The notes under the pieces: model-generated
Databases searched by the model: none
Told to the model about the DNA's origin: nothing
What the model saw: only the letters and a program-made list of their open reading frames with translations
Made by a program: the position numbers and the translations under genes
Assembly: GCF_900103425.1 (NCBI RefSeq)
Contig: NZ_FMXA01000004.1
Span: 62,001-126,000 of the forward strand
Direction: 5' to 3'
Source of the DNA: Dialister histaminiformans
GTDB taxonomy: Bacteria > Bacillota > Negativicutes > Veillonellales > Dialisteraceae
DNA: 64,000 nucleotides
Part shown: one piece after another, positions 1 to 64,000 of the stretch
How positions within the stretch are numbered: position 1 is the first letter of the stretch
Layout of the letters: the number at the start of each line of letters is the position of its first letter

Positions 1-47
1 AGAAAAACTTATTTAATGACAAATAATTAATACTTTGTTATGATTTG

Positions 48-56
48 TGTGATAAT
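48..56 (+). promoter_or_regulatory. Extended -10 promoter of the first antiporter gene
   Basis: TGTGATAAT matches an extended -10 (TG-N-GATAAT). No good -35 is visible 17 bp upstream, which is tolerable for extended -10 promoters. The downstream leader (about 65-110) can fold into a short GC-rich hairpin. Confidence 0.45.
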
Positions 57-124
57 TTCTTGAAATTAGAGGCACGGAGTGGTGGCGCTCCTCTCGGGAC
101 GGAAGAAAGATGAGGGAATTTTTT

Positions 125-1423
125 ATGCCACAGAATAACAAAGTAGGACTTATTCAGTTTACGATTTTAACTACGGTGAGCATGACGGATGGAATTATCA
201 TGTTGCCAACTATGGTAGCTACCGTGGGAGCTATCTCTATTTATGCCTGGATTGAAACCATTATTTGTGTAATGATTCTTGCTTATGCATTTGCTAAATG
301 TGGCGCCTATAGCAAGAAAAGTGGTGGACTTGGTGGATATGCGGAATATGCTTTCGGAAGATCAGGTAATTTTATAGCGAATTTTACATATGCTATTGCT
401 CTTATGATAGCGAATGTAGGTATTGCTATTTCTGTTGTAGCGTATTCTAGTGCCTTTTTTGATGTTGAGCTAAGTCCGGTTGATGCAGCTTTTTTAGCAG
501 GAGTGGTTATGATTATGACTACTGCAGCTAATTTTTGGGGAACCAGAATGACAGTTAAGCTGGGGTTTACGGCGATGATGTGCAAATTGATTCCGGCAGC
601 AATTATGAGTATCTGCGGATTGTATTTTTTTGATCCTCAGATTTTTAATGCAGCATGGAATCCGCATCACTATACCGCGGTAAGGGCGATTGGTTCAGCT
701 AATTCTTTTACGCTATGGGCTTTTTTAGGATTGGAGTCGGCATGTTCCAATATGGATCGAGTGGAAAATCCAAGAAAAAATGTTCCTGTTGCGGTAATAT
801 CAGCTACAGCTATTATTGGGATTTTTTCAATTATATATACTACAGTTATTCAGGGAATAGTACCAAATTCAGTATTGTCGGTTTCTAATGCCCCGTTTGG
901 TGATGCTTTTGCTTATATGTATGGGCCTGTAGCCGGTAGAATTGTCACAGCATTTATGATTTTTGGATGTGCGGGCGCATTAATTGCTTGGCAATTTACT
1001 TTAGGGGAATTGCTTCGTGAAGGTGCAGGTGAAGGATATTTTCCTGAAATTTTTGGGAAGGTGACCAAAGATGGCGTACCGGTAAAAGGCATGATTGTTA
1101 TGGTACTTATTCAGCTGATTATGATTTTTTTCACAATCAGCCCTACAATGGTTAAACAGTTTGATGTATTGATTCAGCTAGCTACGGTGGACAACTTGGT
1201 TCCTTACGTGTTGGCTATGGCCTCTCTGGATATTATGCAGAAAGAAGCTGGACATAATGAGCGCACGACCAGATTGGCTGCGGTTATAGGTGGGGCATAC
1301 AGTATGTATGCTACGTATCAGTGTGGCATGGATGCGGTTACGGCAGGTATGATGACGGTGCTTCTGGGGTATATGATTTATGGAGTATATGCTGGACAGA
1401 AACCCTATACAGGTCATTTATAA
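125..1423 (+). CDS. PotE/CadB-like APC-family amino acid/polyamine antiporter, copy 1
   Basis: This is an integral inner-membrane transporter of the APC superfamily with about 12 hydrophobic helices. It shares with the PotE putrescine-ornithine antiporter the blocks FAKCG, KSGGLGGYAEYAFG, WNPHH, TLWAFLGLESAC, ENPRKNVPVAV and EGYFP. The Glu of GLESA aligns with a residue required in PotE (recalled from the family). The helix-1 signature MMGSGIIMLP of PotE is replaced by SMTDGIIMLP, one residue shorter. ATG 125 is chosen over ATG 110 because GAGGG lies 8 nt upstream and the N-terminus then matches the paralogue at 1659. Substrate is inferred only: ornithine, lysine or a diamine such as putrescine or cadaverine. 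Confidence 0.85.
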   Translation: MPQNNKVGLIQFTILTTVSMTDGIIMLPTMVATVGAISIYAWIETIICVMILAYAFAKCGAYSKKSGGLGGYAEYAFGRSGNFIANFTYAIALMIANVGIAISVVAYSSAFFDVELSPVDAAFLAGVVMIMTTAANFWGTRMTVKLGFTAMMCKLIPAAIMSICGLYFFDPQIFNAAWNPHHYTAVRAIGSANSFTLWAFLGLESACSNMDRVENPRKNVPVAVISATAIIGIFSIIYTTVIQGIVPNSVLSVSNAPFGDAFAYMYGPVAGRIVTAFMIFGCAGALIAWQFTLGELLREGAGEGYFPEIFGKVTKDGVPVKGMIVMVLIQLIMIFFTISPTMVKQFDVLIQLATVDNLVPYVLAMASLDIMQKEAGHNERTTRLAAVIGGAYSMYATYQCGMDAVTAGMMTVLLGYMIYGVYAGQKPYTGHL

Positions 1424-1559
1424 TGGGGAACTTTCCTAAAAGATAGTGTCGTGAAGGTGATATGTTAATATGTTATTAAGGTGCAACATTTAGTAAGACC
1501 ATATAAAATAATTTGATATATTATGTAAATGCAAACAATTGGCATTTTCTGCTATTATG

Positions 1560-1638
1560 AGGGGCAGTATTTGACTGCACCATAATTAGCAGATAACGGG
1601 TTAAGAGAGGGAGACAGTTTATTTTGTCTCCCTTTTTT
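1560..1638 (+). promoter_or_regulatory. Attenuator-like leader before the second antiporter
   Basis: A small hairpin (GCAGT/ACTGC, about 1564-1578) is followed by an intrinsic terminator: GGGAGACA at 1609-1616 pairs with TGTCTCCC at 1625-1632, then six T. The terminator ends only 20 bp before ATG 1659. It may end the upstream transcript, or control entry into the second gene from a start near the TATTAT at about 1553-1558. No known riboswitch class was recognised. Confidence 0.6.
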
Positions 1639-1658
1639 GTGTGAGAAGGTGAGATTCT

Positions 1659-2972
1659 ATGGGACATAGTAAAAATAAGGTCGGGGTTATTCAGTTTACT
1701 ATCCTGACTATTGTGAGCATGACGGATGGTATTATTATGATTCCGACCCTTGCTGCAGGAGTAGGAGCTATTTCGTTATATGCGTGGATTACTACGACAT
1801 TGGGAGCCGTGATTCTGGCGTATGCGTTTGCCAAGTGTGGGCGATTTAATAAAAAATCAGGAGGCCTTGGAGGATATGCAGAGTATGGTTTCGGTAAGGC
1901 GGGGAATTTTCTGGCCAATTATACTTATGCTATTTCACTGATGATAGCGAATGTAGGAATTGCTATTTCCGTCGTTTCCTATGCCAGCTCTTTTTTTAAT
2001 GCACAGCTATCAACAATGCAGGTCATTATGTATTCTGCAATGATTCTTATACTTACTGCTGTAGCAGTAGTGGGAGGGACCTCTTTTTCCGTGAAGATGA
2101 GTTCTCTGTCGATGATTCTTCAGATGGTACCAGTGCTGATTATCAGTATGGTAGGACTTTTCTTTTTTAAACCGGATATTTTTTCAGCAGCATGGAATCC
2201 GCATCATTATACGTTTGTACAGACTATTGGTTTGTCCAATTCCTTTACGCTGTGGGCTTTTCTTGGGCTGGAATCCGCCTGTTCCAATATGGAACGTGTA
2301 AAAAATCCGGAGCGCAATGTGCCGATTGCAGTCATTGCGGCTACCGTGGCTATTGGGGTATTTTCCATTTTGTATACTACGGTGATACAGGGAATAGTCC
2401 CCAATGCGGTACTGGCACAGTCTAATGCACCGTTTGGGGAGGCCTGTGCCTATATGTTTGGCCCGAAGGCAGGGCATGTGGTGACGGCGCTTATGATTTT
2501 CGGGTGTGGCGGTGCACTGATAGCCTGGCAGTTTACCCTGGTGGAACTTCTTCGTGCAGGAGCACAGGAGGGATACTTCCCAAAAGTGTTTGGTCGGGTT
2601 AATGCCTATGAAATTCCGATTCGGGGAATTGCAGTGATGTTACTTGTTCAGATGATGCTGTTATCTATGACCGGAAGTCCATCCATGGTGGCGCAGTTTG
2701 ATGCGCTTATCAAGTTGTCCACGGTAGCTAATCTCGTTCCTTATGTACTGGCTATGGCCTCTCTGGATATTATGCAACGACAGGCAGGGAAAGATTCCGA
2801 TTTAACCCGTATGGCTGCCGTAGCCGGGGGAGCATACAGTATTTATGCCTGTATTCAGTGTGGAATGGATTCTGTGACCTATGGTATGGTAACAGTTCTG
2901 GTGGGGCTAATGATTTATGGATTATATGCTGTTCGTTTGCAGACACCATATCGCTCTCGTCGGATGCGGTAG
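1659..2972 (+). CDS. PotE/CadB-like APC-family amino acid/polyamine antiporter, copy 2
   Basis: Tandem paralogue of the antiporter at 125, of the same length and highly similar throughout (KSGGLGGYAEYGFG, WNPHHYTF, TLWAFLGLESACSNMERV, EGYFPKVFGRV). It carries the same altered helix-1 motif SMTDGIIMIP in place of GSGII. The Glu of GLESA is kept. The loops differ, so the two copies may transport different substrates. It has its own upstream terminator/leader and a terminator at 3012, so it is probably a separately controlled unit. The convergent threonine aldolase does not establish a functional link. Confidence 0.85.
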   Translation: MGHSKNKVGVIQFTILTIVSMTDGIIMIPTLAAGVGAISLYAWITTTLGAVILAYAFAKCGRFNKKSGGLGGYAEYGFGKAGNFLANYTYAISLMIANVGIAISVVSYASSFFNAQLSTMQVIMYSAMILILTAVAVVGGTSFSVKMSSLSMILQMVPVLIISMVGLFFFKPDIFSAAWNPHHYTFVQTIGLSNSFTLWAFLGLESACSNMERVKNPERNVPIAVIAATVAIGVFSILYTTVIQGIVPNAVLAQSNAPFGEACAYMFGPKAGHVVTALMIFGCGGALIAWQFTLVELLRAGAQEGYFPKVFGRVNAYEIPIRGIAVMLLVQMMLLSMTGSPSMVAQFDALIKLSTVANLVPYVLAMASLDIMQRQAGKDSDLTRMAAVAGGAYSIYACIQCGMDSVTYGMVTVLVGLMIYGLYAVRLQTPYRSRRMR

Positions 2973-3011
2973 GTAAGAGGGCGAAGTACGGATGATTTTA
3001 TCCGGTAAAGG

Positions 3012-3047
3012 AAAAGGACGCTGCCTGTCAGGGCAAACGTCCTTTTA
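3012..3047. terminator. Intrinsic terminator after the second antiporter
   Basis: AAAAGGACG pairs with CGTCCTTTT around a short loop containing a secondary GCC/GGC pairing. It lies between convergent genes and may serve both strands. Confidence 0.7.
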
Positions 3048-3116
3048 TTATTGCATATATTCATTTACTGAATCGTCATTTGGTATGGAACAGCAAATTA
3101 CATGGCTGCAGCTGAA

Positions 3117-4178
3117 TCAGTCACTAACTGCTAACGTTTTAAAAACACGACAGAGGCAATCAGTTTCTTCTTTGGTAGTGGCCCAGCTGGTGGCGAGGCG
3201 GATGACGGTGTGGGCTTCGTCGTATTTTTCCCAGAAGCTGTAAGATACTTCTTTGGCCAGAGGATTCAGCAGCTGGTTGGGAAGGATGACAAAAATCTGG
3301 TTCGTGGGGGCGTCGAAGAATAACCTGTATCCGCTTTCTCTGAGTACATGGCGGATGGTATTGGCTGCTTCGATGGCAGGTTGTCCAATCGTTTCATAGA
3401 GATGATTGGTAAACAGGGTTTCAAACTGCAGTCCGAGGAGCCATCCTTTGGCCAGCAGGGCGCCATGCTGTTTTATGATGGTGAAAAAATGGGGAATGGT
3501 GTTTTTGCGTGGAAGGACGACAGCTTCGCCAAACAGGGTTCCGCATTTGGTACCACCGATATAGAACGCATCGCAGCATTCCGCAATCAGGGGCAGGGTC
3601 AGTTCATTTTCCGGAGCGGCGAGGGCGTAGGCCAGGCGGGCACCGTCCAGATACAGCGGGATGTGATGCGCTGCACAGACTCTGTGCAGCGCTCTGAGTT
3701 CGTCTGCTGTATACAGAGTGCCGTATTCTGTAGGATGGGAAATGTACACCATGCCAGGCATAACCATATGATCCCGGCTGCCATCCTGTGTCCAGTTGCT
3801 GAGGTAAGTTTCCACATCTTCGGCGCGCAGCTTGCCGAGGGTATGCGGCAGAGGCAGCACCTTGTGTCCGCCCCATTCGATGGCGCCGGCTTCATGAACA
3901 CTGATATGACCGGTATTGGCAGCGATTACGCCCTGGTAGGAAGCCAGCATGGCGTCAATGACGGTAGCGTTGGTCTGCGTGCCGCCTATGAGGAAAAATA
4001 CATCCGCGTTCGGGGTATGACAGGCGTTTCGAATCCTGTTCCGGGCACTTTCGCAGATATCATCTGAACCGTAACCAGGCATAGGAATCCGGTTTATTTC
4101 AGAAAGACGTCTGATGATTTCCGGATGCGCGCCTTCCATATAATCGGAAGCGAAAGGAAGAAGAGTGGACATGGTCAT
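3117..4178 (-). CDS. ltaE: Low-specificity L-threonine aldolase, PLP-dependent
   Basis: Fold-type I PLP enzyme of the beta-eliminating lyase/threonine aldolase family, about 353 residues as usual. It cleaves L-threonine or allo-threonine to glycine and acetaldehyde in the cytosol. Visible motifs are YLDGARLAYAL (the Asp that contacts the PLP pyridine nitrogen) and FYIGGTKCG (the Lys forming the Schiff base). The start is supported by AGGAGG 8 nt upstream of ATG. It is monocistronic, with a promoter at 4268-4296 and a convergent terminator at 3012. Substrate stereospecificity cannot be read from the sequence. Confidence 0.9.
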   Translation of the reverse strand: MTMSTLLPFASDYMEGAHPEIIRRLSEINRIPMPGYGSDDICESARNRIRNACHTPNADVFFLIGGTQTNATVIDAMLASYQGVIAANTGHISVHEAGAIEWGGHKVLPLPHTLGKLRAEDVETYLSNWTQDGSRDHMVMPGMVYISHPTEYGTLYTADELRALHRVCAAHHIPLYLDGARLAYALAAPENELTLPLIAECCDAFYIGGTKCGTLFGEAVVLPRKNTIPHFFTIIKQHGALLAKGWLLGLQFETLFTNHLYETIGQPAIEAANTIRHVLRESGYRLFFDAPTNQIFVILPNQLLNPLAKEVSYSFWEKYDEAHTVIRLATSWATTKEETDCLCRVFKTLAVSD

Positions 4179-4267
4179 AACGGAGGCCTCCTGATATTAA
4201 TGACTGCTGAACAGTCAGTTAATAGATGGTTTCTTGTGACTAAGGTGAAAAATCTGTCAATATCTGA

Positions 4268-4312
4268 ATTATAGAAGATACTCAATTGATGCACAAGTGG
4301 GGAGCCTTGTGC
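4268..4312 (-). promoter_or_regulatory. Promoter of ltaE with an inverted repeat over the -35
   Basis: On the minus strand, -35 TTGTGC (4291-4296) and -10 TATAAT (4268-4273) are 17 bp apart. A perfect 7-bp inverted repeat, GCACAAG/CTTGTGC (4291-4297 and 4306-4312), covers the -35 and could be an operator. The bound regulator is unknown. Confidence 0.55.
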
Positions 4313-4390
4313 AGGATAGAGAAATATCCGGTGGGAGAGGGGCAGTAGCCGAGCTGTAGTCGCCAATTCATATGAATTTCATTTTTAAAT

Positions 4391-4400
4391 GTGTTAAAAT
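4391..4400 (+). promoter_or_regulatory. -10 region of the MFS exporter gene
   Basis: TGTTAAAAT forms an extended -10. It lies downstream of an in-frame upstream ATG (4372), so translation must begin further down, at 4444/4447. Confidence 0.45.
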
Positions 4401-4446
4401 AGCCCATGAAAAAGAATGCTATCTATGCATTTTTCGGGGGCTGATG

Positions 4447-5691
4447 ATGAATAATCGAATGAAATGTTTTCTTATTGTGTTTCTCGGGATGCTGGCGGCT
4501 ATGGCACCGCTTTCAACGGATATGTATCTGCCGGCGCTTCCGGAGTTTTCCAATGATTTCCATATATCCGCATCGCTCGCGCAGCTGACTCTTACCATGA
4601 CGCTCATTGGGATGGCTGTGGGGCAGATACTGGGCGGTCCGGTGAGTGACTATCTGGGGAGAAGAAACCCGCTTTTGCTTGGGATGGCTGTTTTTACAGC
4701 GGCATCTGTATTGTGTTTTATCACCTCATCGATTCATATGTTCCTTGGTCTTCGCCTTATACAGGGAATTGCCGGAGCGTTTGGTATTGTAATCAGCCGG
4801 GCGATTGCCAGAGATGTAGCCAGCGGACCGGAACTGCTTCAGTTTTATTCCATTCTGATGATGGTCAATGGGCTGGCTCCTATCGCGGCACCGGTAATTG
4901 GCGGACAAATACTCCGATTCACTTCATGGCATGGCATTTTTGCCGCTATGGCTGTGGTAGGCGGTCTGATGTTCCTGTTAACCATGGTGTATCAGGAAAC
5001 ACTTCCGCCACAGAAACGTATATCCGATATTAAAAGCAGCTTTAAATCTTTTCCGCTGCTGCTGAAAAACCGGTATTTCTGCGGCCAGTGTCTGATTCAG
5101 TGCTTTGTCTTTGGTGGGGTCTTTACATATATTGGAGGATCTTCCTTCCTGTTTCAGAACATTTATCACGTATCGGCGCAGGTTTACAGTTATATTTTTG
5201 GCTTTATTGGACTGGGACTGCTCTTTATGGGAGCCCTGCCGGCCAGACTGTCCGGTACGGTAAGCGGCGCGTCCATGCTGCGGGCTGCCCTGTGGGGGCA
5301 TCTGACAGGCGCAGTTCTATTTCTGGCAGGAGTATTACTTTTTGCTCCGCTCTGGTATAGCATAGTTTCCCTGTTTATAGCCATTGTGCCGTTGTCTGTG
5401 CTGGGCGCTTCTTCTACCTCTATGGCACTGGAAAGCTGTGGTAAGAACGCGGGCAGCGCTTCCGCCATACTGGGATTTTCTTCCATGGTATTGGGCGGCG
5501 TACTTATGCCGGTAGCCGGAGCGATGGGAGAAAACTCTGCTCTGCCTATGGCTCTCATTATGGTTTGCTGTTTCGCCCTCGGGCTCGGCGCGTTTTATCA
5601 TTATGTGGCACCGGCGCACAGAGGAAAAGACGGAGGGCTGACATCTAAGCGTGAAGAGGAACAGCCAGCCGCTGCGGAGAATCAGAACTGA
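4447..5691 (+). CDS. Bcr/CflA-type MFS multidrug exporter
   Basis: Twelve-helix major facilitator of the DHA1 Bcr/CflA subfamily, a proton-driven efflux protein of the inner membrane. The N-terminus has the subfamily signature STDMYLPALPE. The loop 2-3 motif reads GGPVSDYLGRRNPLLLG, and GAFGIVISRAIARD follows in helices 4-5. ATG 4447 (or 4444) is preferred over 4372 because GGGGG lies 6 nt upstream and the predicted -10 lies inside the longer frame. A bidirectional terminator follows. The drug substrate cannot be inferred. No regulator gene is adjacent. Confidence 0.85.
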   Translation: MNNRMKCFLIVFLGMLAAMAPLSTDMYLPALPEFSNDFHISASLAQLTLTMTLIGMAVGQILGGPVSDYLGRRNPLLLGMAVFTAASVLCFITSSIHMFLGLRLIQGIAGAFGIVISRAIARDVASGPELLQFYSILMMVNGLAPIAAPVIGGQILRFTSWHGIFAAMAVVGGLMFLLTMVYQETLPPQKRISDIKSSFKSFPLLLKNRYFCGQCLIQCFVFGGVFTYIGGSSFLFQNIYHVSAQVYSYIFGFIGLGLLFMGALPARLSGTVSGASMLRAALWGHLTGAVLFLAGVLLFAPLWYSIVSLFIAIVPLSVLGASSTSMALESCGKNAGSASAILGFSSMVLGGVLMPVAGAMGENSALPMALIMVCCFALGLGAFYHYVAPAHRGKDGGLTSKREEEQPAAAENQN

Positions 5692-5776
5692 TGATGAATG
5701 AAAAAGGGATTCCGGTGGATATATCCGGCGTCTGTCCTTAGCGGCTGTGCTCTGGGATATCTGTTAATACGGACAT

Positions 5777-5821
5777 AAAAAAATGGAGTGGTCATGCCAT
5801 ATGGCATAATCACTCCATTTT
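5777..5821. terminator. Bidirectional terminator between the MFS gene and usp
   Basis: AAAATGGAGTG at about 5780-5790 pairs with CACTCCATTTT at 5811-5821. The loop holds a further palindrome, ATGCCATATGGCAT. A-run and T-run flanks allow termination of both convergent genes. Confidence 0.8.
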
Positions 5822-5830
5822 GATTATCGT

Positions 5831-6259
5831 TTATCTGATTACAAATACCGGACATTCAGCGTTGTGAACGATTTCAGTACTTACGCTGCCCATGAAGAAG
5901 CGGCGTACGCTGCCAAGTCCACGGCTTCCGAGAATAATGCAATCGGCTTTGCCGGTTTCCTGTTCTTCAATAATGGCCTTTGCCGGATCACCATAAAGAA
6001 CTACTTTGGTGAGCTTTACGTTTTCCGGAACATCTTTGACTACAGAGTCAATAACGGCCATACCCTGTTTCTGCAGGCCTTCTTCAGTGAATTTTTCCAG
6101 ATTGCCCAGGGACAGAATCGGCTGTTCGTTATTGAAATTAATAACGGTAACAACTTCCAGTTCAGCACCATATTTCAATGCCAGGTCTGCGCCTGTGCGG
6201 AATGCATCAATAGAAGGATTAGAACCATCAACCGGGACAAGAATTTTTCTGAATTCCAT
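5831..6259 (-). CDS. Universal stress protein, UspA family, single domain
   Basis: Single-domain UspA-family protein of 142 residues, the usual size. The N-terminus is MEFRKILVPVDGS. The ATP-binding signature G-x2-G-x9-GS is present as GSRGLGSVRRFFMGSVS near the C-terminus, so it probably belongs to the ATP-binding branch. These cytosolic proteins are linked to stress survival, and the precise role here is unknown. ATG 6259 is preferred over a start 11 codons upstream because of the family N-terminus and the AGG 8 nt before it. It is monocistronic. Confidence 0.88.
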   Translation of the reverse strand: MEFRKILVPVDGSNPSIDAFRTGADLALKYGAELEVVTVINFNNEQPILSLGNLEKFTEEGLQKQGMAVIDSVVKDVPENVKLTKVVLYGDPAKAIIEEQETGKADCIILGSRGLGSVRRFFMGSVSTEIVHNAECPVFVIR

Positions 6260-6290
6260 AATAATAACCTGCCTTTCCTGTACGGAAAAC

Positions 6291-6320
6291 AATATATTGC
6301 CTTCTTATATACTGAGTAAA
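6291..6320 (-). promoter_or_regulatory. Candidate promoter of usp
   Basis: On the minus strand, TTTACT (6315-6320) and TATATT (6291-6296) are separated by 18 bp. A plausible sigma-70 promoter about 30 bp from the chosen start. Confidence 0.4.
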
Positions 6321-6396
6321 AGCGGGATAGAATATATAGATATCCTGCTATTCATATTTTACTTTATAGTAAGGAGTTTATCAATATAAGATTCGA

Positions 6397-6455
6397 ATTT
6401 TCCTGCTTATATTCCAGGTGGGACGGCAAGGCAGGAAAATAGTATACGTCCTTGC
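6397..6455 (+). promoter_or_regulatory. Structured leader before queT with two competing hairpins
   Basis: A perfect 10-bp pairing, ATTTTCCTGC (6397-6406) with GCAGGAAAAT (6431-6440), competes with GCAAGG (6426-6431) pairing to CCTTGC (6450-6455). They share nucleotide 6431 and enclose each other's strands, as in switching or pseudoknotted leaders. QueT genes are often under preQ1 riboswitches, but I could not match the known preQ1 consensus here. Confidence 0.4.
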
Positions 6456-6508
6456 ACATGTGGTATGATGGTAATGCATGCTTCATTTTGTTTTTCAGGA
6501 GATTGATA

Positions 6509-6994
6509 TTGAAAAATATACAGAGTTTATTAATGAATGCGGTTATCGCGGCAGTTTATGCAGTTCTTACTATAGGATTGTCACCTATCAGTTATGGGCC
6601 TATACAGGTCAGATTATCTGAATGTATGGTTCTGCTGGCTTTTTATAACAGAAAATGGATTCCCGGCCTGACCATAGGGTGTCTGCTGGCTAATTTAAAC
6701 AGCCCGTTTGGAGTGACAGATATGGTTGTGGGAACCACAGCCACATTAGTATCCCTCCTCCTCATGCGGTTTGCACCTAATGTGTTTACCGCGTCTCTGG
6801 CACCGGTACTGATTAATGGGATATTTATCGGGCTGGAACTGGCCTGGCTTTCACAAATTGGGCCGGGAGATTCCCTGGCCGGAGTTATGGCCTATATCGG
6901 ACTGGGAGAATTTGTGTCTGTCTCTGTAGTCGGAGTCGTCCTTTTCCATGTACTGCTGAAAAATCCGGTACTGAAGAAGTACATCATGGATTAA
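6509..6994 (+). CDS. queT: Queuosine-precursor (preQ0/preQ1) transporter QueT
   Basis: Small hydrophobic membrane protein of the QueT family, about 161 residues. It is the substrate-binding S component expected to capture queuosine precursors together with an ECF energizing module. It contains ISYGPIQVRLSE, WIPGLTIGCLLAN and NSPFGVTDMVVGT, typical of the family. The start is TTG 6509, with AGGAG (6497-6501) 7 nt upstream; the longer reading lacks a ribosome binding site. The ECF module ecfA1-ecfA2-ecfT at 54-56.7 kb is the likely energizer, by inference. No other queuosine genes are nearby. Confidence 0.85.
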   Translation: MKNIQSLLMNAVIAAVYAVLTIGLSPISYGPIQVRLSECMVLLAFYNRKWIPGLTIGCLLANLNSPFGVTDMVVGTTATLVSLLLMRFAPNVFTASLAPVLINGIFIGLELAWLSQIGPGDSLAGVMAYIGLGEFVSVSVVGVVLFHVLLKNPVLKKYIMD

Positions 6995-7363
6995 TATCCG
7001 GCTAAGCGGGCTGGCAGGAACCGTAGGAGTGACTGGCAGGGAAGCCTTTTTATGAATCGTACAGGACGGAGCCTTTTTGTATCCTGCATAGAAGGAATAT
7101 TTTATATATAGAAGATGCAAGCGTAAAATATTTTTCGTTAAACAAAAAATTAAGATCATGGAAGAACTTATTTCCCTGTTCAAGATTAAGAATAGTATGA
7201 AACAGGCTGAACAGAAATAAGGCAGAGTGGGATATATGAAAAGCTGTGGACATCCATGGCTTTTTATTTTGCCTGAAAATAACTTGGGAAAAGAGAAAAA
7301 GATACGCACGGATACGTGGTAAAAAGATAGACGATAAAATCTTAAAAAATTGCGATAAAAAAG
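6995..7363. other. Intergenic stretch between queT and the str promoter
   Basis: AT-rich stretch with no convincing gene. It holds a terminator at 7239-7271 and a 20-codon reading frame at 7158-7220 without a ribosome binding site. Nothing else is recognised. Confidence 0.6.
7239..7271 (+). terminator. Intrinsic terminator upstream of the str operon
   Basis: AAAAGC pairs with GCTTTT around an inner TGGA/TCCA pairing, followed by TTTATTTT. It insulates the str promoter from queT transcription. Confidence 0.6.
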
Positions 7364-7392
7364 TTGACACGCAGAATTTCTAATGCTATACT
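7364..7392 (+). promoter_or_regulatory. Consensus sigma-70 promoter of the str operon
   Basis: TTGACA (7364-7369), a 17-bp spacer and TATACT (7387-7392). A strong promoter driving the L7Ae-like gene, rpsL, rpsG, fusA and tuf. Confidence 0.85.
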
Positions 7393-7437
7393 TCTCTTGT
7401 TGCCTCAAGGCAGCATCTTTTAAAGTAGGTGATAGAT

Positions 7438-7689
7438 TTGAATTTGGAAGACCTGAAGATTTCCCATGTAGCGGTAGGAATCAAGGAAACACATCGCGCG
7501 CTGGAAAAGCAGAATGTAAAATGTGTATTCATTGCTTCTGACTGTGATGAGTTTATGACTCAGTCAGTTCGTGAATTGTGTGAATCTCGTCAAATTCCGG
7601 TTATATCTGCATTTACCAAGAAGGAAATTGGCAGGGCGTGTGGCATTAAAGTAAAAGCTGCAGCGTGTGCTGTCATTGAACCCCGGTAA
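7438..7689 (+). CDS. L7Ae-family RNA-binding ribosomal-type protein (YbxF-like)
   Basis: Small protein of 83 residues of the L7Ae/L30e/S12e family, like Bacillus YbxF, which binds kink-turn RNA. The family core is visible as AVGIKETHRALEK, VFIASDCD, IPVISAFTKKEIGRACGI and the hydrophobic AAACAVIE. TTG 7438 is preferred because AGGTGA lies 5 nt upstream; GTG 7429 has no ribosome binding site. It is first in the str operon. In many Firmicutes this gene sits between rpoC and rpsL, but rpoBC is absent here. RNA binding is inferred from the family. Confidence 0.8.
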   Translation: MNLEDLKISHVAVGIKETHRALEKQNVKCVFIASDCDEFMTQSVRELCESRQIPVISAFTKKEIGRACGIKVKAAACAVIEPR

Positions 7690-7707
7690 TATTCATTATC
7701 GTATGGA

Positions 7708-7745
7708 AAAAGTGAAGGATTATTCCTTCGGTTTCTTCTTTTATC
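7708..7745 (+). terminator. Weak terminator or attenuator before rpsL
   Basis: GAAGGA-TTAT-TCCTTC hairpin followed by a pyrimidine tract containing TTTCTTCTTTT. It probably gives only partial termination, adjusting rpsL relative to the upstream gene. Confidence 0.4.
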
Positions 7746-7822
7746 AGAAACAGGCTTTTTTGCAGATTCTGCGATTTTGAATTAATTATAAATTTACTCT
7801 CTGAAGAAAGGAGGTGCCCATT

Positions 7823-8197
7823 TTGCCGACAATCAATCAGCTGGTTCGCAAAGGAAGACAGGTTCTGTCCACCAAAGCGAAGACCCCGGCTCTTAAAGGA
7901 TCCCCGCAGAAGCGTGGTGTCTGCACAAGAGTTTATACAGCTACCCCGAAGAAGCCGAACTCTGCTCTTCGTAAGGTTGCCCGTGTCAGATTGACCAACG
8001 GAATTGAAGTTTCCGCTTACATTCCAGGTATTGGCCACAATCTGCAGGAACACAGCGTCGTTCTCATCAGAGGCGGCCGTGTCAAGGATCTTCCAGGTGT
8101 TCGTTATCACATCATCCGCGGTGCTCTCGATACCGTAGGTGTTGCTGGCCGTATGCAGTCCCGTTCTAAGTACGGTGCTAAGAGCGAAAAGAAGTAA
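7823..8197 (+). CDS. rpsL: 30S ribosomal protein S12
   Basis: Universal 30S decoding-centre protein, 124 residues as usual, starting [13 protein letters not shown] 7823 is the start, 8 nt after AAAGGAGG; a GTG at 7814 overlaps that ribosome binding site and would add three residues not found in the family. The streptomycin-related segments are [11 protein letters not shown] and [14 protein letters not shown], with both lysines in the usual state. Followed by rpsG, fusA and tuf. Confidence 0.97.
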
Positions 8198-8236
8198 TTT
8201 CGCAGAATTAAAGTGATTAACAAACAATTTTTTTAG

Positions 8237-8719
<483 letters not shown>

Positions 8720-8739
8720 TTGAAAGAAGGAGAAAAATC

Positions 8740-10818
<2,079 letters not shown>

Positions 10819-10849
10819 ATTTTAATCCCTATATTGGAGGAATTTAAAA

Positions 10850-12037
10850 ATGGCAAAAGCACATTATGAAAGAACTAAGCCGCATGTTAACATTGGTACT
10901 ATCGGCCACGTTGACCACGGCAAGACAACTCTGACTGCAGCAATTACCAAGGTACTGGCTGAAGAAGGTAAGGCAGACTTCCTCGACTATGCAGCCATTG
11001 ATAAGGCTCCGGAAGAAAGAGCTCGTGGTATTACCATCAATACTTCCACTGTTGAATATGAAACCGAAACCCGTCACTACGCACACGTAGACTGCCCAGG
11101 GCACGCTGACTATGTTAAGAACATGATCACCGGCGCAGCTCAGATGGACGGCGCTATCCTGGTTGTATCCGCAGCTGACGGCCCGATGCCGCAGACCCGC
11201 GAACACATCCTTCTTGCTAAGCAGGTAGGCGTTCCGGCAATCGTAGTATTCCTGAACAAGGCTGACCAGGTTGATGATCCGGAACTGATTGAACTGGTAG
11301 AAATGGAAGTCAGAGACCTCCTGACCGAATATGGCTATCCAGGCGATGAAGTACCGATTATCGTTGGTTCCGCACTTGGCGCTCTCAACGGCGATCCGAA
11401 GTATGAACAGTCCATCCACGACCTCATGAAGGCTGTTGATGAATATGTTCCAACTCCAGAACGTGATACCGACAAGCCATTCCTGATGCCAGTCGAAGAC
11501 GTATTCACCATTACCGGCCGTGGCACCGTAGCAACTGGCCGAGTAGAACGTGGTACTGTCAAGGTAGGCGACGCAGCAGAAATCGTTGGTCTCCAGGATA
11601 AGCCAACTGAAACTGTTGTAACCGGCGTAGAAATGTTCAGAAAGACCCTTGACCAGGCACTGGCTGGTGATAACATCGGCGCACTGCTCCGTGGTATCGA
11701 CCGTAAGGACATTGAACGTGGTCAGGTACTGGCTAAGCCGGGCACTGTACACCCACACACCGAATTCACCGCTCAGGTATACGTTCTGACCAAGGAAGAA
11801 GGCGGCCGTCATACTCCGTTCTTCAACGGCTATCGCCCGCAGTTCTTCTTCAGAACCACTGACGTAACCGGCGACATTCAGCTGCCGGAAGGCACCGAAA
11901 TGTGCATGCCAGGCGATAATGTAGAAATGGACGTTAAGCTCATTACTCCAATCGCTATGGAAGAAGGTCAGCGCTTCGCAATTCGTGAAGGCGGCCACAC
12001 CGTAGGTGCAGGCGTTGTAGCTAAGATTGTTAAGTAA
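10850..12037 (+). CDS. tuf: Elongation factor Tu
   Basis: Delivers aminoacyl-tRNA to the ribosome as a GTP complex, 395 residues. [21 protein letters not shown] and the switch I RGITI segment are all present; domain II-III sequences such as [15 protein letters not shown] are intact. GGAGG lies 7-9 nt before ATG. It is the last str-operon gene, closed by a strong terminator rather than continuing into rpsJ. Codon use is strongly biased, as expected for a highly expressed gene. Confidence 0.98.
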
Positions 12038-12065
12038 TTAACAACTTTGAAACCTATAAAGCCAT

Positions 12066-12101
12066 AAAAAAGGATGAGGATTTGATTCCTCATCCTTTTT
12101 T
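12066..12101 (+). terminator. Terminator of the str operon
   Basis: AAAAAGGATGAGGA pairs with TCCTCATCCTTTTT around a short loop, followed by T. A strong intrinsic terminator 30 bp after tuf. Confidence 0.9.
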
Positions 12102-12157
12102 GCGTTGAAACAAAATAGATTTTTAATCTGGCGATGAACCGGAAAACTTACGAAACA

Positions 12158-12188
12158 GGAAATAAAAATGGAACACATTTTTATTTCC
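12158..12188. repeat. Perfect 13-bp inverted repeat downstream of tuf
   Basis: GGAAATAAAAATG (12158-12170) and CATTTTTATTTCC (12176-12188) are perfect complements around a 5-nt loop. There is no T-run beyond the arm itself. It could be a back-up terminator, a 3' processing hairpin or a protein-binding site upstream of the PadR promoter. Confidence 0.7.
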
Positions 12189-12214
12189 GTTCAAAACACT
12201 TAAATGAATTTACC

Positions 12215-12272
12215 TATAATTTATAGAATGGTACCTTGCAATGCAAAGTACCATGTGATATAGTAGTACCAT
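12215..12272 (+). promoter_or_regulatory. PadR cassette promoter with palindromic operator
   Basis: -10 TATAAT at 12215-12220 (weak -35) is followed at once by a 27-bp near-perfect palindrome at 12228-12254. Its outer arms are ATGGTAC/GTACCAT, its inner arms TTGCA/TGCAA, with one mismatched pair. It sits at the expected transcription start. A third half-site GTACCAT lies at 12266-12272. This is the natural candidate for PadR autorepression. Confidence 0.7.
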
Positions 12273-12387
12273 CAACCGGTAATGAAATCATTCCTCATAT
12301 ACACATAGATTTACGGGTGTAAAAAAGCAGGATGGAATGCTGGTGAAATGCGGCGGAAAAGTGATTTTCCGGGAAAGGATAGATCCA

Positions 12388-12735
12388 ATGAACATTCAGC
12401 TGAAGAAGGGGGTCATGGAAATCGTTGTATTGTCCATGCTGCAGAGAAAAGATTTTTATGGATATGAGCTGGTAACCGAAATCTCTAAGTATATTGAAAT
12501 GTCAGAAGGAACCATTTACCCGCTTCTGAACCGGTTTAAAAAAGATGGACTGGTGGAAACGTATCTGGCAGAATCACATAGCGGACCGCCGAGAAAATAT
12601 TATCGAATTACAAAGGACGGTAAGGTTGAATATCAGGAGTCTGTCAGAGAATGGATTGAATTTACGAAAGCAGTGCAGAAACTGTTGGAAGAGAATAAAA
12701 AGCTGAGTATGAGTAAAGGAGGTCAGGCAGAATGA
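12388..12735 (+). CDS. PadR-family transcriptional repressor
   Basis: Winged-helix regulator of the short PadR subfamily, about 115 residues. The core is [49 protein letters not shown] and [10 protein letters not shown], the usual PadR wing and recognition region, followed by a C-terminal dimerization helix. ATG 12388 is chosen for AAAGGA 8 nt upstream; the 17-residue upstream extension has no family support. Its stop overlaps the HAAS gene start (ATGA). The regulator probably acts on its own operon through the palindrome at 12228. The inducing signal is unknown. Confidence 0.9.
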
Positions 12736-13340
12736 CAAGAGAAGAATTTATGGACCTGCTGAGATACTATTTTCGGAATATTAATCAGACCCAGGTCAAT
12801 GAAATCCTGGCTGACTATGAATCTCATTTTGAGGAAGGTAAAGCGGCGGGGTTATCTGAAGAAGAAATTGCACGCGAACTGGGCTCTCCAAAAGAAATAT
12901 TCGAAATGTATCAGGATGAAGGAATGATTCGGGAGAAGAAGTCCACGACATTTATGGATGTTGCATCACAGGCGGAGAAAACAGCCTCCCAGACATGGGA
13001 AGAAGTAAGTGCACAGCTCCCGGAGAAAGTGAATCATGCAACACATGTCATGGTCAAAGGGTTTAGAATTGTCTGCGATGTTATTGCCGTTCTGATTTTA
13101 GGATTCACACTCCTTCTTGTATTTCTGCTTTCCATGCAGTTCCAACCGGTGATGGGAATGGATCCACTTCCTGTATTTTCACCGATTACCATGGGTGCAT
13201 TTGGATTCTCCGGATTCTTCCTTGCACTGGCAGTTTTCTTTGTAGGGGAAGAAGGAAAGAAGATTTTTGAAGAGAAGTCTGTACAGAGAGAAAAAACACC
13301 ATCCGGAGATACAGACAAGGAAGGAGAGGAGCAGAAATGA
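12732..13340 (+). CDS. HAAS-domain (DUF1700-type) membrane protein
   Basis: About 202 residues. The N-terminal 60 or so match the HAAS domain that accompanies PadR regulators in Firmicutes ([43 protein letters not shown]). Two hydrophobic segments follow at about residues 115-137 and 150-172, then a charged cytoplasmic-type tail. Start and stop overlap the flanking genes by 4 nt (ATGA) on both sides, so expression is translationally coupled. Partnership with PadR is known for the family; what it senses is not known. It is likely an inner-membrane protein. Confidence 0.82.
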
Positions 13341-13681
13341 GAAAAGTAACAATATGTCTGGTACTTGCATTTGCATCGTTTCTGATAGCCATCGGCTCTT
13401 TCTTTACTCATGATGTGGCCGCCTATCATAAGTGGATGAGTACTAATGGTCCGAGAATGATGGAGCGCTTCCATCCGGGAGATAGAAATCATATGGGACG
13501 TGGTCCTGAAGACAGGCATGGACCGGGTGAACATGAAAGAAGGTCTGAAGACATGAATGCGGATGAAAATCACATGGGACCAGAAGGGGATCATATGAAA
13601 GACAGGGGACCACACATGAGTGATGAAATGGCAGGAAATAATGCAGGTGGTAATAATTCCCCATCAGCCGTTAATTCATAA
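13337..13681 (+). CDS. Small exported or membrane-anchored His/Met-rich protein
   Basis: No family recognised. 114 residues. A basic N-terminus and a hydrophobic segment (about residues 4-24) give a signal peptide or membrane anchor, with possible cleavage after HDVAA. The rest is hydrophilic and rich in His, Met, Asp, Glu, Arg and Gly. HM dipeptides recur (NHMG twice, DHMK, PHMS), along with GPEDRHGPGEHER. Such His/Met spacing could bind copper or other soft metals, but this is inference. It overlaps the HAAS gene by 4 nt, so it belongs to the PadR operon. Confidence 0.7.
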   Translation: MRKVTICLVLAFASFLIAIGSFFTHDVAAYHKWMSTNGPRMMERFHPGDRNHMGRGPEDRHGPGEHERRSEDMNADENHMGPEGDHMKDRGPHMSDEMAGNNAGGNNSPSAVNS

Positions 13682-13737
13682 TCAACATAAAATGGATAAA
13701 GTGGTTGTAACGTATAAACTATTAAAGGAGGGGTATC

Positions 13738-14091
13738 ATGAATAAGAAGATTATTGCAGCCGTAATGGGCCTTGGTTTTCTGACATTTGCAGCAGGACTG
13801 GTTTCTGAAGTTTCAGCAGCCGGTGTACCGGAACCACAGGCGTATGCGCAGCAGACACAGAATAACCGACATCCTGACAATCATAAGTCGAAAGTAAAAA
13901 AGGTTAAAAAAGCTCCTCAGAAAAAAATAAAGAATAAGAAGGCACCGAAAAAACAGGTCAGCAAATACAGAACAGATAATAAAGGAAAGCCGCAGGAAAT
14001 AAACGGAGTAAAGAAGGGCGAACCTCGTCCGAATATCAATCCGGCGGATAAGGATAACCAAGATGTACATGTACAGCACCTGGATAGATAA
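13738..14091 (+). CDS. Small exported lysine-rich protein of unknown function
   Basis: No family recognised. 117 residues with a clear signal peptide (basic MNKK, a hydrophobic stretch, and a VSAAG cleavage site at about residue 27). The mature part is very basic, with a lysine-rich repeat-like core (KVKKVKK, KKAPQKK, KKAPKKQ) and a Pro/Asn/Asp-rich tail. It is probably disordered in the periplasm and could bind anionic envelope polymers. AAAGGAGGGG precedes ATG. Third of four genes downstream of PadR; no separate promoter is obvious. Confidence 0.7.
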   Translation: MNKKIIAAVMGLGFLTFAAGLVSEVSAAGVPEPQAYAQQTQNNRHPDNHKSKVKKVKKAPQKKIKNKKAPKKQVSKYRTDNKGKPQEINGVKKGEPRPNINPADKDNQDVHVQHLDR

Positions 14092-14120
14092 TTGAAAGGT
14101 TTCAGAAAGGGGAAAACAAA

Positions 14121-14711
14121 ATGAAAAGATATATGACAAGACAGTTAGCTGCATCTATTATCGGTCTGGTTTTACTTGGTGGAGCAGGCTTTGCACAGGT
14201 ATCCGCGCAGGAAGTAGCTCCGGCGCCGGTTGACAGCTCTGAGATCAGCAACATTGGCCGCGATTATCGCATTGCCCTCATCAACGCAAGAAGAGGTTAT
14301 ACGCCAGCAGTTCAGCGTCAGATAGCTGAAGCAGAAAAGAATGATGAAAAGGCAAAACCTGATTTTAGAAAAGAAAAATCCACCAGGCCAGACGGAAATA
14401 ATAAGCGAGAAAGACCTGAGCGGATAAAAGGCATTCCTCCCACCGATGCCATGGGGCCTAAGGACCCAGCGGATATCCATAGAGGCCGGGCGGATGACTC
14501 CAGGAGACCTGAAAGGCCTTTGGGCAGGGAAAGAGTAAAGCATGCTCACAAGGATGATGGCCGGAGAGATGTACACAGGCATGAAAAGAAGGCGTTCCGG
14601 GACAAAGACAGGAGAGGGGATTTCAGAAGGCATAAAGGGGATGGTAAACATCACATGCCACAGGAACATAGGGACAATGGTCCACATCATGAAGTGGACG
14701 ATGATAAATAA
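14121..14711 (+). CDS. Exported Arg/His/Asp-rich low-complexity protein
   Basis: No family recognised. 196 residues. The signal peptide ends near residue 29 (FAQVSAQE). A short, more ordered segment (EISNIGRDYRIALINARRGY) is followed by about 130 residues rich in Arg, Lys, Asp and His, including RHKGDGKHHMP and GPHHEVDDDK. The charges alternate, suggesting a disordered polyampholyte with possible metal binding. AAAGGGG lies upstream of ATG. It ends the PadR cassette, with a terminator 46 bp later. Its similarity to the 13337 protein is compositional only. Confidence 0.7.
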   Translation: MKRYMTRQLAASIIGLVLLGGAGFAQVSAQEVAPAPVDSSEISNIGRDYRIALINARRGYTPAVQRQIAEAEKNDEKAKPDFRKEKSTRPDGNNKRERPERIKGIPPTDAMGPKDPADIHRGRADDSRRPERPLGRERVKHAHKDDGRRDVHRHEKKAFRDKDRRGDFRRHKGDGKHHMPQEHRDNGPHHEVDDDK

Positions 14712-14756
14712 ATTGTTATGAAGCCTTCACCCCCTAAGATTAATATGTAAAGAAGG

Positions 14757-14793
14757 AAAGGCACAGCGGTCAGGCAGGAACTGTGCCTTTTTT
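14757..14793 (+). terminator. Terminator of the PadR cassette
   Basis: AAAGGCACAG pairs with CTGTGCCTTT around a 14-nt loop, followed by TTTATT. A strong intrinsic terminator that separates the cassette from the S10 operon. Confidence 0.85.
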
Positions 14794-14939
14794 ATTGCTC
14801 TGAAATGTTTCTGGAGAGCAGAAGGCACAACAGAGATATCTGAGGAACCTGAACCGTATGATAAAAGAAAGGGGTGCGGCTGCAGAATAAAGAGGATGGC
14901 CTTTAGCTTATGGTCGGCAGCATGAAGAAATTCGCCCTC

Positions 14940-14968
14940 TTGTACATTAGTAATTCATATGTTAAAAT
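14940..14968 (+). promoter_or_regulatory. Distal promoter P1 of the S10 operon
   Basis: TTGTAC (14940-14945), a 17-bp spacer and TAAAAT (14963-14968). Its transcript would have a leader of about 300 nt. Confidence 0.65.
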
Positions 14969-15095
14969 AACATCTGTGCATTTTTGACGGGTAAACCGCT
15001 CAGAGAAGTTTACTGCCAGTGGTTGAAAAACGACACCTCCAGCCGGGTGAAGAATTTCAAAGCGGAAAAGATTTGCTAAATTTTCTGTAAACTGG

Positions 15096-15124
15096 TTGCA
15101 AAAATGTCGGATAAATAGTATTAT
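15096..15124 (+). promoter_or_regulatory. Proximal promoter P2 of the S10 operon
   Basis: TTGCAA (15096-15101), a 17-bp spacer and TATTAT (15119-15124). Its transcript would have a structured leader of about 145 nt. Confidence 0.7.
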
Positions 15125-15130
15125 TTAAAG

Positions 15131-15270
15131 GCTGGGCACAAGCCCGTATCAGTATTTCGAATACTGCAATGCGCGGCTGGGTGTATTTAAAACTATGAAG
15201 TGGAAGGTGGCCTGTATTACAGGGGAATTTCCACGGAGCAGTTCATTCCAGAAATGAACGTCAGGAGGTT
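15131..15270 (+). promoter_or_regulatory. Hairpin-rich 5' leader of the S10 operon
   Basis: Successive hairpins are visible: GGGC/GCCC near 15133-15145, CAGTATT-TCG-AATACTG near 15150-15166, GGAA/TTCC near 15203-15232 and GTTCATT/AATGAAC near 15241-15259. Such a leader could be an r-protein feedback site (L4 does this in E. coli), but the structure does not let me name the ligand. Confidence 0.5.
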
Positions 15271-15276
15271 TACGAA

Positions 15277-15588
15277 TTGGCAAAGCAGGAAAAAATTAGA
15301 ATTCGCCTCAAGGGCTATGATCACAAAGCTGTTGATCAGAGCGCGGCGAAAATTGTGGAAACCGCAGTAAGAACCGGTTCCAGAGTCTCTGGTCCGATTC
15401 CGCTCCCAACCGAACGGAACGTGTACACAATTCTTCGTTCACCACATGTTAACAAGGACAGCCGTGAACAGTTTGAAATGCGTACTCACAAGAGACTGAT
15501 TGACATCCTCGATCCATCTAAGAAGACCGCGGATGCGCTGATGAGACTGGAACTTCCAGCAGGCGTCAGCATTGAAATTAAAGCGTAA
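15277..15588 (+). CDS. rpsJ: 30S ribosomal protein S10
   Basis: 30S head protein that also acts as the transcription factor NusE, 103 residues. Family segments are [48 protein letters not shown] and the C-terminal AGVSIEIKA. The start is TTG 15277, with AGGAGG 6-7 nt upstream. It is first gene of the S10 operon, followed by rplC after 12 nt. Confidence 0.97.
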
Positions 15589-15600
15589 GGAGGTGCGAAT

Positions 15601-16242
15601 ATGTCTAAAGCTATTTTGGGTACAAAATTAGGAATGTCTCAGGTATTTGCAGCAAATGGAGATCTGATTCCAGTCACTGTTGTAGAAGTAAAGCCAAACG
15701 TTGTCGTAGCTGTTAAAAGCGTAGAATCCGACGGATATAACGCAGTCCAGCTCGGTTACGGCGAAGTTAAAGACAAACATTTGACCAAGCCGGTTAAGGG
15801 CCAGTTTGAAAAGGCTGGTGTCGCACCGGTTAAGTATCTGCGTGAATACAGACTGGCTGAAAAGCCGGAATACACAGTGGGCCAAACTCTGGCTGCTGAT
15901 ATTTTCGCAGAAGGCGAAGTTATCGACGTAATCGGCACCAGCAAGGGCAAAGGCTATGCAGGTACCATTAAGCGTTGGAACTTCCGCCGTGGACCGGAAT
16001 CCCACGGTTCCAAGAACCATCGTCAGCCGGCATCTCTTGGTGCTCGTATGTCTGGCGGCGGCGGCAAGGTGTTTAAGGGCAAGAAGCTCCCGGGTCATAT
16101 GGGCCACGCAAGAGTTACCGTGCAGCATCTGACTGTCGTTAAGGTAGATACAGCACGTAATCTTATGCTTGTTAAGGGCGGAATTCCTGGTGCTAAGGGA
16201 AGTCTCGTCATGGTTCAGTCTACAGTAAAGCCTGTAAAGTAA
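15601..16242 (+). CDS. rplC: 50S ribosomal protein L3
   Basis: Early-assembly 50S protein whose extended loop reaches the peptidyl transferase centre, 213 residues. It begins SKAILGTKLGMSQVFA and carries RGPESHGSKNHRQPASLGARMSGGG and GHMGHARVT in the long loop. GGAGG lies upstream of ATG. Confidence 0.97.
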   Translation: MSKAILGTKLGMSQVFAANGDLIPVTVVEVKPNVVVAVKSVESDGYNAVQLGYGEVKDKHLTKPVKGQFEKAGVAPVKYLREYRLAEKPEYTVGQTLAADIFAEGEVIDVIGTSKGKGYAGTIKRWNFRRGPESHGSKNHRQPASLGARMSGGGGKVFKGKKLPGHMGHARVTVQHLTVVKVDTARNLMLVKGGIPGAKGSLVMVQSTVKPVK

Positions 16243-16282
16243 TCGGTAGGCAAAATAACCGTTCTGAAAGGGAGGAACATCA

Positions 16283-16909
16283 ATGCCGAATGTAACATTG
16301 TATAATGTAGCCGGCCAGGCAGCCGGTGAAATAAAGCTGAACGACAGCGTATTTGGCGTAGAATACAATGAAGCTGTCATTCATCAGGCAGTGGTGCGTC
16401 AGATGGCTAACGAACGCCTTGGCACACACGCTACCTTAACCAGAGGCCTTGTTCGCGGCGGCGGCAAGAAACCATGGAGACAGAAGGGCACAGGTCGTGC
16501 CAGAGTCGGATCCATCCGCTCCCCACTGTGGGTTGGCGGCGGTACAGTATTTGGACCGACACCAAGAAGCCATGCTAAGAGCATGAACAGAAAGGCTCGT
16601 CAGCTGGCAGTTAAATCTGCTCTGTCTGAAAAGCTCCGTTCCAATGAAATCGTTGTTCTCGATAAGATTGGTTTCGCAGCTCCAAAGACTAAGGACGCAA
16701 TCAAGATGCTCGCTGCTTTCCATGTTGAAGGCAAGGCTCTGATTATCGATGGGGATGAAAGTGTTATGAACACGGTTCTTTCCGCTCGTAATATTCCGGG
16801 CGTTAAGGCTATCGCTCCGAGCGGCATCAACATCTATGATCTCGTTCATTACACCAAGCTCTTTATTACTAAGAGTGCAGTAGAAAAAATTGAGGAGGTA
16901 CTCGCATAA
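16283..16909 (+). CDS. rplD: 50S ribosomal protein L4
   Basis: 50S protein lining the exit tunnel, 208 residues. The extended loop has [20 protein letters not shown], the site of known macrolide-resistance changes, and appears unaltered. In E. coli L4 represses its own operon, so the leader at 15131 is of interest. Its stop overlaps the rplW start by one base. Confidence 0.97.
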
Positions 16910-17193
16910 TGGAAGCTCGTGACATCCTCATTCGCCCAATTATCACCGAAAAGACAACAGCTCTTATGGAAGAGGGCAAGTACACATTCCGCGTACCGCT
17001 GGCAGCAACCAAGGTTGATATCCGCAACGCGGTAGAAGAAGTTTTCCACGTTAAGGTAACTGCTGTAAACACCATGCGCTATGAAGGCAAACTTAAGCGT
17101 ATGGGCCGTACTCAGGGTCGCCGCAGCGATTGGAAGAAAGCAATTGTAACCCTTAAGCCGGGCGATGCAATTGAATTCTTTGAAGGGGTCTAA
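16909..17193 (+). CDS. rplW: 50S ribosomal protein L23
   Basis: Exit-site protein and docking point for trigger factor and SRP, 94 residues. It begins EARDILIRPIITEKTTALM; the loop VNTMRYEGKLKRMGRTQGRR is typical. It starts on the last base of rplD (TAATG), so it is translationally coupled. Confidence 0.97.
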   Translation: MEARDILIRPIITEKTTALMEEGKYTFRVPLAATKVDIRNAVEEVFHVKVTAVNTMRYEGKLKRMGRTQGRRSDWKKAIVTLKPGDAIEFFEGV

Positions 17194-17205
17194 GGAGGAA
17201 CATAA

Positions 17206-18033
17206 ATGGCTTATAAAACATTTAAACCGTACACTCCAGGACGTCGTCAGATGACTGTTTCCACTTTTGAAGAAATTACAACTAACAAGCCAGAAAAGTC
17301 CCTGCTTGCACCGTTGCATAATCATGGTGGTCGTAACGGCTCTGGCAAGATGACAGTTCGTCATCAGGGTGGCGGCCATAAGCGTCAGTATAGAATTATT
17401 GACTTCAAGAGAAACAAGGACAACATTCCGGCAACTGTTGCAACCATTGAATACGATCCAAACCGTACATGCCGTATCGCTCTTCTGCACTATGCAGATG
17501 GTGAAAAGCGCTACATCCTCGCTCCAAGAGGACTTAAGGTTGGCGACGTAGTAACAAGCGGTCCGGAATCCGATATCAAGCCGGGCAATGCACTTCCACT
17601 GCTCAACATTCCACTCGGTACTACCGTTCATAATGTAGAACTGAAGATTGGTAAGGGCGGCCAGATGGTTCGTTCCGCAGGTGCAAGCGCTCAGCTCATG
17701 GCTAAGGAAGGCGACTATGCACTTCTCCGTCTGCCAAGCGGCGAACTGAGAAAAGTACATATTCGTTGCCGTGCAACAATCGGTGCGGTTGGTAATGAAG
17801 ATCATGAAAATATCACAATTGGTAAGGCAGGCAGAAACCGCTGGCTCGGCGTTCGCCCGGCAAACCGTGGTGTAGTAATGAACCCGAATGACCATCCACA
17901 CGGCGGTGGTGAAGGTAAGTCTCCGGTTGGACGTAAGCGTCCGGTTACTCCGTGGGGCAAGCCAGCTTACGGCGTGAAGACCCGCGATCACAAGAAGGCT
18001 TCTACCAAGCTGATTGTTAAGAGACGTAAGTAA
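17206..18033 (+). CDS. rplB: 50S ribosomal protein L2
   Basis: Essential 50S protein near the peptidyl transferase centre, 275 residues. [37 protein letters not shown] and [15 protein letters not shown] include the conserved functional histidine region. AAGGAGG lies before ATG. Confidence 0.97.
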
Positions 18034-18051
18034 TTAATAAGGGGGATAAAA

Positions 18052-18348
18052 GTGTCCAGATCTATTAAGAAGGGCCCGTTCGTCGCATCCTCTCTCGTAA
18101 AAAAGATTGATGCACTGAACGCAGCTAATGAAAACAAAATTGTAAAAACCTGGTCCCGTGCTTCTACTATCCTTCCGAGTTTTGTAGGACATACCATTGC
18201 GGTTCACGACGGAAGAAAGCATGTACCGGTTTACGTTACTGAAGATATGGTTGGTCATAAGCTCGGCGAATTCGCTCCGACTCGTACATTCAAGGGGCAC
18301 AACAAGAGCGATCAGGCTGCTGCTCCGAAGGCAGCTCCACAGGCTTAA
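18052..18348 (+). CDS. rpsS: 30S ribosomal protein S19
   Basis: 30S head protein, 98 residues, beginning [14 protein letters not shown] with [20 protein letters not shown] and [13 protein letters not shown]. The start is GTG. The C-terminus ends in an Ala/Pro-rich tail ([10 protein letters not shown]) beyond the conserved core. Confidence 0.96.
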
Positions 18349-18363
18349 TGAGGAGGAAATATA

Positions 18364-18699
18364 ATGGAAGTTCAGGCAATCTCTAGAAATATCCGCATTT
18401 CGCCTCGTAAAGTTCGTATCGTAGTCAACCTGATCCGCGGTAAGAACGTAAGAGAAGCTTTGGCTATTCTTCGCAACACACCAAAGGCTGCTTCCAAGGT
18501 TGTTGAAAAGACCCTGAGAAGTGCTATGGCAAATGCTGAAAACAATAATAATATGAACATTGATAATCTGTATGTTTCAACTACTTTTGTAGATGCAGGC
18601 CCAATTATGAAGCGTATTCATCCACGTTCTCGTGGACAGGCTTTCGGGATCATGAAACGTACCAGTACACTTACTGTAAAAGTTTCTGAAAGAAACTAA
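18364..18699 (+). CDS. rplV: 50S ribosomal protein L22
   Basis: Exit-tunnel protein, 111 residues. [22 protein letters not shown] and the beta-hairpin [22 protein letters not shown] are intact. GAGGAGG lies 5-8 nt before ATG. Confidence 0.97.
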
Positions 18700-18717
18700 T
18701 TAAAGGAGGGACACGTT

Positions 18718-19476
18718 TTGGGTCAGAAAGTAAATCCGCACGGAATGCGCGTTGGCGTAACCTGTGACTGGGACTCCAAGTGGTTTGCAGAAAAAGATTT
18801 TGCTGCAAAGCTCATTGAAGACGCAAAGATTCGTCAGTTTTTGAAGAAACACCTCTTCATTGCCGGCATCTCCAAGATTGGTATCAAGCGTGCAGGAAAC
18901 CGCATTAAGCTGTCTATCTACACAGCTAAGCCGGGTATGGTTATCGGCCGCGGCGGCGCAGGTATTGAAGATATCAAGAAGGCTCTCAAGCCAATTACCA
19001 GCAGTGAAGTAGATATTGATATCGTTGAAATCAAGTCCATGGACATGAGCGCTATTCTGGTTGCTGAAAACATTGCTGCTCAGCTCGAAAAGCGTATCAG
19101 CTTCCGTCGTGCTGTTAAGCAGGCAGTTGGCAGAACCATGCGTGCTGGTGCCAAGGGTATTAAGGTAGCAGTCAGCGGCCGTCTCGGCGGTGCTGAAATC
19201 GCTCGCAGCGAAAGCTATCGTGAAGGTTCCATTCCGCTGCAGACACTGCGTGCCAACATTGATTATGGCGTAACAACCGCTCATACAACATTTGGTGCTA
19301 TCGGTGTCAGAGTCTGGATTTACAAGGGCGAACTTGCTCCAGGCGAAATGGTTCCGGAAAATGAAAATGTTCGCGACAACAAGTCTCGTGGCAACAACCG
19401 CCGCGACAGACGTGGTGGCCGCAGAGGCGACCGCAGAGATCGCAGACCGAGAAATCAGGAAAGGGGTGACGACTAA
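18718..19476 (+). CDS. rpsC: 30S ribosomal protein S3 with Arg/Asp/Gly-rich tail
   Basis: 30S head protein forming the mRNA entry tunnel, 252 residues. KH-domain [18 protein letters not shown] and [27 protein letters not shown] are intact. The start is TTG with AAAGGAGG upstream. The last 35 or so residues form a low-complexity tail ([18 protein letters not shown]) that makes it longer than the usual 210-235 residues. It overlaps rplP by one base. Confidence 0.96.
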
Positions 19477-19904
19477 TGTTAATTCCAAAGCGTACTAAGT
19501 ATCGCAAGCAGTTCCGTGGCCGTATGAAGGGCAGAGCTCACAAGGGCAATACCGTAACTTACGGTGAATATGGTCTGGTTGCTCTGGAACCAGCATGGGT
19601 CACCAACCGTCAGATTGAAGCCGCACGTATTGCTATGACTCGTTATACCAAGCGTGGTGGTAAGGTTTGGATCAAGATTTTCCCGGATAAGCCAGTTACC
19701 TCTAAGCCAATCGGCACTCGTCAGGGTAATGGTAAGGGTTCTGTTGAATATTGGGTAGCAGTTGCAAAACCTGGCCGCGTAATGTTCGAAATGGGCGGAG
19801 TCCCTGTCGAAGTAGCTAAGGAAGCTATGCGTCTGGCTAGTTACAAGCTGCCGATTAAGACCAAGTTTGTAGTTAAAGGTCATGAAGAAGTGGTAGGTGA
19901 ATAA
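19476..19904 (+). CDS. rplP: 50S ribosomal protein L16
   Basis: 50S protein near the A-site tRNA elbow, 142 residues. It starts [19 protein letters not shown] and has [23 protein letters not shown]. It starts on the last base of rpsC and is followed directly by rpmC. Confidence 0.97.
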
Positions 19905-19905
19905 A

Positions 19906-20112
19906 ATGAAGGTAAATGAAATTCGTAACCTCTCCACTGCCGAATTGAATGAAAAGATCGTCAGCTTAAGGGAAGAACTGTTTAACCTCCGTTTTCAGCT
20001 CGCTACAGGTCAGCTTGATAATCCGATGCGCATTCGTGAAGTAAGAAAGACAATCGCTCGTATCAAGACTGTTCAGCGTGAAGAAGAATTGAAGGCTGCT
20101 CAGAAAGCATAA
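19906..20112 (+). CDS. rpmC: 50S ribosomal protein L29
   Basis: Two-helix protein at the exit site, 68 residues: [36 protein letters not shown] and [12 protein letters not shown] 19906 is preferred to a GTG at 19897 that lies inside rplP and would add three atypical residues; AGGTGA precedes it. Confidence 0.95.
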
Positions 20113-20139
20113 CAGTAAACCCCAAAGGAGGATCTAACC

Positions 20140-20400
20140 GTGGCAGAAGAAAGAAATTTGCGCAAGGTGCGCCAGGGAATCGTTGTCAGCGACAAGATGG
20201 ACAAGACTGTCGTAGTTGCCGTTGAACGTAAGGTTCCACATAAGCTTTATAAAAAGTCTATTAATACCACAACCAAGTTTAAAGCGCATGACGAAAACAA
20301 CGAATGCCGTGTCGGCGATACCGTCCGCATCGTAGAAACACGCCCGCTGTCCCGTGGCAAGCGTTGGCGCGTCGAAAAAATCGTTGCCCGTCAGAATTAA
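20140..20400 (+). CDS. rpsQ: 30S ribosomal protein S17
   Basis: Primary 16S-binding protein with an OB fold, 86 residues: [38 protein letters not shown] and [24 protein letters not shown] start after AAAGGAGG. Confidence 0.96.
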
Positions 20401-20427
20401 GGATAGATATATAGGAGGATTGGCACG

Positions 20428-20796
20428 ATGATTCAGCAGGAAAGCAGACTCAACGTTGCAGACAATAGCGGAGCAAAAAATGTCCTGGTAATTAAGGTAC
20501 TGGGCGGCTCCTTCCGCAAGAGCGGAAATATTGGCGATACCGTTGTTGTTACCGTCAAAGATGCAGCGCCTGGTGGCGTTGTTAAAAAAGGTCAGGTATG
20601 CAAGGCAGTCATCGTTCGTACAGTGAGCGGAATTAACCGTCCGGACGGCTCTCATATTCGTTTCGATGAAAATGCAGTTGTCCTGATTAAGGATGACAAG
20701 AGCCCGATCGGCACTCGTATTTTCGGACCAGTTGCAAGAGAACTTCGTGATAGAGATTACATGAAGATTATCTCCCTGGCACCGGAAGTGCTCTAA
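20428..20796 (+). CDS. rplN: 50S ribosomal protein L14
   Basis: 50S intersubunit-bridge protein, 122 residues, starting [17 protein letters not shown] and ending REKD-like as [19 protein letters not shown]. First gene of what is the spc operon in E. coli; here it follows rpsQ after 27 nt without an obvious promoter. Confidence 0.97.
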
Positions 20797-20812
20797 TTTT
20801 TGGAGGTACACG

Positions 20813-21145
20813 ATGAGTCAGAAATTGCATGTAAGAACCGGAGATACTGTTGTCGTTATCGCCGGCAAGGAAAAGGGCAAGCAGGGTAAAATCAAGGCTT
20901 GCGAACCAAAGAAGAATCGCGTAGTCGTTGAAGGCGTTAACATGGTGAAGAGACACACCAAGCCAAGCCAGGCTAACCCACAGGGCGGCATTATTGAAAA
21001 GGAAGCTCCGATCAACGTATCCAATGTTATGATTTTGGATCCGGAATCCAAAAAGCCGACCCGTATCAGAAAAGAAAAACAGGCCGACGGCTCTTATGTA
21101 AGAGTTGCTGTTAAGAGCGGCGCTGTTTTGGATAACGTAAAGTAA
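20813..21145 (+). CDS. rplX: 50S ribosomal protein L24
   Basis: Assembly-initiator 50S protein with a KOW motif, 110 residues: [21 protein letters not shown] and [27 protein letters not shown] precedes ATG. Confidence 0.97.
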
Positions 21146-21164
21146 GCGGGAAGGAGGATAACAA

Positions 21165-21704
21165 GTGTCCAGATTAAGTGATTTGTACAACAAGCAGATC
21201 AGAAATGAAATGCAGGAAAAATTCGGATATACCAACGTTATGGATATTCCGAAGCTGGAAAAGATTGTAATCAACATCGGCGTTGGTGAAGCAACTGAAA
21301 ACACCAAGACTGTTGATGCAGCAGCTTCTGATTTGGAAGCTATCACTGGCCAGAAGCCAATGATTTGTAAAGCTCACAAGTCCCTCGCAGCATGGAAGAT
21401 TCGTGAAGGAATGCCACTCGGCTGCAAGGTCACTCTCAGAGGCGAAAGAATGTATGAATTCCTCGACCGTCTGATTAATATCGCTCTTCCCCGCGTTCGC
21501 GACTTCCGCGGCATCAGCTCCACCAGTTTCGATGGCAGAGGCAACTATGCTTTCGGTGTTAAGGAACAGCTGATTTTCCCGGAAATCGACTTCGAAAAGA
21601 TCGACAGAGTACGTGGTATGGATATTATCGTAGTGACTACGGCTAAGACCGACGAAGAAGCAAGAGAACTGCTCACCAAGTTCGGTATGCCGTTCAAGAA
21701 ATAA
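21165..21704 (+). CDS. rplE: 50S ribosomal protein L5
   Basis: 5S rRNA-binding 50S protein, 179 residues: [39 protein letters not shown] and [23 protein letters not shown] start after AAGGAGG. Confidence 0.97.
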
Positions 21705-21715
21705 CAGGAGGAACT

Positions 21716-21985
21716 ATGGCAAAGAAGTCTATGTTGGCCCGTGAAAAGAAGAGAGAACTCATGGTCCAGAAATACGCAGCTAAGCGTAAGGCGCTCAAGG
21801 AAGCCGGCGATTATGAAGCTCTTAGCAAGCTTCCGCGCGATGCATCCCCGACTCGTCTTCATAACCGTTGCAAGCTGACAGGTCGTCCGCACGGTTATTT
21901 ACGTAAGTTCGGAGTTTGCCGCAATCAGTTCCGTGAACTGGCTTACCGCGGAGAAATTCCGGGCGTAAGAAAAGCCAGCTGGTAA
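21716..21985 (+). CDS. rpsN: 30S ribosomal protein S14, long zinc-independent form
   Basis: 89-residue S14 of the long type. The C-terminus reads [20 protein letters not shown] and [12 protein letters not shown]; the two CxxC pairs of the short zinc-ribbon form are absent. Firmicutes commonly keep the 61-residue zinc form at this operon position, so the type is notable. AGGAGG lies before ATG. Confidence 0.96.
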
Positions 21986-22009
21986 TTTAGGTTTTAGGAG
22001 GATATTTAA

Positions 22010-22408
22010 ATGGTAACAACCGATCCGATTGCGGATATGCTCACTCGTATTCGCAACGCGAACGATGCATATCATGCAACTGTAGATATGCCCGCTTCTA
22101 GAATTAAAGCTGCTGTGCTGGAAATCTTGAAGAACGAAGGCTTTATCAAAGATGTAGAACAGGTTGAAGTTGACAACCATCAGCACCTCAGAGTAACCCT
22201 CAAGTACGGCGCAAACCGTGAAAAGGTTATCAAGGGTCTGAAGAGAATTTCCAAGCCAGGTCTGAGAGCCTATGCAGGCAGAGAAGAACTGCCGAAGGTT
22301 CTTGGCGGACTGGGAATCGCAATCATCTCTACATCTAAGGGAATTATGACAGACAAGGCTGCCCGCAAGGCTGGCCTTGGCGGCGAAGTACTCGCTTATG
22401 TCTGGTAA
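22010..22408 (+). CDS. rpsH: 30S ribosomal protein S8
   Basis: Central-domain 16S-binding protein and, in E. coli, repressor of the spc operon, 132 residues: [35 protein letters not shown] and [21 protein letters not shown]. Confidence 0.97.
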
Positions 22409-22426
22409 GCAATTGGAGGTTATAAG

Positions 22427-22966
22427 ATGTCAAGAATAGGCAAGAAACCGATTGCGGTACCGGCAGGCGTTGAAGTCAAGATTGACGGCCGCAAGGTTAC
22501 TGTAAAAGGTCCAAAGGGTGAAATTTCCCGTGAATTCAATCAGGGCATGAACATTGCTCTGGAAAATAACGAAATCGTTATCACCCGTCCAGATGAAGAA
22601 AATGAAACCCGTGCACTCCACGGTCTTACCCGCGCACTGCTCCACAACATGGTTGTAGGCGTAACCGAAGGTTTCTCCAAGAAGCTGGAAATCGTTGGTG
22701 TTGGCTACCATGCTAAGATGCAGGGCAAAAACCTGAATCTGACCCTTGGTTTCTCTCACCCGGTAGTAGTAGTTCCACCGGAAGGTGTTGAAATTTCTAC
22801 CCCATCTTCTATTGAAATCGTCGTATCCGGCGTTGATGCTCAGAAGGTTGGCCAGGTTGCTGCAGAAATCCGCAGCTGGCGTGAACCAGAACCATACAAG
22901 GGCAAAGGTATTCGTTACTCCGGTGAACATGTCCGCCGTAAGGCAGGCAAGACCGGCGCAAAGTAA
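22427..22966 (+). CDS. rplF: 50S ribosomal protein L6
   Basis: 50S protein at the stalk base, 179 residues: MSRIGKKPIAVPAGVEVKI, VVGVTEGFSKKLEIVGVGYH and the C-terminal signature PEPYKGKGIRYSGEHVRRK. Ribosome binding site GGAGG. Confidence 0.97.
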   Translation: MSRIGKKPIAVPAGVEVKIDGRKVTVKGPKGEISREFNQGMNIALENNEIVITRPDEENETRALHGLTRALLHNMVVGVTEGFSKKLEIVGVGYHAKMQGKNLNLTLGFSHPVVVVPPEGVEISTPSSIEIVVSGVDAQKVGQVAAEIRSWREPEPYKGKGIRYSGEHVRRKAGKTGAK

Positions 22967-22985
22967 GACAGGAGGTTACTAATAA

Positions 22986-23351
22986 ATGCGTAAGAATGAT
23001 AGCAGAAGCGCAGTGGTTCGTCGCCACCTGCGTCTTCGTAAACACATCTCCGGTACTGCACAGCGTCCGCGTCTCAACGTTTTCCGCAGCCTGAACAATA
23101 TCTATGCTCAGGTTATTGATGACGAAGCTAAGGTGACACTGGTATCTGCTAGTACCTTGGATAAGGAAATCAAGGCTGCTTGCCCGAATGGCGGCAATGT
23201 AGCAGCTGCTAAGGAAGTTGGCAAGCTCGTTGCTAAGAGAGCTCTTGAAAAGGGAATCGATACCGTCGTATTCGATCGCGGCGGCTACATTTATCACGGC
23301 AGAGTACAGGCACTTGCTGAAGGTGCTCGTGAAGCCGGCCTGAAATTTTAA
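22986..23351 (+). CDS. rplR: 50S ribosomal protein L18
   Basis: 5S rRNA-binding protein, 121 residues: [41 protein letters not shown] and [27 protein letters not shown] upstream. Confidence 0.97.
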
Positions 23352-23369
23352 GGTAAAGGAGATAAGCAC

Positions 23370-23870
23370 ATGCCAAGATTTGAAAAACAGGAATCCGATC
23401 TGCAGGAAAACGTCGTTTTCATCAACCGGGTTGCTAAAACTGTTAAGGGCGGTCGTCGCGCATCCTTTGCTGCCGTTGTCGTTGTAGGCGATGGAAAGGG
23501 TAGAGTCGGAGCTGGTATCGGCAAGTCTGCTGAAGTTCCGGATGCTATCCGTAAGGGCGTTGAAGACGCTAAGAAGAATATGATTACCGTGGCAACGAAG
23601 AACGGAACCATTCCGCACTCCGTTACCGGTGAATACGGCGCAGGCCGTGTATTTATGAAGCCGGCTGCTGAAGGCTGCGGCGTTATCGCAGGCGGTCCAA
23701 TTCGTTCCGTACTTGCTCTTGCAGGTATCCGCAACATCCTGACCAAGTCTCTGGGCTCCAATAACCCAATCAACATGGTCAGAGCAACTCTTGATGGACT
23801 TTCCCAGCTTGAAAATGCTGAACATGTTGCAGCACTTCGTGGCAAGACAATCGACGAAATTTATAACTAA
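23370..23870 (+). CDS. rpsE: 30S ribosomal protein S5
   Basis: 30S body protein important for accuracy and mRNA entry, 166 residues: [40 protein letters not shown] and [20 protein letters not shown]. Segments linked to spectinomycin resistance appear ordinary. Confidence 0.97.
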
Positions 23871-23883
23871 TAGGAGACTGATC

Positions 23884-24060
23884 ATGAAGGTAACAATTAC
23901 ATTGAAAAAGAGTGTGATCGGCTCCAAACCTGATCAGGTTGCAACTGTGAAGGCTCTTGGACTTAAGAAGACCAACTCTTCTGTTGAACAGGAACTGACA
24001 CCCCAGATTAAAGGTATGCTTCATAAAGTACGCCATCTGGTAGAAGTTAAAGAAAACTAA
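23884..24060 (+). CDS. rpmD: 50S ribosomal protein L30
   Basis: Small 50S protein, 58 residues, starting [18 protein letters not shown] and containing [13 protein letters not shown] and [13 protein letters not shown] 23884 is chosen because the longer frame runs back into rpsE and is not family-like; TAGGAG lies 7 nt upstream. Confidence 0.95.
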
Positions 24061-24080
24061 TACAAGGAGGTGCTACTTTT

Positions 24081-24521
24081 ATGAAATTGCATGAACTTAA
24101 GCCGGCAGAAGGCTCCAGAAAGCCAAGACGTCGTGTAGGTCGTGGTATCGGTTCCGGCATGGGTAAAACATCTACTCGTGGTACCAAGGGTCAGTTCTCC
24201 AGAACTGGCGGCGGCACCCGTCCGGGATTTGAAGGCGGTCAGATGCCTCTGTACCGCAGACTTCCAAAGCGTGGTTTTAAGAATACTTTCGCTAAGAAGT
24301 ATGCAGAAGTAAATGTTGAACAGCTCAACTGCTTTGACAACGGCGCTGTTGTTGATCCGGCAGCTCTGATTGAAGCAGGCATTCTCAAGAATGTTCTTGA
24401 TGGTGTTCGCGTCCTCGGCAATGGTGAACTGACCAAGTCCCTGACAGTTCAGGCACAGGGCTTCACCAAGTCCGCTCAGCAGAAAATTGAAGCAGCAGGT
24501 GGAAAAGCTGAGGTGATCTAA
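24081..24521 (+). CDS. rplO: 50S ribosomal protein L15
   Basis: 50S assembly protein, 146 residues: [38 protein letters not shown] and [18 protein letters not shown] in the extended N-terminus. AAGGAGG precedes ATG. It abuts secY with one intervening base. Confidence 0.97.
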
Positions 24522-24522
24522 T

Positions 24523-25785
24523 ATGGGTAATCTCTTTGCAAATATTTTTGCGAACAAGGAACTCAAAGATCGCATCGTTTACACCTTTATGATGTTTATC
24601 GTCTTCAGGCTTGGGGTGCACATCCCTGTGCCTGGGGTTGATGCTTCAGTTATTGAAAATATTTTCCAATCCGGTAATCTGTTTGGATTCCTGGATTTAT
24701 TCTCCGGCGGCGCTCTCAGCAAGTTCTCTATCTTCGCTATGAGTATTACCCCATTCATCAACGCACAGATTATTATGCAGATGCTTGTTGCGGTAATTCC
24801 GTCGCTTGAAGAATTACGTAAAGATGGTCAGGAAGGATTTAAGAAAATCCAGAAGATGACCCGTTATTTCACCATTTTCCTGGCATTTGTCCAGTCATTC
24901 GGGATTTCCTATGGCCTTCGTGCCAATGGAGCCCTGGTGGATAACAGCTGGTTCTTCCTTTTCTTTGTCTGTGTAGTACTTACAGCAGGCACATGCCTCC
25001 TCATGTGGATTGGTGAAAAAATCACTGAACACGGAATTGGCAATGGAATTTCCCTGATTATTTTTTGCGGTATCGTAGCTCGTTTCCCGGAAGCGCTGCA
25101 GACGATTGTTCAGTACCTCGAAGTAGGTACTATTACTCCTCTGCAGGCACTCCTCTTCGCAGCCATTGCCCTGGCTATGATTGTTGTTGTCATTGAAGTC
25201 AATGAAGGACAGCGTCGTATTCCGGTGCAGTATGCCAAGAGAGTTATCGGACGCAAGATGTATGGTGGTCACAGCACTTTCCTGCCTCTCAAGGTTAATC
25301 AGGCCGGTGTTATTCCGATCATCTTTGCATCTTCCATCCTTATGCTTCCTGTGACCCTGGCACAGTTCGTTCATGTGGGCTGGGTACAGGCGCTGGCCAA
25401 GTTCTTTGGCTGGGGAACCTGGGCTAATACTTGTCTCTATGCTATCCTCATTGTTATCTTCACCTATTTCTATACGGCGATTACCGTCAACGTTACAGAA
25501 CTGGCTGATAACATGAAGAAATATGGCGGTTTCATCCCGGGCATCCGTCCTGGTGAACCAACCATGAGATATGTAGACAAGGTATTGACTCGAATTACCC
25601 TTACGGGTTCTGTTTTCCTTGCGTTTATTGCTATTCTTCCGAACTTTATCGGAAGCATTACCAATATTCAGGGGGTATACTTCGGTGGTACAGCATTGCT
25701 GATTATCGTCGGGGTAGCTCTGGACACTATGCGTCAGGCACAGTCCCTTATGGTAACACGCAACTATCAAGGCTTTATTAAATAA
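24523..25785 (+). CDS. secY: Protein translocase subunit SecY
   Basis: Central pore of the Sec translocon, 420 residues and about ten membrane helices. FRLGVHIPVPGVD (helix 1), LFSGGALSKFSIFAMSITPF (plug/helix 2), GEKITEHGIGNGISL and the loop-5 FIPGIRPGEPT are all visible. It sits in its usual place between rplO and adk. Confidence 0.97.
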   Translation: MGNLFANIFANKELKDRIVYTFMMFIVFRLGVHIPVPGVDASVIENIFQSGNLFGFLDLFSGGALSKFSIFAMSITPFINAQIIMQMLVAVIPSLEELRKDGQEGFKKIQKMTRYFTIFLAFVQSFGISYGLRANGALVDNSWFFLFFVCVVLTAGTCLLMWIGEKITEHGIGNGISLIIFCGIVARFPEALQTIVQYLEVGTITPLQALLFAAIALAMIVVVIEVNEGQRRIPVQYAKRVIGRKMYGGHSTFLPLKVNQAGVIPIIFASSILMLPVTLAQFVHVGWVQALAKFFGWGTWANTCLYAILIVIFTYFYTAITVNVTELADNMKKYGGFIPGIRPGEPTMRYVDKVLTRITLTGSVFLAFIAILPNFIGSITNIQGVYFGGTALLIIVGVALDTMRQAQSLMVTRNYQGFIK

Positions 25786-27200
<1,415 letters not shown>

Positions 27201-27272
27201 TGTTACGGGGCCCTGTAATTCCCAGCCATCCGGCTGGGGGTTTGCAGGTTAAATCATCAGAAGGAGGCTCCC

Positions 27273-27491
27273 ATGAGCAAGGAAGACGTCATTGAAGTGG
27301 AAGGTTTGGTTGTTGAAAAACTTCCAAATGCAATGTTCCGCGTCAAATTGGAAAATGGTCATATCGTACTGGCGCATATTTCCGGCAAGATGCGTATGAA
27401 TTTCATTCGTATTCTGCCTGGGGACCGGGTGACCCTGGAACTGACCGCCTATGATTTGGACCATGGTAGAATCACCTACCGCTTCAAATAA
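27273..27491 (+). CDS. infA: Translation initiation factor IF-1
   Basis: A-site-binding initiation factor with an OB fold, 72 residues, the usual size: [33 protein letters not shown] and [18 protein letters not shown] upstream. Confidence 0.97.
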
Positions 27492-27507
27492 GTAAGGAGG
27501 AAACAAG

Positions 27508-27621
27508 ATGAAGGTCAGACCGTCCGTCAAGAAGATGTGTGACAAGTGCAAGATCATTAAGCGCAAGGGCCGTGTTATGGTCATTTGTGAAAATCCGAAA
27601 CATAAGCAGAGACAAGGTTAA
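27508..27621 (+). CDS. rpmJ: 50S ribosomal protein L36, zinc-ribbon form
   Basis: 37 residues beginning [14 protein letters not shown] and ending NPKHKQRQG. Cys11, Cys14, Cys27 and His32 form the zinc-binding set. AAGGAGG lies 7 nt before ATG. It sits in its standard position between infA and rpsM. Confidence 0.96.
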
Positions 27622-27642
27622 TTAAAAGGAGGTACAGAGTAG

Positions 27643-28020
27643 ATGGCACGTATAGCTGGTGTAGACTTACCAAGAGATAAGCGCGTTGAGATCGGCTTAA
27701 CTTATATTTATGGAATTGGCCTCACTCTTTCCAGAGAAGTATTGAAAAAAGCCGGAGTAAATCCGGACGTCCGTGTTAGAGATCTGACAGAAGACGATGT
27801 AGCTAAGTTGCGTAACGTACTGGCTGATTATAAGGTAGAAGGCGATCTTCGCAGAGAAGTATCCCTCAACATTAAGCGTCTTGTAGAAATCGGTTCCTAC
27901 AGAGGCATCCGTCATCGCGAAGGACTGCCAACCCGTGGACAGCGCACCAAGACAAATGCTCGTACACGTAAGGGTCCGAGAAAGACCATTGCAGGCAAGA
28001 AGCTTGCAACTAAGAAGTAA
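27643..28020 (+). CDS. rpsM: 30S ribosomal protein S13
   Basis: 30S head protein touching the P-site tRNA, 125 residues: [30 protein letters not shown] and the basic tail [27 protein letters not shown] upstream. Confidence 0.97.
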
Positions 28021-28038
28021 TGTTGAAGGAGGAATAAA

Positions 28039-28416
28039 ATGGCTACAGTAAAGAGAAAAGAAAAGAAACATGTAGAAACCGGTGCCGCTCACATTCGTTC
28101 CACATTCAACAATACGATTGTAACGATTACCGATTCCAACGGAAACACAATTTCCTGGGCATCAGCTGGTGGACTCGGTTTCAAAGGATCTCGTAAGAGC
28201 ACTCCGTTTGCAGCACAGATGGCTGCAGAACAGGCTGCTAAGGTTGCTATTGAACATGGCATGCGTTCCGCTGACGTATTCGTTAAGGGACCAGGCGCAG
28301 GCCGTGAAGCAGCAATCCGCGCATTGCAGGCTGCTGGCATTGAAGTAAGCAGCATTAAGGACGTTACCCCGATTCCGCACAACGGCTGCCGTCCTCCAAA
28401 GCGCAGAAGAATTTAA
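28039..28416 (+). CDS. rpsK: 30S ribosomal protein S11
   Basis: 30S platform protein, 125 residues: [38 protein letters not shown] and [16 protein letters not shown]. It is followed by rpoA after 52 nt; rpsD, often placed between them, is absent. Confidence 0.97.
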
Positions 28417-28468
28417 TATTGGCTTTTGCGTACATTAGCGCGGTACAGCGCGGAAGGAGGACTTTCGG

Positions 28469-29461
28469 ATGATCGAAAATAGAAGCTTCACGATTGAAAC
28501 TGTTGTACTTGACAATGATGACCGTCATGGAAAGTTCGTTTGCGAACCACTCGAACGCGGTTATGGCATTACTCTTGGCAACAGCCTTAGACGTGTATTG
28601 CTTTCATCTTTAAGCGGTGTGGCTATCACATCCATTAAAATTGATGGCGTACTTCATGAATTTTCTACCATTAACGGTGTTAGAGAAGACGTGACAGACA
28701 TGATTCTGAACCTGAAGAAGATTCGTTTCATCGCTCATGATGAAGCTGAATTCCCAATCAAGTGCAGAATTGATGTTACCAAGGAAGGCATCCTGCATGC
28801 CGGCGATTTAGCGCTGCCGTCTGAAATCGACGTCCTGAATAAAGATTTGGCTATTTGTACCCTGGATACCGATGCTCATCTCGGAATGGAGATTACCATT
28901 GATCAGGGTCGTGGCTACGTACCTTTTAGTAAGAATAAGAGAGAAGACGACGTAATTGGCGTCATCCCGATTGATTCCATTTATTCTCCGGTTATTAAAT
29001 GTAACTATGAAGTCAGCGATACCCGCGTGGGTAACGAAATGGATTTCGATAAGCTGACTCTGGAAGTACTGACAGACGGTTCTATTTCCGCTCCAGATGC
29101 AGTTGCAGTAGCAGCTAACATTCTGATTAACAGCTTCAAGAATTTCCTGTCTCTCGGTACCAAGGAAATCCCGTTGGAATCTGCTGAAGATAATCATGCA
29201 GCGGAAGCTGCTGATGTTGCAGAACAGGAAGAACCAAAGGTAGATATTTCTACTATTCCGATTGAAGATCTGGAACTGTCTGTTCGTGCATTCAACTGCC
29301 TCAAGAGAGCAGATATCAATACTCTTGATCAGCTGACAGCAAAATCGGAAGATGAATTAACCCGTGTACGCAATCTCGGTAAGAAATCTGTTGATGAAAT
29401 CAAGGCTAAGCTTTCTGAATTCAGAGGGCTCGGACTTCATCTCAGAGATCCAAAAGATTGA
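28469..29461 (+). CDS. rpoA: RNA polymerase alpha subunit
   Basis: 330 residues. The N-terminal assembly domain has FVCEPLERGYGITLGNSLRR; a linker of acidic residues (AAEAADVAEQEEPK) precedes the C-terminal domain LSVRAFNCLKRADINTLDQL and RVRNLGKKSVDEIKAKL, which contacts UP elements and activators. GGAAGGAGG upstream. Confidence 0.97.
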   Translation: MIENRSFTIETVVLDNDDRHGKFVCEPLERGYGITLGNSLRRVLLSSLSGVAITSIKIDGVLHEFSTINGVREDVTDMILNLKKIRFIAHDEAEFPIKCRIDVTKEGILHAGDLALPSEIDVLNKDLAICTLDTDAHLGMEITIDQGRGYVPFSKNKREDDVIGVIPIDSIYSPVIKCNYEVSDTRVGNEMDFDKLTLEVLTDGSISAPDAVAVAANILINSFKNFLSLGTKEIPLESAEDNHAAEAADVAEQEEPKVDISTIPIEDLELSVRAFNCLKRADINTLDQLTAKSEDELTRVRNLGKKSVDEIKAKLSEFRGLGLHLRDPKD

Positions 29462-29482
29462 TCACTATTTAGGAGGAAAGAC

Positions 29483-29821
29483 ATGGCTCACAGCAAATTA
29501 AGAAGAACCAGCGGACCACGTAAAGCCGTTCTCCGCAGCCTGGTAACCGCTCTTTTCCAGAATGGTCGTATTCAGACTACAGAAGCTAAGGCTAAAGAAC
29601 TGCGTAAGACTGCAGACAAGATGATTTCCCTCGCTAAGAGAGGCGATCTTCACGCTCGCCGTCAGGCAGAAGGCTTCGTAATGGACAAGGCAGTAACCAA
29701 GAAACTGTTCAATGAAATCGCTAAGAAGTATACCGACCGTAACGGCGGCTATACCCGCATCATCAAGCTCGGACTTCGTCAGGGCGATGCTGCTCCAGTA
29801 GCAATTATTGAATTGGTTTAA
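29483..29821 (+). CDS. rplQ: 50S ribosomal protein L17
   Basis: 50S protein, 112 residues: [38 protein letters not shown] and [18 protein letters not shown]. It is the last gene of the ribosomal cluster and is followed by a terminator. The ecfA1-ecfA2-ecfT-truA genes that follow rplQ in many Firmicutes are here 24 kb away. Confidence 0.97.
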
Positions 29822-29831
29822 TGACCTGAAT

Positions 29832-29865
29832 AAAACGCTGAAAGCAAACGCTTTCAGCGTTTTTT
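29832..29865 (+). terminator. Terminator of the S10-spc-alpha cluster
   Basis: AACGCTGAAAG (29834-29844) pairs with CTTTCAGCGTT (29851-29861), followed by TTTT. Strong intrinsic terminator. Confidence 0.9.
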
Positions 29866-29911
29866 GTTGGTCTGACATAAGGATTATCCATACTGACCTG
29901 CTATAGCTTTA

Positions 29912-29940
29912 TTGAATAGAGAGCAATGATATATTATAAT
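29912..29940 (+). promoter_or_regulatory. Sigma-70 promoter of the dehydrogenase gene
   Basis: TTGAAT (29912-29917), a 17-bp spacer and TATAAT (29935-29940). A TTGAATA/TATTCAA inverted repeat spans the promoter and could bind a regulator. Confidence 0.75.
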
Positions 29941-30029
29941 ATTCAAAAGCATTAATGCGTGAGATATAATTATCTGAAACACATGCTTTGTGAATAATGT
30001 ATATATTTAAATGGAATGGAGTGGTAAGG

Positions 30030-30983
30030 ATGAGTATTAAACCAAGAAAGGTTGGCGTACTTGGCGCAGGAAATGTAGGCTCCCATGTGGCATTGCAGAT
30101 TGCTGTGCAGGGACTGGCGGACGATATCGTATTCTTCGATACCAACAATGGTAAGGCTGAAGGGGAAGCTATGGACCTTCGGGACGCGGTAAGCTATATG
30201 CCTCATCATGTGACCTGTAAGGCCGTGGATGGGGATGAACTGGGAGACTGCGATATTCTTGTAGTGGCCATTGGTAAAACCAGACAGCCGGGGCAGACCC
30301 GCCTGGATATGCTTGCCGACTCTGTGGAAGAATGTAAGAAGCTTATTAAGGTCATTCAGCATTCCGGCTTTGACGGAATCATTATATCCATTACCAACCC
30401 ATGCGATGTTATTACCGAATACCTGGCAAGAAAACTGAACTGGCCGAAGAATCATATTATCGGTTCCGGCACAGCTCTCGATTCTGCCAGATTGCAGATG
30501 CAGCTGTCAGAACAGCTTAATGTCAACAGAAGATCGGTTACTGCCTATGTACTCGGTGAACATGGGGACAGCAGTATGGTTCCATGGAGCCATGTAACCG
30601 TAGGTGGCAAACCGATTCGTGAACTTCTGGAAGAAAATCCGGATAAGTATCATATTGACTCCTTTGAAGAAGTGGTTTATAAGGTACATCGCGGTGGTTA
30701 TTTTGAAAATGCGAACAAGGGCTGTACAGAGTTTGGTGTAAGTTCTTCCACAGCGGAACTTATCCGTGCTATCTTCCATAATGAACACAAGATTCTGCCA
30801 TGTTCTACCTGGCTGAACGGACAGTATGGTATTCATGATACCTTTGCCTCCGTTCCGGTTAAGCTGGGAGCCGATGGGGTAGAAGATGTCATTGAAATTC
30901 ACCTGACAGAAGAAGAACAGAAGGAACTGGATAATTCCATTGATATTCTTCAGCAGCATGTAAAGAAGGCACTGGCCCTCTGA
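30030..30983 (+). CDS. NAD-dependent lactate/malate dehydrogenase family enzyme
   Basis: Cytosolic 2-hydroxyacid dehydrogenase of the LDH/MDH family, 317 residues. Rossmann GAGNVGS and the Asp of FFDTN suggest NAD(H). The substrate loop reads GKTRQPGQTRLD: Arg85 aligns with Gln102 of lactate dehydrogenases, where Arg marks malate specificity. The other catalytic residues are kept (Arg in QTR, Asp in NPCD, Arg in DSARL, His in GEHGDS). Most of the chain otherwise looks LDH-like. ATG 30030 is supported by GGAG 8 nt upstream. Malate/oxaloacetate is the favoured reading, by inference; a hydroxyisocaproate-type enzyme is the alternative. Confidence 0.85.
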   Translation: MSIKPRKVGVLGAGNVGSHVALQIAVQGLADDIVFFDTNNGKAEGEAMDLRDAVSYMPHHVTCKAVDGDELGDCDILVVAIGKTRQPGQTRLDMLADSVEECKKLIKVIQHSGFDGIIISITNPCDVITEYLARKLNWPKNHIIGSGTALDSARLQMQLSEQLNVNRRSVTAYVLGEHGDSSMVPWSHVTVGGKPIRELLEENPDKYHIDSFEEVVYKVHRGGYFENANKGCTEFGVSSSTAELIRAIFHNEHKILPCSTWLNGQYGIHDTFASVPVKLGADGVEDVIEIHLTEEEQKELDNSIDILQQHVKKALAL

Positions 30984-31011
30984 TACAGAATCATGATATG
31001 GATTCTTCAAG

Positions 31012-31047
31012 AAAAAGGACATGAGGACTTGAACTCATGTCCTTTTT
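31012..31047 (+). terminator. Terminator after the dehydrogenase gene
   Basis: A perfect 14-bp stem, AAAAAGGACATGAG with CTCATGTCCTTTTT, around an 8-nt loop. Confidence 0.9.
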
Positions 31048-31113
31048 GCATCTTTGAATAAAATTTATGACTGGAGCTTTTCTATAAATTGCGCAAACAG
31101 GTAAGATTGGCTA

Positions 31114-31142
31114 TTGTTACCTTAATAAAAAACGCTTATAAT
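31114..31142 (+). promoter_or_regulatory. Sigma-70 promoter of the NCS2 permease gene
   Basis: TTGTTA (31114-31119), a 17-bp spacer and TATAAT (31137-31142). The leader of about 100 nt contains small hairpins such as TTCG/CGAA but no recognisable purine riboswitch core. Confidence 0.75.
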
Positions 31143-31250
31143 ATGACTGATTCACTTTTTTCTGAGTTCCGTTCGTGAGGCGAATGAATTACGCTATTAT
31201 CAGGATTATATATGCTTGCCCACGAAGCGGACTTTAGTTAAGGAGGACCT

Positions 31251-32642
31251 ATGAACAACTCTTCTTTTCTTGACCGGGTATTTCACCTGGCAGAGAATGG
31301 TACTACCGTTAAAACTGAAATTTTAGCGGGTATTACCACATTTATGACCATGGCATATATTCTGGCGGTCAATCCGATTGTCATGGGATCTATCGGTATG
31401 GATAAGGGGGCCGTTCTTACCGCCACCTGTATTGCATCGTTTATCGGTACATTACTGATAGCCGGACTGGCTAATTATCCATTCGCGCTGGCTCCGGGGA
31501 TTGGACTTAATGCCTTTTTCGCATATACCGTGGTTATGTCTATGGGATATACCTGGGAAATGGCGCTTTCTGCCGTGTTTATTGAAGGGATTATCTTTAT
31601 TGCCTTAACGCTCACAAACATCCGTGAAGCCCTGTTTAATGCGATTCCGATGAACCTGAAGAAGGCGGTATCTGCCGGTATTGGTCTTTTTATCTGCTTT
31701 ATCGGTCTGGGCAGCGCTCACCTGGTTGTAGCCAGCAAAGCGACAAAGATTGCCCTGTTTTCTTTCAAGCAGGCAGCGGAATCCGGTACATTTTATACCA
31801 CAGGGACTCCGGTAGTCATTGCCGTTCTGGGGATATTCCTTACTGCGTTCTTTATGATTAAGAATATCCGCGGCAATATTCTCTGGGGAATTCTGTCTAC
31901 ATGGATTCTCGGTATGATTGCGGAAGCTACCGGATTCTATATCCCGGATCCGTCTGTGGGAGCATTTTCTACTTTCCCGCAGTTCCATGGCCTCGCTTCT
32001 TTTCTGCCACAGAGCATCGCACCTGTGTTTATGAAAATCGATTTTTCAAAAATTGGATCTCTTGACTTTTTCGCAGTATTGTTTGCATTCCTCTTTGTAG
32101 ATATTTTTGATACCCTGGGAACCCTGGTAGGCGTATCCCAGAAGGCTGGCATGCTGGATAAGGAAGGCAAGCTGCCACGTATCAAACCAGCCCTTCTTTC
32201 TGATGCTATTGCCACATCCATTGGTGCCGTTCTTGGGGTAAGTACTACAACTACCTACGTAGAAAGCGCGGCTGGTGTCGGTGAAGGCGGACGTACAGGC
32301 CTTACTGCCATAACGGTGGCAGTGCTGTTCTTGATTTCCCTGTTCTTCTCTCCGATTTTCCTTGCGATTCCTGCGTTTGCTACAGCACCTGCATTGATTA
32401 TTGTAGGTTTCCTGATGTTTACTTCTGTAGCTACTACAGAATTTGGTGATCTGACAGAAGCTATTCCGGCATATATTACCATTATTGCCATGCCATTCTT
32501 CTACAGCATTTCTGAAGGTATCTCCATGGGTATTATTTCCTATGTAGTACTGAATCTTATGGCAGGGCACCGTGAAAAAATCAGTCCGCTGATGGCGGTT
32601 CTGGCGGTGGTATTTGTCGTTAAATACTTCTTTATAGGCTGA
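31251..32642 (+). CDS. NCS2-family purine permease (PbuG/AzgA type)
   Basis: Inner-membrane nucleobase:cation symporter, 463 residues with about 13 hydrophobic spans. It starts in the AzgA/PbuG style (ENGTTVKTEILAGITTFMTM, AYILAVNP, LAPGIGLNAFFAYTVV). The substrate-site region FLFVDIFDTLGTLVGVSQKAG and the TTTYVESAAGVGEGGRTGLT block are typical of hypoxanthine/guanine/adenine permeases. AAGGAGG precedes ATG. It is monocistronic, with its own promoter and terminator. The exact base transported is inferred from subfamily only. Confidence 0.88.
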   Translation: MNNSSFLDRVFHLAENGTTVKTEILAGITTFMTMAYILAVNPIVMGSIGMDKGAVLTATCIASFIGTLLIAGLANYPFALAPGIGLNAFFAYTVVMSMGYTWEMALSAVFIEGIIFIALTLTNIREALFNAIPMNLKKAVSAGIGLFICFIGLGSAHLVVASKATKIALFSFKQAAESGTFYTTGTPVVIAVLGIFLTAFFMIKNIRGNILWGILSTWILGMIAEATGFYIPDPSVGAFSTFPQFHGLASFLPQSIAPVFMKIDFSKIGSLDFFAVLFAFLFVDIFDTLGTLVGVSQKAGMLDKEGKLPRIKPALLSDAIATSIGAVLGVSTTTTYVESAAGVGEGGRTGLTAITVAVLFLISLFFSPIFLAIPAFATAPALIIVGFLMFTSVATTEFGDLTEAIPAYITIIAMPFFYSISEGISMGIISYVVLNLMAGHREKISPLMAVLAVVFVVKYFFIG

Positions 32643-32654
32643 TTTAAGGAAACT

Positions 32655-32690
32655 AAAAGCTCTCCGGATGGATTTCCGGAGAGCTTTTTT
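32655..32690. terminator. Bidirectional terminator between the permease and AEC genes
   Basis: A perfect 14-bp stem, AAAAGCTCTCCGGA with TCCGGAGAGCTTTT, flanked by A and T runs. It serves the permease (+) and the AEC operon (-). Confidence 0.9.
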
Positions 32691-32744
32691 ATGCCTCTTT
32701 ATTCAGCACGGTATGATGATTTATATGGAATAGGGGGAATAGGT

Positions 32745-33722
32745 CTAGCCTACAGGGAAAAGGATCTGGGAGAGATAAATCGTCAGGGTCATCGTGATAA
32801 CGGAAGCTACTGTACTCATGACTACGATTTCTGTAGCGAAATCCACATAATTCTGGAATTCAATTGCGTAAAGGACGGAATTGGCAGGGGAAGGAACACA
32901 GGCCATAATCATGATAACCTGACAGACAATGGGAGAGAACCCCGGGCCCCAGGTATTCCATAAAGTGAGAAGGCAGAATACAATCAATGGTCCGCCGAAA
33001 AGCCTCCAGGCGGCAGCAACCCACGCATCCACATCGGCAGCGTGAAAACGGCTGTGATGCATTTGCATTCCCAGCGCCATCATAACGATGGCTACCAGTG
33101 CCTGGGCACTGTATTGGAACATAGGCCATATGAACCAGTGAGTCATATCGATGTCAAGGAATTTAATGGTAAATACGGAAACCAGCACATAGACAACCGG
33201 CATATGGAAGATGACATACAGCGCATCCCGGGGAGTCAGTTTTCCCTTTCCGGCCTGATAAAGGCCCAGCGTGTTAAGGAATATGTTCATCTGAATCAGC
33301 AGCATGGTTGCCGCGCTGATTGCGGGGATAAGATAAGGGGTTTCCCCATTAAGCAAATAAGGGGGATTGGAAAACACAAGGGCGACCAGCGCGATACCGA
33401 TATTGCCTGTGTTGGAAAACATGGTGGCGTTTTTAAAAGCTTCCGTCTTACCGGGAGTAAAATGCCGCAGCTTCCCATAAAGGGTACCGCCCAGGGCAAG
33501 AAAGAACATTTCCACGCAGCCGACAATAAATACCGTAATCATGGTCATGTCAATTTTTGCGGAATAAACGCTGTAGAAGATAAGGCTGGGGAGAACAACG
33601 AAGAATGTAAGCTTATTCAATGCCTTTACATCCAGGTTGAATTTCTTATCCAGCATATAGCCTATGGTGACAAAAACAAGCAGTGGCAGTATGTTATTGG
33701 AAATAATCTGTAAAAAAGCCAT
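32745..33722 (-). CDS. AEC-family (auxin efflux carrier type) transporter
   Basis: Ten-helix inner-membrane carrier of the AEC family, 325 residues; members transport malonate, malate or other small organic anions. N-terminal NNILPLLVFVTIGYMLDKKF and MFSNTGNIGIALVALVFSNP (the conserved Asn/Gly/Pro region of helix 4) are visible. AAGGAAGGTGG precedes ATG. It is downstream of and probably co-transcribed with the second AEC gene, 13 nt away. The substrate cannot be assigned. Confidence 0.85.
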   Translation of the reverse strand: MAFLQIISNNILPLLVFVTIGYMLDKKFNLDVKALNKLTFFVVLPSLIFYSVYSAKIDMTMITVFIVGCVEMFFLALGGTLYGKLRHFTPGKTEAFKNATMFSNTGNIGIALVALVFSNPPYLLNGETPYLIPAISAATMLLIQMNIFLNTLGLYQAGKGKLTPRDALYVIFHMPVVYVLVSVFTIKFLDIDMTHWFIWPMFQYSAQALVAIVMMALGMQMHHSRFHAADVDAWVAAAWRLFGGPLIVFCLLTLWNTWGPGFSPIVCQVIMIMACVPSPANSVLYAIEFQNYVDFATEIVVMSTVASVITMTLTIYLSQILFPVG

Positions 33723-33735
33723 AAATCCACCTTCC

Positions 33736-34686
33736 TTATATTACCGGGAAAAGCACTCGAGCCAGGACGGCCGCCAGCGGGCACCCCAGGAGATAGATAA
33801 TAAGCGATGGCTGTATGAAAGCCGCTGTGGGATTGATTCCTGTACTGGTGCCGTGATCGGTGAGCGCGATGATGGCAGGGATGGAAGCCGCGATAAATAA
33901 TACCTGAGACTCTGCTGGTGAGAAAATTCCTGAAAAATGAATAACCGCATAGGAAATGCCAAGCATCAGTACGAAACGTACCAGCATAAGCAGGGCGGGA
34001 GCCCATTTGAATTCCGGACTATAGGATTTATGGAGCCAGATGCCGGTCATGATGCAGGTGAGAATAACGAAAACTCCATCATAATGCAGCAGAACCGGCC
34101 AGAGAAAGCTGTGTTCCAGTGGAATGTTAAAGGACCGTAAAATAACGGCAGCCACCGCGGTATACAGAGAAGGAACAGAGAAAAAGGCGCGTATCATTTC
34201 GGTAAGGGAATGGGTACGTCTCCCAGCCAGCAGGACACTGTGGATGATCATGGATGTGAGAAGAAGGAGGGACGACACAGAGACGAAGGGGATAATAAAG
34301 GTTTTAGGGGTTCCCATACCGGTAAAATACGGTACATGGGAAAACACCAGAATAAGGAAAACGACCCCGGTAAGCTCTGTATCGGAAAGCATAAATGGGG
34401 AAATAAAATCCCGGATGGTTCCCTCTTCCGGGAGAATTTTCTGGAGCAGCCATCCCAGCAGGCCGGACAGGCAGAGAATTCCGGCAAATGCCGCGGGAAT
34501 AAGCGTGACATGAGATGGAATATAACGATACAGGGACAGAAAGATAAATAAGGGCATGACAGCGTATCGGGTCACTATATCATATGTGCGTACGTCCAGG
34601 CTGAAATGCTTGTCCAGCAGATAGCCAATGAGGAACATTATAGCCATGGGAAGTGAAGCGTAAATAAAAACAGACAGACAGGCCAC
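33736..34686 (-). CDS. AEC-family transporter, divergent paralogue
   Basis: About 316 residues with ten hydrophobic spans; PMAIMFLIGYLLDKHFSLDV at the N-terminus mirrors the neighbouring AEC protein. The central helix-4 motif is weaker (LSDTELTGVVFLILVFSHVP in place of the NTGNIG type), so this copy has diverged. The start is GTG 34686 with AAAGGAGG 6 nt upstream; the upstream TTG overlaps that site. It is first gene of a two-gene AEC unit. A heteromeric pair or a substrate-divergent pair are both possible. Confidence 0.78.
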   Translation of the reverse strand: MACLSVFIYASLPMAIMFLIGYLLDKHFSLDVRTYDIVTRYAVMPLFIFLSLYRYIPSHVTLIPAAFAGILCLSGLLGWLLQKILPEEGTIRDFISPFMLSDTELTGVVFLILVFSHVPYFTGMGTPKTFIIPFVSVSSLLLLTSMIIHSVLLAGRRTHSLTEMIRAFFSVPSLYTAVAAVILRSFNIPLEHSFLWPVLLHYDGVFVILTCIMTGIWLHKSYSPEFKWAPALLMLVRFVLMLGISYAVIHFSGIFSPAESQVLFIAASIPAIIALTDHGTSTGINPTAAFIQPSLIIYLLGCPLAAVLARVLFPVI

Positions 34687-34800
34687 AGAATGCCTCCTTT
34701 TCAAAAAGGGAATATAAAATATTAAATATGCTTACCAGTATAGTACAGAAACCGGCTTTGGTAAATACAGAGTACGAAAGAATACCAAGCGGTACCGGAC

Positions 34801-34845
34801 AAAATAAAAGGCTGACATATTCCACCAGGGGAATGTCAGCCTTTT
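34801..34845 (-). terminator. Terminator of the MoxR-DUF58-transglutaminase operon
   Basis: AAAAGGCTGACAT (34806-34818) pairs with ATGTCAGCCTTTT (34833-34845). On the minus strand the stem is followed by TTTTATTTT. Confidence 0.8.
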
Positions 34846-34860
34846 GGCATGGTTATGAGG

Positions 34861-37182
34861 TTACAGCTTTTTCAGGTAAAACAGCCATTGTTCCTTTCTG
34901 CGAAGAGGAGACAGGCAATGGGAGCGCATGGATGAAAGGATATCCACCACATGGCGCATGTCCTCAGGTGAAATCTTCTGGCCGCTGTACCGGAGCTTCA
35001 GAAGGAGAGGCGTCAGTTCAGTGATAGAAGCGAATCGTTTATCCCTGGCCACCTGGGAAGTCCATTCCTCGTACGTAGTGGTTACGCCAGGCAGTCCGGC
35101 CCACAGGAAAAGCCTGTGTAGATAGGAAACCAGCTGGCGGAGGGATTCCTGGGACGGGTTCCTTAACGCTTCTGCAAAGAGGTTACCGGCAAATTCCCGG
35201 CGCTGGCGGATGATAAAGAACAACGCACCAGCGGCCAGTGTAAGTAAGGCCACAATCATAAGGAGAGGCATAAGGAAGGAGGACAGAACAGAAGGGGATG
35301 GCAGCGGATGAATCGGCTCTTCCGGAGCCGCGTTCTGAGGTTGCTGCTGCTCATTCTGCTGACCTGACTGATTGTCCGGTGACTGTTTGTCAGGCTGATC
35401 CGGTGACTGCTTTTCATCGGCTGGCGCCGGGAATGGGTCGGCAGCTCCATCATATCCCGGAGTCAGTTCAGCTGGACGCCAGCCTATATTATCCACATAT
35501 ACTTCAGCCCACGCGTGGGCATGGTGGTCATTGATATCCAGGGTATGGAAACCATTGGCAATGTCTGCGTTGTTTACTTCATCCGTAGATACCGTAAGTC
35601 CGGTCACATACCGTGCCGGGACTCCACCGGCGCGGAGAAGCATGACACCGGCAGAGGCAAAGGCTGTGCAGTAGCCTTCCTTCTTGTTAAACAGGAAATC
35701 AGAAATAAAGTCTTCCCCTGCGGCAGTGCGGCCCGGATGGGTCGTATAGCGGTAATTATTCTGCAGGAACTGACTTACTGTATGGTACCATGCTCTCTTT
35801 TCCTCATAGGTTCTGGCGTGGGGAACAGGAAGGAGCGTACGGATACGGCTTCGCAGCGCCTCCGGAATATCCAGATAATGAGAATATACAAAACGCCGGT
35901 AGGCGGATTCTCCGTTTTCGTAAGTGAGCAGGTAGGGATCGGAGGAATGATTGGTCCGGAGGAAAGTAATCATAGCTCCGGAAGGCATATCCATGATATA
36001 GGAATTATATGCTTTAGGTCCGGTTCCCTGCGGAGCCCAGTCAAAGACAAATCCATTGAAGGATATATCCAGGTCATAAGGAATGAAATAATATGGCGTC
36101 TGGATATAGACGGAGGTTACACGGAATACACGACGGAAATTTTTAAAATCCACAGCTCTGGGATCATAGGCATACAGAGCGGAGGAAAGGTCCTCACTAT
36201 GGCCCATGACTTCCATAAGCCACGCGCCCTGATCGTACCATTCGCCCTGATTATGGGTGAAGAGTGGTTCAATCTCTTTATAGTCTGATGCTGGCAGAGT
36301 GCTCCACTGGTTGTCTTTGTACTTACCGGCAGTAAAACTGCGGATGTACAGACGGGAGGAGATGTCTTCTGATGCAATCTGGGCGATAACCTGTCCGGTA
36401 TAATGGACACTGTCTGTTTCCCCCAGTTTGTTTTTTCCGTTAACTCCGCTGGTTACACTGGAAAAGGCAGTACCGGCGTGGAAGATGGGGTCATAAGGAT
36501 CCGTAAGAGTGATAATTTCCTGTGCTGCCGCCGACAGAATATCCGGTTCTGTATAGGATGAGGGAACAAGAATCGACAGAAGGCATCCGGCTAAGAGAGT
36601 GGAAGTAAAGACCGCTCCCTGCTGTGCTGGCGAATCTTTACCAGGAAGGGAAAAAATCCGGCTGAGCCAGTATGCCGCGGCAATTGACAGCGCCAGTCCT
36701 GCCGGCGCTGAGCCGAAATAAAACCCCATAAGGCAGAGCGGGATGGACAGCAGAACACTGAAAATCCTGAAAAATCCTGAGAGAGAAGCCCCGGAAAAAA
36801 CAGAAGACGTCATAAGCAGGCACCAGATAAGGGCAGGCAGCGAAGAAGTGATTTCCCTGGGGGACTGCGTCACTGCCAGATCCAGTGCATAGGGTTTTTC
36901 CAGTGCAGGGGCCATACTGTTCCAGAGAGAAACCAGACTCTGGAACCCGGTATGATGCAGAAAGGCGGCCAGCACAATCAGGAGTCCAGGGAGCAGCAGG
37001 GAAAAATAAGTATTCTTTTCCCTGTACAGCTCACAGAGGATAAGTGTGAATATACCGGCAACGAGGCCATAGGCCCAGCTCATTAATGGAAACGCGCTGG
37101 AAAAGAAGGCGGTTACCGTGCCGAAGGCTCCGACCGTACAGATTACGTATTCCCGCATAAGAAGTGACAGATACTTATGCAT
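34861..37182 (-). CDS. TgpA-like membrane transglutaminase-domain protein
   Basis: 773 residues. The N-terminal part has about six membrane helices (DUF3488-like). A large extracytoplasmic region follows with a transglutaminase-like cysteine-protease fold: Cys of EGYCTAFASAG near residue 505 and His of HAHAWAEVYVD near 556. The third position lies in GWRPAELTPG, with Glu where Asp is common. Next come a Gln/Pro-rich linker, one membrane helix and a DUF4129-like C-terminus with TYEEWTSQVAR. ATG 37182 has GGGAGGTGAT upstream. It ends a MoxR-DUF58-TGase operon; its envelope substrate is unknown. Confidence 0.85.
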   Translation of the reverse strand: MHKYLSLLMREYVICTVGAFGTVTAFFSSAFPLMSWAYGLVAGIFTLILCELYREKNTYFSLLLPGLLIVLAAFLHHTGFQSLVSLWNSMAPALEKPYALDLAVTQSPREITSSLPALIWCLLMTSSVFSGASLSGFFRIFSVLLSIPLCLMGFYFGSAPAGLALSIAAAYWLSRIFSLPGKDSPAQQGAVFTSTLLAGCLLSILVPSSYTEPDILSAAAQEIITLTDPYDPIFHAGTAFSSVTSGVNGKNKLGETDSVHYTGQVIAQIASEDISSRLYIRSFTAGKYKDNQWSTLPASDYKEIEPLFTHNQGEWYDQGAWLMEVMGHSEDLSSALYAYDPRAVDFKNFRRVFRVTSVYIQTPYYFIPYDLDISFNGFVFDWAPQGTGPKAYNSYIMDMPSGAMITFLRTNHSSDPYLLTYENGESAYRRFVYSHYLDIPEALRSRIRTLLPVPHARTYEEKRAWYHTVSQFLQNNYRYTTHPGRTAAGEDFISDFLFNKKEGYCTAFASAGVMLLRAGGVPARYVTGLTVSTDEVNNADIANGFHTLDINDHHAHAWAEVYVDNIGWRPAELTPGYDGAADPFPAPADEKQSPDQPDKQSPDNQSGQQNEQQQPQNAAPEEPIHPLPSPSVLSSFLMPLLMIVALLTLAAGALFFIIRQRREFAGNLFAEALRNPSQESLRQLVSYLHRLFLWAGLPGVTTTYEEWTSQVARDKRFASITELTPLLLKLRYSGQKISPEDMRHVVDILSSMRSHCLSPLRRKEQWLFYLKKL

Positions 37183-38194
37183 GAATATCACCTCCCAGCT
37201 TGGTCATAATGTCGTTCCTTCCGGCCATATCCGCATTGTCACAGGGGGAAGCGGACCAGATTACCGGATGGAGTGCCGGTGGTATGAAGACATGACTTTC
37301 CCCAGTGAGATAAAGCAGAGGCGACTGGGCAGGGATAAGCTTTTCTGCCTGTTCCAGCACATTTCCCGACAGGCCGCTGCCTATGCATTCTTCCAGAGCG
37401 GTGTAAAATTCATCGACGGAAGTGATGATTTCCTTCCGTGGCCCTGTGGAAGAAAGGAAAAGCAGAGTAAATGTTTTCCCATTATGAAGCAGGGCGAGAC
37501 CTGCGGAAAGCAGGGTATCGCCGATGGTATCCCGCTGGTCAGGAGACTGCGGGATGGAGCAGGCTATCAGCAGATCGGTACCATTGGCCGGTTCAGAATC
37601 ACGGACATATACGTCATCGGTTCTGGCGGTCATTTTCCAGTTGATAAGCCGTGGATTGTCGCCTGGCTTGTACTGCACCGCACCATAATAATATTTTTCA
37701 TCAGGAGTCATAATATGGGATAACACCTGAAGAATCTGGCTTTCCGTACCGATACGCGCCGGGAAGACAAAACCATTCAGAGCGGTTAATGGCATATGGA
37801 ACCGACAGAGATGAAAAGGATCCATATACCAGGCTTCTCCCTTATGTATGGAGAAAAGGCCGCAGTGAGGAATGGTGAGAGGTATGGTGCAGGCAGCGGG
37901 CAATGAGGAAGGAGATGTGGTAAATTCCAGTTCCTCCGTAGATATGAAAAAGGAAGGGATGTACCATGAAGGGCCGGAAATCAGCAGCTGGCACTGCGAA
38001 GGAGTGGCCCTGGTGATTCCCCTGGGAATCTGCCAGGAGCAGCGTATCCTTTTATGGGCCTTCCAGGCCAGGACTATTCCCGGCAGCGGCGCCAGGATGC
38101 AGGCAAGCCCCAGAGAAAATGCCTGTGGCATATCATACATTATTAAGAGAAACAGCCCGGCCAGGCAGAGTATACAATAAGAAGTACGGCGCAT
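37175..38194 (-). CDS. DUF58 protein (von Willebrand-like) of the MoxR cluster
   Basis: 339 residues. Two N-terminal membrane helices are followed by a domain with the DUF58 signature QYKPGDNPRLINWKMTARTD and VRDSEPANGTDLLIACS, a vWA-like region. It partners with MoxR ATPases in many bacteria, probably in assembly or maturation of envelope complexes. It starts directly after the moxR stop (TAAATG) and its 3' end overlaps the transglutaminase start by a few bases. Confidence 0.85.
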   Translation of the reverse strand: MRRTSYCILCLAGLFLLIMYDMPQAFSLGLACILAPLPGIVLAWKAHKRIRCSWQIPRGITRATPSQCQLLISGPSWYIPSFFISTEELEFTTSPSSLPAACTIPLTIPHCGLFSIHKGEAWYMDPFHLCRFHMPLTALNGFVFPARIGTESQILQVLSHIMTPDEKYYYGAVQYKPGDNPRLINWKMTARTDDVYVRDSEPANGTDLLIACSIPQSPDQRDTIGDTLLSAGLALLHNGKTFTLLFLSSTGPRKEIITSVDEFYTALEECIGSGLSGNVLEQAEKLIPAQSPLLYLTGESHVFIPPALHPVIWSASPCDNADMAGRNDIMTKLGGDIHA

Positions 38195-39136
38195 TTATGC
38201 CTCCGTCAGTCTGGGGAGCGGGAGCGTGCGCAGAATGGATTGCAATACCGTGAAAGCGGTTTCTCCCTCTCTCCGGGCTTTTCCTGAGAGAAGAATACGA
38301 TGAGGCAGTGTATCCGCCGCTACCTGAAGAATGTCATCCGGAACCGCATAGTCCCGCCCCGCGAGGAAGGCATGGGCTTTGGTCATGGAGGCCAGCGCCA
38401 TGGTGCCGCGCGGACTGATGCCAAGGGTGATGGACTCTGAGGTTCTGGTAGCGTTGGCGATGGACACCATGTATGCGTACAGAGAATCATCCACATGGAC
38501 AGAGGCCGCTTCCTGGCGGATGGTCAGCAACTGAGAAGCGGTGATTACCGGAGTCAGGTCGGATGGTTTAGTGAGATGGGTTCCCTTGAGAATCTGCAGT
38601 TCATCTTCCTTACGCGGATAGCCTACGGTAAGGCGGACCATAAAACGGTCGGTCTGGGATTCTGGGAGCTCCTGCGTGCCAGAAGATCCTACCGGATTCT
38701 GTGTAGCCATTACAATGAACGGCTGCGGGACGTTGTGCGTGTTTCCATCAATGGAAATACGTCCTTCCTGCATGACTTCCAGCAGCGCGGACTGCGTTTT
38801 AGGGGACGCGCGGTTGATTTCATCGGCCAGCAGGAAATTGGTCATGGCTGCGCCGGGAACATAACGGAAAGATCCGGTGTTTTTATCATACATGGAAAAA
38901 CCGGTAATATCTGACGGCAGCACATCCGGTGTGAACTGAAGCCGGTTGTAGGACAGCCCCAGAACATGGGAGAACGCCATGGCGATAGTGGTTTTTCCTA
39001 CGCCGGGGATATCGTCAATAAGGATATGGCCGCCGGCGATAATGGCGGTTAAAATCTTTTTCAGTACATCTTCCTTGCCTAATACGGCTTTGCCGGTTTC
39101 TTCAAGGATGGCAGAAATAACAGAGTGATTGTCCAT
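38195..39136 (-). CDS. MoxR-family AAA+ ATPase
   Basis: 313 residues. Walker A DDIPGVGKTTIAMAF, Walker B LLADEINRASPKTQSALLEV and the sensor region MATQNPVG mark the MoxR/RavA class of AAA+ chaperones. AGAGG lies 8 nt before ATG. It is first gene of the three-gene operon. Cytosolic ATPase coupled to the DUF58 membrane protein is the inferred arrangement. Confidence 0.92.
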   Translation of the reverse strand: MDNHSVISAILEETGKAVLGKEDVLKKILTAIIAGGHILIDDIPGVGKTTIAMAFSHVLGLSYNRLQFTPDVLPSDITGFSMYDKNTGSFRYVPGAAMTNFLLADEINRASPKTQSALLEVMQEGRISIDGNTHNVPQPFIVMATQNPVGSSGTQELPESQTDRFMVRLTVGYPRKEDELQILKGTHLTKPSDLTPVITASQLLTIRQEAASVHVDDSLYAYMVSIANATRTSESITLGISPRGTMALASMTKAHAFLAGRDYAVPDDILQVAADTLPHRILLSGKARREGETAFTVLQSILRTLPLPRLTEA

Positions 39137-39263
39137 AGAAAATGCCTCTTATAAGTAGTAAAAATATACGGATACTGACTCATACATATTCAGCAGTCCG
39201 GTATAGGTGAGCAGTACAGAACGATATCATGAACGTCTGTTTATGGCATCGTTTAATCTACAC

Positions 39264-39269
39264 ATTATA
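39264..39269 (-). promoter_or_regulatory. Possible -10 of the moxR operon
   Basis: TATAAT on the minus strand, about 130 bp upstream of moxR, with no clear -35. Tentative. Confidence 0.3.
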
Positions 39270-39314
39270 CAACGTATGAGGAAGTAACGGTATCCGGAGG
39301 CGTTAAATTTCACA

Positions 39315-39343
39315 TTGACAGTTTATTTTATATCCTATAAAAT
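39315..39343 (+). promoter_or_regulatory. Promoter of tRNA-Ser
   Basis: TTGACA (39315-39320), a 17-bp spacer and TAAAAT (39338-39343), ending 14 bp before the tRNA. Confidence 0.8.
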
Positions 39344-39357
39344 AAATAAAGTCTCAT

Positions 39358-39447
39358 GGAGGGGTGTCCGAGTGGTTTAAGGAGGCGGTCTTGAAAACCG
39401 TTAACCTCTCACGAGGTTCATGGGTTCGAATCCCATTCCCTCCGCCA
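39358..39447 (+). tRNA. tRNA-Ser (anticodon TGA)
   Basis: 90 nt including an encoded CCA. Acceptor GGAGGGG pairs with TCCCTCC; the T arm is ATGGG-TTCGAAT-CCCAT; the anticodon loop CTTGAAA holds TGA. The long variable arm (AACCTCTCACGAGGTT) identifies a class II serine tRNA reading UCN codons. Confidence 0.95.
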
Positions 39448-39451
39448 CGAG

Positions 39452-39481
39452 AAAAGCACTGCCAAGGCGGTGCTTTTTGTT
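39452..39481 (+). terminator. Terminator after tRNA-Ser
   Basis: AAAAGCACTGCC pairs with GGCGGTGCTTTT (one G-U), followed by TGTTTT. Confidence 0.8.
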
Positions 39482-39531
39482 TTACCTGAAACAGGTAATA
39501 TAGCCGGTATATCCGGTAAAAGGAGGATGTT

Positions 39532-40407
39532 ATGCTTGAGCACATAAAGAGTATTTCCCTTAGGTCGCTGCTTTTGAAAATCCTCGGACTTACTATAGGC
39601 GCGATGATTTATTCTGCGGGACTGAATCTGTTTCTGGTGCCGAACAGCATCATTGACGGGGGCGTGGTTGGTATTGGTCTGATTCTGGCTAAACTTACCA
39701 GCGTTTCCTTTTCCGTCTGGGTGGTAGCGTTGAACATACCGTTCTTTTATCTGGGCTATAAGCGGCTGGGTAAAAGTCTGGCGTTCAGCGCGACCTTTGC
39801 GGTAATCATCCTTTCCTTCTGGAGCCATCTGTTTGAAGGGATGGCCCCAGTTACCACAGATCCATTTCTGGCCACAATTTTCGGCGGTATGATTATCGGA
39901 ATCGGTGTGGGACTGGTTATCCGCAGCGGAGGTTCTCTGGATGGGACAGAAATCGTAGCCATCTGGCTGGACAGACAGGTTTCCTTTTCTGTCGGTGAAA
40001 TTGTGATGTTCTTCAACATTTTCATCCTTGGCACTGCCGGATTTGTCTTCAGCTGGAACAGCGCCATGTATTCCCTGGTGGCTTATTTCATTTGCTCCAA
40101 GATGATTGACGTGGTCAGCGTGGGCCTCGATGAATCCAAAGGGGTCCTTGTGGTTACCGATAATGGCGATGCCGTATCCGACGCACTGAATCATCTGGGA
40201 CGTTCTGTGACCCTGTTATATGGGCAGGGCGGCTACCGGAAAAATGAGAAGAAGGTGCTTTATCTCGTAGTCAACCGTCTGGAAGTGACCGGACTTAAGC
40301 AGGTGGTACATTCCATTGATCCGCAGTCATTCATTTCCATATTTGATGTCAGCGAAGTGCAGGGCGGATTCACCAAGAGGCATTCCATTTCCCATCAGCC
40401 GGACTGA
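39532..40407 (+). CDS. YitT-family membrane protein
   Basis: 291 residues: five to six N-terminal membrane helices (GLTIGAMIYSAGLNLFLVPN, IDGGVVGIGLIL, IGIGVGLVIRSGGSLDGTEI) then a cytosolic DUF2179 domain (GVLVVTDNGDAVSDALN, VTLLYGQGGYRKNEKKVLYL, FISIFDVSEVQGGF). This is the standard YitT layout. The function is not established for most members. AAAAGGAGG precedes ATG. Confidence 0.85.
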   Translation: MLEHIKSISLRSLLLKILGLTIGAMIYSAGLNLFLVPNSIIDGGVVGIGLILAKLTSVSFSVWVVALNIPFFYLGYKRLGKSLAFSATFAVIILSFWSHLFEGMAPVTTDPFLATIFGGMIIGIGVGLVIRSGGSLDGTEIVAIWLDRQVSFSVGEIVMFFNIFILGTAGFVFSWNSAMYSLVAYFICSKMIDVVSVGLDESKGVLVVTDNGDAVSDALNHLGRSVTLLYGQGGYRKNEKKVLYLVVNRLEVTGLKQVVHSIDPQSFISIFDVSEVQGGFTKRHSISHQPD

Positions 40408-40451
40408 AGTAAGAGGATACAGACAGCATAAGGGATTATCACACATATTCA

Positions 40452-40480
40452 TTGTACTTTTGCACATTATATGCTATCAT
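40452..40480 (+). promoter_or_regulatory. Sigma-70 promoter of tig
   Basis: TTGTAC (40452-40457), a 17-bp spacer and TATCAT (40475-40480). A GTCGGT/ACCGGC hairpin lies just upstream of the ribosome binding site. Confidence 0.7.
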
Positions 40481-40561
40481 ATATGTTGCGATTTACTGTA
40501 TTGAAGAGTTTCAAACAGGTATCATTTGTCGGTAACAACCGGCTTAAGGAGGAGTAAATAA

Positions 40562-41899
40562 ATGAACGTAAAGGTAGAAGCATTGGACCAGCACAAGGTC
40601 AAGGTAACGGTGGAAGTACCTGCTGCTGATGTAGTTAAAGGTTACAAACAGGCAGTTTCCCGTTTCGCAAACCAGATCAGACTGAAGGGTTTCCGCAAGG
40701 GCAAGGCACCGCGCAAGGTACTGGAAATGTATCTGGGCAAGGAAGCTATTGAAGGCGAAGCTAAGGAAATCGTATTCAACCGCGCACTGGAACAGGCACT
40801 TCAGGATGAAAAGCTTGTACCGGTAACCCAGCCGGAAGTTAAGGATGAATCTTTCTCTGAAAAGGACGGCTCTACATTTACAGCTACATTCGTTAAGCGT
40901 CCGGAAGTTAAGCTTGGCGAATACAAGAACCTGGATGCAAAGCATGCAGAACCAGTTGTAACCGATGACGACGTTATGGCTCAGCTCAAGCAGCTGGCTG
41001 AAAACAATGCCCGTCTGGAAGTAGTAGAAGGCGCTGAACTCAAGGATGGCGACTTCGCAATCATCGACTTCAAGGGCACTGTAAATGGCGAAGCATTTGA
41101 AGGCGGCGAAGGCAAGGCTTATCCGCTGGAAATCGGTTCCGGCAGCTTCATTCCGGGATTTGAAGATCAGCTGAAGGGTCACAAGGCTGGCGATGATGTA
41201 ACAGTTAAGGTTACTTTCCCGGCCAACTACTTCGTTAAGGATCTGGCTGGCAAGGAAGCAGAATTCGCTGTACATGTAAACGATGTTAAGCAGAAGGTTC
41301 TGCCGGAAATCAACGATGAATTTGCTAAGTCCATCAGCAAGCAGGACAGCCTGAAGGACCTCATGGAAACCATGAAGGCTGAAATGCAGGGCAGAGCAAC
41401 TTTCCAGGCAAACCAGGCTTATCGTCAGGCACTGGTAGACCTGGCTGTTGCTAACGCGCAGGTTGATATTCCGCAGGAAATGATTGATCAGCGCCTGGAT
41501 GACATGATCGATGAAATCCGTCAGAATATTGAAGCCCAGGGACATTCCTTTGAACAGTACCTCAAGCAGATTGATAAGACAGAAGAAGATCTGCGTAAGG
41601 ATTATACAGAAACTGCAGAAAAGAATGTTCGCGAAGGTCTCGTACTCAATGCCATCGCTGACAAGGAAGACATTCATGCAACCGATCAGGACCTGAGCAT
41701 GGAAGTATTCACCATGGCACAGCAGTTCAATGCTGACCCGAACGAAGTGGTTAAGATTATCCGTGAACAGAACCGTGTAGGTATGCTCATCGATAGCGTA
41801 ACCAGAAAGAAGGCAGCAAACTTCCTGGCTGAACAGGCTAAGAAGGAAGAAAAGCCGGCAGCTGAAAAGGAAGAAAAGGCTGAAGCTGAAAAGGAATAA
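40562..41899 (+). CDS. tig: Trigger factor
   Basis: Ribosome-bound chaperone, 445 residues. The N-terminal domain has the ribosome-docking signature GFRKGKAPRKVLEMY. The middle FKBP-type prolyl isomerase domain has DFAIIDFKGTVNGEAFEGGE and GSGSFIPGFEDQLKGHKAGD. The helical C-terminal domain ends in a Lys/Glu-rich tail. AAGGAGGAG precedes ATG. It leads the tig-clpP-clpX neighbourhood. Confidence 0.96.
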   Translation: MNVKVEALDQHKVKVTVEVPAADVVKGYKQAVSRFANQIRLKGFRKGKAPRKVLEMYLGKEAIEGEAKEIVFNRALEQALQDEKLVPVTQPEVKDESFSEKDGSTFTATFVKRPEVKLGEYKNLDAKHAEPVVTDDDVMAQLKQLAENNARLEVVEGAELKDGDFAIIDFKGTVNGEAFEGGEGKAYPLEIGSGSFIPGFEDQLKGHKAGDDVTVKVTFPANYFVKDLAGKEAEFAVHVNDVKQKVLPEINDEFAKSISKQDSLKDLMETMKAEMQGRATFQANQAYRQALVDLAVANAQVDIPQEMIDQRLDDMIDEIRQNIEAQGHSFEQYLKQIDKTEEDLRKDYTETAEKNVREGLVLNAIADKEDIHATDQDLSMEVFTMAQQFNADPNEVVKIIREQNRVGMLIDSVTRKKAANFLAEQAKKEEKPAAEKEEKAEAEKE

Positions 41900-41944
41900 T
41901 TTTCCGGTTTAATTTCATATCCACGCAGAAGGTATTTTCTGTGT

Positions 41945-41979
41945 ACAGAAGGCGCACACATGACGGTGCGTCCTTCTGT
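41945..41979 (+). promoter_or_regulatory. Hairpin in the tig-clpP spacer
   Basis: ACAGAAGG pairs with CCTTCTGT around an inner GCAC/GTGC pairing. There is no T-run, so it is probably a leader or processing structure. No CtsR or CIRCE operator was seen before clpP. Confidence 0.45.
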
Positions 41980-42043
41980 GTCTAGTAAAGAAAATAAATT
42001 ATGTCAGAAAAGACATCAAAATTCATAAGAAAGGAATGATTAT

Positions 42044-42646
42044 ATGGCATACGTACCGGTTGTAGTAGAACAGACTGCACATGGAGAAAGATCTTATGAT
42101 ATTTATTCCCGTCTGTTAAAGGACCGCATTGTTTTCCTGGATGGGGAAATTAATGATCAGGTGGCCAATATTGTAGTGGCTCAGCTTCTGTTCCTGGAAG
42201 CGGAAGATCCGGATAAGGATATTTATCTTTACATCAACAGCCCTGGTGGTGTAGTTACTGCCGGTCTGGCTATTTACGATACTATGCAGTACATCAAGCC
42301 GGATGTATCCACCATCTGTATTGGTTCCTGTGCCAGCATGGCGGCCGTACTTCTTACGTCCGGCGCCAAGGGCAAGCGTTTCGCCCTTCCGCATTCCAAT
42401 ATCATGATTCACCAGCCGCTGGGCGGCGTACAGGGCCAGGCTACGGAAATTGAAATCCACGCCCGGGAAATCCTGAGACTGCGCAAGGAACTGAACACGA
42501 TTCTGTCCAAGCACAGCGGTCAGCCTCTGGATGTAATTGCTCATGATACAGAACGCGATAATTTTATGACTGCGGAAGCAGCGTTGAAGTACGGATTGAT
42601 TGATAAGATTCTGGAAAGAAACAATATCGTTACATCCGGTAAATAA
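42044..42646 (+). CDS. clpP: ATP-dependent Clp protease proteolytic subunit
   Basis: Tetradecameric serine protease, 200 residues. The catalytic triad is intact: Ser98 in GSCASMAA, His123 in NIMIHQP and Asp172 in DTERDNF. AAAGGAATG lies before ATG. It is followed by clpX after 11 nt, its cognate unfoldase. Confidence 0.97.
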
Positions 42647-42657
42647 GGAGGCTCATT

Positions 42658-43965
42658 GTGGCAAATAATAAGATGACCCCACAGCCAATTTGCAGTTTCT
42701 GCGGACGCACTTCCGATGAAGTAGAGCGTCTCATTGCCGGACCTGGTGTCTATATCTGCAATGAATGCATCGAAGTATGCGATAGCATTCTCAAGGAGGA
42801 ACATCGTAAGGCGGAAGTGGATTCTGTCAAAGGCATGAAACTTCCTGTTCCACAGGAAATCAAGAAATATCTGGATCAGTATGTAATCGGTCAGGATGAG
42901 GCTAAGATTGCCCTGTCAGTGGCTGTGTACAACCATTACAAGCGCATTATGTCACAGTTCCGTAACGATGATGTGGAAATTCAGAAGTCCAATATCATCA
43001 TGCTGGGACCGACAGGCAGCGGTAAGACACTGCTTGCGCAGACCCTGGCACGTTTTCTCGATGTTCCCTTTGCCATTTCCGATGCCACAAGCCTTACGGA
43101 AGCCGGCTATGTAGGGGAAGATGTGGAAAATATCCTCCTTCGCCTTATTCAGGCGGCAGATTACGATATTGAAAAGGCACAGCGCGGTATTGTCTACATT
43201 GATGAAATCGACAAGATTGCCAGAAAGTCTGAAAATCCATCCATTACCCGCGATGTATCCGGTGAAGGGGTACAGCAGGCATTGCTTAAGATTCTGGAAG
43301 GAACCGTAGCCAATGTTCCACCGCAGGGGGGAAGAAAGCATCCGAATCAGGAAATGATTCACATTGATACCACCAATATCCTGTTTATCTGCGGCGGGGC
43401 GTTTGATGGTATGGAACGGGTTATTGAACGACGGATGACCAGAAATACCATAGGCTTTGGTGCGGATATCCATACAAAGGAAGAAAAGGATTCCGATGTG
43501 GTACTCAGCCAGGTTCAGCCGGAAGATTTACTGCATTTCGGACTGATTCCGGAATTCATTGGCCGCCTGCCTGTAGTAGTCACACTGAATAAGCTGGACG
43601 AAGACGCGCTGGTCCGTGTACTTACGGAACCGAAGAACGCGCTGATCCGTCAGTATCAGTCCCTGCTGGCTATGGACGGGGTGGAACTGGAATTTGAAGA
43701 TGCTGCCGTCAGAGCCATTGCCAGAAAGGCTATTGCAAGAAATACAGGTGCCAGAGGACTGCGTTCCATTATTGAAAAAATAATGCAGAATGTGATGTTC
43801 CAGGTACCAAGCATGCATGACGTCTCCAGGTGCATTGTCACGGAAGAGGTAGTAAGCAGCGGAAAACAGCCTGTACTGGTACATGGCAAAAAGGCAGAAC
43901 CGGCTGCTTCCCATGCCGCAGCGGATGCTGAAAAAGATACAGAAGCTCCGGGAAATAATGCATAA
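42658..43965 (+). CDS. clpX: ATP-dependent Clp protease ATPase subunit ClpX
   Basis: AAA+ unfoldase, 435 residues. The N-terminal C4 zinc finger (CSFCGRTSD and YICNECI) is followed by Walker [14 protein letters not shown], Walker [11 protein letters not shown] and the pore loop GYVGEDVEN. The ClpP-binding IGF-type loop appears as TIGFGAD. GTG start after AAGGAGG. An Ala/Glu/Asp-rich C-terminal tail lies beyond the core. Confidence 0.97.
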
Positions 43966-44008
43966 CCAGGTGAAAAACGGAACATATCTGTTCTGAAGTT
44001 TTCAGGGG

Positions 44009-44041
44009 AAGAGGAGGATTTTCAGAATCCTCCTCTTTTTT
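44009..44041 (+). terminator. Terminator after clpX
   Basis: AAGAGGAGGATT pairs with AATCCTCCTCTT around TTCAG, followed by T6. Confidence 0.88.
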
Positions 44042-44082
44042 GCAGAATATTTTTTCAGGCAGAGAATTCCGTTCTCTCCATA

Positions 44083-44091
44083 TGGTACAAT
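44083..44091 (+). promoter_or_regulatory. Extended -10 of lon
   Basis: TGGTACAAT, 21 bp before ATG 44113; no clear -35. This leaves a very short leader. Confidence 0.45.
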
Positions 44092-44112
44092 AATCACAAT
44101 GGAGGATTAACT

Positions 44113-46437
44113 ATGACAGATTTGATAAATAAAGAAGGGCTGAAGTTGCCTTTAGTTGCCCTGCGGGATATGGTGGTTTTTCCGCGGGTTTCGACCAGCC
44201 TTGATGTAGGCCGCAAAGAATCCGTGGCCGCTGTGCGTAGCGCGGCAGGGAACGACCGTTACCTGATTATGCTGATGCAGAAGACACCGGAAGTGGAAAT
44301 GCCGCTGCCGGAAGATCTTTACACCATAGGCACGGTAGCTAAGATTGAACAGATGCTTCAGCTTCCTGGCGGTATTATCCGTATCCTGGTGAAAGGGGTA
44401 TCCCGTGTCCGTGTCAGCGATATAGAACGCAACACAGGACATCTCACAGGGACTGCTGTTGATATAGAGGAAACTCATGAAAATCCGATGGAAGAAGAAG
44501 CGTATCGCAGAAATATCATGCATCGGTTCTTCGATTTTCTTCATGAGACCAAACAGGGACTGCCGGATAAGGCAATAACAGAAATCAGAAACATTACCAA
44601 CCCGGGACATCTTGCGGATTTCGTAGCTTCCCAGATGCAGATGCCTGCCGATAAGAAGCAGAAAATCCTCGAAGACACTGATGTAACGGACAGAATCAAA
44701 CAGGTTTTCCAGCTGCTGAATGAGGAAATTGAAATCGGGGAGATTGAAACCCGTATCAATGCGCAGGTTCGCAGCCATATGGAAAAGGAACAGCGTGACT
44801 ATTTCCTGCGTCAGAAGATTAAGAGCATTCATGACCAGCTGGGCGATAATATCTCCGAAGAAGAAGAAGCGGAAGAATATCGTCAGAAGCTGGAAAAGAG
44901 CGGTATTCCAAAAGAATACAAGGCAAAGCTCAGAAAAGAGATTGCCCGTCTGGAAACTATGCCGCCTATGATGGCGGAATCAGCCATCATCCGCAATTAT
45001 CTGGACTGGGTATTTGATATTCCATGGACAGAAGAAAGCAAGGACAATCTGGATCTGGAAAAGACAAAGCAGATGCTTGACGAAGACCATTACGGACTGG
45101 AAAAGATTAAGGAAAGAATTCTGGAATATCTCTCCGTACGTATACTGTCCCCTGAATCCAAGGGTCCTATCTTATGCTTTGTAGGACCCCCTGGTGTGGG
45201 CAAGACCAGTCTGGCACAGTCCATTGCCCGCGCGCTGGGAAGAAATTTCGCAAGAATTTCCCTTGGCGGCGTGCACGATGAAGCAGAAATCCGCGGACAC
45301 AGACGTACATACATTGGAGCCATGCCTGGACGTTTCATCGAAGCGATGCAGCAGGCAAAGACGATTAACCCGCTTCTTCTTCTCGATGAAATCGATAAGG
45401 TAGGCAATGATTTCCGGGGCGATCCGGCATCGGCGCTTCTGGAAGCACTGGATCCGGAACAGAATAAGGAATTCCACGATAACTATATTGATATTCCTTA
45501 CGATCTGTCCAAGGTATTCTTTATCGCCACAGCCAATACACTGTCCACTATTCCGGCCGCTCTTCTGGATAGAATGGAAGTTATCAGCCTTTCCGGATAT
45601 ACAGAAGGAGAAAAGCTGGAAATTGCCAAGAAATATCTTGTTCCAAGACAGAGAAAGCAGAATGGCCTGAAGGCAAGTCAGATTAAATTCAGCGACACCC
45701 TGCTTCGTAAGATAATCCGGAACTATACCCGGGAAGCCGGTGTCCGTGAACTGGAACGAACCATTGGCTCTCTGTGCAGAAAAGTCGCTAAGAAAGTAGT
45801 AATGCATGATGAATCCATGCCTGAACTTTCCGCGCGCACTTATGAGAAGTATCTGGGACCGGTTAAGTATATGCCGATGGCAGAAGAACATCCTTCCGCA
45901 GTGGGCCGTGTCAACGGACTGGCATGGACTGCGGCAGGCGGCGAAGTACTGGATACGGAAGCCGTAGCCATTCCGGGGAAGGGTCGTCTGATTCTTACCG
46001 GACGTCTGGGCGATGTAATGAAGGAATCGGCAACCGCCGCATATACTTATGTGAAGAGTCGTGCCTCTGATCTGAAGCTGAAAGAGGATTTCTGGGAAAA
46101 GCTGGACCTGCATCTTCATTTCCCGGAAGGCGCTGTACCTAAGGATGGACCTTCTGCCGGTGTAACGATTGCCACAGCTATTGCGTCTGCCGTTACGGGA
46201 CGCAAGGTGCGTAGTGACACCGCTATGACCGGGGAAATCAACCTGCTGGGAGAAGTACTCCCTATCGGTGGTGTGAAGGAAAAGGTACTGGCTGCTGACC
46301 AGCTTGGAATCAAACAGGTTCTCCTTCCGGAAAAGAATCGCAAGGATCTGGAAGAAGTACCGGACGATGTAAAGAAGAGAGTGCATTTTGTATTCGTTAA
46401 GAATGCGGATGATGTGCTGAAACATGCACTGATGTAA
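44113..46437 (+). CDS. lon: ATP-dependent protease Lon
   Basis: Soluble hexameric AAA+ protease, 774 residues. It has an N-terminal substrate domain (LPLVALRDMVVFPRV), Walker A GPPGVGKTSLAQ, the arginine/sensor region and a C-terminal peptidase. The catalytic dyad is Ser at about 681 in PKDGPSAGVT and Lys at about 722 in GGVKEKVLAA. GGAGG precedes ATG. It continues the clp proteostasis cluster but forms its own transcription unit. Confidence 0.97.
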   Translation: MTDLINKEGLKLPLVALRDMVVFPRVSTSLDVGRKESVAAVRSAAGNDRYLIMLMQKTPEVEMPLPEDLYTIGTVAKIEQMLQLPGGIIRILVKGVSRVRVSDIERNTGHLTGTAVDIEETHENPMEEEAYRRNIMHRFFDFLHETKQGLPDKAITEIRNITNPGHLADFVASQMQMPADKKQKILEDTDVTDRIKQVFQLLNEEIEIGEIETRINAQVRSHMEKEQRDYFLRQKIKSIHDQLGDNISEEEEAEEYRQKLEKSGIPKEYKAKLRKEIARLETMPPMMAESAIIRNYLDWVFDIPWTEESKDNLDLEKTKQMLDEDHYGLEKIKERILEYLSVRILSPESKGPILCFVGPPGVGKTSLAQSIARALGRNFARISLGGVHDEAEIRGHRRTYIGAMPGRFIEAMQQAKTINPLLLLDEIDKVGNDFRGDPASALLEALDPEQNKEFHDNYIDIPYDLSKVFFIATANTLSTIPAALLDRMEVISLSGYTEGEKLEIAKKYLVPRQRKQNGLKASQIKFSDTLLRKIIRNYTREAGVRELERTIGSLCRKVAKKVVMHDESMPELSARTYEKYLGPVKYMPMAEEHPSAVGRVNGLAWTAAGGEVLDTEAVAIPGKGRLILTGRLGDVMKESATAAYTYVKSRASDLKLKEDFWEKLDLHLHFPEGAVPKDGPSAGVTIATAIASAVTGRKVRSDTAMTGEINLLGEVLPIGGVKEKVLAADQLGIKQVLLPEKNRKDLEEVPDDVKKRVHFVFVKNADDVLKHALM

Positions 46438-46448
46438 TAAATAACCAG

Positions 46449-46488
46449 AAGCGGTGAAGACAATTCCATAGTCTTTCACCGCTTTTTT
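46449..46488 (+). terminator. Terminator after lon
   Basis: AAGCGGTGAA pairs with TTCACCGCTT around a loop with a secondary GAC/GTC pairing, followed by T4. Confidence 0.8.
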
Positions 46489-46522
46489 GCAGAAGAATTA
46501 TTTTATTAAGGAGGCGATAAGG

Positions 46523-47164
46523 ATGGGAGAAATTAAGAATATAGAGAAATTTCATATATTTTCCGCGGTATATTATGGGTCTTCCGTAAACTGGAAACAG
46601 TTCGCACAGGAAGGAAAAATGGAAATTGCCTTTATAGGCCGTTCCAATGTAGGGAAATCATCACTGACCAATTCCCTTTGCGGCAATAGAAAGCTGGCCC
46701 ATGTAAGCCGGGAACCGGGGAAAACACGAACAATCAATTATTATGATGTGCAATCACGTAGAACCGTAGACGGGACAGAAGAAAGACAGTCATGGTTCCT
46801 GGTGGATCTGCCGGGATATGGATTTGCTAAAACCAGTGGAAAGAATGCAGAAGACTGGTCATCCTTTATAGATGATTACATCATGAATTCACCGGAACTG
46901 GCACTGATCTGTCTGCTCATTGATTCCCGCCATCCCGATCTGGATATTGATGAAAAAGCCTATGCGTGGCTTGGTACTTCCGGAGTACCTGTACTGGTCA
47001 TAGGGACCAAGGGAGATAAGCTGAAGGCCAGTGAAAAGCAGCAGAACCGCCGGAAACTGGCTTCCAATTATCCGTCAGTGTATCCACCGGTCATTTATTC
47101 CTCCCTCAAGGGGACCGGAAAGGGTGAGGTGCTCCATATTATTGAATCCATTGTATGCAGGTGA
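46523..47164 (+). CDS. engB: Ribosome-biogenesis GTPase EngB (YsxC/YihA)
   Basis: Small TRAFAC GTPase for 50S assembly, about 213 residues. G1 GRSNVGKSS, G3 DLPGYGF, G4 TKGDK and the G5 region YSSLKG are present. ATG 46523 is chosen because AAGGAGG lies 8 nt upstream and the product then starts like other members (KFHIFSAVYYGSSV follows). Located downstream of lon, as in many Firmicutes. Confidence 0.94.
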   Translation: MGEIKNIEKFHIFSAVYYGSSVNWKQFAQEGKMEIAFIGRSNVGKSSLTNSLCGNRKLAHVSREPGKTRTINYYDVQSRRTVDGTEERQSWFLVDLPGYGFAKTSGKNAEDWSSFIDDYIMNSPELALICLLIDSRHPDLDIDEKAYAWLGTSGVPVLVIGTKGDKLKASEKQQNRRKLASNYPSVYPPVIYSSLKGTGKGEVLHIIESIVCR

Positions 47165-47169
47165 TAACT

Positions 47170-47652
47170 ATGAAACGATGGGAACTTTTACTTGCCGGAC
47201 TCCTCTTATGCTCGTTTCCGGTAAGTGCCTATAATGTATTCGCGCCCAACAGCTTTGAAGATGTGCAGCCTGACTCTTATGCGTATCAGACGCTCAGGGA
47301 TATGTGCGGACAGGGAAAGATTCCGGGCTATTCCGCTTCCTTTTTTGACAGTGGCCGGAAAATAAGCAGATATGAACTGGCCGGGGTGTTGCAGAGCGCG
47401 CTGAAGGACGGTAAGGATTTATCTTCTAAAGATAAAGAGGCACTGCAGCGGCTGAAAAAAGAATATGCCCGGGAGCTGGAAGCGAGAGGATACAAAGAGG
47501 ACAAACCCAGACAGGACCCAGTACTGGAAATTCACGGAGATGCAAGACTCCGTGAAATCAAAGGGGAGGGGGCGGATGCACGTCTTCGAACCCAGGTGAC
47601 CTGGCACCTATCTGGAAATACCAGTGTACAGGGACAGGAAACGGTGGAATGA
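47170..47652 (+). CDS. Short SLH-domain protein resembling the N-terminus of OmpM porins
   Basis: 160 residues. A signal peptide (KRWELLLAGLLLCSFPVSA) is followed by an SLH domain (NSFEDVQPDSYAYQTLRDMC, ISRYELAGVL), a short coiled coil (KEALQRLKKEYARELEARGY) and EIHGDARLRE plus DARLRTQVTWHLSG. The last two resemble the first strands of an outer-membrane barrel. Full OmpM proteins in Negativicutes are about 400 residues, so this one ends just after the barrel starts. It may be a truncated gene or a small SLH protein that binds peptidoglycan-linked polyamine. Start ATG 47170 has AGGTGAT upstream and lies 5 nt after engB. Confidence 0.7.
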   Translation: MKRWELLLAGLLLCSFPVSAYNVFAPNSFEDVQPDSYAYQTLRDMCGQGKIPGYSASFFDSGRKISRYELAGVLQSALKDGKDLSSKDKEALQRLKKEYARELEARGYKEDKPRQDPVLEIHGDARLREIKGEGADARLRTQVTWHLSGNTSVQGQETVE

Positions 47653-47661
47653 CCTGCAGAC

Positions 47662-47720
47662 ATCAGATGATGTGTCTGACAAAGTGCGTCAGACCATCTG
47701 ACTGGGACCAGGACATGCTG
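47662..47720 (+). repeat. Two inverted repeats after the SLH gene
   Basis: TCAGATG...GTCTGAC pairs with GTCAGAC...CATCTGA (about 47661-47701), then GACCAG/CTGGTC (about 47704-47724). No T-run follows. Their role is unclear. Confidence 0.5.
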
Positions 47721-47748
47721 GTCTTCTGATAACCCCTGTGGACAAAAT

Positions 47749-47800
47749 AAAATCCGGAAAGGATCTGATAGTTATTTCAGATTCTTTCCGGATTTTTTTT
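47749..47800. terminator. Bidirectional terminator between the SLH gene and metQ
   Basis: A long stem: AAAATCCGGAAAGGATCTGA pairs with TCAGATTCTTTCCGGATTTT (one G-U), with T8 on the plus strand and A-rich sequence on the other side. Confidence 0.9.
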
Positions 47801-47841
47801 AGGAACAGATACTTACTGATTCTGAGAGAATATTTTATATT

Positions 47842-48675
47842 TTACTTAGTGGTAAAAGCAGGAATTACACTGCCGTTATACTTCTTGAGGATAAATTCCT
47901 TGGCTTCTTCACTGTTAAGCGCCTTGATGAGCTTCTGGAGTTCCGGACGTTTTTCATCACCCTTGCGGACAGCCACGATATTAACGTATGGGGAGTCCTT
48001 GCCTTCGGTGAGGATGGCTTTCTTTGGATCCAGCTTAGCGTCCAGTGCGAAGTTCATGTTAACAACTGCTGCGTCTGCATCATCCAGAGCTCTTGGAACC
48101 TGAGGAGCTTCCAGTTCACTGAATTTGAAGTGGTGTGGGTTGGAGGCAATATCCTTAGGAGTAGAGGTAAGGGAAGCGCTGTCCTTCAGTTTAATCAGAC
48201 CGGCACTCTGGAGCAGGAGGAGTGCGCGTCCTTCATTGGTTGGATCGTTAGGAATAGCAATTAATGCGCCGTCTTTAAGATTCTTGATATCCTTAACCTT
48301 GTTGGAGTATACGGACATAGGTTCAATATGAACGCCGCCCAGAGATACCAGGTCAAGGCCTCTGTCTTTGTTGAATTCATCCAGATATGGCTGGTGCTGG
48401 AAATAGTTGGCATCCAGGCTGCCATCATTCAGTGCCAGATTCGGCTGAACATAATCGTTGAATTCAACAACCTGAAGGTTTACACCTTCCTTAGCCAGCT
48501 GATCCTTTACCGCGTTAAGGATTTCCGCATGCGGGGATGGGGAAGCACCGACTTTAATGGTTACCGCCTTATCAGAAGATGCCGGAGCGGAATCGCTGCC
48601 GCCGCAGGCTGTGAGAAGACCAGCGCAAAGGGCACCGGCACAGAGAATGGTTAAGAGTTTAGCAGATCTTTTCAT
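47842..48675 (-). CDS. metQ: MetQ/NlpA-type methionine-binding lipoprotein
   Basis: Substrate-binding lipoprotein of the methionine ABC importer, 277 residues. Lipobox LLTACGG at residues 20-26; mature NlpA features include IKVGASPSPHAEIL, VEFNDYVQPNLALNDG, LDANYFQHQPYLDEF and IAIPNDPTNEGRAL. AAGGAGG lies upstream of ATG. No metN or metI partner is adjacent, so the ABC and permease genes must lie elsewhere. Methionine is the family default; related ligands are possible. Confidence 0.9.
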   Translation of the reverse strand: MKRSAKLLTILCAGALCAGLLTACGGSDSAPASSDKAVTIKVGASPSPHAEILNAVKDQLAKEGVNLQVVEFNDYVQPNLALNDGSLDANYFQHQPYLDEFNKDRGLDLVSLGGVHIEPMSVYSNKVKDIKNLKDGALIAIPNDPTNEGRALLLLQSAGLIKLKDSASLTSTPKDIASNPHHFKFSELEAPQVPRALDDADAAVVNMNFALDAKLDPKKAILTEGKDSPYVNIVAVRKGDEKRPELQKLIKALNSEEAKEFILKKYNGSVIPAFTTK

Positions 48676-48855
48676 AATTCATATCCTCCTTGAATTTCGA
48701 TTGGATTGTTGTTTCTGTGTTATGTGAATAGGATAGCAGAGTTCACTGATTTTGAAAAATAACGCTTTTACATGATTCGATATAGTTTAAATGCATATCT
48801 GAATCACAAACATAACGCAAGAACATATTGACTAAAATCTATATAATCAGAAGGT

Positions 48856-48884
48856 TTGCCCGGTGTCATAAACTCCTATATAAT
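48856..48884 (+). promoter_or_regulatory. Promoter of the O-antigen-ligase-like gene
   Basis: TTGCCC (48856-48861), a 17-bp spacer and TATAAT (48879-48884). Confidence 0.6.
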
Positions 48885-48942
48885 AAACAGAGTTAATAAT
48901 TATAACGATAAATGGAATTTCCATTGAGATAAAGGAGAAGAA

Positions 48943-50187
48943 ATGACGGGTTCTGTTTTTACAAAGCCATATACGTCGGCACACAATATTGTCAGTCTGT
49001 TGTATGCTGTCGTATTTTTATTGCCTTTTACCCATTTGTTTTATGTTCCGCTGGTGATAGCGCTTCTGCTGGCCCTGTGGCGTGTTAGGGAGCATGGAAA
49101 ACAGGAACTGCGGATTGGCTCTCTGCGGCAGGCAGGAGCGGCTTTTCTGCTCTGCTCTTTCCTGTCGGTGATTAATTCACCGGATAAGCTGTTCTCTCTG
49201 TTTAACTGGTGCTTTCTTCCGCTCATGTACGCGGTCCTGTACATACTGATTGTGACTTACGCGGACAGCCGGGACATACGGAAGAATCTGATGCTGTCCT
49301 TTTTTGCAGGCGCGGTACTGGTGATGGTATATGGCGTATGGCAGTATACACATATTATCGATATGGCTACGGATATGGCGGCTCACGACTGGGTGGACGC
49401 CTCCCGGTTCCCCATGCTGTACCGCCGGTTTTATTCCACTCTGGAAAATCCGAACCTGTGTGCTACGTATCTGCTTATGATGACCAGTTATAGCGGAGCC
49501 TTCTTCCTGTTTGAGAAAAGGAGACGGCAGAAGGGGCTGCTTCTTCTGCTGACGATGGGGCTGGTTGTCTGCCTGGCGCTCACCTATTCCCGGGGGGCCT
49601 GGATCAGTCTGCTGTTTATTCTGGCGGTATACGGTCTGGAGTATGATAAACGTCTTTTTGCCCTGCTCCTTCTGGTTCCGGTGATTCTGTTCTTTTATCA
49701 GGGACAGGTGGCGGTACGGTTCTTATCTTTGTTTTCCGCCCAGGATACATCCATTGGCATGCGGTTTACCATGTGGAGAAATACCCTTCGCATGATCAGT
49801 GACCACCCGCTGCTTGGCTGCGGATGGGGTGCTTATTATCTGGTCTATCCGGATTATGATCTGCTTATCCGGAGGGCGGGAGTCACTATTTTCCATGCCC
49901 ACAATATGTATCTGTCTGTTATGGCGAATGTGGGGATTCCCGGGGCTATTGCTTATTTCTGGTTTTATTTTGGTCATATCCGCTATGCCTGGAGAGTCTA
50001 CAGAAAATCGCAGGATACCTTTTATAAGGCCATAGGGCTGGGGACTATTGCGGCGATTACCGCAGTGGCTGTGAACGGAATCGGGGATTATACGCTGTTC
50101 AGCATCGCGGTGTCCATGTGTTTCTGGGCTTTAATGGCCATCGGGATGTCTTCCTACGAAGACAGACTGGAGACGGACAACCGCTGA
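48943..50187 (+). CDS. O-antigen ligase/polymerase-like membrane protein (Wzy_C)
   Basis: 414 residues with about ten to twelve hydrophobic helices and a Wzy_C-type core (RFPMLYRRFYSTLENPNLC, LALTYSRGAWISLLFIL). The large periplasmic loop contains RFTMWRNTLRMISDHPLLGCG and HAHNMYLSVMANVGIPG. In Gram-negative cells such proteins ligate or polymerize O-antigen at the inner membrane; here that is family-level inference. AAAGGAGAAG precedes ATG. It is isolated from any LPS gene cluster. Confidence 0.82.
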   Translation: MTGSVFTKPYTSAHNIVSLLYAVVFLLPFTHLFYVPLVIALLLALWRVREHGKQELRIGSLRQAGAAFLLCSFLSVINSPDKLFSLFNWCFLPLMYAVLYILIVTYADSRDIRKNLMLSFFAGAVLVMVYGVWQYTHIIDMATDMAAHDWVDASRFPMLYRRFYSTLENPNLCATYLLMMTSYSGAFFLFEKRRRQKGLLLLLTMGLVVCLALTYSRGAWISLLFILAVYGLEYDKRLFALLLLVPVILFFYQGQVAVRFLSLFSAQDTSIGMRFTMWRNTLRMISDHPLLGCGWGAYYLVYPDYDLLIRRAGVTIFHAHNMYLSVMANVGIPGAIAYFWFYFGHIRYAWRVYRKSQDTFYKAIGLGTIAAITAVAVNGIGDYTLFSIAVSMCFWALMAIGMSSYEDRLETDNR

Positions 50188-50196
50188 TATCATGAG

Positions 50197-50217
50197 CCGG
50201 CCTGAGGGCCGGTTTTT
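50197..50217 (+). terminator. Terminator after the O-antigen-ligase-like gene
   Basis: CCGGCC-TGAG-GGCCGG followed by TTTTT. Confidence 0.85.
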
Positions 50218-50250
50218 CATTATCACGTGGTGTTAATACAAGGTGAAATG

Positions 50251-50259
50251 TGTTATAAT
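50251..50259 (+). promoter_or_regulatory. Extended -10 promoter of mmdA
   Basis: TGTTATAAT. The leader of about 95 nt carries a CTGCCT-TGTG-AGGCAG hairpin (50319-50334) upstream of the ribosome binding site. Confidence 0.6.
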
Positions 50260-50357
50260 AATGGCCGATATATCTGGTTAGATAAGATAAAGATTGATAT
50301 AAAGTAAGTTCATTGAAAACTGCCTTGTGAGGCAGGACAGGTAATGGAGGTACAGAT

Positions 50358-51893
50358 ATGGCATCTGTTGATGAAAAGATTAATCTCCTTCATCAGAAGC
50401 TGGAACATATTCAGCAGATGGGCGGGGAAAAACAGGTGGAAAGACAGCATTCCCGGGGAAAACTGACAGCCCGCGAACGTTTACATTTGTTATTTGATGA
50501 AAATTCCTTTGTCGAAACCGGAGCTTTGAGAAAACATAACTGTCATTATTTCGGACAGGAAAAGAAGGATATTCCGGCAGATGGCGTAGTAACAGGCTAT
50601 GGTACAGTGGATGGCCGTCTGGTCTTTGCCTTCGCTCAGGATTTTACGGTCAGCGGCGGCTCCCTTGGGGAAGCCCATGCGGCAAAGATTGTTGAACTGC
50701 AGAAAATGGCCATGAAGGTAGGTGCTCCGATTATCGGAATGAATGATTCCGGCGGAGCACGTATTCAGGAAGGGGTAGCGGCCCTTTCCGGATTCGGTGA
50801 TATGTTTATGCAGAATACCCTGGCTTCCGGGGTTATTCCGCAGATTTGTGCCATTATGGGTCCATGTGCCGGCGGTGCAGTTTATTCTCCGGCACTGATG
50901 GATTTTGTTTACATGGTTAAGGGAACCAGCCAGATGTTCCTCACCGGACCGAAGGTAGTTGAATCCGTAACCGGAGAACAGATCAGTGCGGAAGACCTCG
51001 GTGGCGCCATGACCCATAACAGCATTTCCGGCGTTTCCCAGTTTGCCGCGGAAGATGATGAAGACTGCATTCGTCAGATACGCTATCTTCTTTCTTTCCT
51101 CCCGGGAAACAATATGGAAGATGCTCCGGTAGTGGATACCGGTGATGATCCGGCACGTACCGATCCGGCACTGGACCATATTATTCCGGATGAAGCCAAC
51201 ATGGCTTACGATATGTACGACATCATAAAATCCCTGGTGGATAACGGGGAATATTATGAAGTATTGAAGCACTGGGCTAAGAATGCCATTACCGCGTTTG
51301 CCAGAATGGATGGTCAGACCGTAGGTGTTGTAGCCAACCAGCCGAAGATGATGGCCGGATGCCTGGACTATAACGCATCCGACAAGATTGCGCGTTTTGT
51401 ACGCTTCTGCGACTGCTTCAATATTCCGCTGGTAACCCTTGTGGATGTACCAGGTTTCCTGCCGGGAAGTCAGCAGGAACATGCCGGGGTTATCCGTCAT
51501 GGGGCAAAGATTCTTTATGCATACTGCGAAGCAACCGTTCCGAAGATTACCGTAGTTACCCGTAAGGCTTATGGCGGCGCCTATATCGGTATGTGCTGCC
51601 GTCAGCTGGGCGCTGATCAGGTATTTGCATGGCCTTCTGCGGAAATTGCTGTTATGGGTGCCGAAGGGGCAGCCCGCATTATTTTCAGAAAGAATACGCC
51701 GGAAGAACGGGAAAAGCTTACAGAAGAATACAAACAGAACTTCGCTTCCCCGTATCAGGCAGCGGAACTGGGATATGTAGATGCCGTCATTGATCCGCAG
51801 AATACCAGACCATATATTATCAATGCGCTGAAGATGCTTGCCAGCAAGCATGAAGTACATCCATCAAAGAAACATGGAAGCATGCCTCTCTGA
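50358..51893 (+). CDS. mmdA: Methylmalonyl-CoA decarboxylase alpha subunit (carboxyltransferase)
   Basis: Carboxyltransferase of the PccB/MmdA family, 511 residues. It moves CO2 between methylmalonyl-CoA and enzyme-bound biotin in the succinate-to-propionate pathway. ERQHSRGKLTARERL and DENSFVE open the protein; the oxyanion-hole segments are GMNDSGGARIQEGV, GPCAGGAVYSPAL and later GGAYIGMCCRQLGADQVFAW. GGAGG precedes ATG. The delta and biotin-carrier genes follow, which favours the decarboxylase over plain propionyl-CoA carboxylase. Confidence 0.93.
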   Translation: MASVDEKINLLHQKLEHIQQMGGEKQVERQHSRGKLTARERLHLLFDENSFVETGALRKHNCHYFGQEKKDIPADGVVTGYGTVDGRLVFAFAQDFTVSGGSLGEAHAAKIVELQKMAMKVGAPIIGMNDSGGARIQEGVAALSGFGDMFMQNTLASGVIPQICAIMGPCAGGAVYSPALMDFVYMVKGTSQMFLTGPKVVESVTGEQISAEDLGGAMTHNSISGVSQFAAEDDEDCIRQIRYLLSFLPGNNMEDAPVVDTGDDPARTDPALDHIIPDEANMAYDMYDIIKSLVDNGEYYEVLKHWAKNAITAFARMDGQTVGVVANQPKMMAGCLDYNASDKIARFVRFCDCFNIPLVTLVDVPGFLPGSQQEHAGVIRHGAKILYAYCEATVPKITVVTRKAYGGAYIGMCCRQLGADQVFAWPSAEIAVMGAEGAARIIFRKNTPEEREKLTEEYKQNFASPYQAAELGYVDAVIDPQNTRPYIINALKMLASKHEVHPSKKHGSMPL

Positions 51894-51915
51894 TTAATTA
51901 GCGAAGAAAGGATGG

Positions 51916-52452
51916 ATGTCAATGAATACAATAATCATGCTTGTCAGTGTACTTAATGCCGCCGTGGCACTGATAGCGCTGTATATGTTCAGCCGGATGC
52001 TCAATATATTAAAATCCATGGCTGAACGGGCCGATAAGCCGGCTGATCCGCCAAAGGTGGAAGTCAATGTTCCGCCGAGTGAACCGGTAGTCAATGTGAA
52101 GGCAGAGCAGCCAGTTCTTCTTTCGGAATTTAAGGCTGTAGTGGATCAGGCGGTAAGATCCGCGGTTAAGGAAGCGGTTCGAACCGCTGTGAAAGAAGCC
52201 TCTGTACCGCAGAGACCGGCCGTCGTCAGGAAGAGCGTGCTTCCTGTACACACTCCGGCCCCGGTTATTAACGGACCTCATAGAAGGGAAACCGTCAATA
52301 ATGCGCCTGCTCCGGAAGTAGTGGCTGCCATAACCGCGGCGATTGCGGCGATGGGAATAAAAGGGAAAGTGGTTTCCATCCGTCCCCGTACATCGGAACG
52401 CTGGAAGAATGCCGGCAGAATAGAAAGTATTTCCGGTGCCAACCGGTTTTAA
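51916..52452 (+). CDS. mmdD: Decarboxylase delta subunit with an epsilon-like C-terminus
   Basis: 178 residues. One N-terminal membrane helix (NTIIMLVSVLNAAVALIALY) is followed by a Pro/Val/Ala/Lys-rich linker. A conserved C-terminal segment, EVVAAITAAIAAMGIKGKVV with WKNAGRIES, resembles the assembly region of OadG/MmdD proteins and the short MmdE subunit of Veillonella. The delta chain anchors the alpha subunit to the membrane sodium pump. The start may be ATG 51916 or 51922; AAAGGA (51907-51912) fits 51922 slightly better. Function is inferred from context and architecture. Confidence 0.82.
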   Translation: MSMNTIIMLVSVLNAAVALIALYMFSRMLNILKSMAERADKPADPPKVEVNVPPSEPVVNVKAEQPVLLSEFKAVVDQAVRSAVKEAVRTAVKEASVPQRPAVVRKSVLPVHTPAPVINGPHRRETVNNAPAPEVVAAITAAIAAMGIKGKVVSIRPRTSERWKNAGRIESISGANRF

Positions 52453-52503
52453 GCATATAGCAGCAGGGAACTAACCTGTAACAAGTCATAGCAGGAGGAA
52501 ATA

Positions 52504-53001
52504 ATGAAAAGATTTTCTGTAAAAGTAAATGGTCAGGTATATGAGGTAGAAGTTACAGAGCTGAAATCTGGAGAATCCGCTCCGGCAGCGGCTTATACCG
52601 CACCGGCATACAGCCACGCGGCGCCGGCTCCGGCAGCTGCGGCTCCGCTGTCAACCGGGATTGTGCACCCGCAGCCAACAACATACAAGGCTCCGGCGGT
52701 AAAACATCATTCCGCAGCGGTAGAAAGAATTATGAAGCAGGCAGCGGCCGGCAAGAGTGAACCGGAAGCTCCTATCGCTCCAGGCGGTTTTGTGGTCAAA
52801 GCGCCAATGCCAGGTAAGATTACATTCATGAGCGCTAAAGAAGGGGCCAAAGTAAAGAAGGGCGACGAACTGATGGTGCTGGAAGCCATGAAGATGGGCA
52901 ATTCCATTACCGCTCCTGTATCCGGAGTTATTAAGTCTGTTAATGTCAAGGAAGGCGACACCGTACTGGGCAAGCAGACTCTGCTGGTTATTGGAGAATA
53001 A
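52504..53001 (+). CDS. mmdC: Biotin carboxyl carrier (gamma) subunit
   Basis: 165 residues. A short N-terminal region (KRFSVKVNGQVYEVEVTEL) is followed by an Ala/Pro-rich flexible linker of about 60 residues and a biotinyl domain (FVVKAPMPGKITFMSAKEG). The biotinylated lysine is in LEAMKMGNSITAP. It carries carboxyl-biotin from MmdA to the membrane beta subunit. AGGAGG precedes ATG. mmdB, the sodium-pumping beta subunit, is not in this cluster. Confidence 0.92.
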   Translation: MKRFSVKVNGQVYEVEVTELKSGESAPAAAYTAPAYSHAAPAPAAAAPLSTGIVHPQPTTYKAPAVKHHSAAVERIMKQAAAGKSEPEAPIAPGGFVVKAPMPGKITFMSAKEGAKVKKGDELMVLEAMKMGNSITAPVSGVIKSVNVKEGDTVLGKQTLLVIGE

Positions 53002-53052
53002 ATGATACCGGCGGACAGGGGACTGTCAGGGCGTTAACCAAAAAAACGTAGA

Positions 53053-53094
53053 AAATCAGGACATGTTTATGCACGGACATGTCCTGATTTTTTT
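53053..53094 (+). terminator. Terminator of the mmd operon
   Basis: AAATCAGGACATGT pairs with ACATGTCCTGATTT, followed by T4. Confidence 0.9.
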
Positions 53095-53191
53095 AAAAGA
53101 AGATATGGAAAAGGGCAGAGGAACATTCTGTTTACCGGAATACTCTGTTAGCGAAATATTTCATATTTTTACATTTTACCGTACCTGGATA

Positions 53192-53200
53192 TGATACAAT
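53192..53200 (+). promoter_or_regulatory. Extended -10 of the Cof-type phosphatase gene
   Basis: TGATACAAT. It overlaps an upstream in-frame start, which supports initiation at ATG 53245. Confidence 0.5.
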
Positions 53201-53244
53201 GTGATAACAGGACAAAATCTGGGCATAGAGGAAAGGAGAGCCTG

Positions 53245-54009
53245 ATGAAACGTTATTTCTTTTTTGATATTGATGGTACATTAACTTCACCACTTACCGC
53301 CTGTGTGCCTGAAGATACCAAAGAAGCAATCCGGCAGCTGCAGGCAAAAGGTAATTTTGTGGCGCTGGCTACCGGCCGTCTGCAGTGTGATGCTTATCAT
53401 ATCGCGCAGCAGCTGGGGATACGTTCCGTTGTATCTGATGGCGGGAATGGGCTGACTATCGACGGGCAGCTTATTTATCATAGAAGTCTCCCCCTGGATG
53501 CCTGCTATGCCTTTCTGGACGATCTGGATGACAGCCAGTATCCCTGGGCCATTACCATTGACAACAAGATGGAAAAACACAGCAGGGATTCCCGTTATAT
53601 GGACAGAACCGGAGATTCCTATTACCGGAACATCATTCAGGCGGATTTTGACTATCGTACCAGTTCACAGATATTCAAGATGTTTGTTGACTGCCCAAAA
53701 GAGGAAGAAGGGCAGATTGAGTTTCATGGGCTCCGGCACGTGCGGTTTAAACGGGATATCCTGCTGATTGAGCCTACAGCCAAGGAAAACGGAATATTTG
53801 AAATCTTAAAACGGGAACAGGCCTCAGATGATTCGGTGGTTGTCTTCGGAGATGGCATGAATGACTGTTCCATGTTCAGACCAGAATGGTTCAGCGTGGC
53901 CATGGGAAACGCCAATCCTCTGCTCAAAGCGAAAGCCAGCTATGTTACAGACGATGTGGATAAGAATGGTTTATCCAACGCGCTTCGCCGCTTTGGCTGG
54001 ATTGATTGA
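53245..54009 (+). CDS. Cof-type HAD-superfamily phosphatase
   Basis: 254 residues of the HAD IIB (Cof) class. Motif I FFDIDGTLTS (nucleophile Asp and acid Asp), motif II ALATGR, motif III Lys in EPTAKENG and motif IV GDGMNDCSMF are all present. These cytosolic enzymes hydrolyse sugar phosphates, flavin or PLP phosphates; the substrate cannot be named. AAAGGAGAG precedes ATG 53245. Confidence 0.88.
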   Translation: MKRYFFFDIDGTLTSPLTACVPEDTKEAIRQLQAKGNFVALATGRLQCDAYHIAQQLGIRSVVSDGGNGLTIDGQLIYHRSLPLDACYAFLDDLDDSQYPWAITIDNKMEKHSRDSRYMDRTGDSYYRNIIQADFDYRTSSQIFKMFVDCPKEEEGQIEFHGLRHVRFKRDILLIEPTAKENGIFEILKREQASDDSVVVFGDGMNDCSMFRPEWFSVAMGNANPLLKAKASYVTDDVDKNGLSNALRRFGWID

Positions 54010-54012
54010 AAT

Positions 54013-54033
54013 GGGCCGGGAAAGGCCCTTTTT
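54013..54033 (+). terminator. Terminator after the phosphatase gene
   Basis: GGGCC-GGGAAA-GGCCC followed by TTTTT. Confidence 0.75.
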
Positions 54034-54165
54034 ATATGAGTGGGAATGTATCCTGAAATCCAGACAGAAGGTAAGGGATCAGACAAACTCCGGGAAATAC
54101 CTGGAGACACGCAGAGTGGGCAGGTCAGCTTTGTAAATTGCAGGCAGAAAGGAATTAGCCATAGT

Positions 54166-55023
54166 ATGGATAATAAACAGGTACTGATTGAAGTCAGTCA
54201 TCTGACACATATATATGAAACAGAAGGGGAAGCTCCCTTTTATGCATTGCGAGATGTATCATTGCAAATTAACAAGGGAGATTTTGTGGCCGTTATCGGG
54301 ACAAATGGGTCCGGTAAATCTACATTGGCCCGACATCTGGATGCCATTCTGCTTCCTTCGGAAGGGGATGTCCTTGTAGATGGCCTGTCTGTAAAAAATC
54401 CGGATGATGTCTGGAAAATCCGTCAGAAGGTGGGAATGGTTTTTCAGAACCCGGATAATCAGCTGGTGGCATCTATTGTAGAAGATGATGTAGCATTTGG
54501 GCCGGAAAATCTCGGTGTGCCCCGGGAAGAAATTATTGCACGGGTAGCTGATTCTCTGAAAAAGGTGGGCATGGAGTCGTATCGCAAACATTCTCCGTCC
54601 ATGCTTTCAGGTGGGCAGAAGCAGCGTATAGCCATTGCGGGTGTTCTTGCCATGCATCCGGAATGTATAGTTCTGGATGAACCTACAGCCATGCTGGATC
54701 CATCCGGAAGAAAAGAAGTTATGGAAACTATTCATCGTCTGAATAAGGAAATGGGGATTACCATTGTCCTCATCACTCATTTTATGGAAGAAGCGGTAAC
54801 CGCGAATCGGGTTGTGGTAATTCATAAGGGACAGATTACCGCCGATGGAACTCCGGAAGACGTATTCTCCAAAGTGGAGGAAATGAAAGCCGGTGGACTG
54901 GATGTTCCGGTCCCTACAGAACTTTCATATAGACTGGCACAGCTGGGGCTGCCGATTCGGGGAGATTGTATGACCAATAAAGAACTGGGAGAAGAGCTAT
55001 GTCGATTCGTGTTGAAAAAGTAA
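54166..55023 (+). CDS. ecfA1: ECF transporter ATPase EcfA1
   Basis: ABC ATPase of the energy-coupling-factor module, about 285 residues. Walker A GTNGSGKST, Q-loop FQNPDNQLV, signature LSGGQKQRIAIAG, Walker B CIVLDEPTAMLDP and the switch His in LITHFMEEA are intact. The start is ATG 54166; AAAGGA is about 11 nt upstream, slightly far. No clear promoter is seen in 54034-54165. It overlaps ecfA2 by 25 nt. Serves vitamin or queT-type S components. Confidence 0.93.
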   Translation: MDNKQVLIEVSHLTHIYETEGEAPFYALRDVSLQINKGDFVAVIGTNGSGKSTLARHLDAILLPSEGDVLVDGLSVKNPDDVWKIRQKVGMVFQNPDNQLVASIVEDDVAFGPENLGVPREEIIARVADSLKKVGMESYRKHSPSMLSGGQKQRIAIAGVLAMHPECIVLDEPTAMLDPSGRKEVMETIHRLNKEMGITIVLITHFMEEAVTANRVVVIHKGQITADGTPEDVFSKVEEMKAGGLDVPVPTELSYRLAQLGLPIRGDCMTNKELGEELCRFVLKK

Positions 55024-55868
55024 ACTATATATACGGAAAAGGAACTCCTTATGAAAGAAAAGCACTGGATGGAGTGAATCTGGAAATTCATAAAGGGGAG
55101 TTTGTCGGAATTATAGGGCATACGGGCAGCGGCAAGTCCACTCTGGTACAGCACCTTAATGGTCTGCTGCATCCTTCTGAAGGACGGGTTACCGTGGATG
55201 GTGTGGATCTGGCCGGAAAGGATAAGGAAACTATTGCGAAAAGACACTCCGTGGGAATGGTATTTCAGTATCCGGAACAGCAGCTGTTTGAGGAAACCGT
55301 AAAAAAGGATATTGCCTTTGGACCGACCAATATGGGGCTTGACGAAGGCAATGTGGAAAGACGGGTACGGCAGGCTATGGAATTCGTCAGGCTGGATTAT
55401 AATACCTATGCAGAACGGTCACCATTTCGGCTGTCCGGCGGTCAGCAGCGACGAGTAGCTATCGCAGGGGTTATTGCTATGCATCCTGATTTCCTGATTA
55501 TGGATGAACCGTCTGCCGGGCTGGATCCAGTGGGGCGTATGGAAATATTTTCCAGGGTAAAGGAATGGTTTGAAAAAAAATATTTCTCGGTTATTCTGGT
55601 TACCCATAATATGGATGATATCGCCCGCCTGGCCACACGTCTGCTGGTTATGCATAATGGACGGGTGGCTATGGATGGAAAACCTATGGATATATTCCTG
55701 AACCATCGGAAGGAGCTCCAGGCGTGCGGAGTGGATGTCCCACCGCTTACCGATACGTTGCTTTACCTTAAGAATCAGGGGATTCCGGTTCCCGAAACTG
55801 CACGTACCGTGCAGGAAGCGGCAGAAAAAATGGCGGATATGTTGAAAGGAGATACTCATGCTGACTGA
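54999..55868 (+). CDS. ecfA2: ECF transporter ATPase EcfA2
   Basis: Second ECF ATPase, 289 residues: Walker A GHTGSGKST, Q-loop FQYPEQQLF, signature LSGGQQRRVAIAG, Walker B FLIMDEPSAGLDP, switch His in LVTHNMDD. It overlaps ecfA1 (25 nt) and ecfT (11 nt), so the three genes are translationally coupled and form one module. Confidence 0.94.
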   Translation: MSIRVEKVNYIYGKGTPYERKALDGVNLEIHKGEFVGIIGHTGSGKSTLVQHLNGLLHPSEGRVTVDGVDLAGKDKETIAKRHSVGMVFQYPEQQLFEETVKKDIAFGPTNMGLDEGNVERRVRQAMEFVRLDYNTYAERSPFRLSGGQQRRVAIAGVIAMHPDFLIMDEPSAGLDPVGRMEIFSRVKEWFEKKYFSVILVTHNMDDIARLATRLLVMHNGRVAMDGKPMDIFLNHRKELQACGVDVPPLTDTLLYLKNQGIPVPETARTVQEAAEKMADMLKGDTHAD

Positions 55869-56658
55869 TATTACACTGGGGCAGTATTACCCGGGAAACT
55901 CCTTTCTTCACCGGATGGATCCACGGGCAAAGATTATATGTACCATGATTTTTATCACGGCTATATTTATTGCTGAATCTTTCTGGTCATATCTTCTGGT
56001 TACTGCTTTTTTGCTTATGACCATTTCCGTATCGGGAGTTCCCATAAAACTGATAGTAAAGGCGATAAAGCCATTGTGGTTCATCCTGGTATTTACATTT
56101 ATTATTCATCTGTTTACAACACCGGGGACGACGTTGTTTTATGCAGGGATAATTCATATTACCCGCGAAGGCATTATTCGTGGGACCTATATGACACTGC
56201 GGCTGGTTTACCTGATTGCCTTTTCGTCCTTGCTTACTTACACTACCAGTCCGATTGTATTGACAGATGGCATAGAGGCGCTTCTTACCCCGTGGAAACG
56301 GTTTGGTGTTCCGGCCCATGAACTGGCTATGATGATGTCTATTGCGCTTCGCTTTATTCCTACGCTTCTGGAAGAAACAGACCGTATTATGAAAGCACAG
56401 GCATCCCGTGGTGCAGATTTTACTACAGGAAATCTGATGCACAGGGCCAAAAGTATGATTCCGGTGCTGGTGCCGCTGTTTATTTCCGCATTCCGTCGTG
56501 CCGATGAACTGGCTACCGCCATGGAAGCCAGATGTTACCGGGGTGGTGAAGGCAGGACAAAGATGCACCAGCTTCAATATACGGGGCGGGATAGCATTGG
56601 ATTTGCGGCCGTTGTGGCGGTTACTGCACTATTGATTGGAATGCGTATAATGAGCTGA
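55858..56658 (+). CDS. ecfT: ECF transporter transmembrane scaffold EcfT
   Basis: Integral scaffold protein, 266 residues with several membrane helices. The two cytoplasmic coupling motifs that contact the ATPases are visible as AQASRGAD and AMEARCYRGG. It starts inside the 3' end of ecfA2. With EcfA1/A2 it can energize several S components; QueT at 6.5 kb is a candidate client. Confidence 0.93.
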   Translation: MLTDITLGQYYPGNSFLHRMDPRAKIICTMIFITAIFIAESFWSYLLVTAFLLMTISVSGVPIKLIVKAIKPLWFILVFTFIIHLFTTPGTTLFYAGIIHITREGIIRGTYMTLRLVYLIAFSSLLTYTTSPIVLTDGIEALLTPWKRFGVPAHELAMMMSIALRFIPTLLEETDRIMKAQASRGADFTTGNLMHRAKSMIPVLVPLFISAFRRADELATAMEARCYRGGEGRTKMHQLQYTGRDSIGFAAVVAVTALLIGMRIMS

Positions 56659-56671
56659 AAATAAGGATGTT

Positions 56672-57472
56672 ATGAAAAGAAATATATGGATTACCGTTTC
56701 CTATGAGGGGACAGCCTATGCAGGGTTTCAACGACAGCCGGTCGCTATGACTGTGCAGAAGGCCATTGAAGAGGCATTGCTGCAGATTACCGGGGTATCG
56801 ACTACACTGTATTTCGTGGCGCGTACTGATGCAGGGGTACATGCCTGGGGGCAGGAATGCACATTCTATACAGAATCCCGTGTACCGGGAGATAAGTTTA
56901 AATATGCATTGAATGCCATTTTGCCACGGGATATTCGTGTCCGTGAAAGCCGGGAGGTAGCTGAAGATTTTTCCGTAAGACGTATGAATTATGGAAAAAC
57001 GTATGCCTACAATATATGGCAGGACAGGGATGTCTCTCCTTTTATGCGGCGATATGTGTGGGCGCTGGGGAGAGAGCTCAATGTGGAAAAGATGCGGGCA
57101 GTGGCCGCCAAACTGGTGGGACGCCATGATTTCACTTCGTTTAGAGGTAATAATTCGGTGCCATCGGATCCAGTAAGAAATCTTATGGATATACGCATAG
57201 AGGCAAAAGGACGACTCATCCGTATCTATGTCACGGGCGAAGGATTTTTGTATCATATGGTACGGAATATTGCCGGCGCACTGGCTGACGCCGGTCAGGG
57301 GAAACTTTCACCTGAAGAATTAGTAAATATACTGAAAGCCAGGGACAGAAGAAAGCTTGGCGTTACAGCACCTGCAGAGGGACTCTGTCTGTTGCAGGTG
57401 TATTTTGAACCGGTTACCGAATCGGATATTAAGGCGACACTGGCACAGGATTACTGGCCATGGACGAGATAA
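56672..57472 (+). CDS. truA: tRNA pseudouridine synthase A
   Basis: Makes pseudouridine at tRNA positions 38-40, 266 residues. Catalytic Asp is in the ARTDAGVHAWGQ block; SYEGTAYAGFQRQP, FRGNNSVPSDPVRN and FLYHMVRNIAGAL are family segments. It follows ecfT after 13 nt, the usual Firmicute pairing. Its 3' end forms half of the following terminator. Confidence 0.95.
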   Translation: MKRNIWITVSYEGTAYAGFQRQPVAMTVQKAIEEALLQITGVSTTLYFVARTDAGVHAWGQECTFYTESRVPGDKFKYALNAILPRDIRVRESREVAEDFSVRRMNYGKTYAYNIWQDRDVSPFMRRYVWALGRELNVEKMRAVAAKLVGRHDFTSFRGNNSVPSDPVRNLMDIRIEAKGRLIRIYVTGEGFLYHMVRNIAGALADAGQGKLSPEELVNILKARDRRKLGVTAPAEGLCLLQVYFEPVTESDIKATLAQDYWPWTR

Positions 57473-57490
57473 GAGGTCCATGGCCTTTTT
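57456..57490 (+). terminator. Terminator overlapping the truA 3' end
   Basis: GGCCATGGAC (57456-57465, inside truA) pairs with GTCCATGGCC (57476-57485), followed by TTTTT. Confidence 0.85.
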
Positions 57491-57516
57491 CTATGGATGA
57501 ATTTACGGTATGATTA

Positions 57517-57552
57517 TGTTAAAATCAAATAGAACGATTTAATCATTTGATT
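57517..57552 (+). promoter_or_regulatory. Promoter and putative operator of the TetR-RND operon
   Basis: Extended -10 TGTTAAAAT (57517-57525) overlaps a perfect inverted repeat AATCAAAT (57523-57530) and ATTTGATT (57545-57552), spaced by 14 nt. The 30-bp site lies across the predicted start of transcription, well placed for repression. Confidence 0.6.
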
Positions 57553-57564
57553 GAAGGGAATAAA

Positions 57565-58365
57565 ATGACAGCAGAAGAGCGAATAGTGATGGTTGCCAGG
57601 GAACTGTTTCTGAATCATGGATATGAATCGGTTTCTCTTCGGGACATAGCGAAGGAAGCGGATGTAGCTCCTTCCGCGATTTCTTATTATTTTGGAAGCA
57701 AACAGGAATTATATGAAGAACTGTTTCCTGATAAAGCGGCGGAGGAACCGACTTCTGTTCAGGAAAAGATAGAATATGCAGCTCTGTCTTTGTTTGCCGA
57801 TATGGGATATGAGCGGGTCACAATCCGGGATATTTCACGCAAGGCCGGAGTAAACAGTGCGTCTATTTCCTATTATTTTGGGGGAAAGATGAATCTGTAC
57901 ATGACCATCCTGCGGGTAGGTGCAGAACGAATCAAAGAAAGATTGGAACGACAGAAATGTCATTTTCGAAACCCACAGGATGTAATTCATTATCATATAC
58001 AGGCACTGGGAGAGTTACTGGTTATGTATCCGGAAGCCATCCGGATTATGCAATGGGAGCTGGTTAATCCTACGGAACCATTTAAAGAGATATGGAATAC
58101 GCTATATCGCCCGTTATTCAGTGATATTTATTGTGCACTCGAGGAAGGAATTTCCAGGGGGATTTTCCGAAAAGAAATAAATCCGCGGTGTGCATGTATT
58201 TTATTTATTAATATGATTTTTAATTTTTTCACAATAAAAGGAAACCAGATGATTGATGGGATTATGGGGGCAGAGGAGAGTATTTCTCAGGAAGATTACT
58301 TTAAGGAGGTAGAAGACCTGGTTGTGAATGGTATTCTGATAGCTGAAGATGGAGGAATGAAATGA
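57565..58365 (+). CDS. TetR-family regulator with two tandem DNA-binding domains
   Basis: 266 residues, longer than the usual 190-220. Two TetR-type helix-turn-helix domains occur in series: residues about 5-52 (LFLNHGYESVSLRDIAKEAD, SAISYYFGSKQELY) and about 66-114 (LFADMGYERVTIRDISRKAG, ASISYYFGGKMNLY), with a 12-residue linker. Each is a complete N-terminal domain. One ligand/dimerization domain follows (CecR/DUF1956-like, MYPEAIRIMQWELVNPTEPF). ATG 57565 has AAGGGA upstream; the earlier TTG lies in the operator. It overlaps the MFP gene by ATGA, so it probably regulates the efflux operon that it heads. Confidence 0.85.
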   Translation: MTAEERIVMVARELFLNHGYESVSLRDIAKEADVAPSAISYYFGSKQELYEELFPDKAAEEPTSVQEKIEYAALSLFADMGYERVTIRDISRKAGVNSASISYYFGGKMNLYMTILRVGAERIKERLERQKCHFRNPQDVIHYHIQALGELLVMYPEAIRIMQWELVNPTEPFKEIWNTLYRPLFSDIYCALEEGISRGIFRKEINPRCACILFINMIFNFFTIKGNQMIDGIMGAEESISQEDYFKEVEDLVVNGILIAEDGGMK

Positions 58366-59429
58366 AAACAATTACAAAAGCAGGTGCATTTATTCTGGCC
58401 GGAGTGTTCCTCCTGACTGCGGGATGCGGGAATAATGAAGTGGAGACTCAGCAGAGCCCGCTGGTTAAAACGATTACTGTAGGAGAAAAGGATTCGGAAA
58501 ATGATACCACTTTTTCCGGTACCGTCCATGGATATTATGAATCTCCACTGGCATTTCAGGTTAGCGGTCAGATTACCAATCGATATGTACAGGCTGGGGA
58601 CAGGGTCAGAGCGGGACAGCCGTTGTTCCGTGTAGACTCCCGGGACGCGATGGATCAGGTAGATGCAGCAAGAAGTTCAGTGATTTCTGCACAGGCATCT
58701 TATAAGCTGGCAAGCTCCACGTTATCACGCTATAAGGCGCTGCATAGGGAAAATGCCATATCTGACCTGGCCATGGACCAGACACAGAGCCAGTATGATG
58801 TGGCTGCTGCGCAGCTTCAGCAGGCAAAGGCAACACTGAGCCGCTCCCAGAACAATCTGGGGTATACTACGCTTCGAGCTGATAGAAACGGAGTTATCGG
58901 GTCTACCATGTATGAAGTCGGGCAGGTGGTCTCTGCAGGAACTCCTGTGGTACTGGTAGTGGATGACCGGCAGAAGGAAGTACATATTTCCTTAACGGAA
59001 AAACAGTACAATCAGTATTCTGTGGGGATGCCGTGTACCGTAACTTTCTGGGCGCTTCCTAATGTGATGGTACATGGGGTTATTAAAGAGAAGGCTGCAT
59101 CACCGGATGCGGCTACAGGAACTTATGATACCAAGGTTTCTCTTGCAGACTGCCCGGCCGAAGTTACTCTTGGCATGACCGCGCAGGTCAGCATGGACGA
59201 TAATCTCAGTGGAAATAAATCTGTAGTTATACCGCTTACGGCAATAGCCACACAATCCAGCCAGCCCAGTGTATGGGTAGTAGAAAATGGACGGGTGAAG
59301 CTGGTGAAGGTTACTGTAGGAAAATATGGAAATGACTCTGTAGAAATAACCTCCGGACTGAAAAGTGGGGATAAGGTGGTTACGGCAGGGGCTTCCAATC
59401 TGACACAGGGAGAAGAGGTTCGCGTATGA
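58362..59429 (+). CDS. RND efflux membrane-fusion lipoprotein
   Basis: Periplasmic adaptor of the HlyD/AcrA family, 355 residues. Lipobox LLTAGC with Cys22. Biotinyl-like half GQITNRYVQAGDRVRAGQPL, an alpha-hairpin (about residues 85-155), the second half YTTLRADRNGVIGS and a beta-barrel domain follow. It links the inner-membrane RND pump to an outer-membrane channel. Start and stop overlap neighbours by 4 nt each. Confidence 0.92.
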   Translation: MKTITKAGAFILAGVFLLTAGCGNNEVETQQSPLVKTITVGEKDSENDTTFSGTVHGYYESPLAFQVSGQITNRYVQAGDRVRAGQPLFRVDSRDAMDQVDAARSSVISAQASYKLASSTLSRYKALHRENAISDLAMDQTQSQYDVAAAQLQQAKATLSRSQNNLGYTTLRADRNGVIGSTMYEVGQVVSAGTPVVLVVDDRQKEVHISLTEKQYNQYSVGMPCTVTFWALPNVMVHGVIKEKAASPDAATGTYDTKVSLADCPAEVTLGMTAQVSMDDNLSGNKSVVIPLTAIATQSSQPSVWVVENGRVKLVKVTVGKYGNDSVEITSGLKSGDKVVTAGASNLTQGEEVRV

Positions 59430-62400
59430 AGGATTTTAACGTAGCAGAGTGGTCGATTAAGCACGTTCAGATTGTCTTTTTCTTCATTCTTGCTATTTTA
59501 GTCGGCGGGTTATGGTCATATTTCAATCTTGGGCGCAGCGAAGATCCGAATTTTACAATCCGGACCATGGTGATTACCGTGGCCTGGCCGGGAGCTTCAC
59601 CGGAGCAGATAGTAAAACAGGTGACCGATCCGTTGGAAAAAAATCTGCAGGATACCCGGGATTTGGATTACATAAAATCCTTTACGCATGATGGGAAGAC
59701 GGTAATTTATGTCTATCTCAAGGATTCTGTTCCCGCGTCAGAGCTTCAAAAACATTGGACCGAGGTTCGCAACTCTGTAGAGGATATGTGGAGTCAGCTT
59801 CCTTCCGGGGTAGTGGGACCTTACATCAATGACCGGTTTGACGATGTGTATGGCACCATTTATGCAGTGACCGGGGACGATTACTCCTATGAAGAAAAGC
59901 GAAAGTATGCAGAAGATATAAGGCAGAGGCTTCTTCGTGTGCCGGATGTCCAGAGGGTGCAGCTTCTGGGAGTTCAGCAGCAGATGATTTATGTGGAGAT
60001 GAACCAAGATAAACTGGCATCGATGGGGATAAGTCCTGATTCTATTTTTCAGATTATCCAGCAACAGGGAACCATGATGCCATCGGGGACCATTCATACC
60101 GATACGAGGAACATAGCCATTCGTGTAGAAGGACTTCTGGGGACACCGGAAGCGTTGGAAAATCTGCCTGTACATGTAGGGAACCAGACTTTCCATCTGG
60201 GGGATATAGCTCAGGTAAAACAAACGTATACAGATCCTGCATCCTCCATGATGTACTATAATGGAAAGCCTGCAATTGGTATTGCGGTGTCTATGACGCC
60301 CGGTGGCAATAATCTGACGCTTGGGGAAAACCTTCAGAAAGCGGTGGAGGAAATGAAACCCAACCTGCCGCTGGGGCTTAATGTGTCCCTCGTAGCGGAT
60401 CAGCCCAAGGTGGTTAATGATTCGATTTCTGAATTTACTGAGTCGCTGATTGAAGCCATAGTGATTGTTATGGCGGCCAGCTTTATCTCGCTGGGGATGC
60501 GGAGTGGTGTGGTACTTGCCCTTTGCATTCCTGTAGTGGTATGTGGTTCGTTCCTCTTTATGGAATTCAAGGGAATTGACCTGCAGCGTGTATCTCTGGG
60601 GGCACTTATTGTATCGCTTGGGATTCTGGTGGATGATGCCATCATTGTCATTGAAATGATGCAGGTAAAACTGGAGCAGGGATACAGTCGTATGGAAGCG
60701 GCACAGACAGCTTATCGTTCATGTGCTGCCTCCATGCTGGCGGGTACACTGATTACTATTGCCGGGTTTATTCCCGTTGGTTTTGCACCTGGTAAGACCG
60801 CAGAGTACACAAACTCTCTGTTCTGGGTCATCGGGGCTACGCTTCTGATTTCCTGGCTTGCCTCTCTCTTTGTTTCTCCTGTTCTGGGGTATCAGATGAT
60901 ACAGGTGCATAAAGAAAAGAAGAAAAAGGGAAAACTGGGGGATCGTCTGTATCAGATTTTTGATCGGTCAGTCCGCTGGTGCATCCGGTATAAACGCACA
61001 GTTATGCTGGCTACAGCCGGTGGGTTTGTGCTGACAATGCTGTTAATCCCGCTGGTCAAACAGGAGTTCTTCCCGGATTCGGTGCGGCCGGAAATTATTT
61101 TTGATGTGGAGTTGCCGTCAGGAGCCTCTATTCAGGATACGCAGCGCGTTCTTGGCGGGATGGCAGATATGCTGTATGGAGACAAGAGGGTATCTTCCTT
61201 TGCTTCTTATATCGGTGAAAGTGCACCGCGTTTTATTCTTCTTTTTGACCCCAAAGCACCGGATAATAGTTACGGGCAGATGATTATCGTAGCCTCTGAT
61301 CAGGAATCCCGGGATACGCTGCGAGCTGAATTAACTAAAAAGATAGCCATGCAGTATCCTTCGGTGCGAGTACATTCCCGGCTGATTCAAACCGGGCCGC
61401 CGGCAGAATATCCGGTTATGTTCCGCATCAGTGCCAATACGCAGGCACAAACCGTGGCATTGGCACAGAAAGCTCTGGCAGAAATGAAGACGGATCCACG
61501 CATCCGGAATGCAAGTATCGACTGGCCACAGGAAACTCCATCGGTTAGAGTGACGGTTGATCAGGATAAGGTGCGTACATTGGGAATCGATAATTATGAA
61601 GTATCCCGGAATCTGTATGTACAGCTGTCAGGATATAAGGTGTCGGAATCCTATCAGGGGGATCAGCTGGTACCGATTTCCTTTAAACTGGAAGGTGATA
61701 ACGCATCTCGGTTGGATAAGCTGGCTACACTTCCTATTTATGTGGGGAATGGGCGCTATGCCCCGTTGGGGACTTTTGCTGACATCTCATATGAAAATGA
61801 AATCAGTACAATCTGGCGTAGAAATCTGCAGCCTACCATCACATTGAGTGCAGAGGTCATCCCGGGAGCCAAAGGGGATACAGTAGCTTCAGATCTGTAT
61901 AACACCACGTTTAAGAGTTTCCGTGAACATCTTCCGGAAGGGGCATCACTGGAAAAAGGGGGCACTCTGGAATTATCCGATGAATCGTTACAGGATCTGA
62001 TGAAGCCGCTGCCCATTATGATTTTCTTCATCCTGGCAGTGCTCATGTTTGATCTGCAGGATATTCCAAAGATGGTAATGGCGGCAATCACGGGTCCGTT
62101 GGGACTGATAGGAGCCATCCTGACATTGCTTATCACCAGGCAACCTATAGGATTTATGTCTATTATCGGAATGATTGCCATTTCCGGGATGGTCATCAGG
62201 AACAGCATTATTCTGCTTGATCAGATTAAGCAGCATCTCAATCTGGGGATGACGCCCTATGAAGCTGTGGTAAGTTCCGCGGCGTTGCGATTCCGTCCGA
62301 TTATGCTTTCTTCGGGAACTGATCTGCTGGGGATGGTTCCTTTGATTCCTAACCCATTCTGGGCGCCTATGGCGGTGTCCTTCATTGGAGGGCTTATGTT

Positions 62401-62497
62401 GGCTACAGCGATTGGACTCCTGGTACTTCCGGCCATGTATTGCTGGTGGTATAAGATTGATGAACCAAAGGTCCAGGGGGAAGACGCTGATAACTGA
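59426..62497 (+). CDS. RND-family efflux transporter (AcrB/MdtB type)
   Basis: Proton-driven trimeric pump, 1023 residues, full length with twelve membrane helices and two large periplasmic domains. It begins FNVAEWSIKHVQIVFFFILA; WPGASPEQIVKQVTDPLEKN opens the porter domain. Helix 4 has the proton-relay pair in SLGILVDDAIIVIEMM, and helix 10-11 reads GMIAISGMVIRNSIILLDQI. It overlaps the adaptor gene. No TolC-type outer-membrane gene follows. Substrates are unknown. Confidence 0.94.
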   Translation: MKDFNVAEWSIKHVQIVFFFILAILVGGLWSYFNLGRSEDPNFTIRTMVITVAWPGASPEQIVKQVTDPLEKNLQDTRDLDYIKSFTHDGKTVIYVYLKDSVPASELQKHWTEVRNSVEDMWSQLPSGVVGPYINDRFDDVYGTIYAVTGDDYSYEEKRKYAEDIRQRLLRVPDVQRVQLLGVQQQMIYVEMNQDKLASMGISPDSIFQIIQQQGTMMPSGTIHTDTRNIAIRVEGLLGTPEALENLPVHVGNQTFHLGDIAQVKQTYTDPASSMMYYNGKPAIGIAVSMTPGGNNLTLGENLQKAVEEMKPNLPLGLNVSLVADQPKVVNDSISEFTESLIEAIVIVMAASFISLGMRSGVVLALCIPVVVCGSFLFMEFKGIDLQRVSLGALIVSLGILVDDAIIVIEMMQVKLEQGYSRMEAAQTAYRSCAASMLAGTLITIAGFIPVGFAPGKTAEYTNSLFWVIGATLLISWLASLFVSPVLGYQMIQVHKEKKKKGKLGDRLYQIFDRSVRWCIRYKRTVMLATAGGFVLTMLLIPLVKQEFFPDSVRPEIIFDVELPSGASIQDTQRVLGGMADMLYGDKRVSSFASYIGESAPRFILLFDPKAPDNSYGQMIIVASDQESRDTLRAELTKKIAMQYPSVRVHSRLIQTGPPAEYPVMFRISANTQAQTVALAQKALAEMKTDPRIRNASIDWPQETPSVRVTVDQDKVRTLGIDNYEVSRNLYVQLSGYKVSESYQGDQLVPISFKLEGDNASRLDKLATLPIYVGNGRYAPLGTFADISYENEISTIWRRNLQPTITLSAEVIPGAKGDTVASDLYNTTFKSFREHLPEGASLEKGGTLELSDESLQDLMKPLPIMIFFILAVLMFDLQDIPKMVMAAITGPLGLIGAILTLLITRQPIGFMSIIGMIAISGMVIRNSIILLDQIKQHLNLGMTPYEAVVSSAALRFRPIMLSSGTDLLGMVPLIPNPFWAPMAVSFIGGLMLATAIGLLVLPAMYCWWYKIDEPKVQGEDADN

Positions 62498-62511
62498 TTG
62501 GAAAAGGAGAG

Positions 62512-62549
62512 AACCTGGAACTGTGATGGCACACTTTCCAGGTTTTCTT
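62512..62549 (+). terminator. Terminator of the RND operon
   Basis: AACCTGGAA pairs with TTCCAGGTT around a 15-nt loop, followed by TTCTT. Confidence 0.7.
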
Positions 62550-62654
62550 ATACAAGGGTTATCATGCGGAGGAAAACGGGGATAGTATTTTGCTGAAATA
62601 TATTTTTTAACGTGACAAGAATCAGAAAAGGGGGTATTCTCCCTGCGCAAGTAG

Positions 62655-62663
62655 TGTTATAAT
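62655..62663 (+). promoter_or_regulatory. Extended -10 of typA
   Basis: TGTTATAAT, about 52 bp before ATG 62715; a clear -35 is not seen. Confidence 0.55.
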
Positions 62664-62714
62664 AAGTAATACGTGTTGTAGATTTTTTGACATTTCCAGG
62701 GGGAAATAGAACGA

Positions 62715-64000
62715 ATGATTAGAGAAGATATCAGAAATATCGCTATCATTGCCCATGTAGACCATGGTAAGACCACATTGGTTGATGCAATGCTTAAACA
62801 GAGCCATATTTTCCGTGAAAACCAGAAGGTTGCTGAACGAGTAATGGACTCCAATCCACTTGAACGTGAAAGAGGAATTACCATTCTGGCAAAGAATACT
62901 TCCGTTATGCATAATGGGGTAAAGATTAACATTGTTGATACCCCAGGGCATGCTGATTTTGGCGGAGAAGTAGAACGAATTCTGAACATGGTTGATGGCG
63001 TTCTGCTTCTGGTTGACTCTCATGAAGGCCCAATGCCGCAGACTAAGTATGTATTACGCAAGGCACTGGAACATCATCTGAAGCCTATTGTAGTTATTAA
63101 CAAGATTGACCGCCCGGATCAGCGTGTCAGCGATGTAGAAGGTGAAATCCTCGACCTGTTCATTGAACTGGAAGCTGATGATGACCAGCTGGACTTCCCG
63201 CTTATTTATGCATCTGCAAGAGATGGTATTGCCAAGTACAGCATGGATGATGACAGCAAGGATCTGACCCCTCTGTTTGAAACCATTATTAAATACTGCC
63301 CGGCTCCGGAAGGAGACGACAAGGCACCATTCCAGTGCATTGTTACCACACTGGATGCTGATGAATATCTGGGCAAGGTAGCCATTGGACGTATCACCAG
63401 AGGCACAGCCCGCCAGGGTATGCCGGTATGCATTACTGATGGAGAAAAGACCAGAAAAGACTATCTCGGCTCTCTCTTTACATGGGTCGGTATGAAGCGT
63501 ACTCCGGTACAGGAAGCTAAGATGGGCGATATTATTGCTATGGCCGGCTTCAAGAATATCACCATTGGTGAAACCGTAACTGACGCAGATCACCCAGATG
63601 CACTTCCACGCATTAAGATTGATGAACCGACTCTGTCCATGATTTTCCGTGTAAATAAGAGTCCTTTTGCTGGCCAGGAAGGCGATTTCGTAACCAGCCG
63701 TCATATCCGTGCCCGTCTGCAGAAGGAAATTGAAACGAATGTAGCACTTCGCGTAGAAGATACGGATACTTCCGATGCATTTAAGGTTTCCGGCCGTGGT
63801 GAACTTCACCTGTCCGTACTGATTGAAATGATGCGCCGTGAAGGTTTCGAACTGGAAATTTCCAAGCCGCATGTAATTTATAAGGAAATTGATGGCAAGA
63901 AGTGCGAACCAATTGAACATCTTACTGTTGAAGTTCCGCAGGAATACATGGGCGCCGTTATGGAAGGTCTTGGACCGAGACGTGCGGAAATGGTTTCTAT
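62715..64000 (+). CDS. typA: Translational GTPase TypA/BipA (3' end outside window)
   Basis: First 428 codons of a gene usually about 605 codons long; the window ends inside it. G1 [10 protein letters not shown]3 [12 protein letters not shown] and G4 NKIDRPD are intact; the EF-G-like domains follow ([34 protein letters not shown]). It ends at [17 protein letters not shown] ribosome-associated GTPase for 50S assembly and stress growth. The ribosome binding site is weak (GGGGG about 11 nt upstream). Confidence 0.95.

Follow-up and report, generated by a model that had tools for sequence, protein, structure and literature searches.

TetR regulators, which also serve as components of biosensors, are among the commonest switches in bacteria; to our knowledge, nearly all of them have one DNA-binding head per chain. 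QacR-type regulators occupy four half-sites by means of two dimers (PMC6018408; DarR, PMC10636190). In Mce3R of Mycobacterium tuberculosis two entire TetR proteins are fused (1-205 and 206-406); each half has a ligand-binding part of its own, and the protein folds on itself and reads an asymmetric site (PMC11667970). AraC-type activators such as Rob also contain two helix-turn-helix motifs per chain (PMC6018408).

Here we describe a TetR-family protein with two adjacent heads, encoded in a 64,000-nucleotide stretch of the Dialister histaminiformans genome (contig NZ_FMXA01000004.1, positions 62,001 to 126,000), referred to below as the window and numbered from its first letter. The nearest described protein is Mce3R. 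Both carry two TetR DNA-binding heads per chain, but those of the window protein are adjacent, 62 residues apart, and share one C-terminal domain; a ligand-binding domain after each head is absent, because the 62-residue period leaves no room between the heads and the structure model contains one C-terminal domain. The likeness proposed to QacR and DarR is four heads on two overlapping palindromes, supplied in those systems by two dimers of single-head chains, whereas here two chains would suffice. Rob resembles the window protein in principle only, through two helix-turn-helix motifs in one polypeptide, since its fold is unrelated and its motifs are of different origin. CecR/YbiH-like single-head regulators of HlyD-ABC operons, from the same class, share the C-terminal domain, the recognition helix of the second head and the operator half-sites, but have one head and for the most part neighbour ABC exporters instead of an RND pump. 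Identity with CecR itself was rejected by the curated cut-off (NCBIfam NF008587, 62.5 bits against an equivalog cut-off of 365). In the open-licence literature we found no description of a TetR protein with two adjacent heads and one body, and only Mce3R emerged. The architecture is an unusual but modest variation on the familiar TetR design.

Gene, predicted fold and operon

The regulator gene lies at 57565-58365 on the forward strand, exactly where the initial annotation had placed it, in an open frame without a stop whose translation gives a product of 266 residues. A mechanically made list of open reading frames opens at TTG 57547; this codon falls within the conserved operator described below, and ATG 57565, preceded by GAAGGG, is therefore the likely start codon. 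The initial annotation had proposed two complete tandem TetR helix-turn-helix domains followed by a single C-terminal domain, and our analyses bear this out. Pfam TetR_N, the N-terminal helix-turn-helix of the TetR family, matches two stretches, with 103.5 bits in all (E 5e-30, gathering cut-off 24), and a profile built on the heads of the family itself scores them at 90.0 and 91.7 bits with a spacing of exactly 62 residues. The repeated patterns on which the proposal was based are present as GYESVSLRDI and GYERVTIRDI, and as ISYYFGSKQELY and ISYYFGGKMNLY.

The extra N-terminal head, HTH1 (residues 6-53, 57580-57723, forward strand; best Pfam stretch 8-53), has the recognition helix VAPSAISYYFGSK. 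A variable linker (residues 54-65, 57724-57759, forward strand), in which pLDDT falls below 50 at residues 57-59, joins it to HTH2 (residues 66-115, 57760-57909, forward strand), the head that matches the single-head relatives and has the recognition helix VNSASISYYFGGK. Residues 116-266 (57910-58362, forward strand) form the single C-terminal ligand-binding and dimerisation domain, assigned from a weak TetR_C_29 match (23.9 bits, cut-off 26.2) and from model superposition.

The AlphaFold2 monomer has a mean pLDDT of 82 and a pTM of 0.63, at which the placement of the heads relative to each other is uncertain, and the alignment behind the prediction, drawn from window proteins and related loci, covers HTH2 poorly. 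Predicted helices fall at residues 3-18, 25-32, 36-43 and 46-53 in HTH1 and at 65-80, 87-94, 98-105 and 108-131 in HTH2, after which the C-terminal helices reach residue 255. Over residues 62-260 the model superposes on entire single-head TetR regulators, most closely on B. subtilis FadR (Z 18.6, rmsd 2.6 Å, 183 aligned) and also on the other TetR chains listed, with an all-helical C-terminal domain in the TetR arrangement; by sequence and fold, the window protein is a member of the TetR family. HTH1 folded alone reaches a pLDDT of 93.9, and 50 of the 50 structural matches listed for it are TetR-family chains (best Z 11.9, rmsd 2.0, 60 aligned). Both heads are thus predicted to fold as TetR DNA-binding domains, and the predicted DNA-binding surface of HTH1 is intact, which answers the initial annotation's concern that one head might lack such a surface. 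Among the structural matches listed, none is a PDB chain that bears an additional TetR head at its N-terminus.

The regulator gene stands behind truA and heads an operon of overlapping genes. Its stop is overlapped by the start of a periplasmic adaptor gene (HlyD/RND_mfp, 58362-59429, forward strand; TIGR01730, 260.4 bits, cut-off 94.9), whose stop is overlapped in turn by the start of the last operon gene, an RND efflux transporter (59426-62497, forward strand; ACR_tran PF00873, 524.9 bits). The next open frame, from 62715, encodes a TypA/BipA-like GTPase, named by eye. Upstream of truA, at 54040-56658, lies an energy-coupling-factor transporter module of two ATPases and a transmembrane protein (also named by eye), which keeps this order in most genomes of the family.

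The genomes G000, G001 and G002 have truA, regulator, adaptor and pump in this order. Regulator, adaptor and pump are also together in G008 and G010, where truA is more distant, and in G009, where truA was not found within the stretch read. In G005-G007 the pump is elsewhere, behind the apparent end of a different TetR gene; at these loci (L143, L142 and L141 for G005, G006 and G007) the pump operon has moved and the double-head regulator has stayed near truA without it, truA being on the opposite strand in G005. Two further genomes, G003 (L144) and G011 (L145), have the adaptor directly behind truA and keep the pump; regulator and operator motif are missing together, which counts in favour of the explanation proposed below. 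The adaptor gene of G011 is split into two frames. Outside this arrangement, a single-head relative in G131 (L154) directly precedes an adaptor and an RND pump that are 41 and 44% identical to those of the window, forming an unduplicated counterpart; its operator differs (AAATGATCATTT) and its helix reads VNIA.

Distribution and probable origin of the added head

Of 12 genomes from the same taxonomic family, nine, the window's own among them, encode a full-length ortholog with both heads. They span three genera, the other family orthologs are 37-47% identical to the window protein, and the head-to-head spacing is 60-62 residues in all of them. Across the class, 122 of 380 genomes have a match at 1e-20, but only the nine match across both heads; the remaining matches start at about position 60 and so cover HTH2 and the C-terminal domain only. 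A query consisting of the two heads alone recovered the same nine among the class genomes, and all 35 named genome loci that we inspected are single-head. The search for the double architecture in other Negativicutes, which the initial annotation had proposed, places it in nine family genomes, with single-headed relatives in the other class genomes that have a match. Full-length and two-head searches of 398 sampled genomes of the phylum returned nothing besides the window's own gene that matches both heads; phyla beyond it were covered by peptide pattern only, and plasmids gave no match spanning more than 80% of the query. The double-head architecture is real, conserved and narrow in distribution.

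The two heads of one protein are 42-56% identical, and HTH1 has a mean identity of 47% to HTH2 and of 42% to the single-head relatives. Among orthologs, mean identity is highest in HTH2 (71%), followed by HTH1 (55%), the C-terminal domain (41%) and the linker (31%), and the dN/dS of HTH1 is 0.05-0.44 in computable pairs, some dS values being saturated. Judged from this identity and from dN/dS, HTH1 is under purifying selection and kept by it. Residues S37, Y41, Y42, G44 and K46 of HTH1 are invariant across the aligned orthologs, while its recognition helix is variable at the reading positions (APS, PAS, SVS, NVS, GPS, SAS); that of HTH2, VNSA-ISYYFGGK, is shared with the single-head relatives.

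A tree built from 95 heads places HTH1 and HTH2 together with the single-head relatives from the class and separates them from most of the other TetR proteins that these genomes encode. Eight of the nine HTH1 copies form one group; with fork support of 80/83 and only 52 columns, resolution is weak. At the DNA level the two heads share one in-register repeat of 17 nt (94%) and nothing longer. Because HTH2 and the C-terminal domain correspond to a whole single-head protein, HTH1 is the added head and was probably duplicated, and internal duplication is the simplest account of it. Fusion with an unrelated TetR protein is disfavoured by the position of HTH1 among the relatives of HTH2, in a tree whose 52 columns cannot settle the matter. 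The grouping of heads supports the domain duplication put forward in the initial annotation; its further suggestion, that the protein recognises extended or paired sites, gains support from the operators described next, which do not thereby prove binding by HTH1.

Predicted operators of double-head and single-head genes

The predicted operator, AATAGAACGATTTAATCATTTGATT, is a 25-bp pseudo-palindrome at 57528-57552 on the forward strand, centred at 57540. It contains four half-sites, arranged as two AATC-N4-GATT-type units 13 bp apart, of which the left one is degenerate. It differs from AATCNNNNGATTNAATCNNNNGATT by one mismatch, a fit reached in 0 of 200 shuffles, and is the sole copy within the window. 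Alignment of the upstream regions of the nine orthologs gives a core, AACGATTTAATCATT (57533-57547, forward strand), that is kept in all three genera, and a related motif precedes all nine double-head genes, those of G010 and G006 being the most diverged. The pattern GAACNRTYYAATCRTTT, drawn from these upstream regions, has six perfect matches in the 12 family genomes, each before a double-head gene, and the window's genome holds only one further match to the core pattern at one mismatch.

The extent of the operator varies among the double-head genes. In g1 and g3, the window's genus and a sister genus, they match the two-unit 25-bp frame at 1-3 mismatches, a fit that 0 of 200 shuffles reached in each case, and show the two overlapping or adjoining palindromes expected for a dimer of dimers. 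This form is not kept in the third genus, g2, where 6-7 mismatches to the frame are not above chance, the outer half-sites are gone and only the core persists; here the motif precedes the promoter, at some distance ahead of the start, instead of lying at the start. A search for a pump-side operator at the moved g2 pump operons found none, and a sigma-70 promoter scan of 57460-57600 gave no match.

The same units are found before the genes of single-head relatives. Two AATC-N4-GATT units are spaced exactly 13 bp apart in 18 of 63 single-head upstream regions (expected 0.00), and a -10-like hexamer lies no more than 14 nt before a unit in 26 of the 63 (expected 0.5), which is where a repressor would sit. 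In these relatives, recognition helices with NS mostly pair with AATC-N4-GATT, and NV and most NI helices with AAAC-N4-GTTT or AAATGATCATTT; since helix and half-site vary together, the assignment of the sites to these proteins is supported. The AATC-N4-GATT units look like the ancestral operator grammar. Because the four-half-site operator also precedes single-head genes, however, it does not prove by itself that HTH1 binds DNA. As a separate observation, the second reading residue, S versus V or I, tracks AATC/GATT versus mostly AAAC/GTTT, a simple class-wide helix-to-operator code (upstream regions L111, L112, L113, L153, L156, L159, L163-L166, L174, L180-L183, L188 and L190).

A proposed four-headed dimer and its alternatives

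We propose that an ancestral single-head regulator gained a second, N-terminal head through internal duplication. HTH2 and the C-terminal domain would represent the old protein, and HTH1, on a short variable linker, would have retained its DNA-binding surface while its recognition helix changed. The protein would repress its own operon of regulator, adaptor and RND pump from a site at the promoter, and we consider it very probable that it acts as a local repressor. If dimerisation follows the usual TetR way, the C-terminal domains would pair two chains and give four heads per dimer, so that one dimer could grip the 25-bp operator at 57528-57552, where single-head relatives would need two dimers for four half-sites. 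A pump substrate or another ligand in the C-terminal pocket would then cause release from the operator. Contact of HTH1 with DNA seems somewhat probable to us; the placing of all four heads on one operator is tentative, and it is slightly more doubtful still that a single four-headed dimer covalently replaced a cooperative pair of dimers on an operator inherited from single-head ancestors. For the explanation as a whole, an auto-repressor with a duplicated head that binds the 25-bp operator as a four-headed dimer and is released by ligand, we estimate a probability of about 0.5. Its main doubt is the role of HTH1: g2 has lost the outer half-sites yet keeps both heads, and HTH1 evolves faster than HTH2 (55% versus 71% identity), as a relaxed domain might.

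The same observations bear on the possibility that only HTH2 recognises the operator, in one ordinary dimer or in two, with HTH1 acting non-specifically as a steric, stabilising or DNA-holding element. HTH2, where conservation within the protein is highest, carries the recognition helix of the ancestor, the HTH1 helix varies at the reading positions, and g2 conserves only the 15-bp core. Yet the DNA-facing tyrosines and lysine of HTH1 are kept in all aligned orthologs, and HTH1 is under purifying selection and is conserved above the C-terminal domain; we regard this possibility as unlikely. The heads might instead serve different sites, HTH2 at the adjacent operator and HTH1 at a second site, near or far, resulting in bridging, looping or control of a second promoter. 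Differing recognition helices and a variable linker would suit such an arrangement, as would the g2 motif far upstream of the start and the pump operon behind another TetR gene in three genomes; against it, the adjacent half-sites of g1 and g3 are enough for four heads, and the genome offers only one further one-mismatch core match, in a search blind to an HTH1-specific site of other sequence. We consider this distinctly improbable.

The reading of the protein as a relic or an artefact, with one head either duplicated in assembly or copied recently and without function, has a probability close to nil. Internal duplication is a known type of assembly error, and the initial annotation had named it as a possible refutation, but the two heads occur in nine genomes, have diverged to 42-56% identity, include no disabled copies and bear the marks of purifying selection; assembly duplication is ruled out by the nine orthologs together with this divergence, and the two-head arrangement is genuine.

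Single-head relatives with the same C-terminal domain, recognition helix and operator half-sites allow a direct comparison with the two-head form, which makes it testable how regulators gain heads and whether avidity within a chain can replace cooperation between dimers. If the four-headed dimer is real, it would provide one-step, high-avidity repression of an RND pump operon and would show how a dimer of dimers can naturally give way to a four-headed one; through its link to the pump, the finding is relevant to the control of efflux in diderm Firmicutes.
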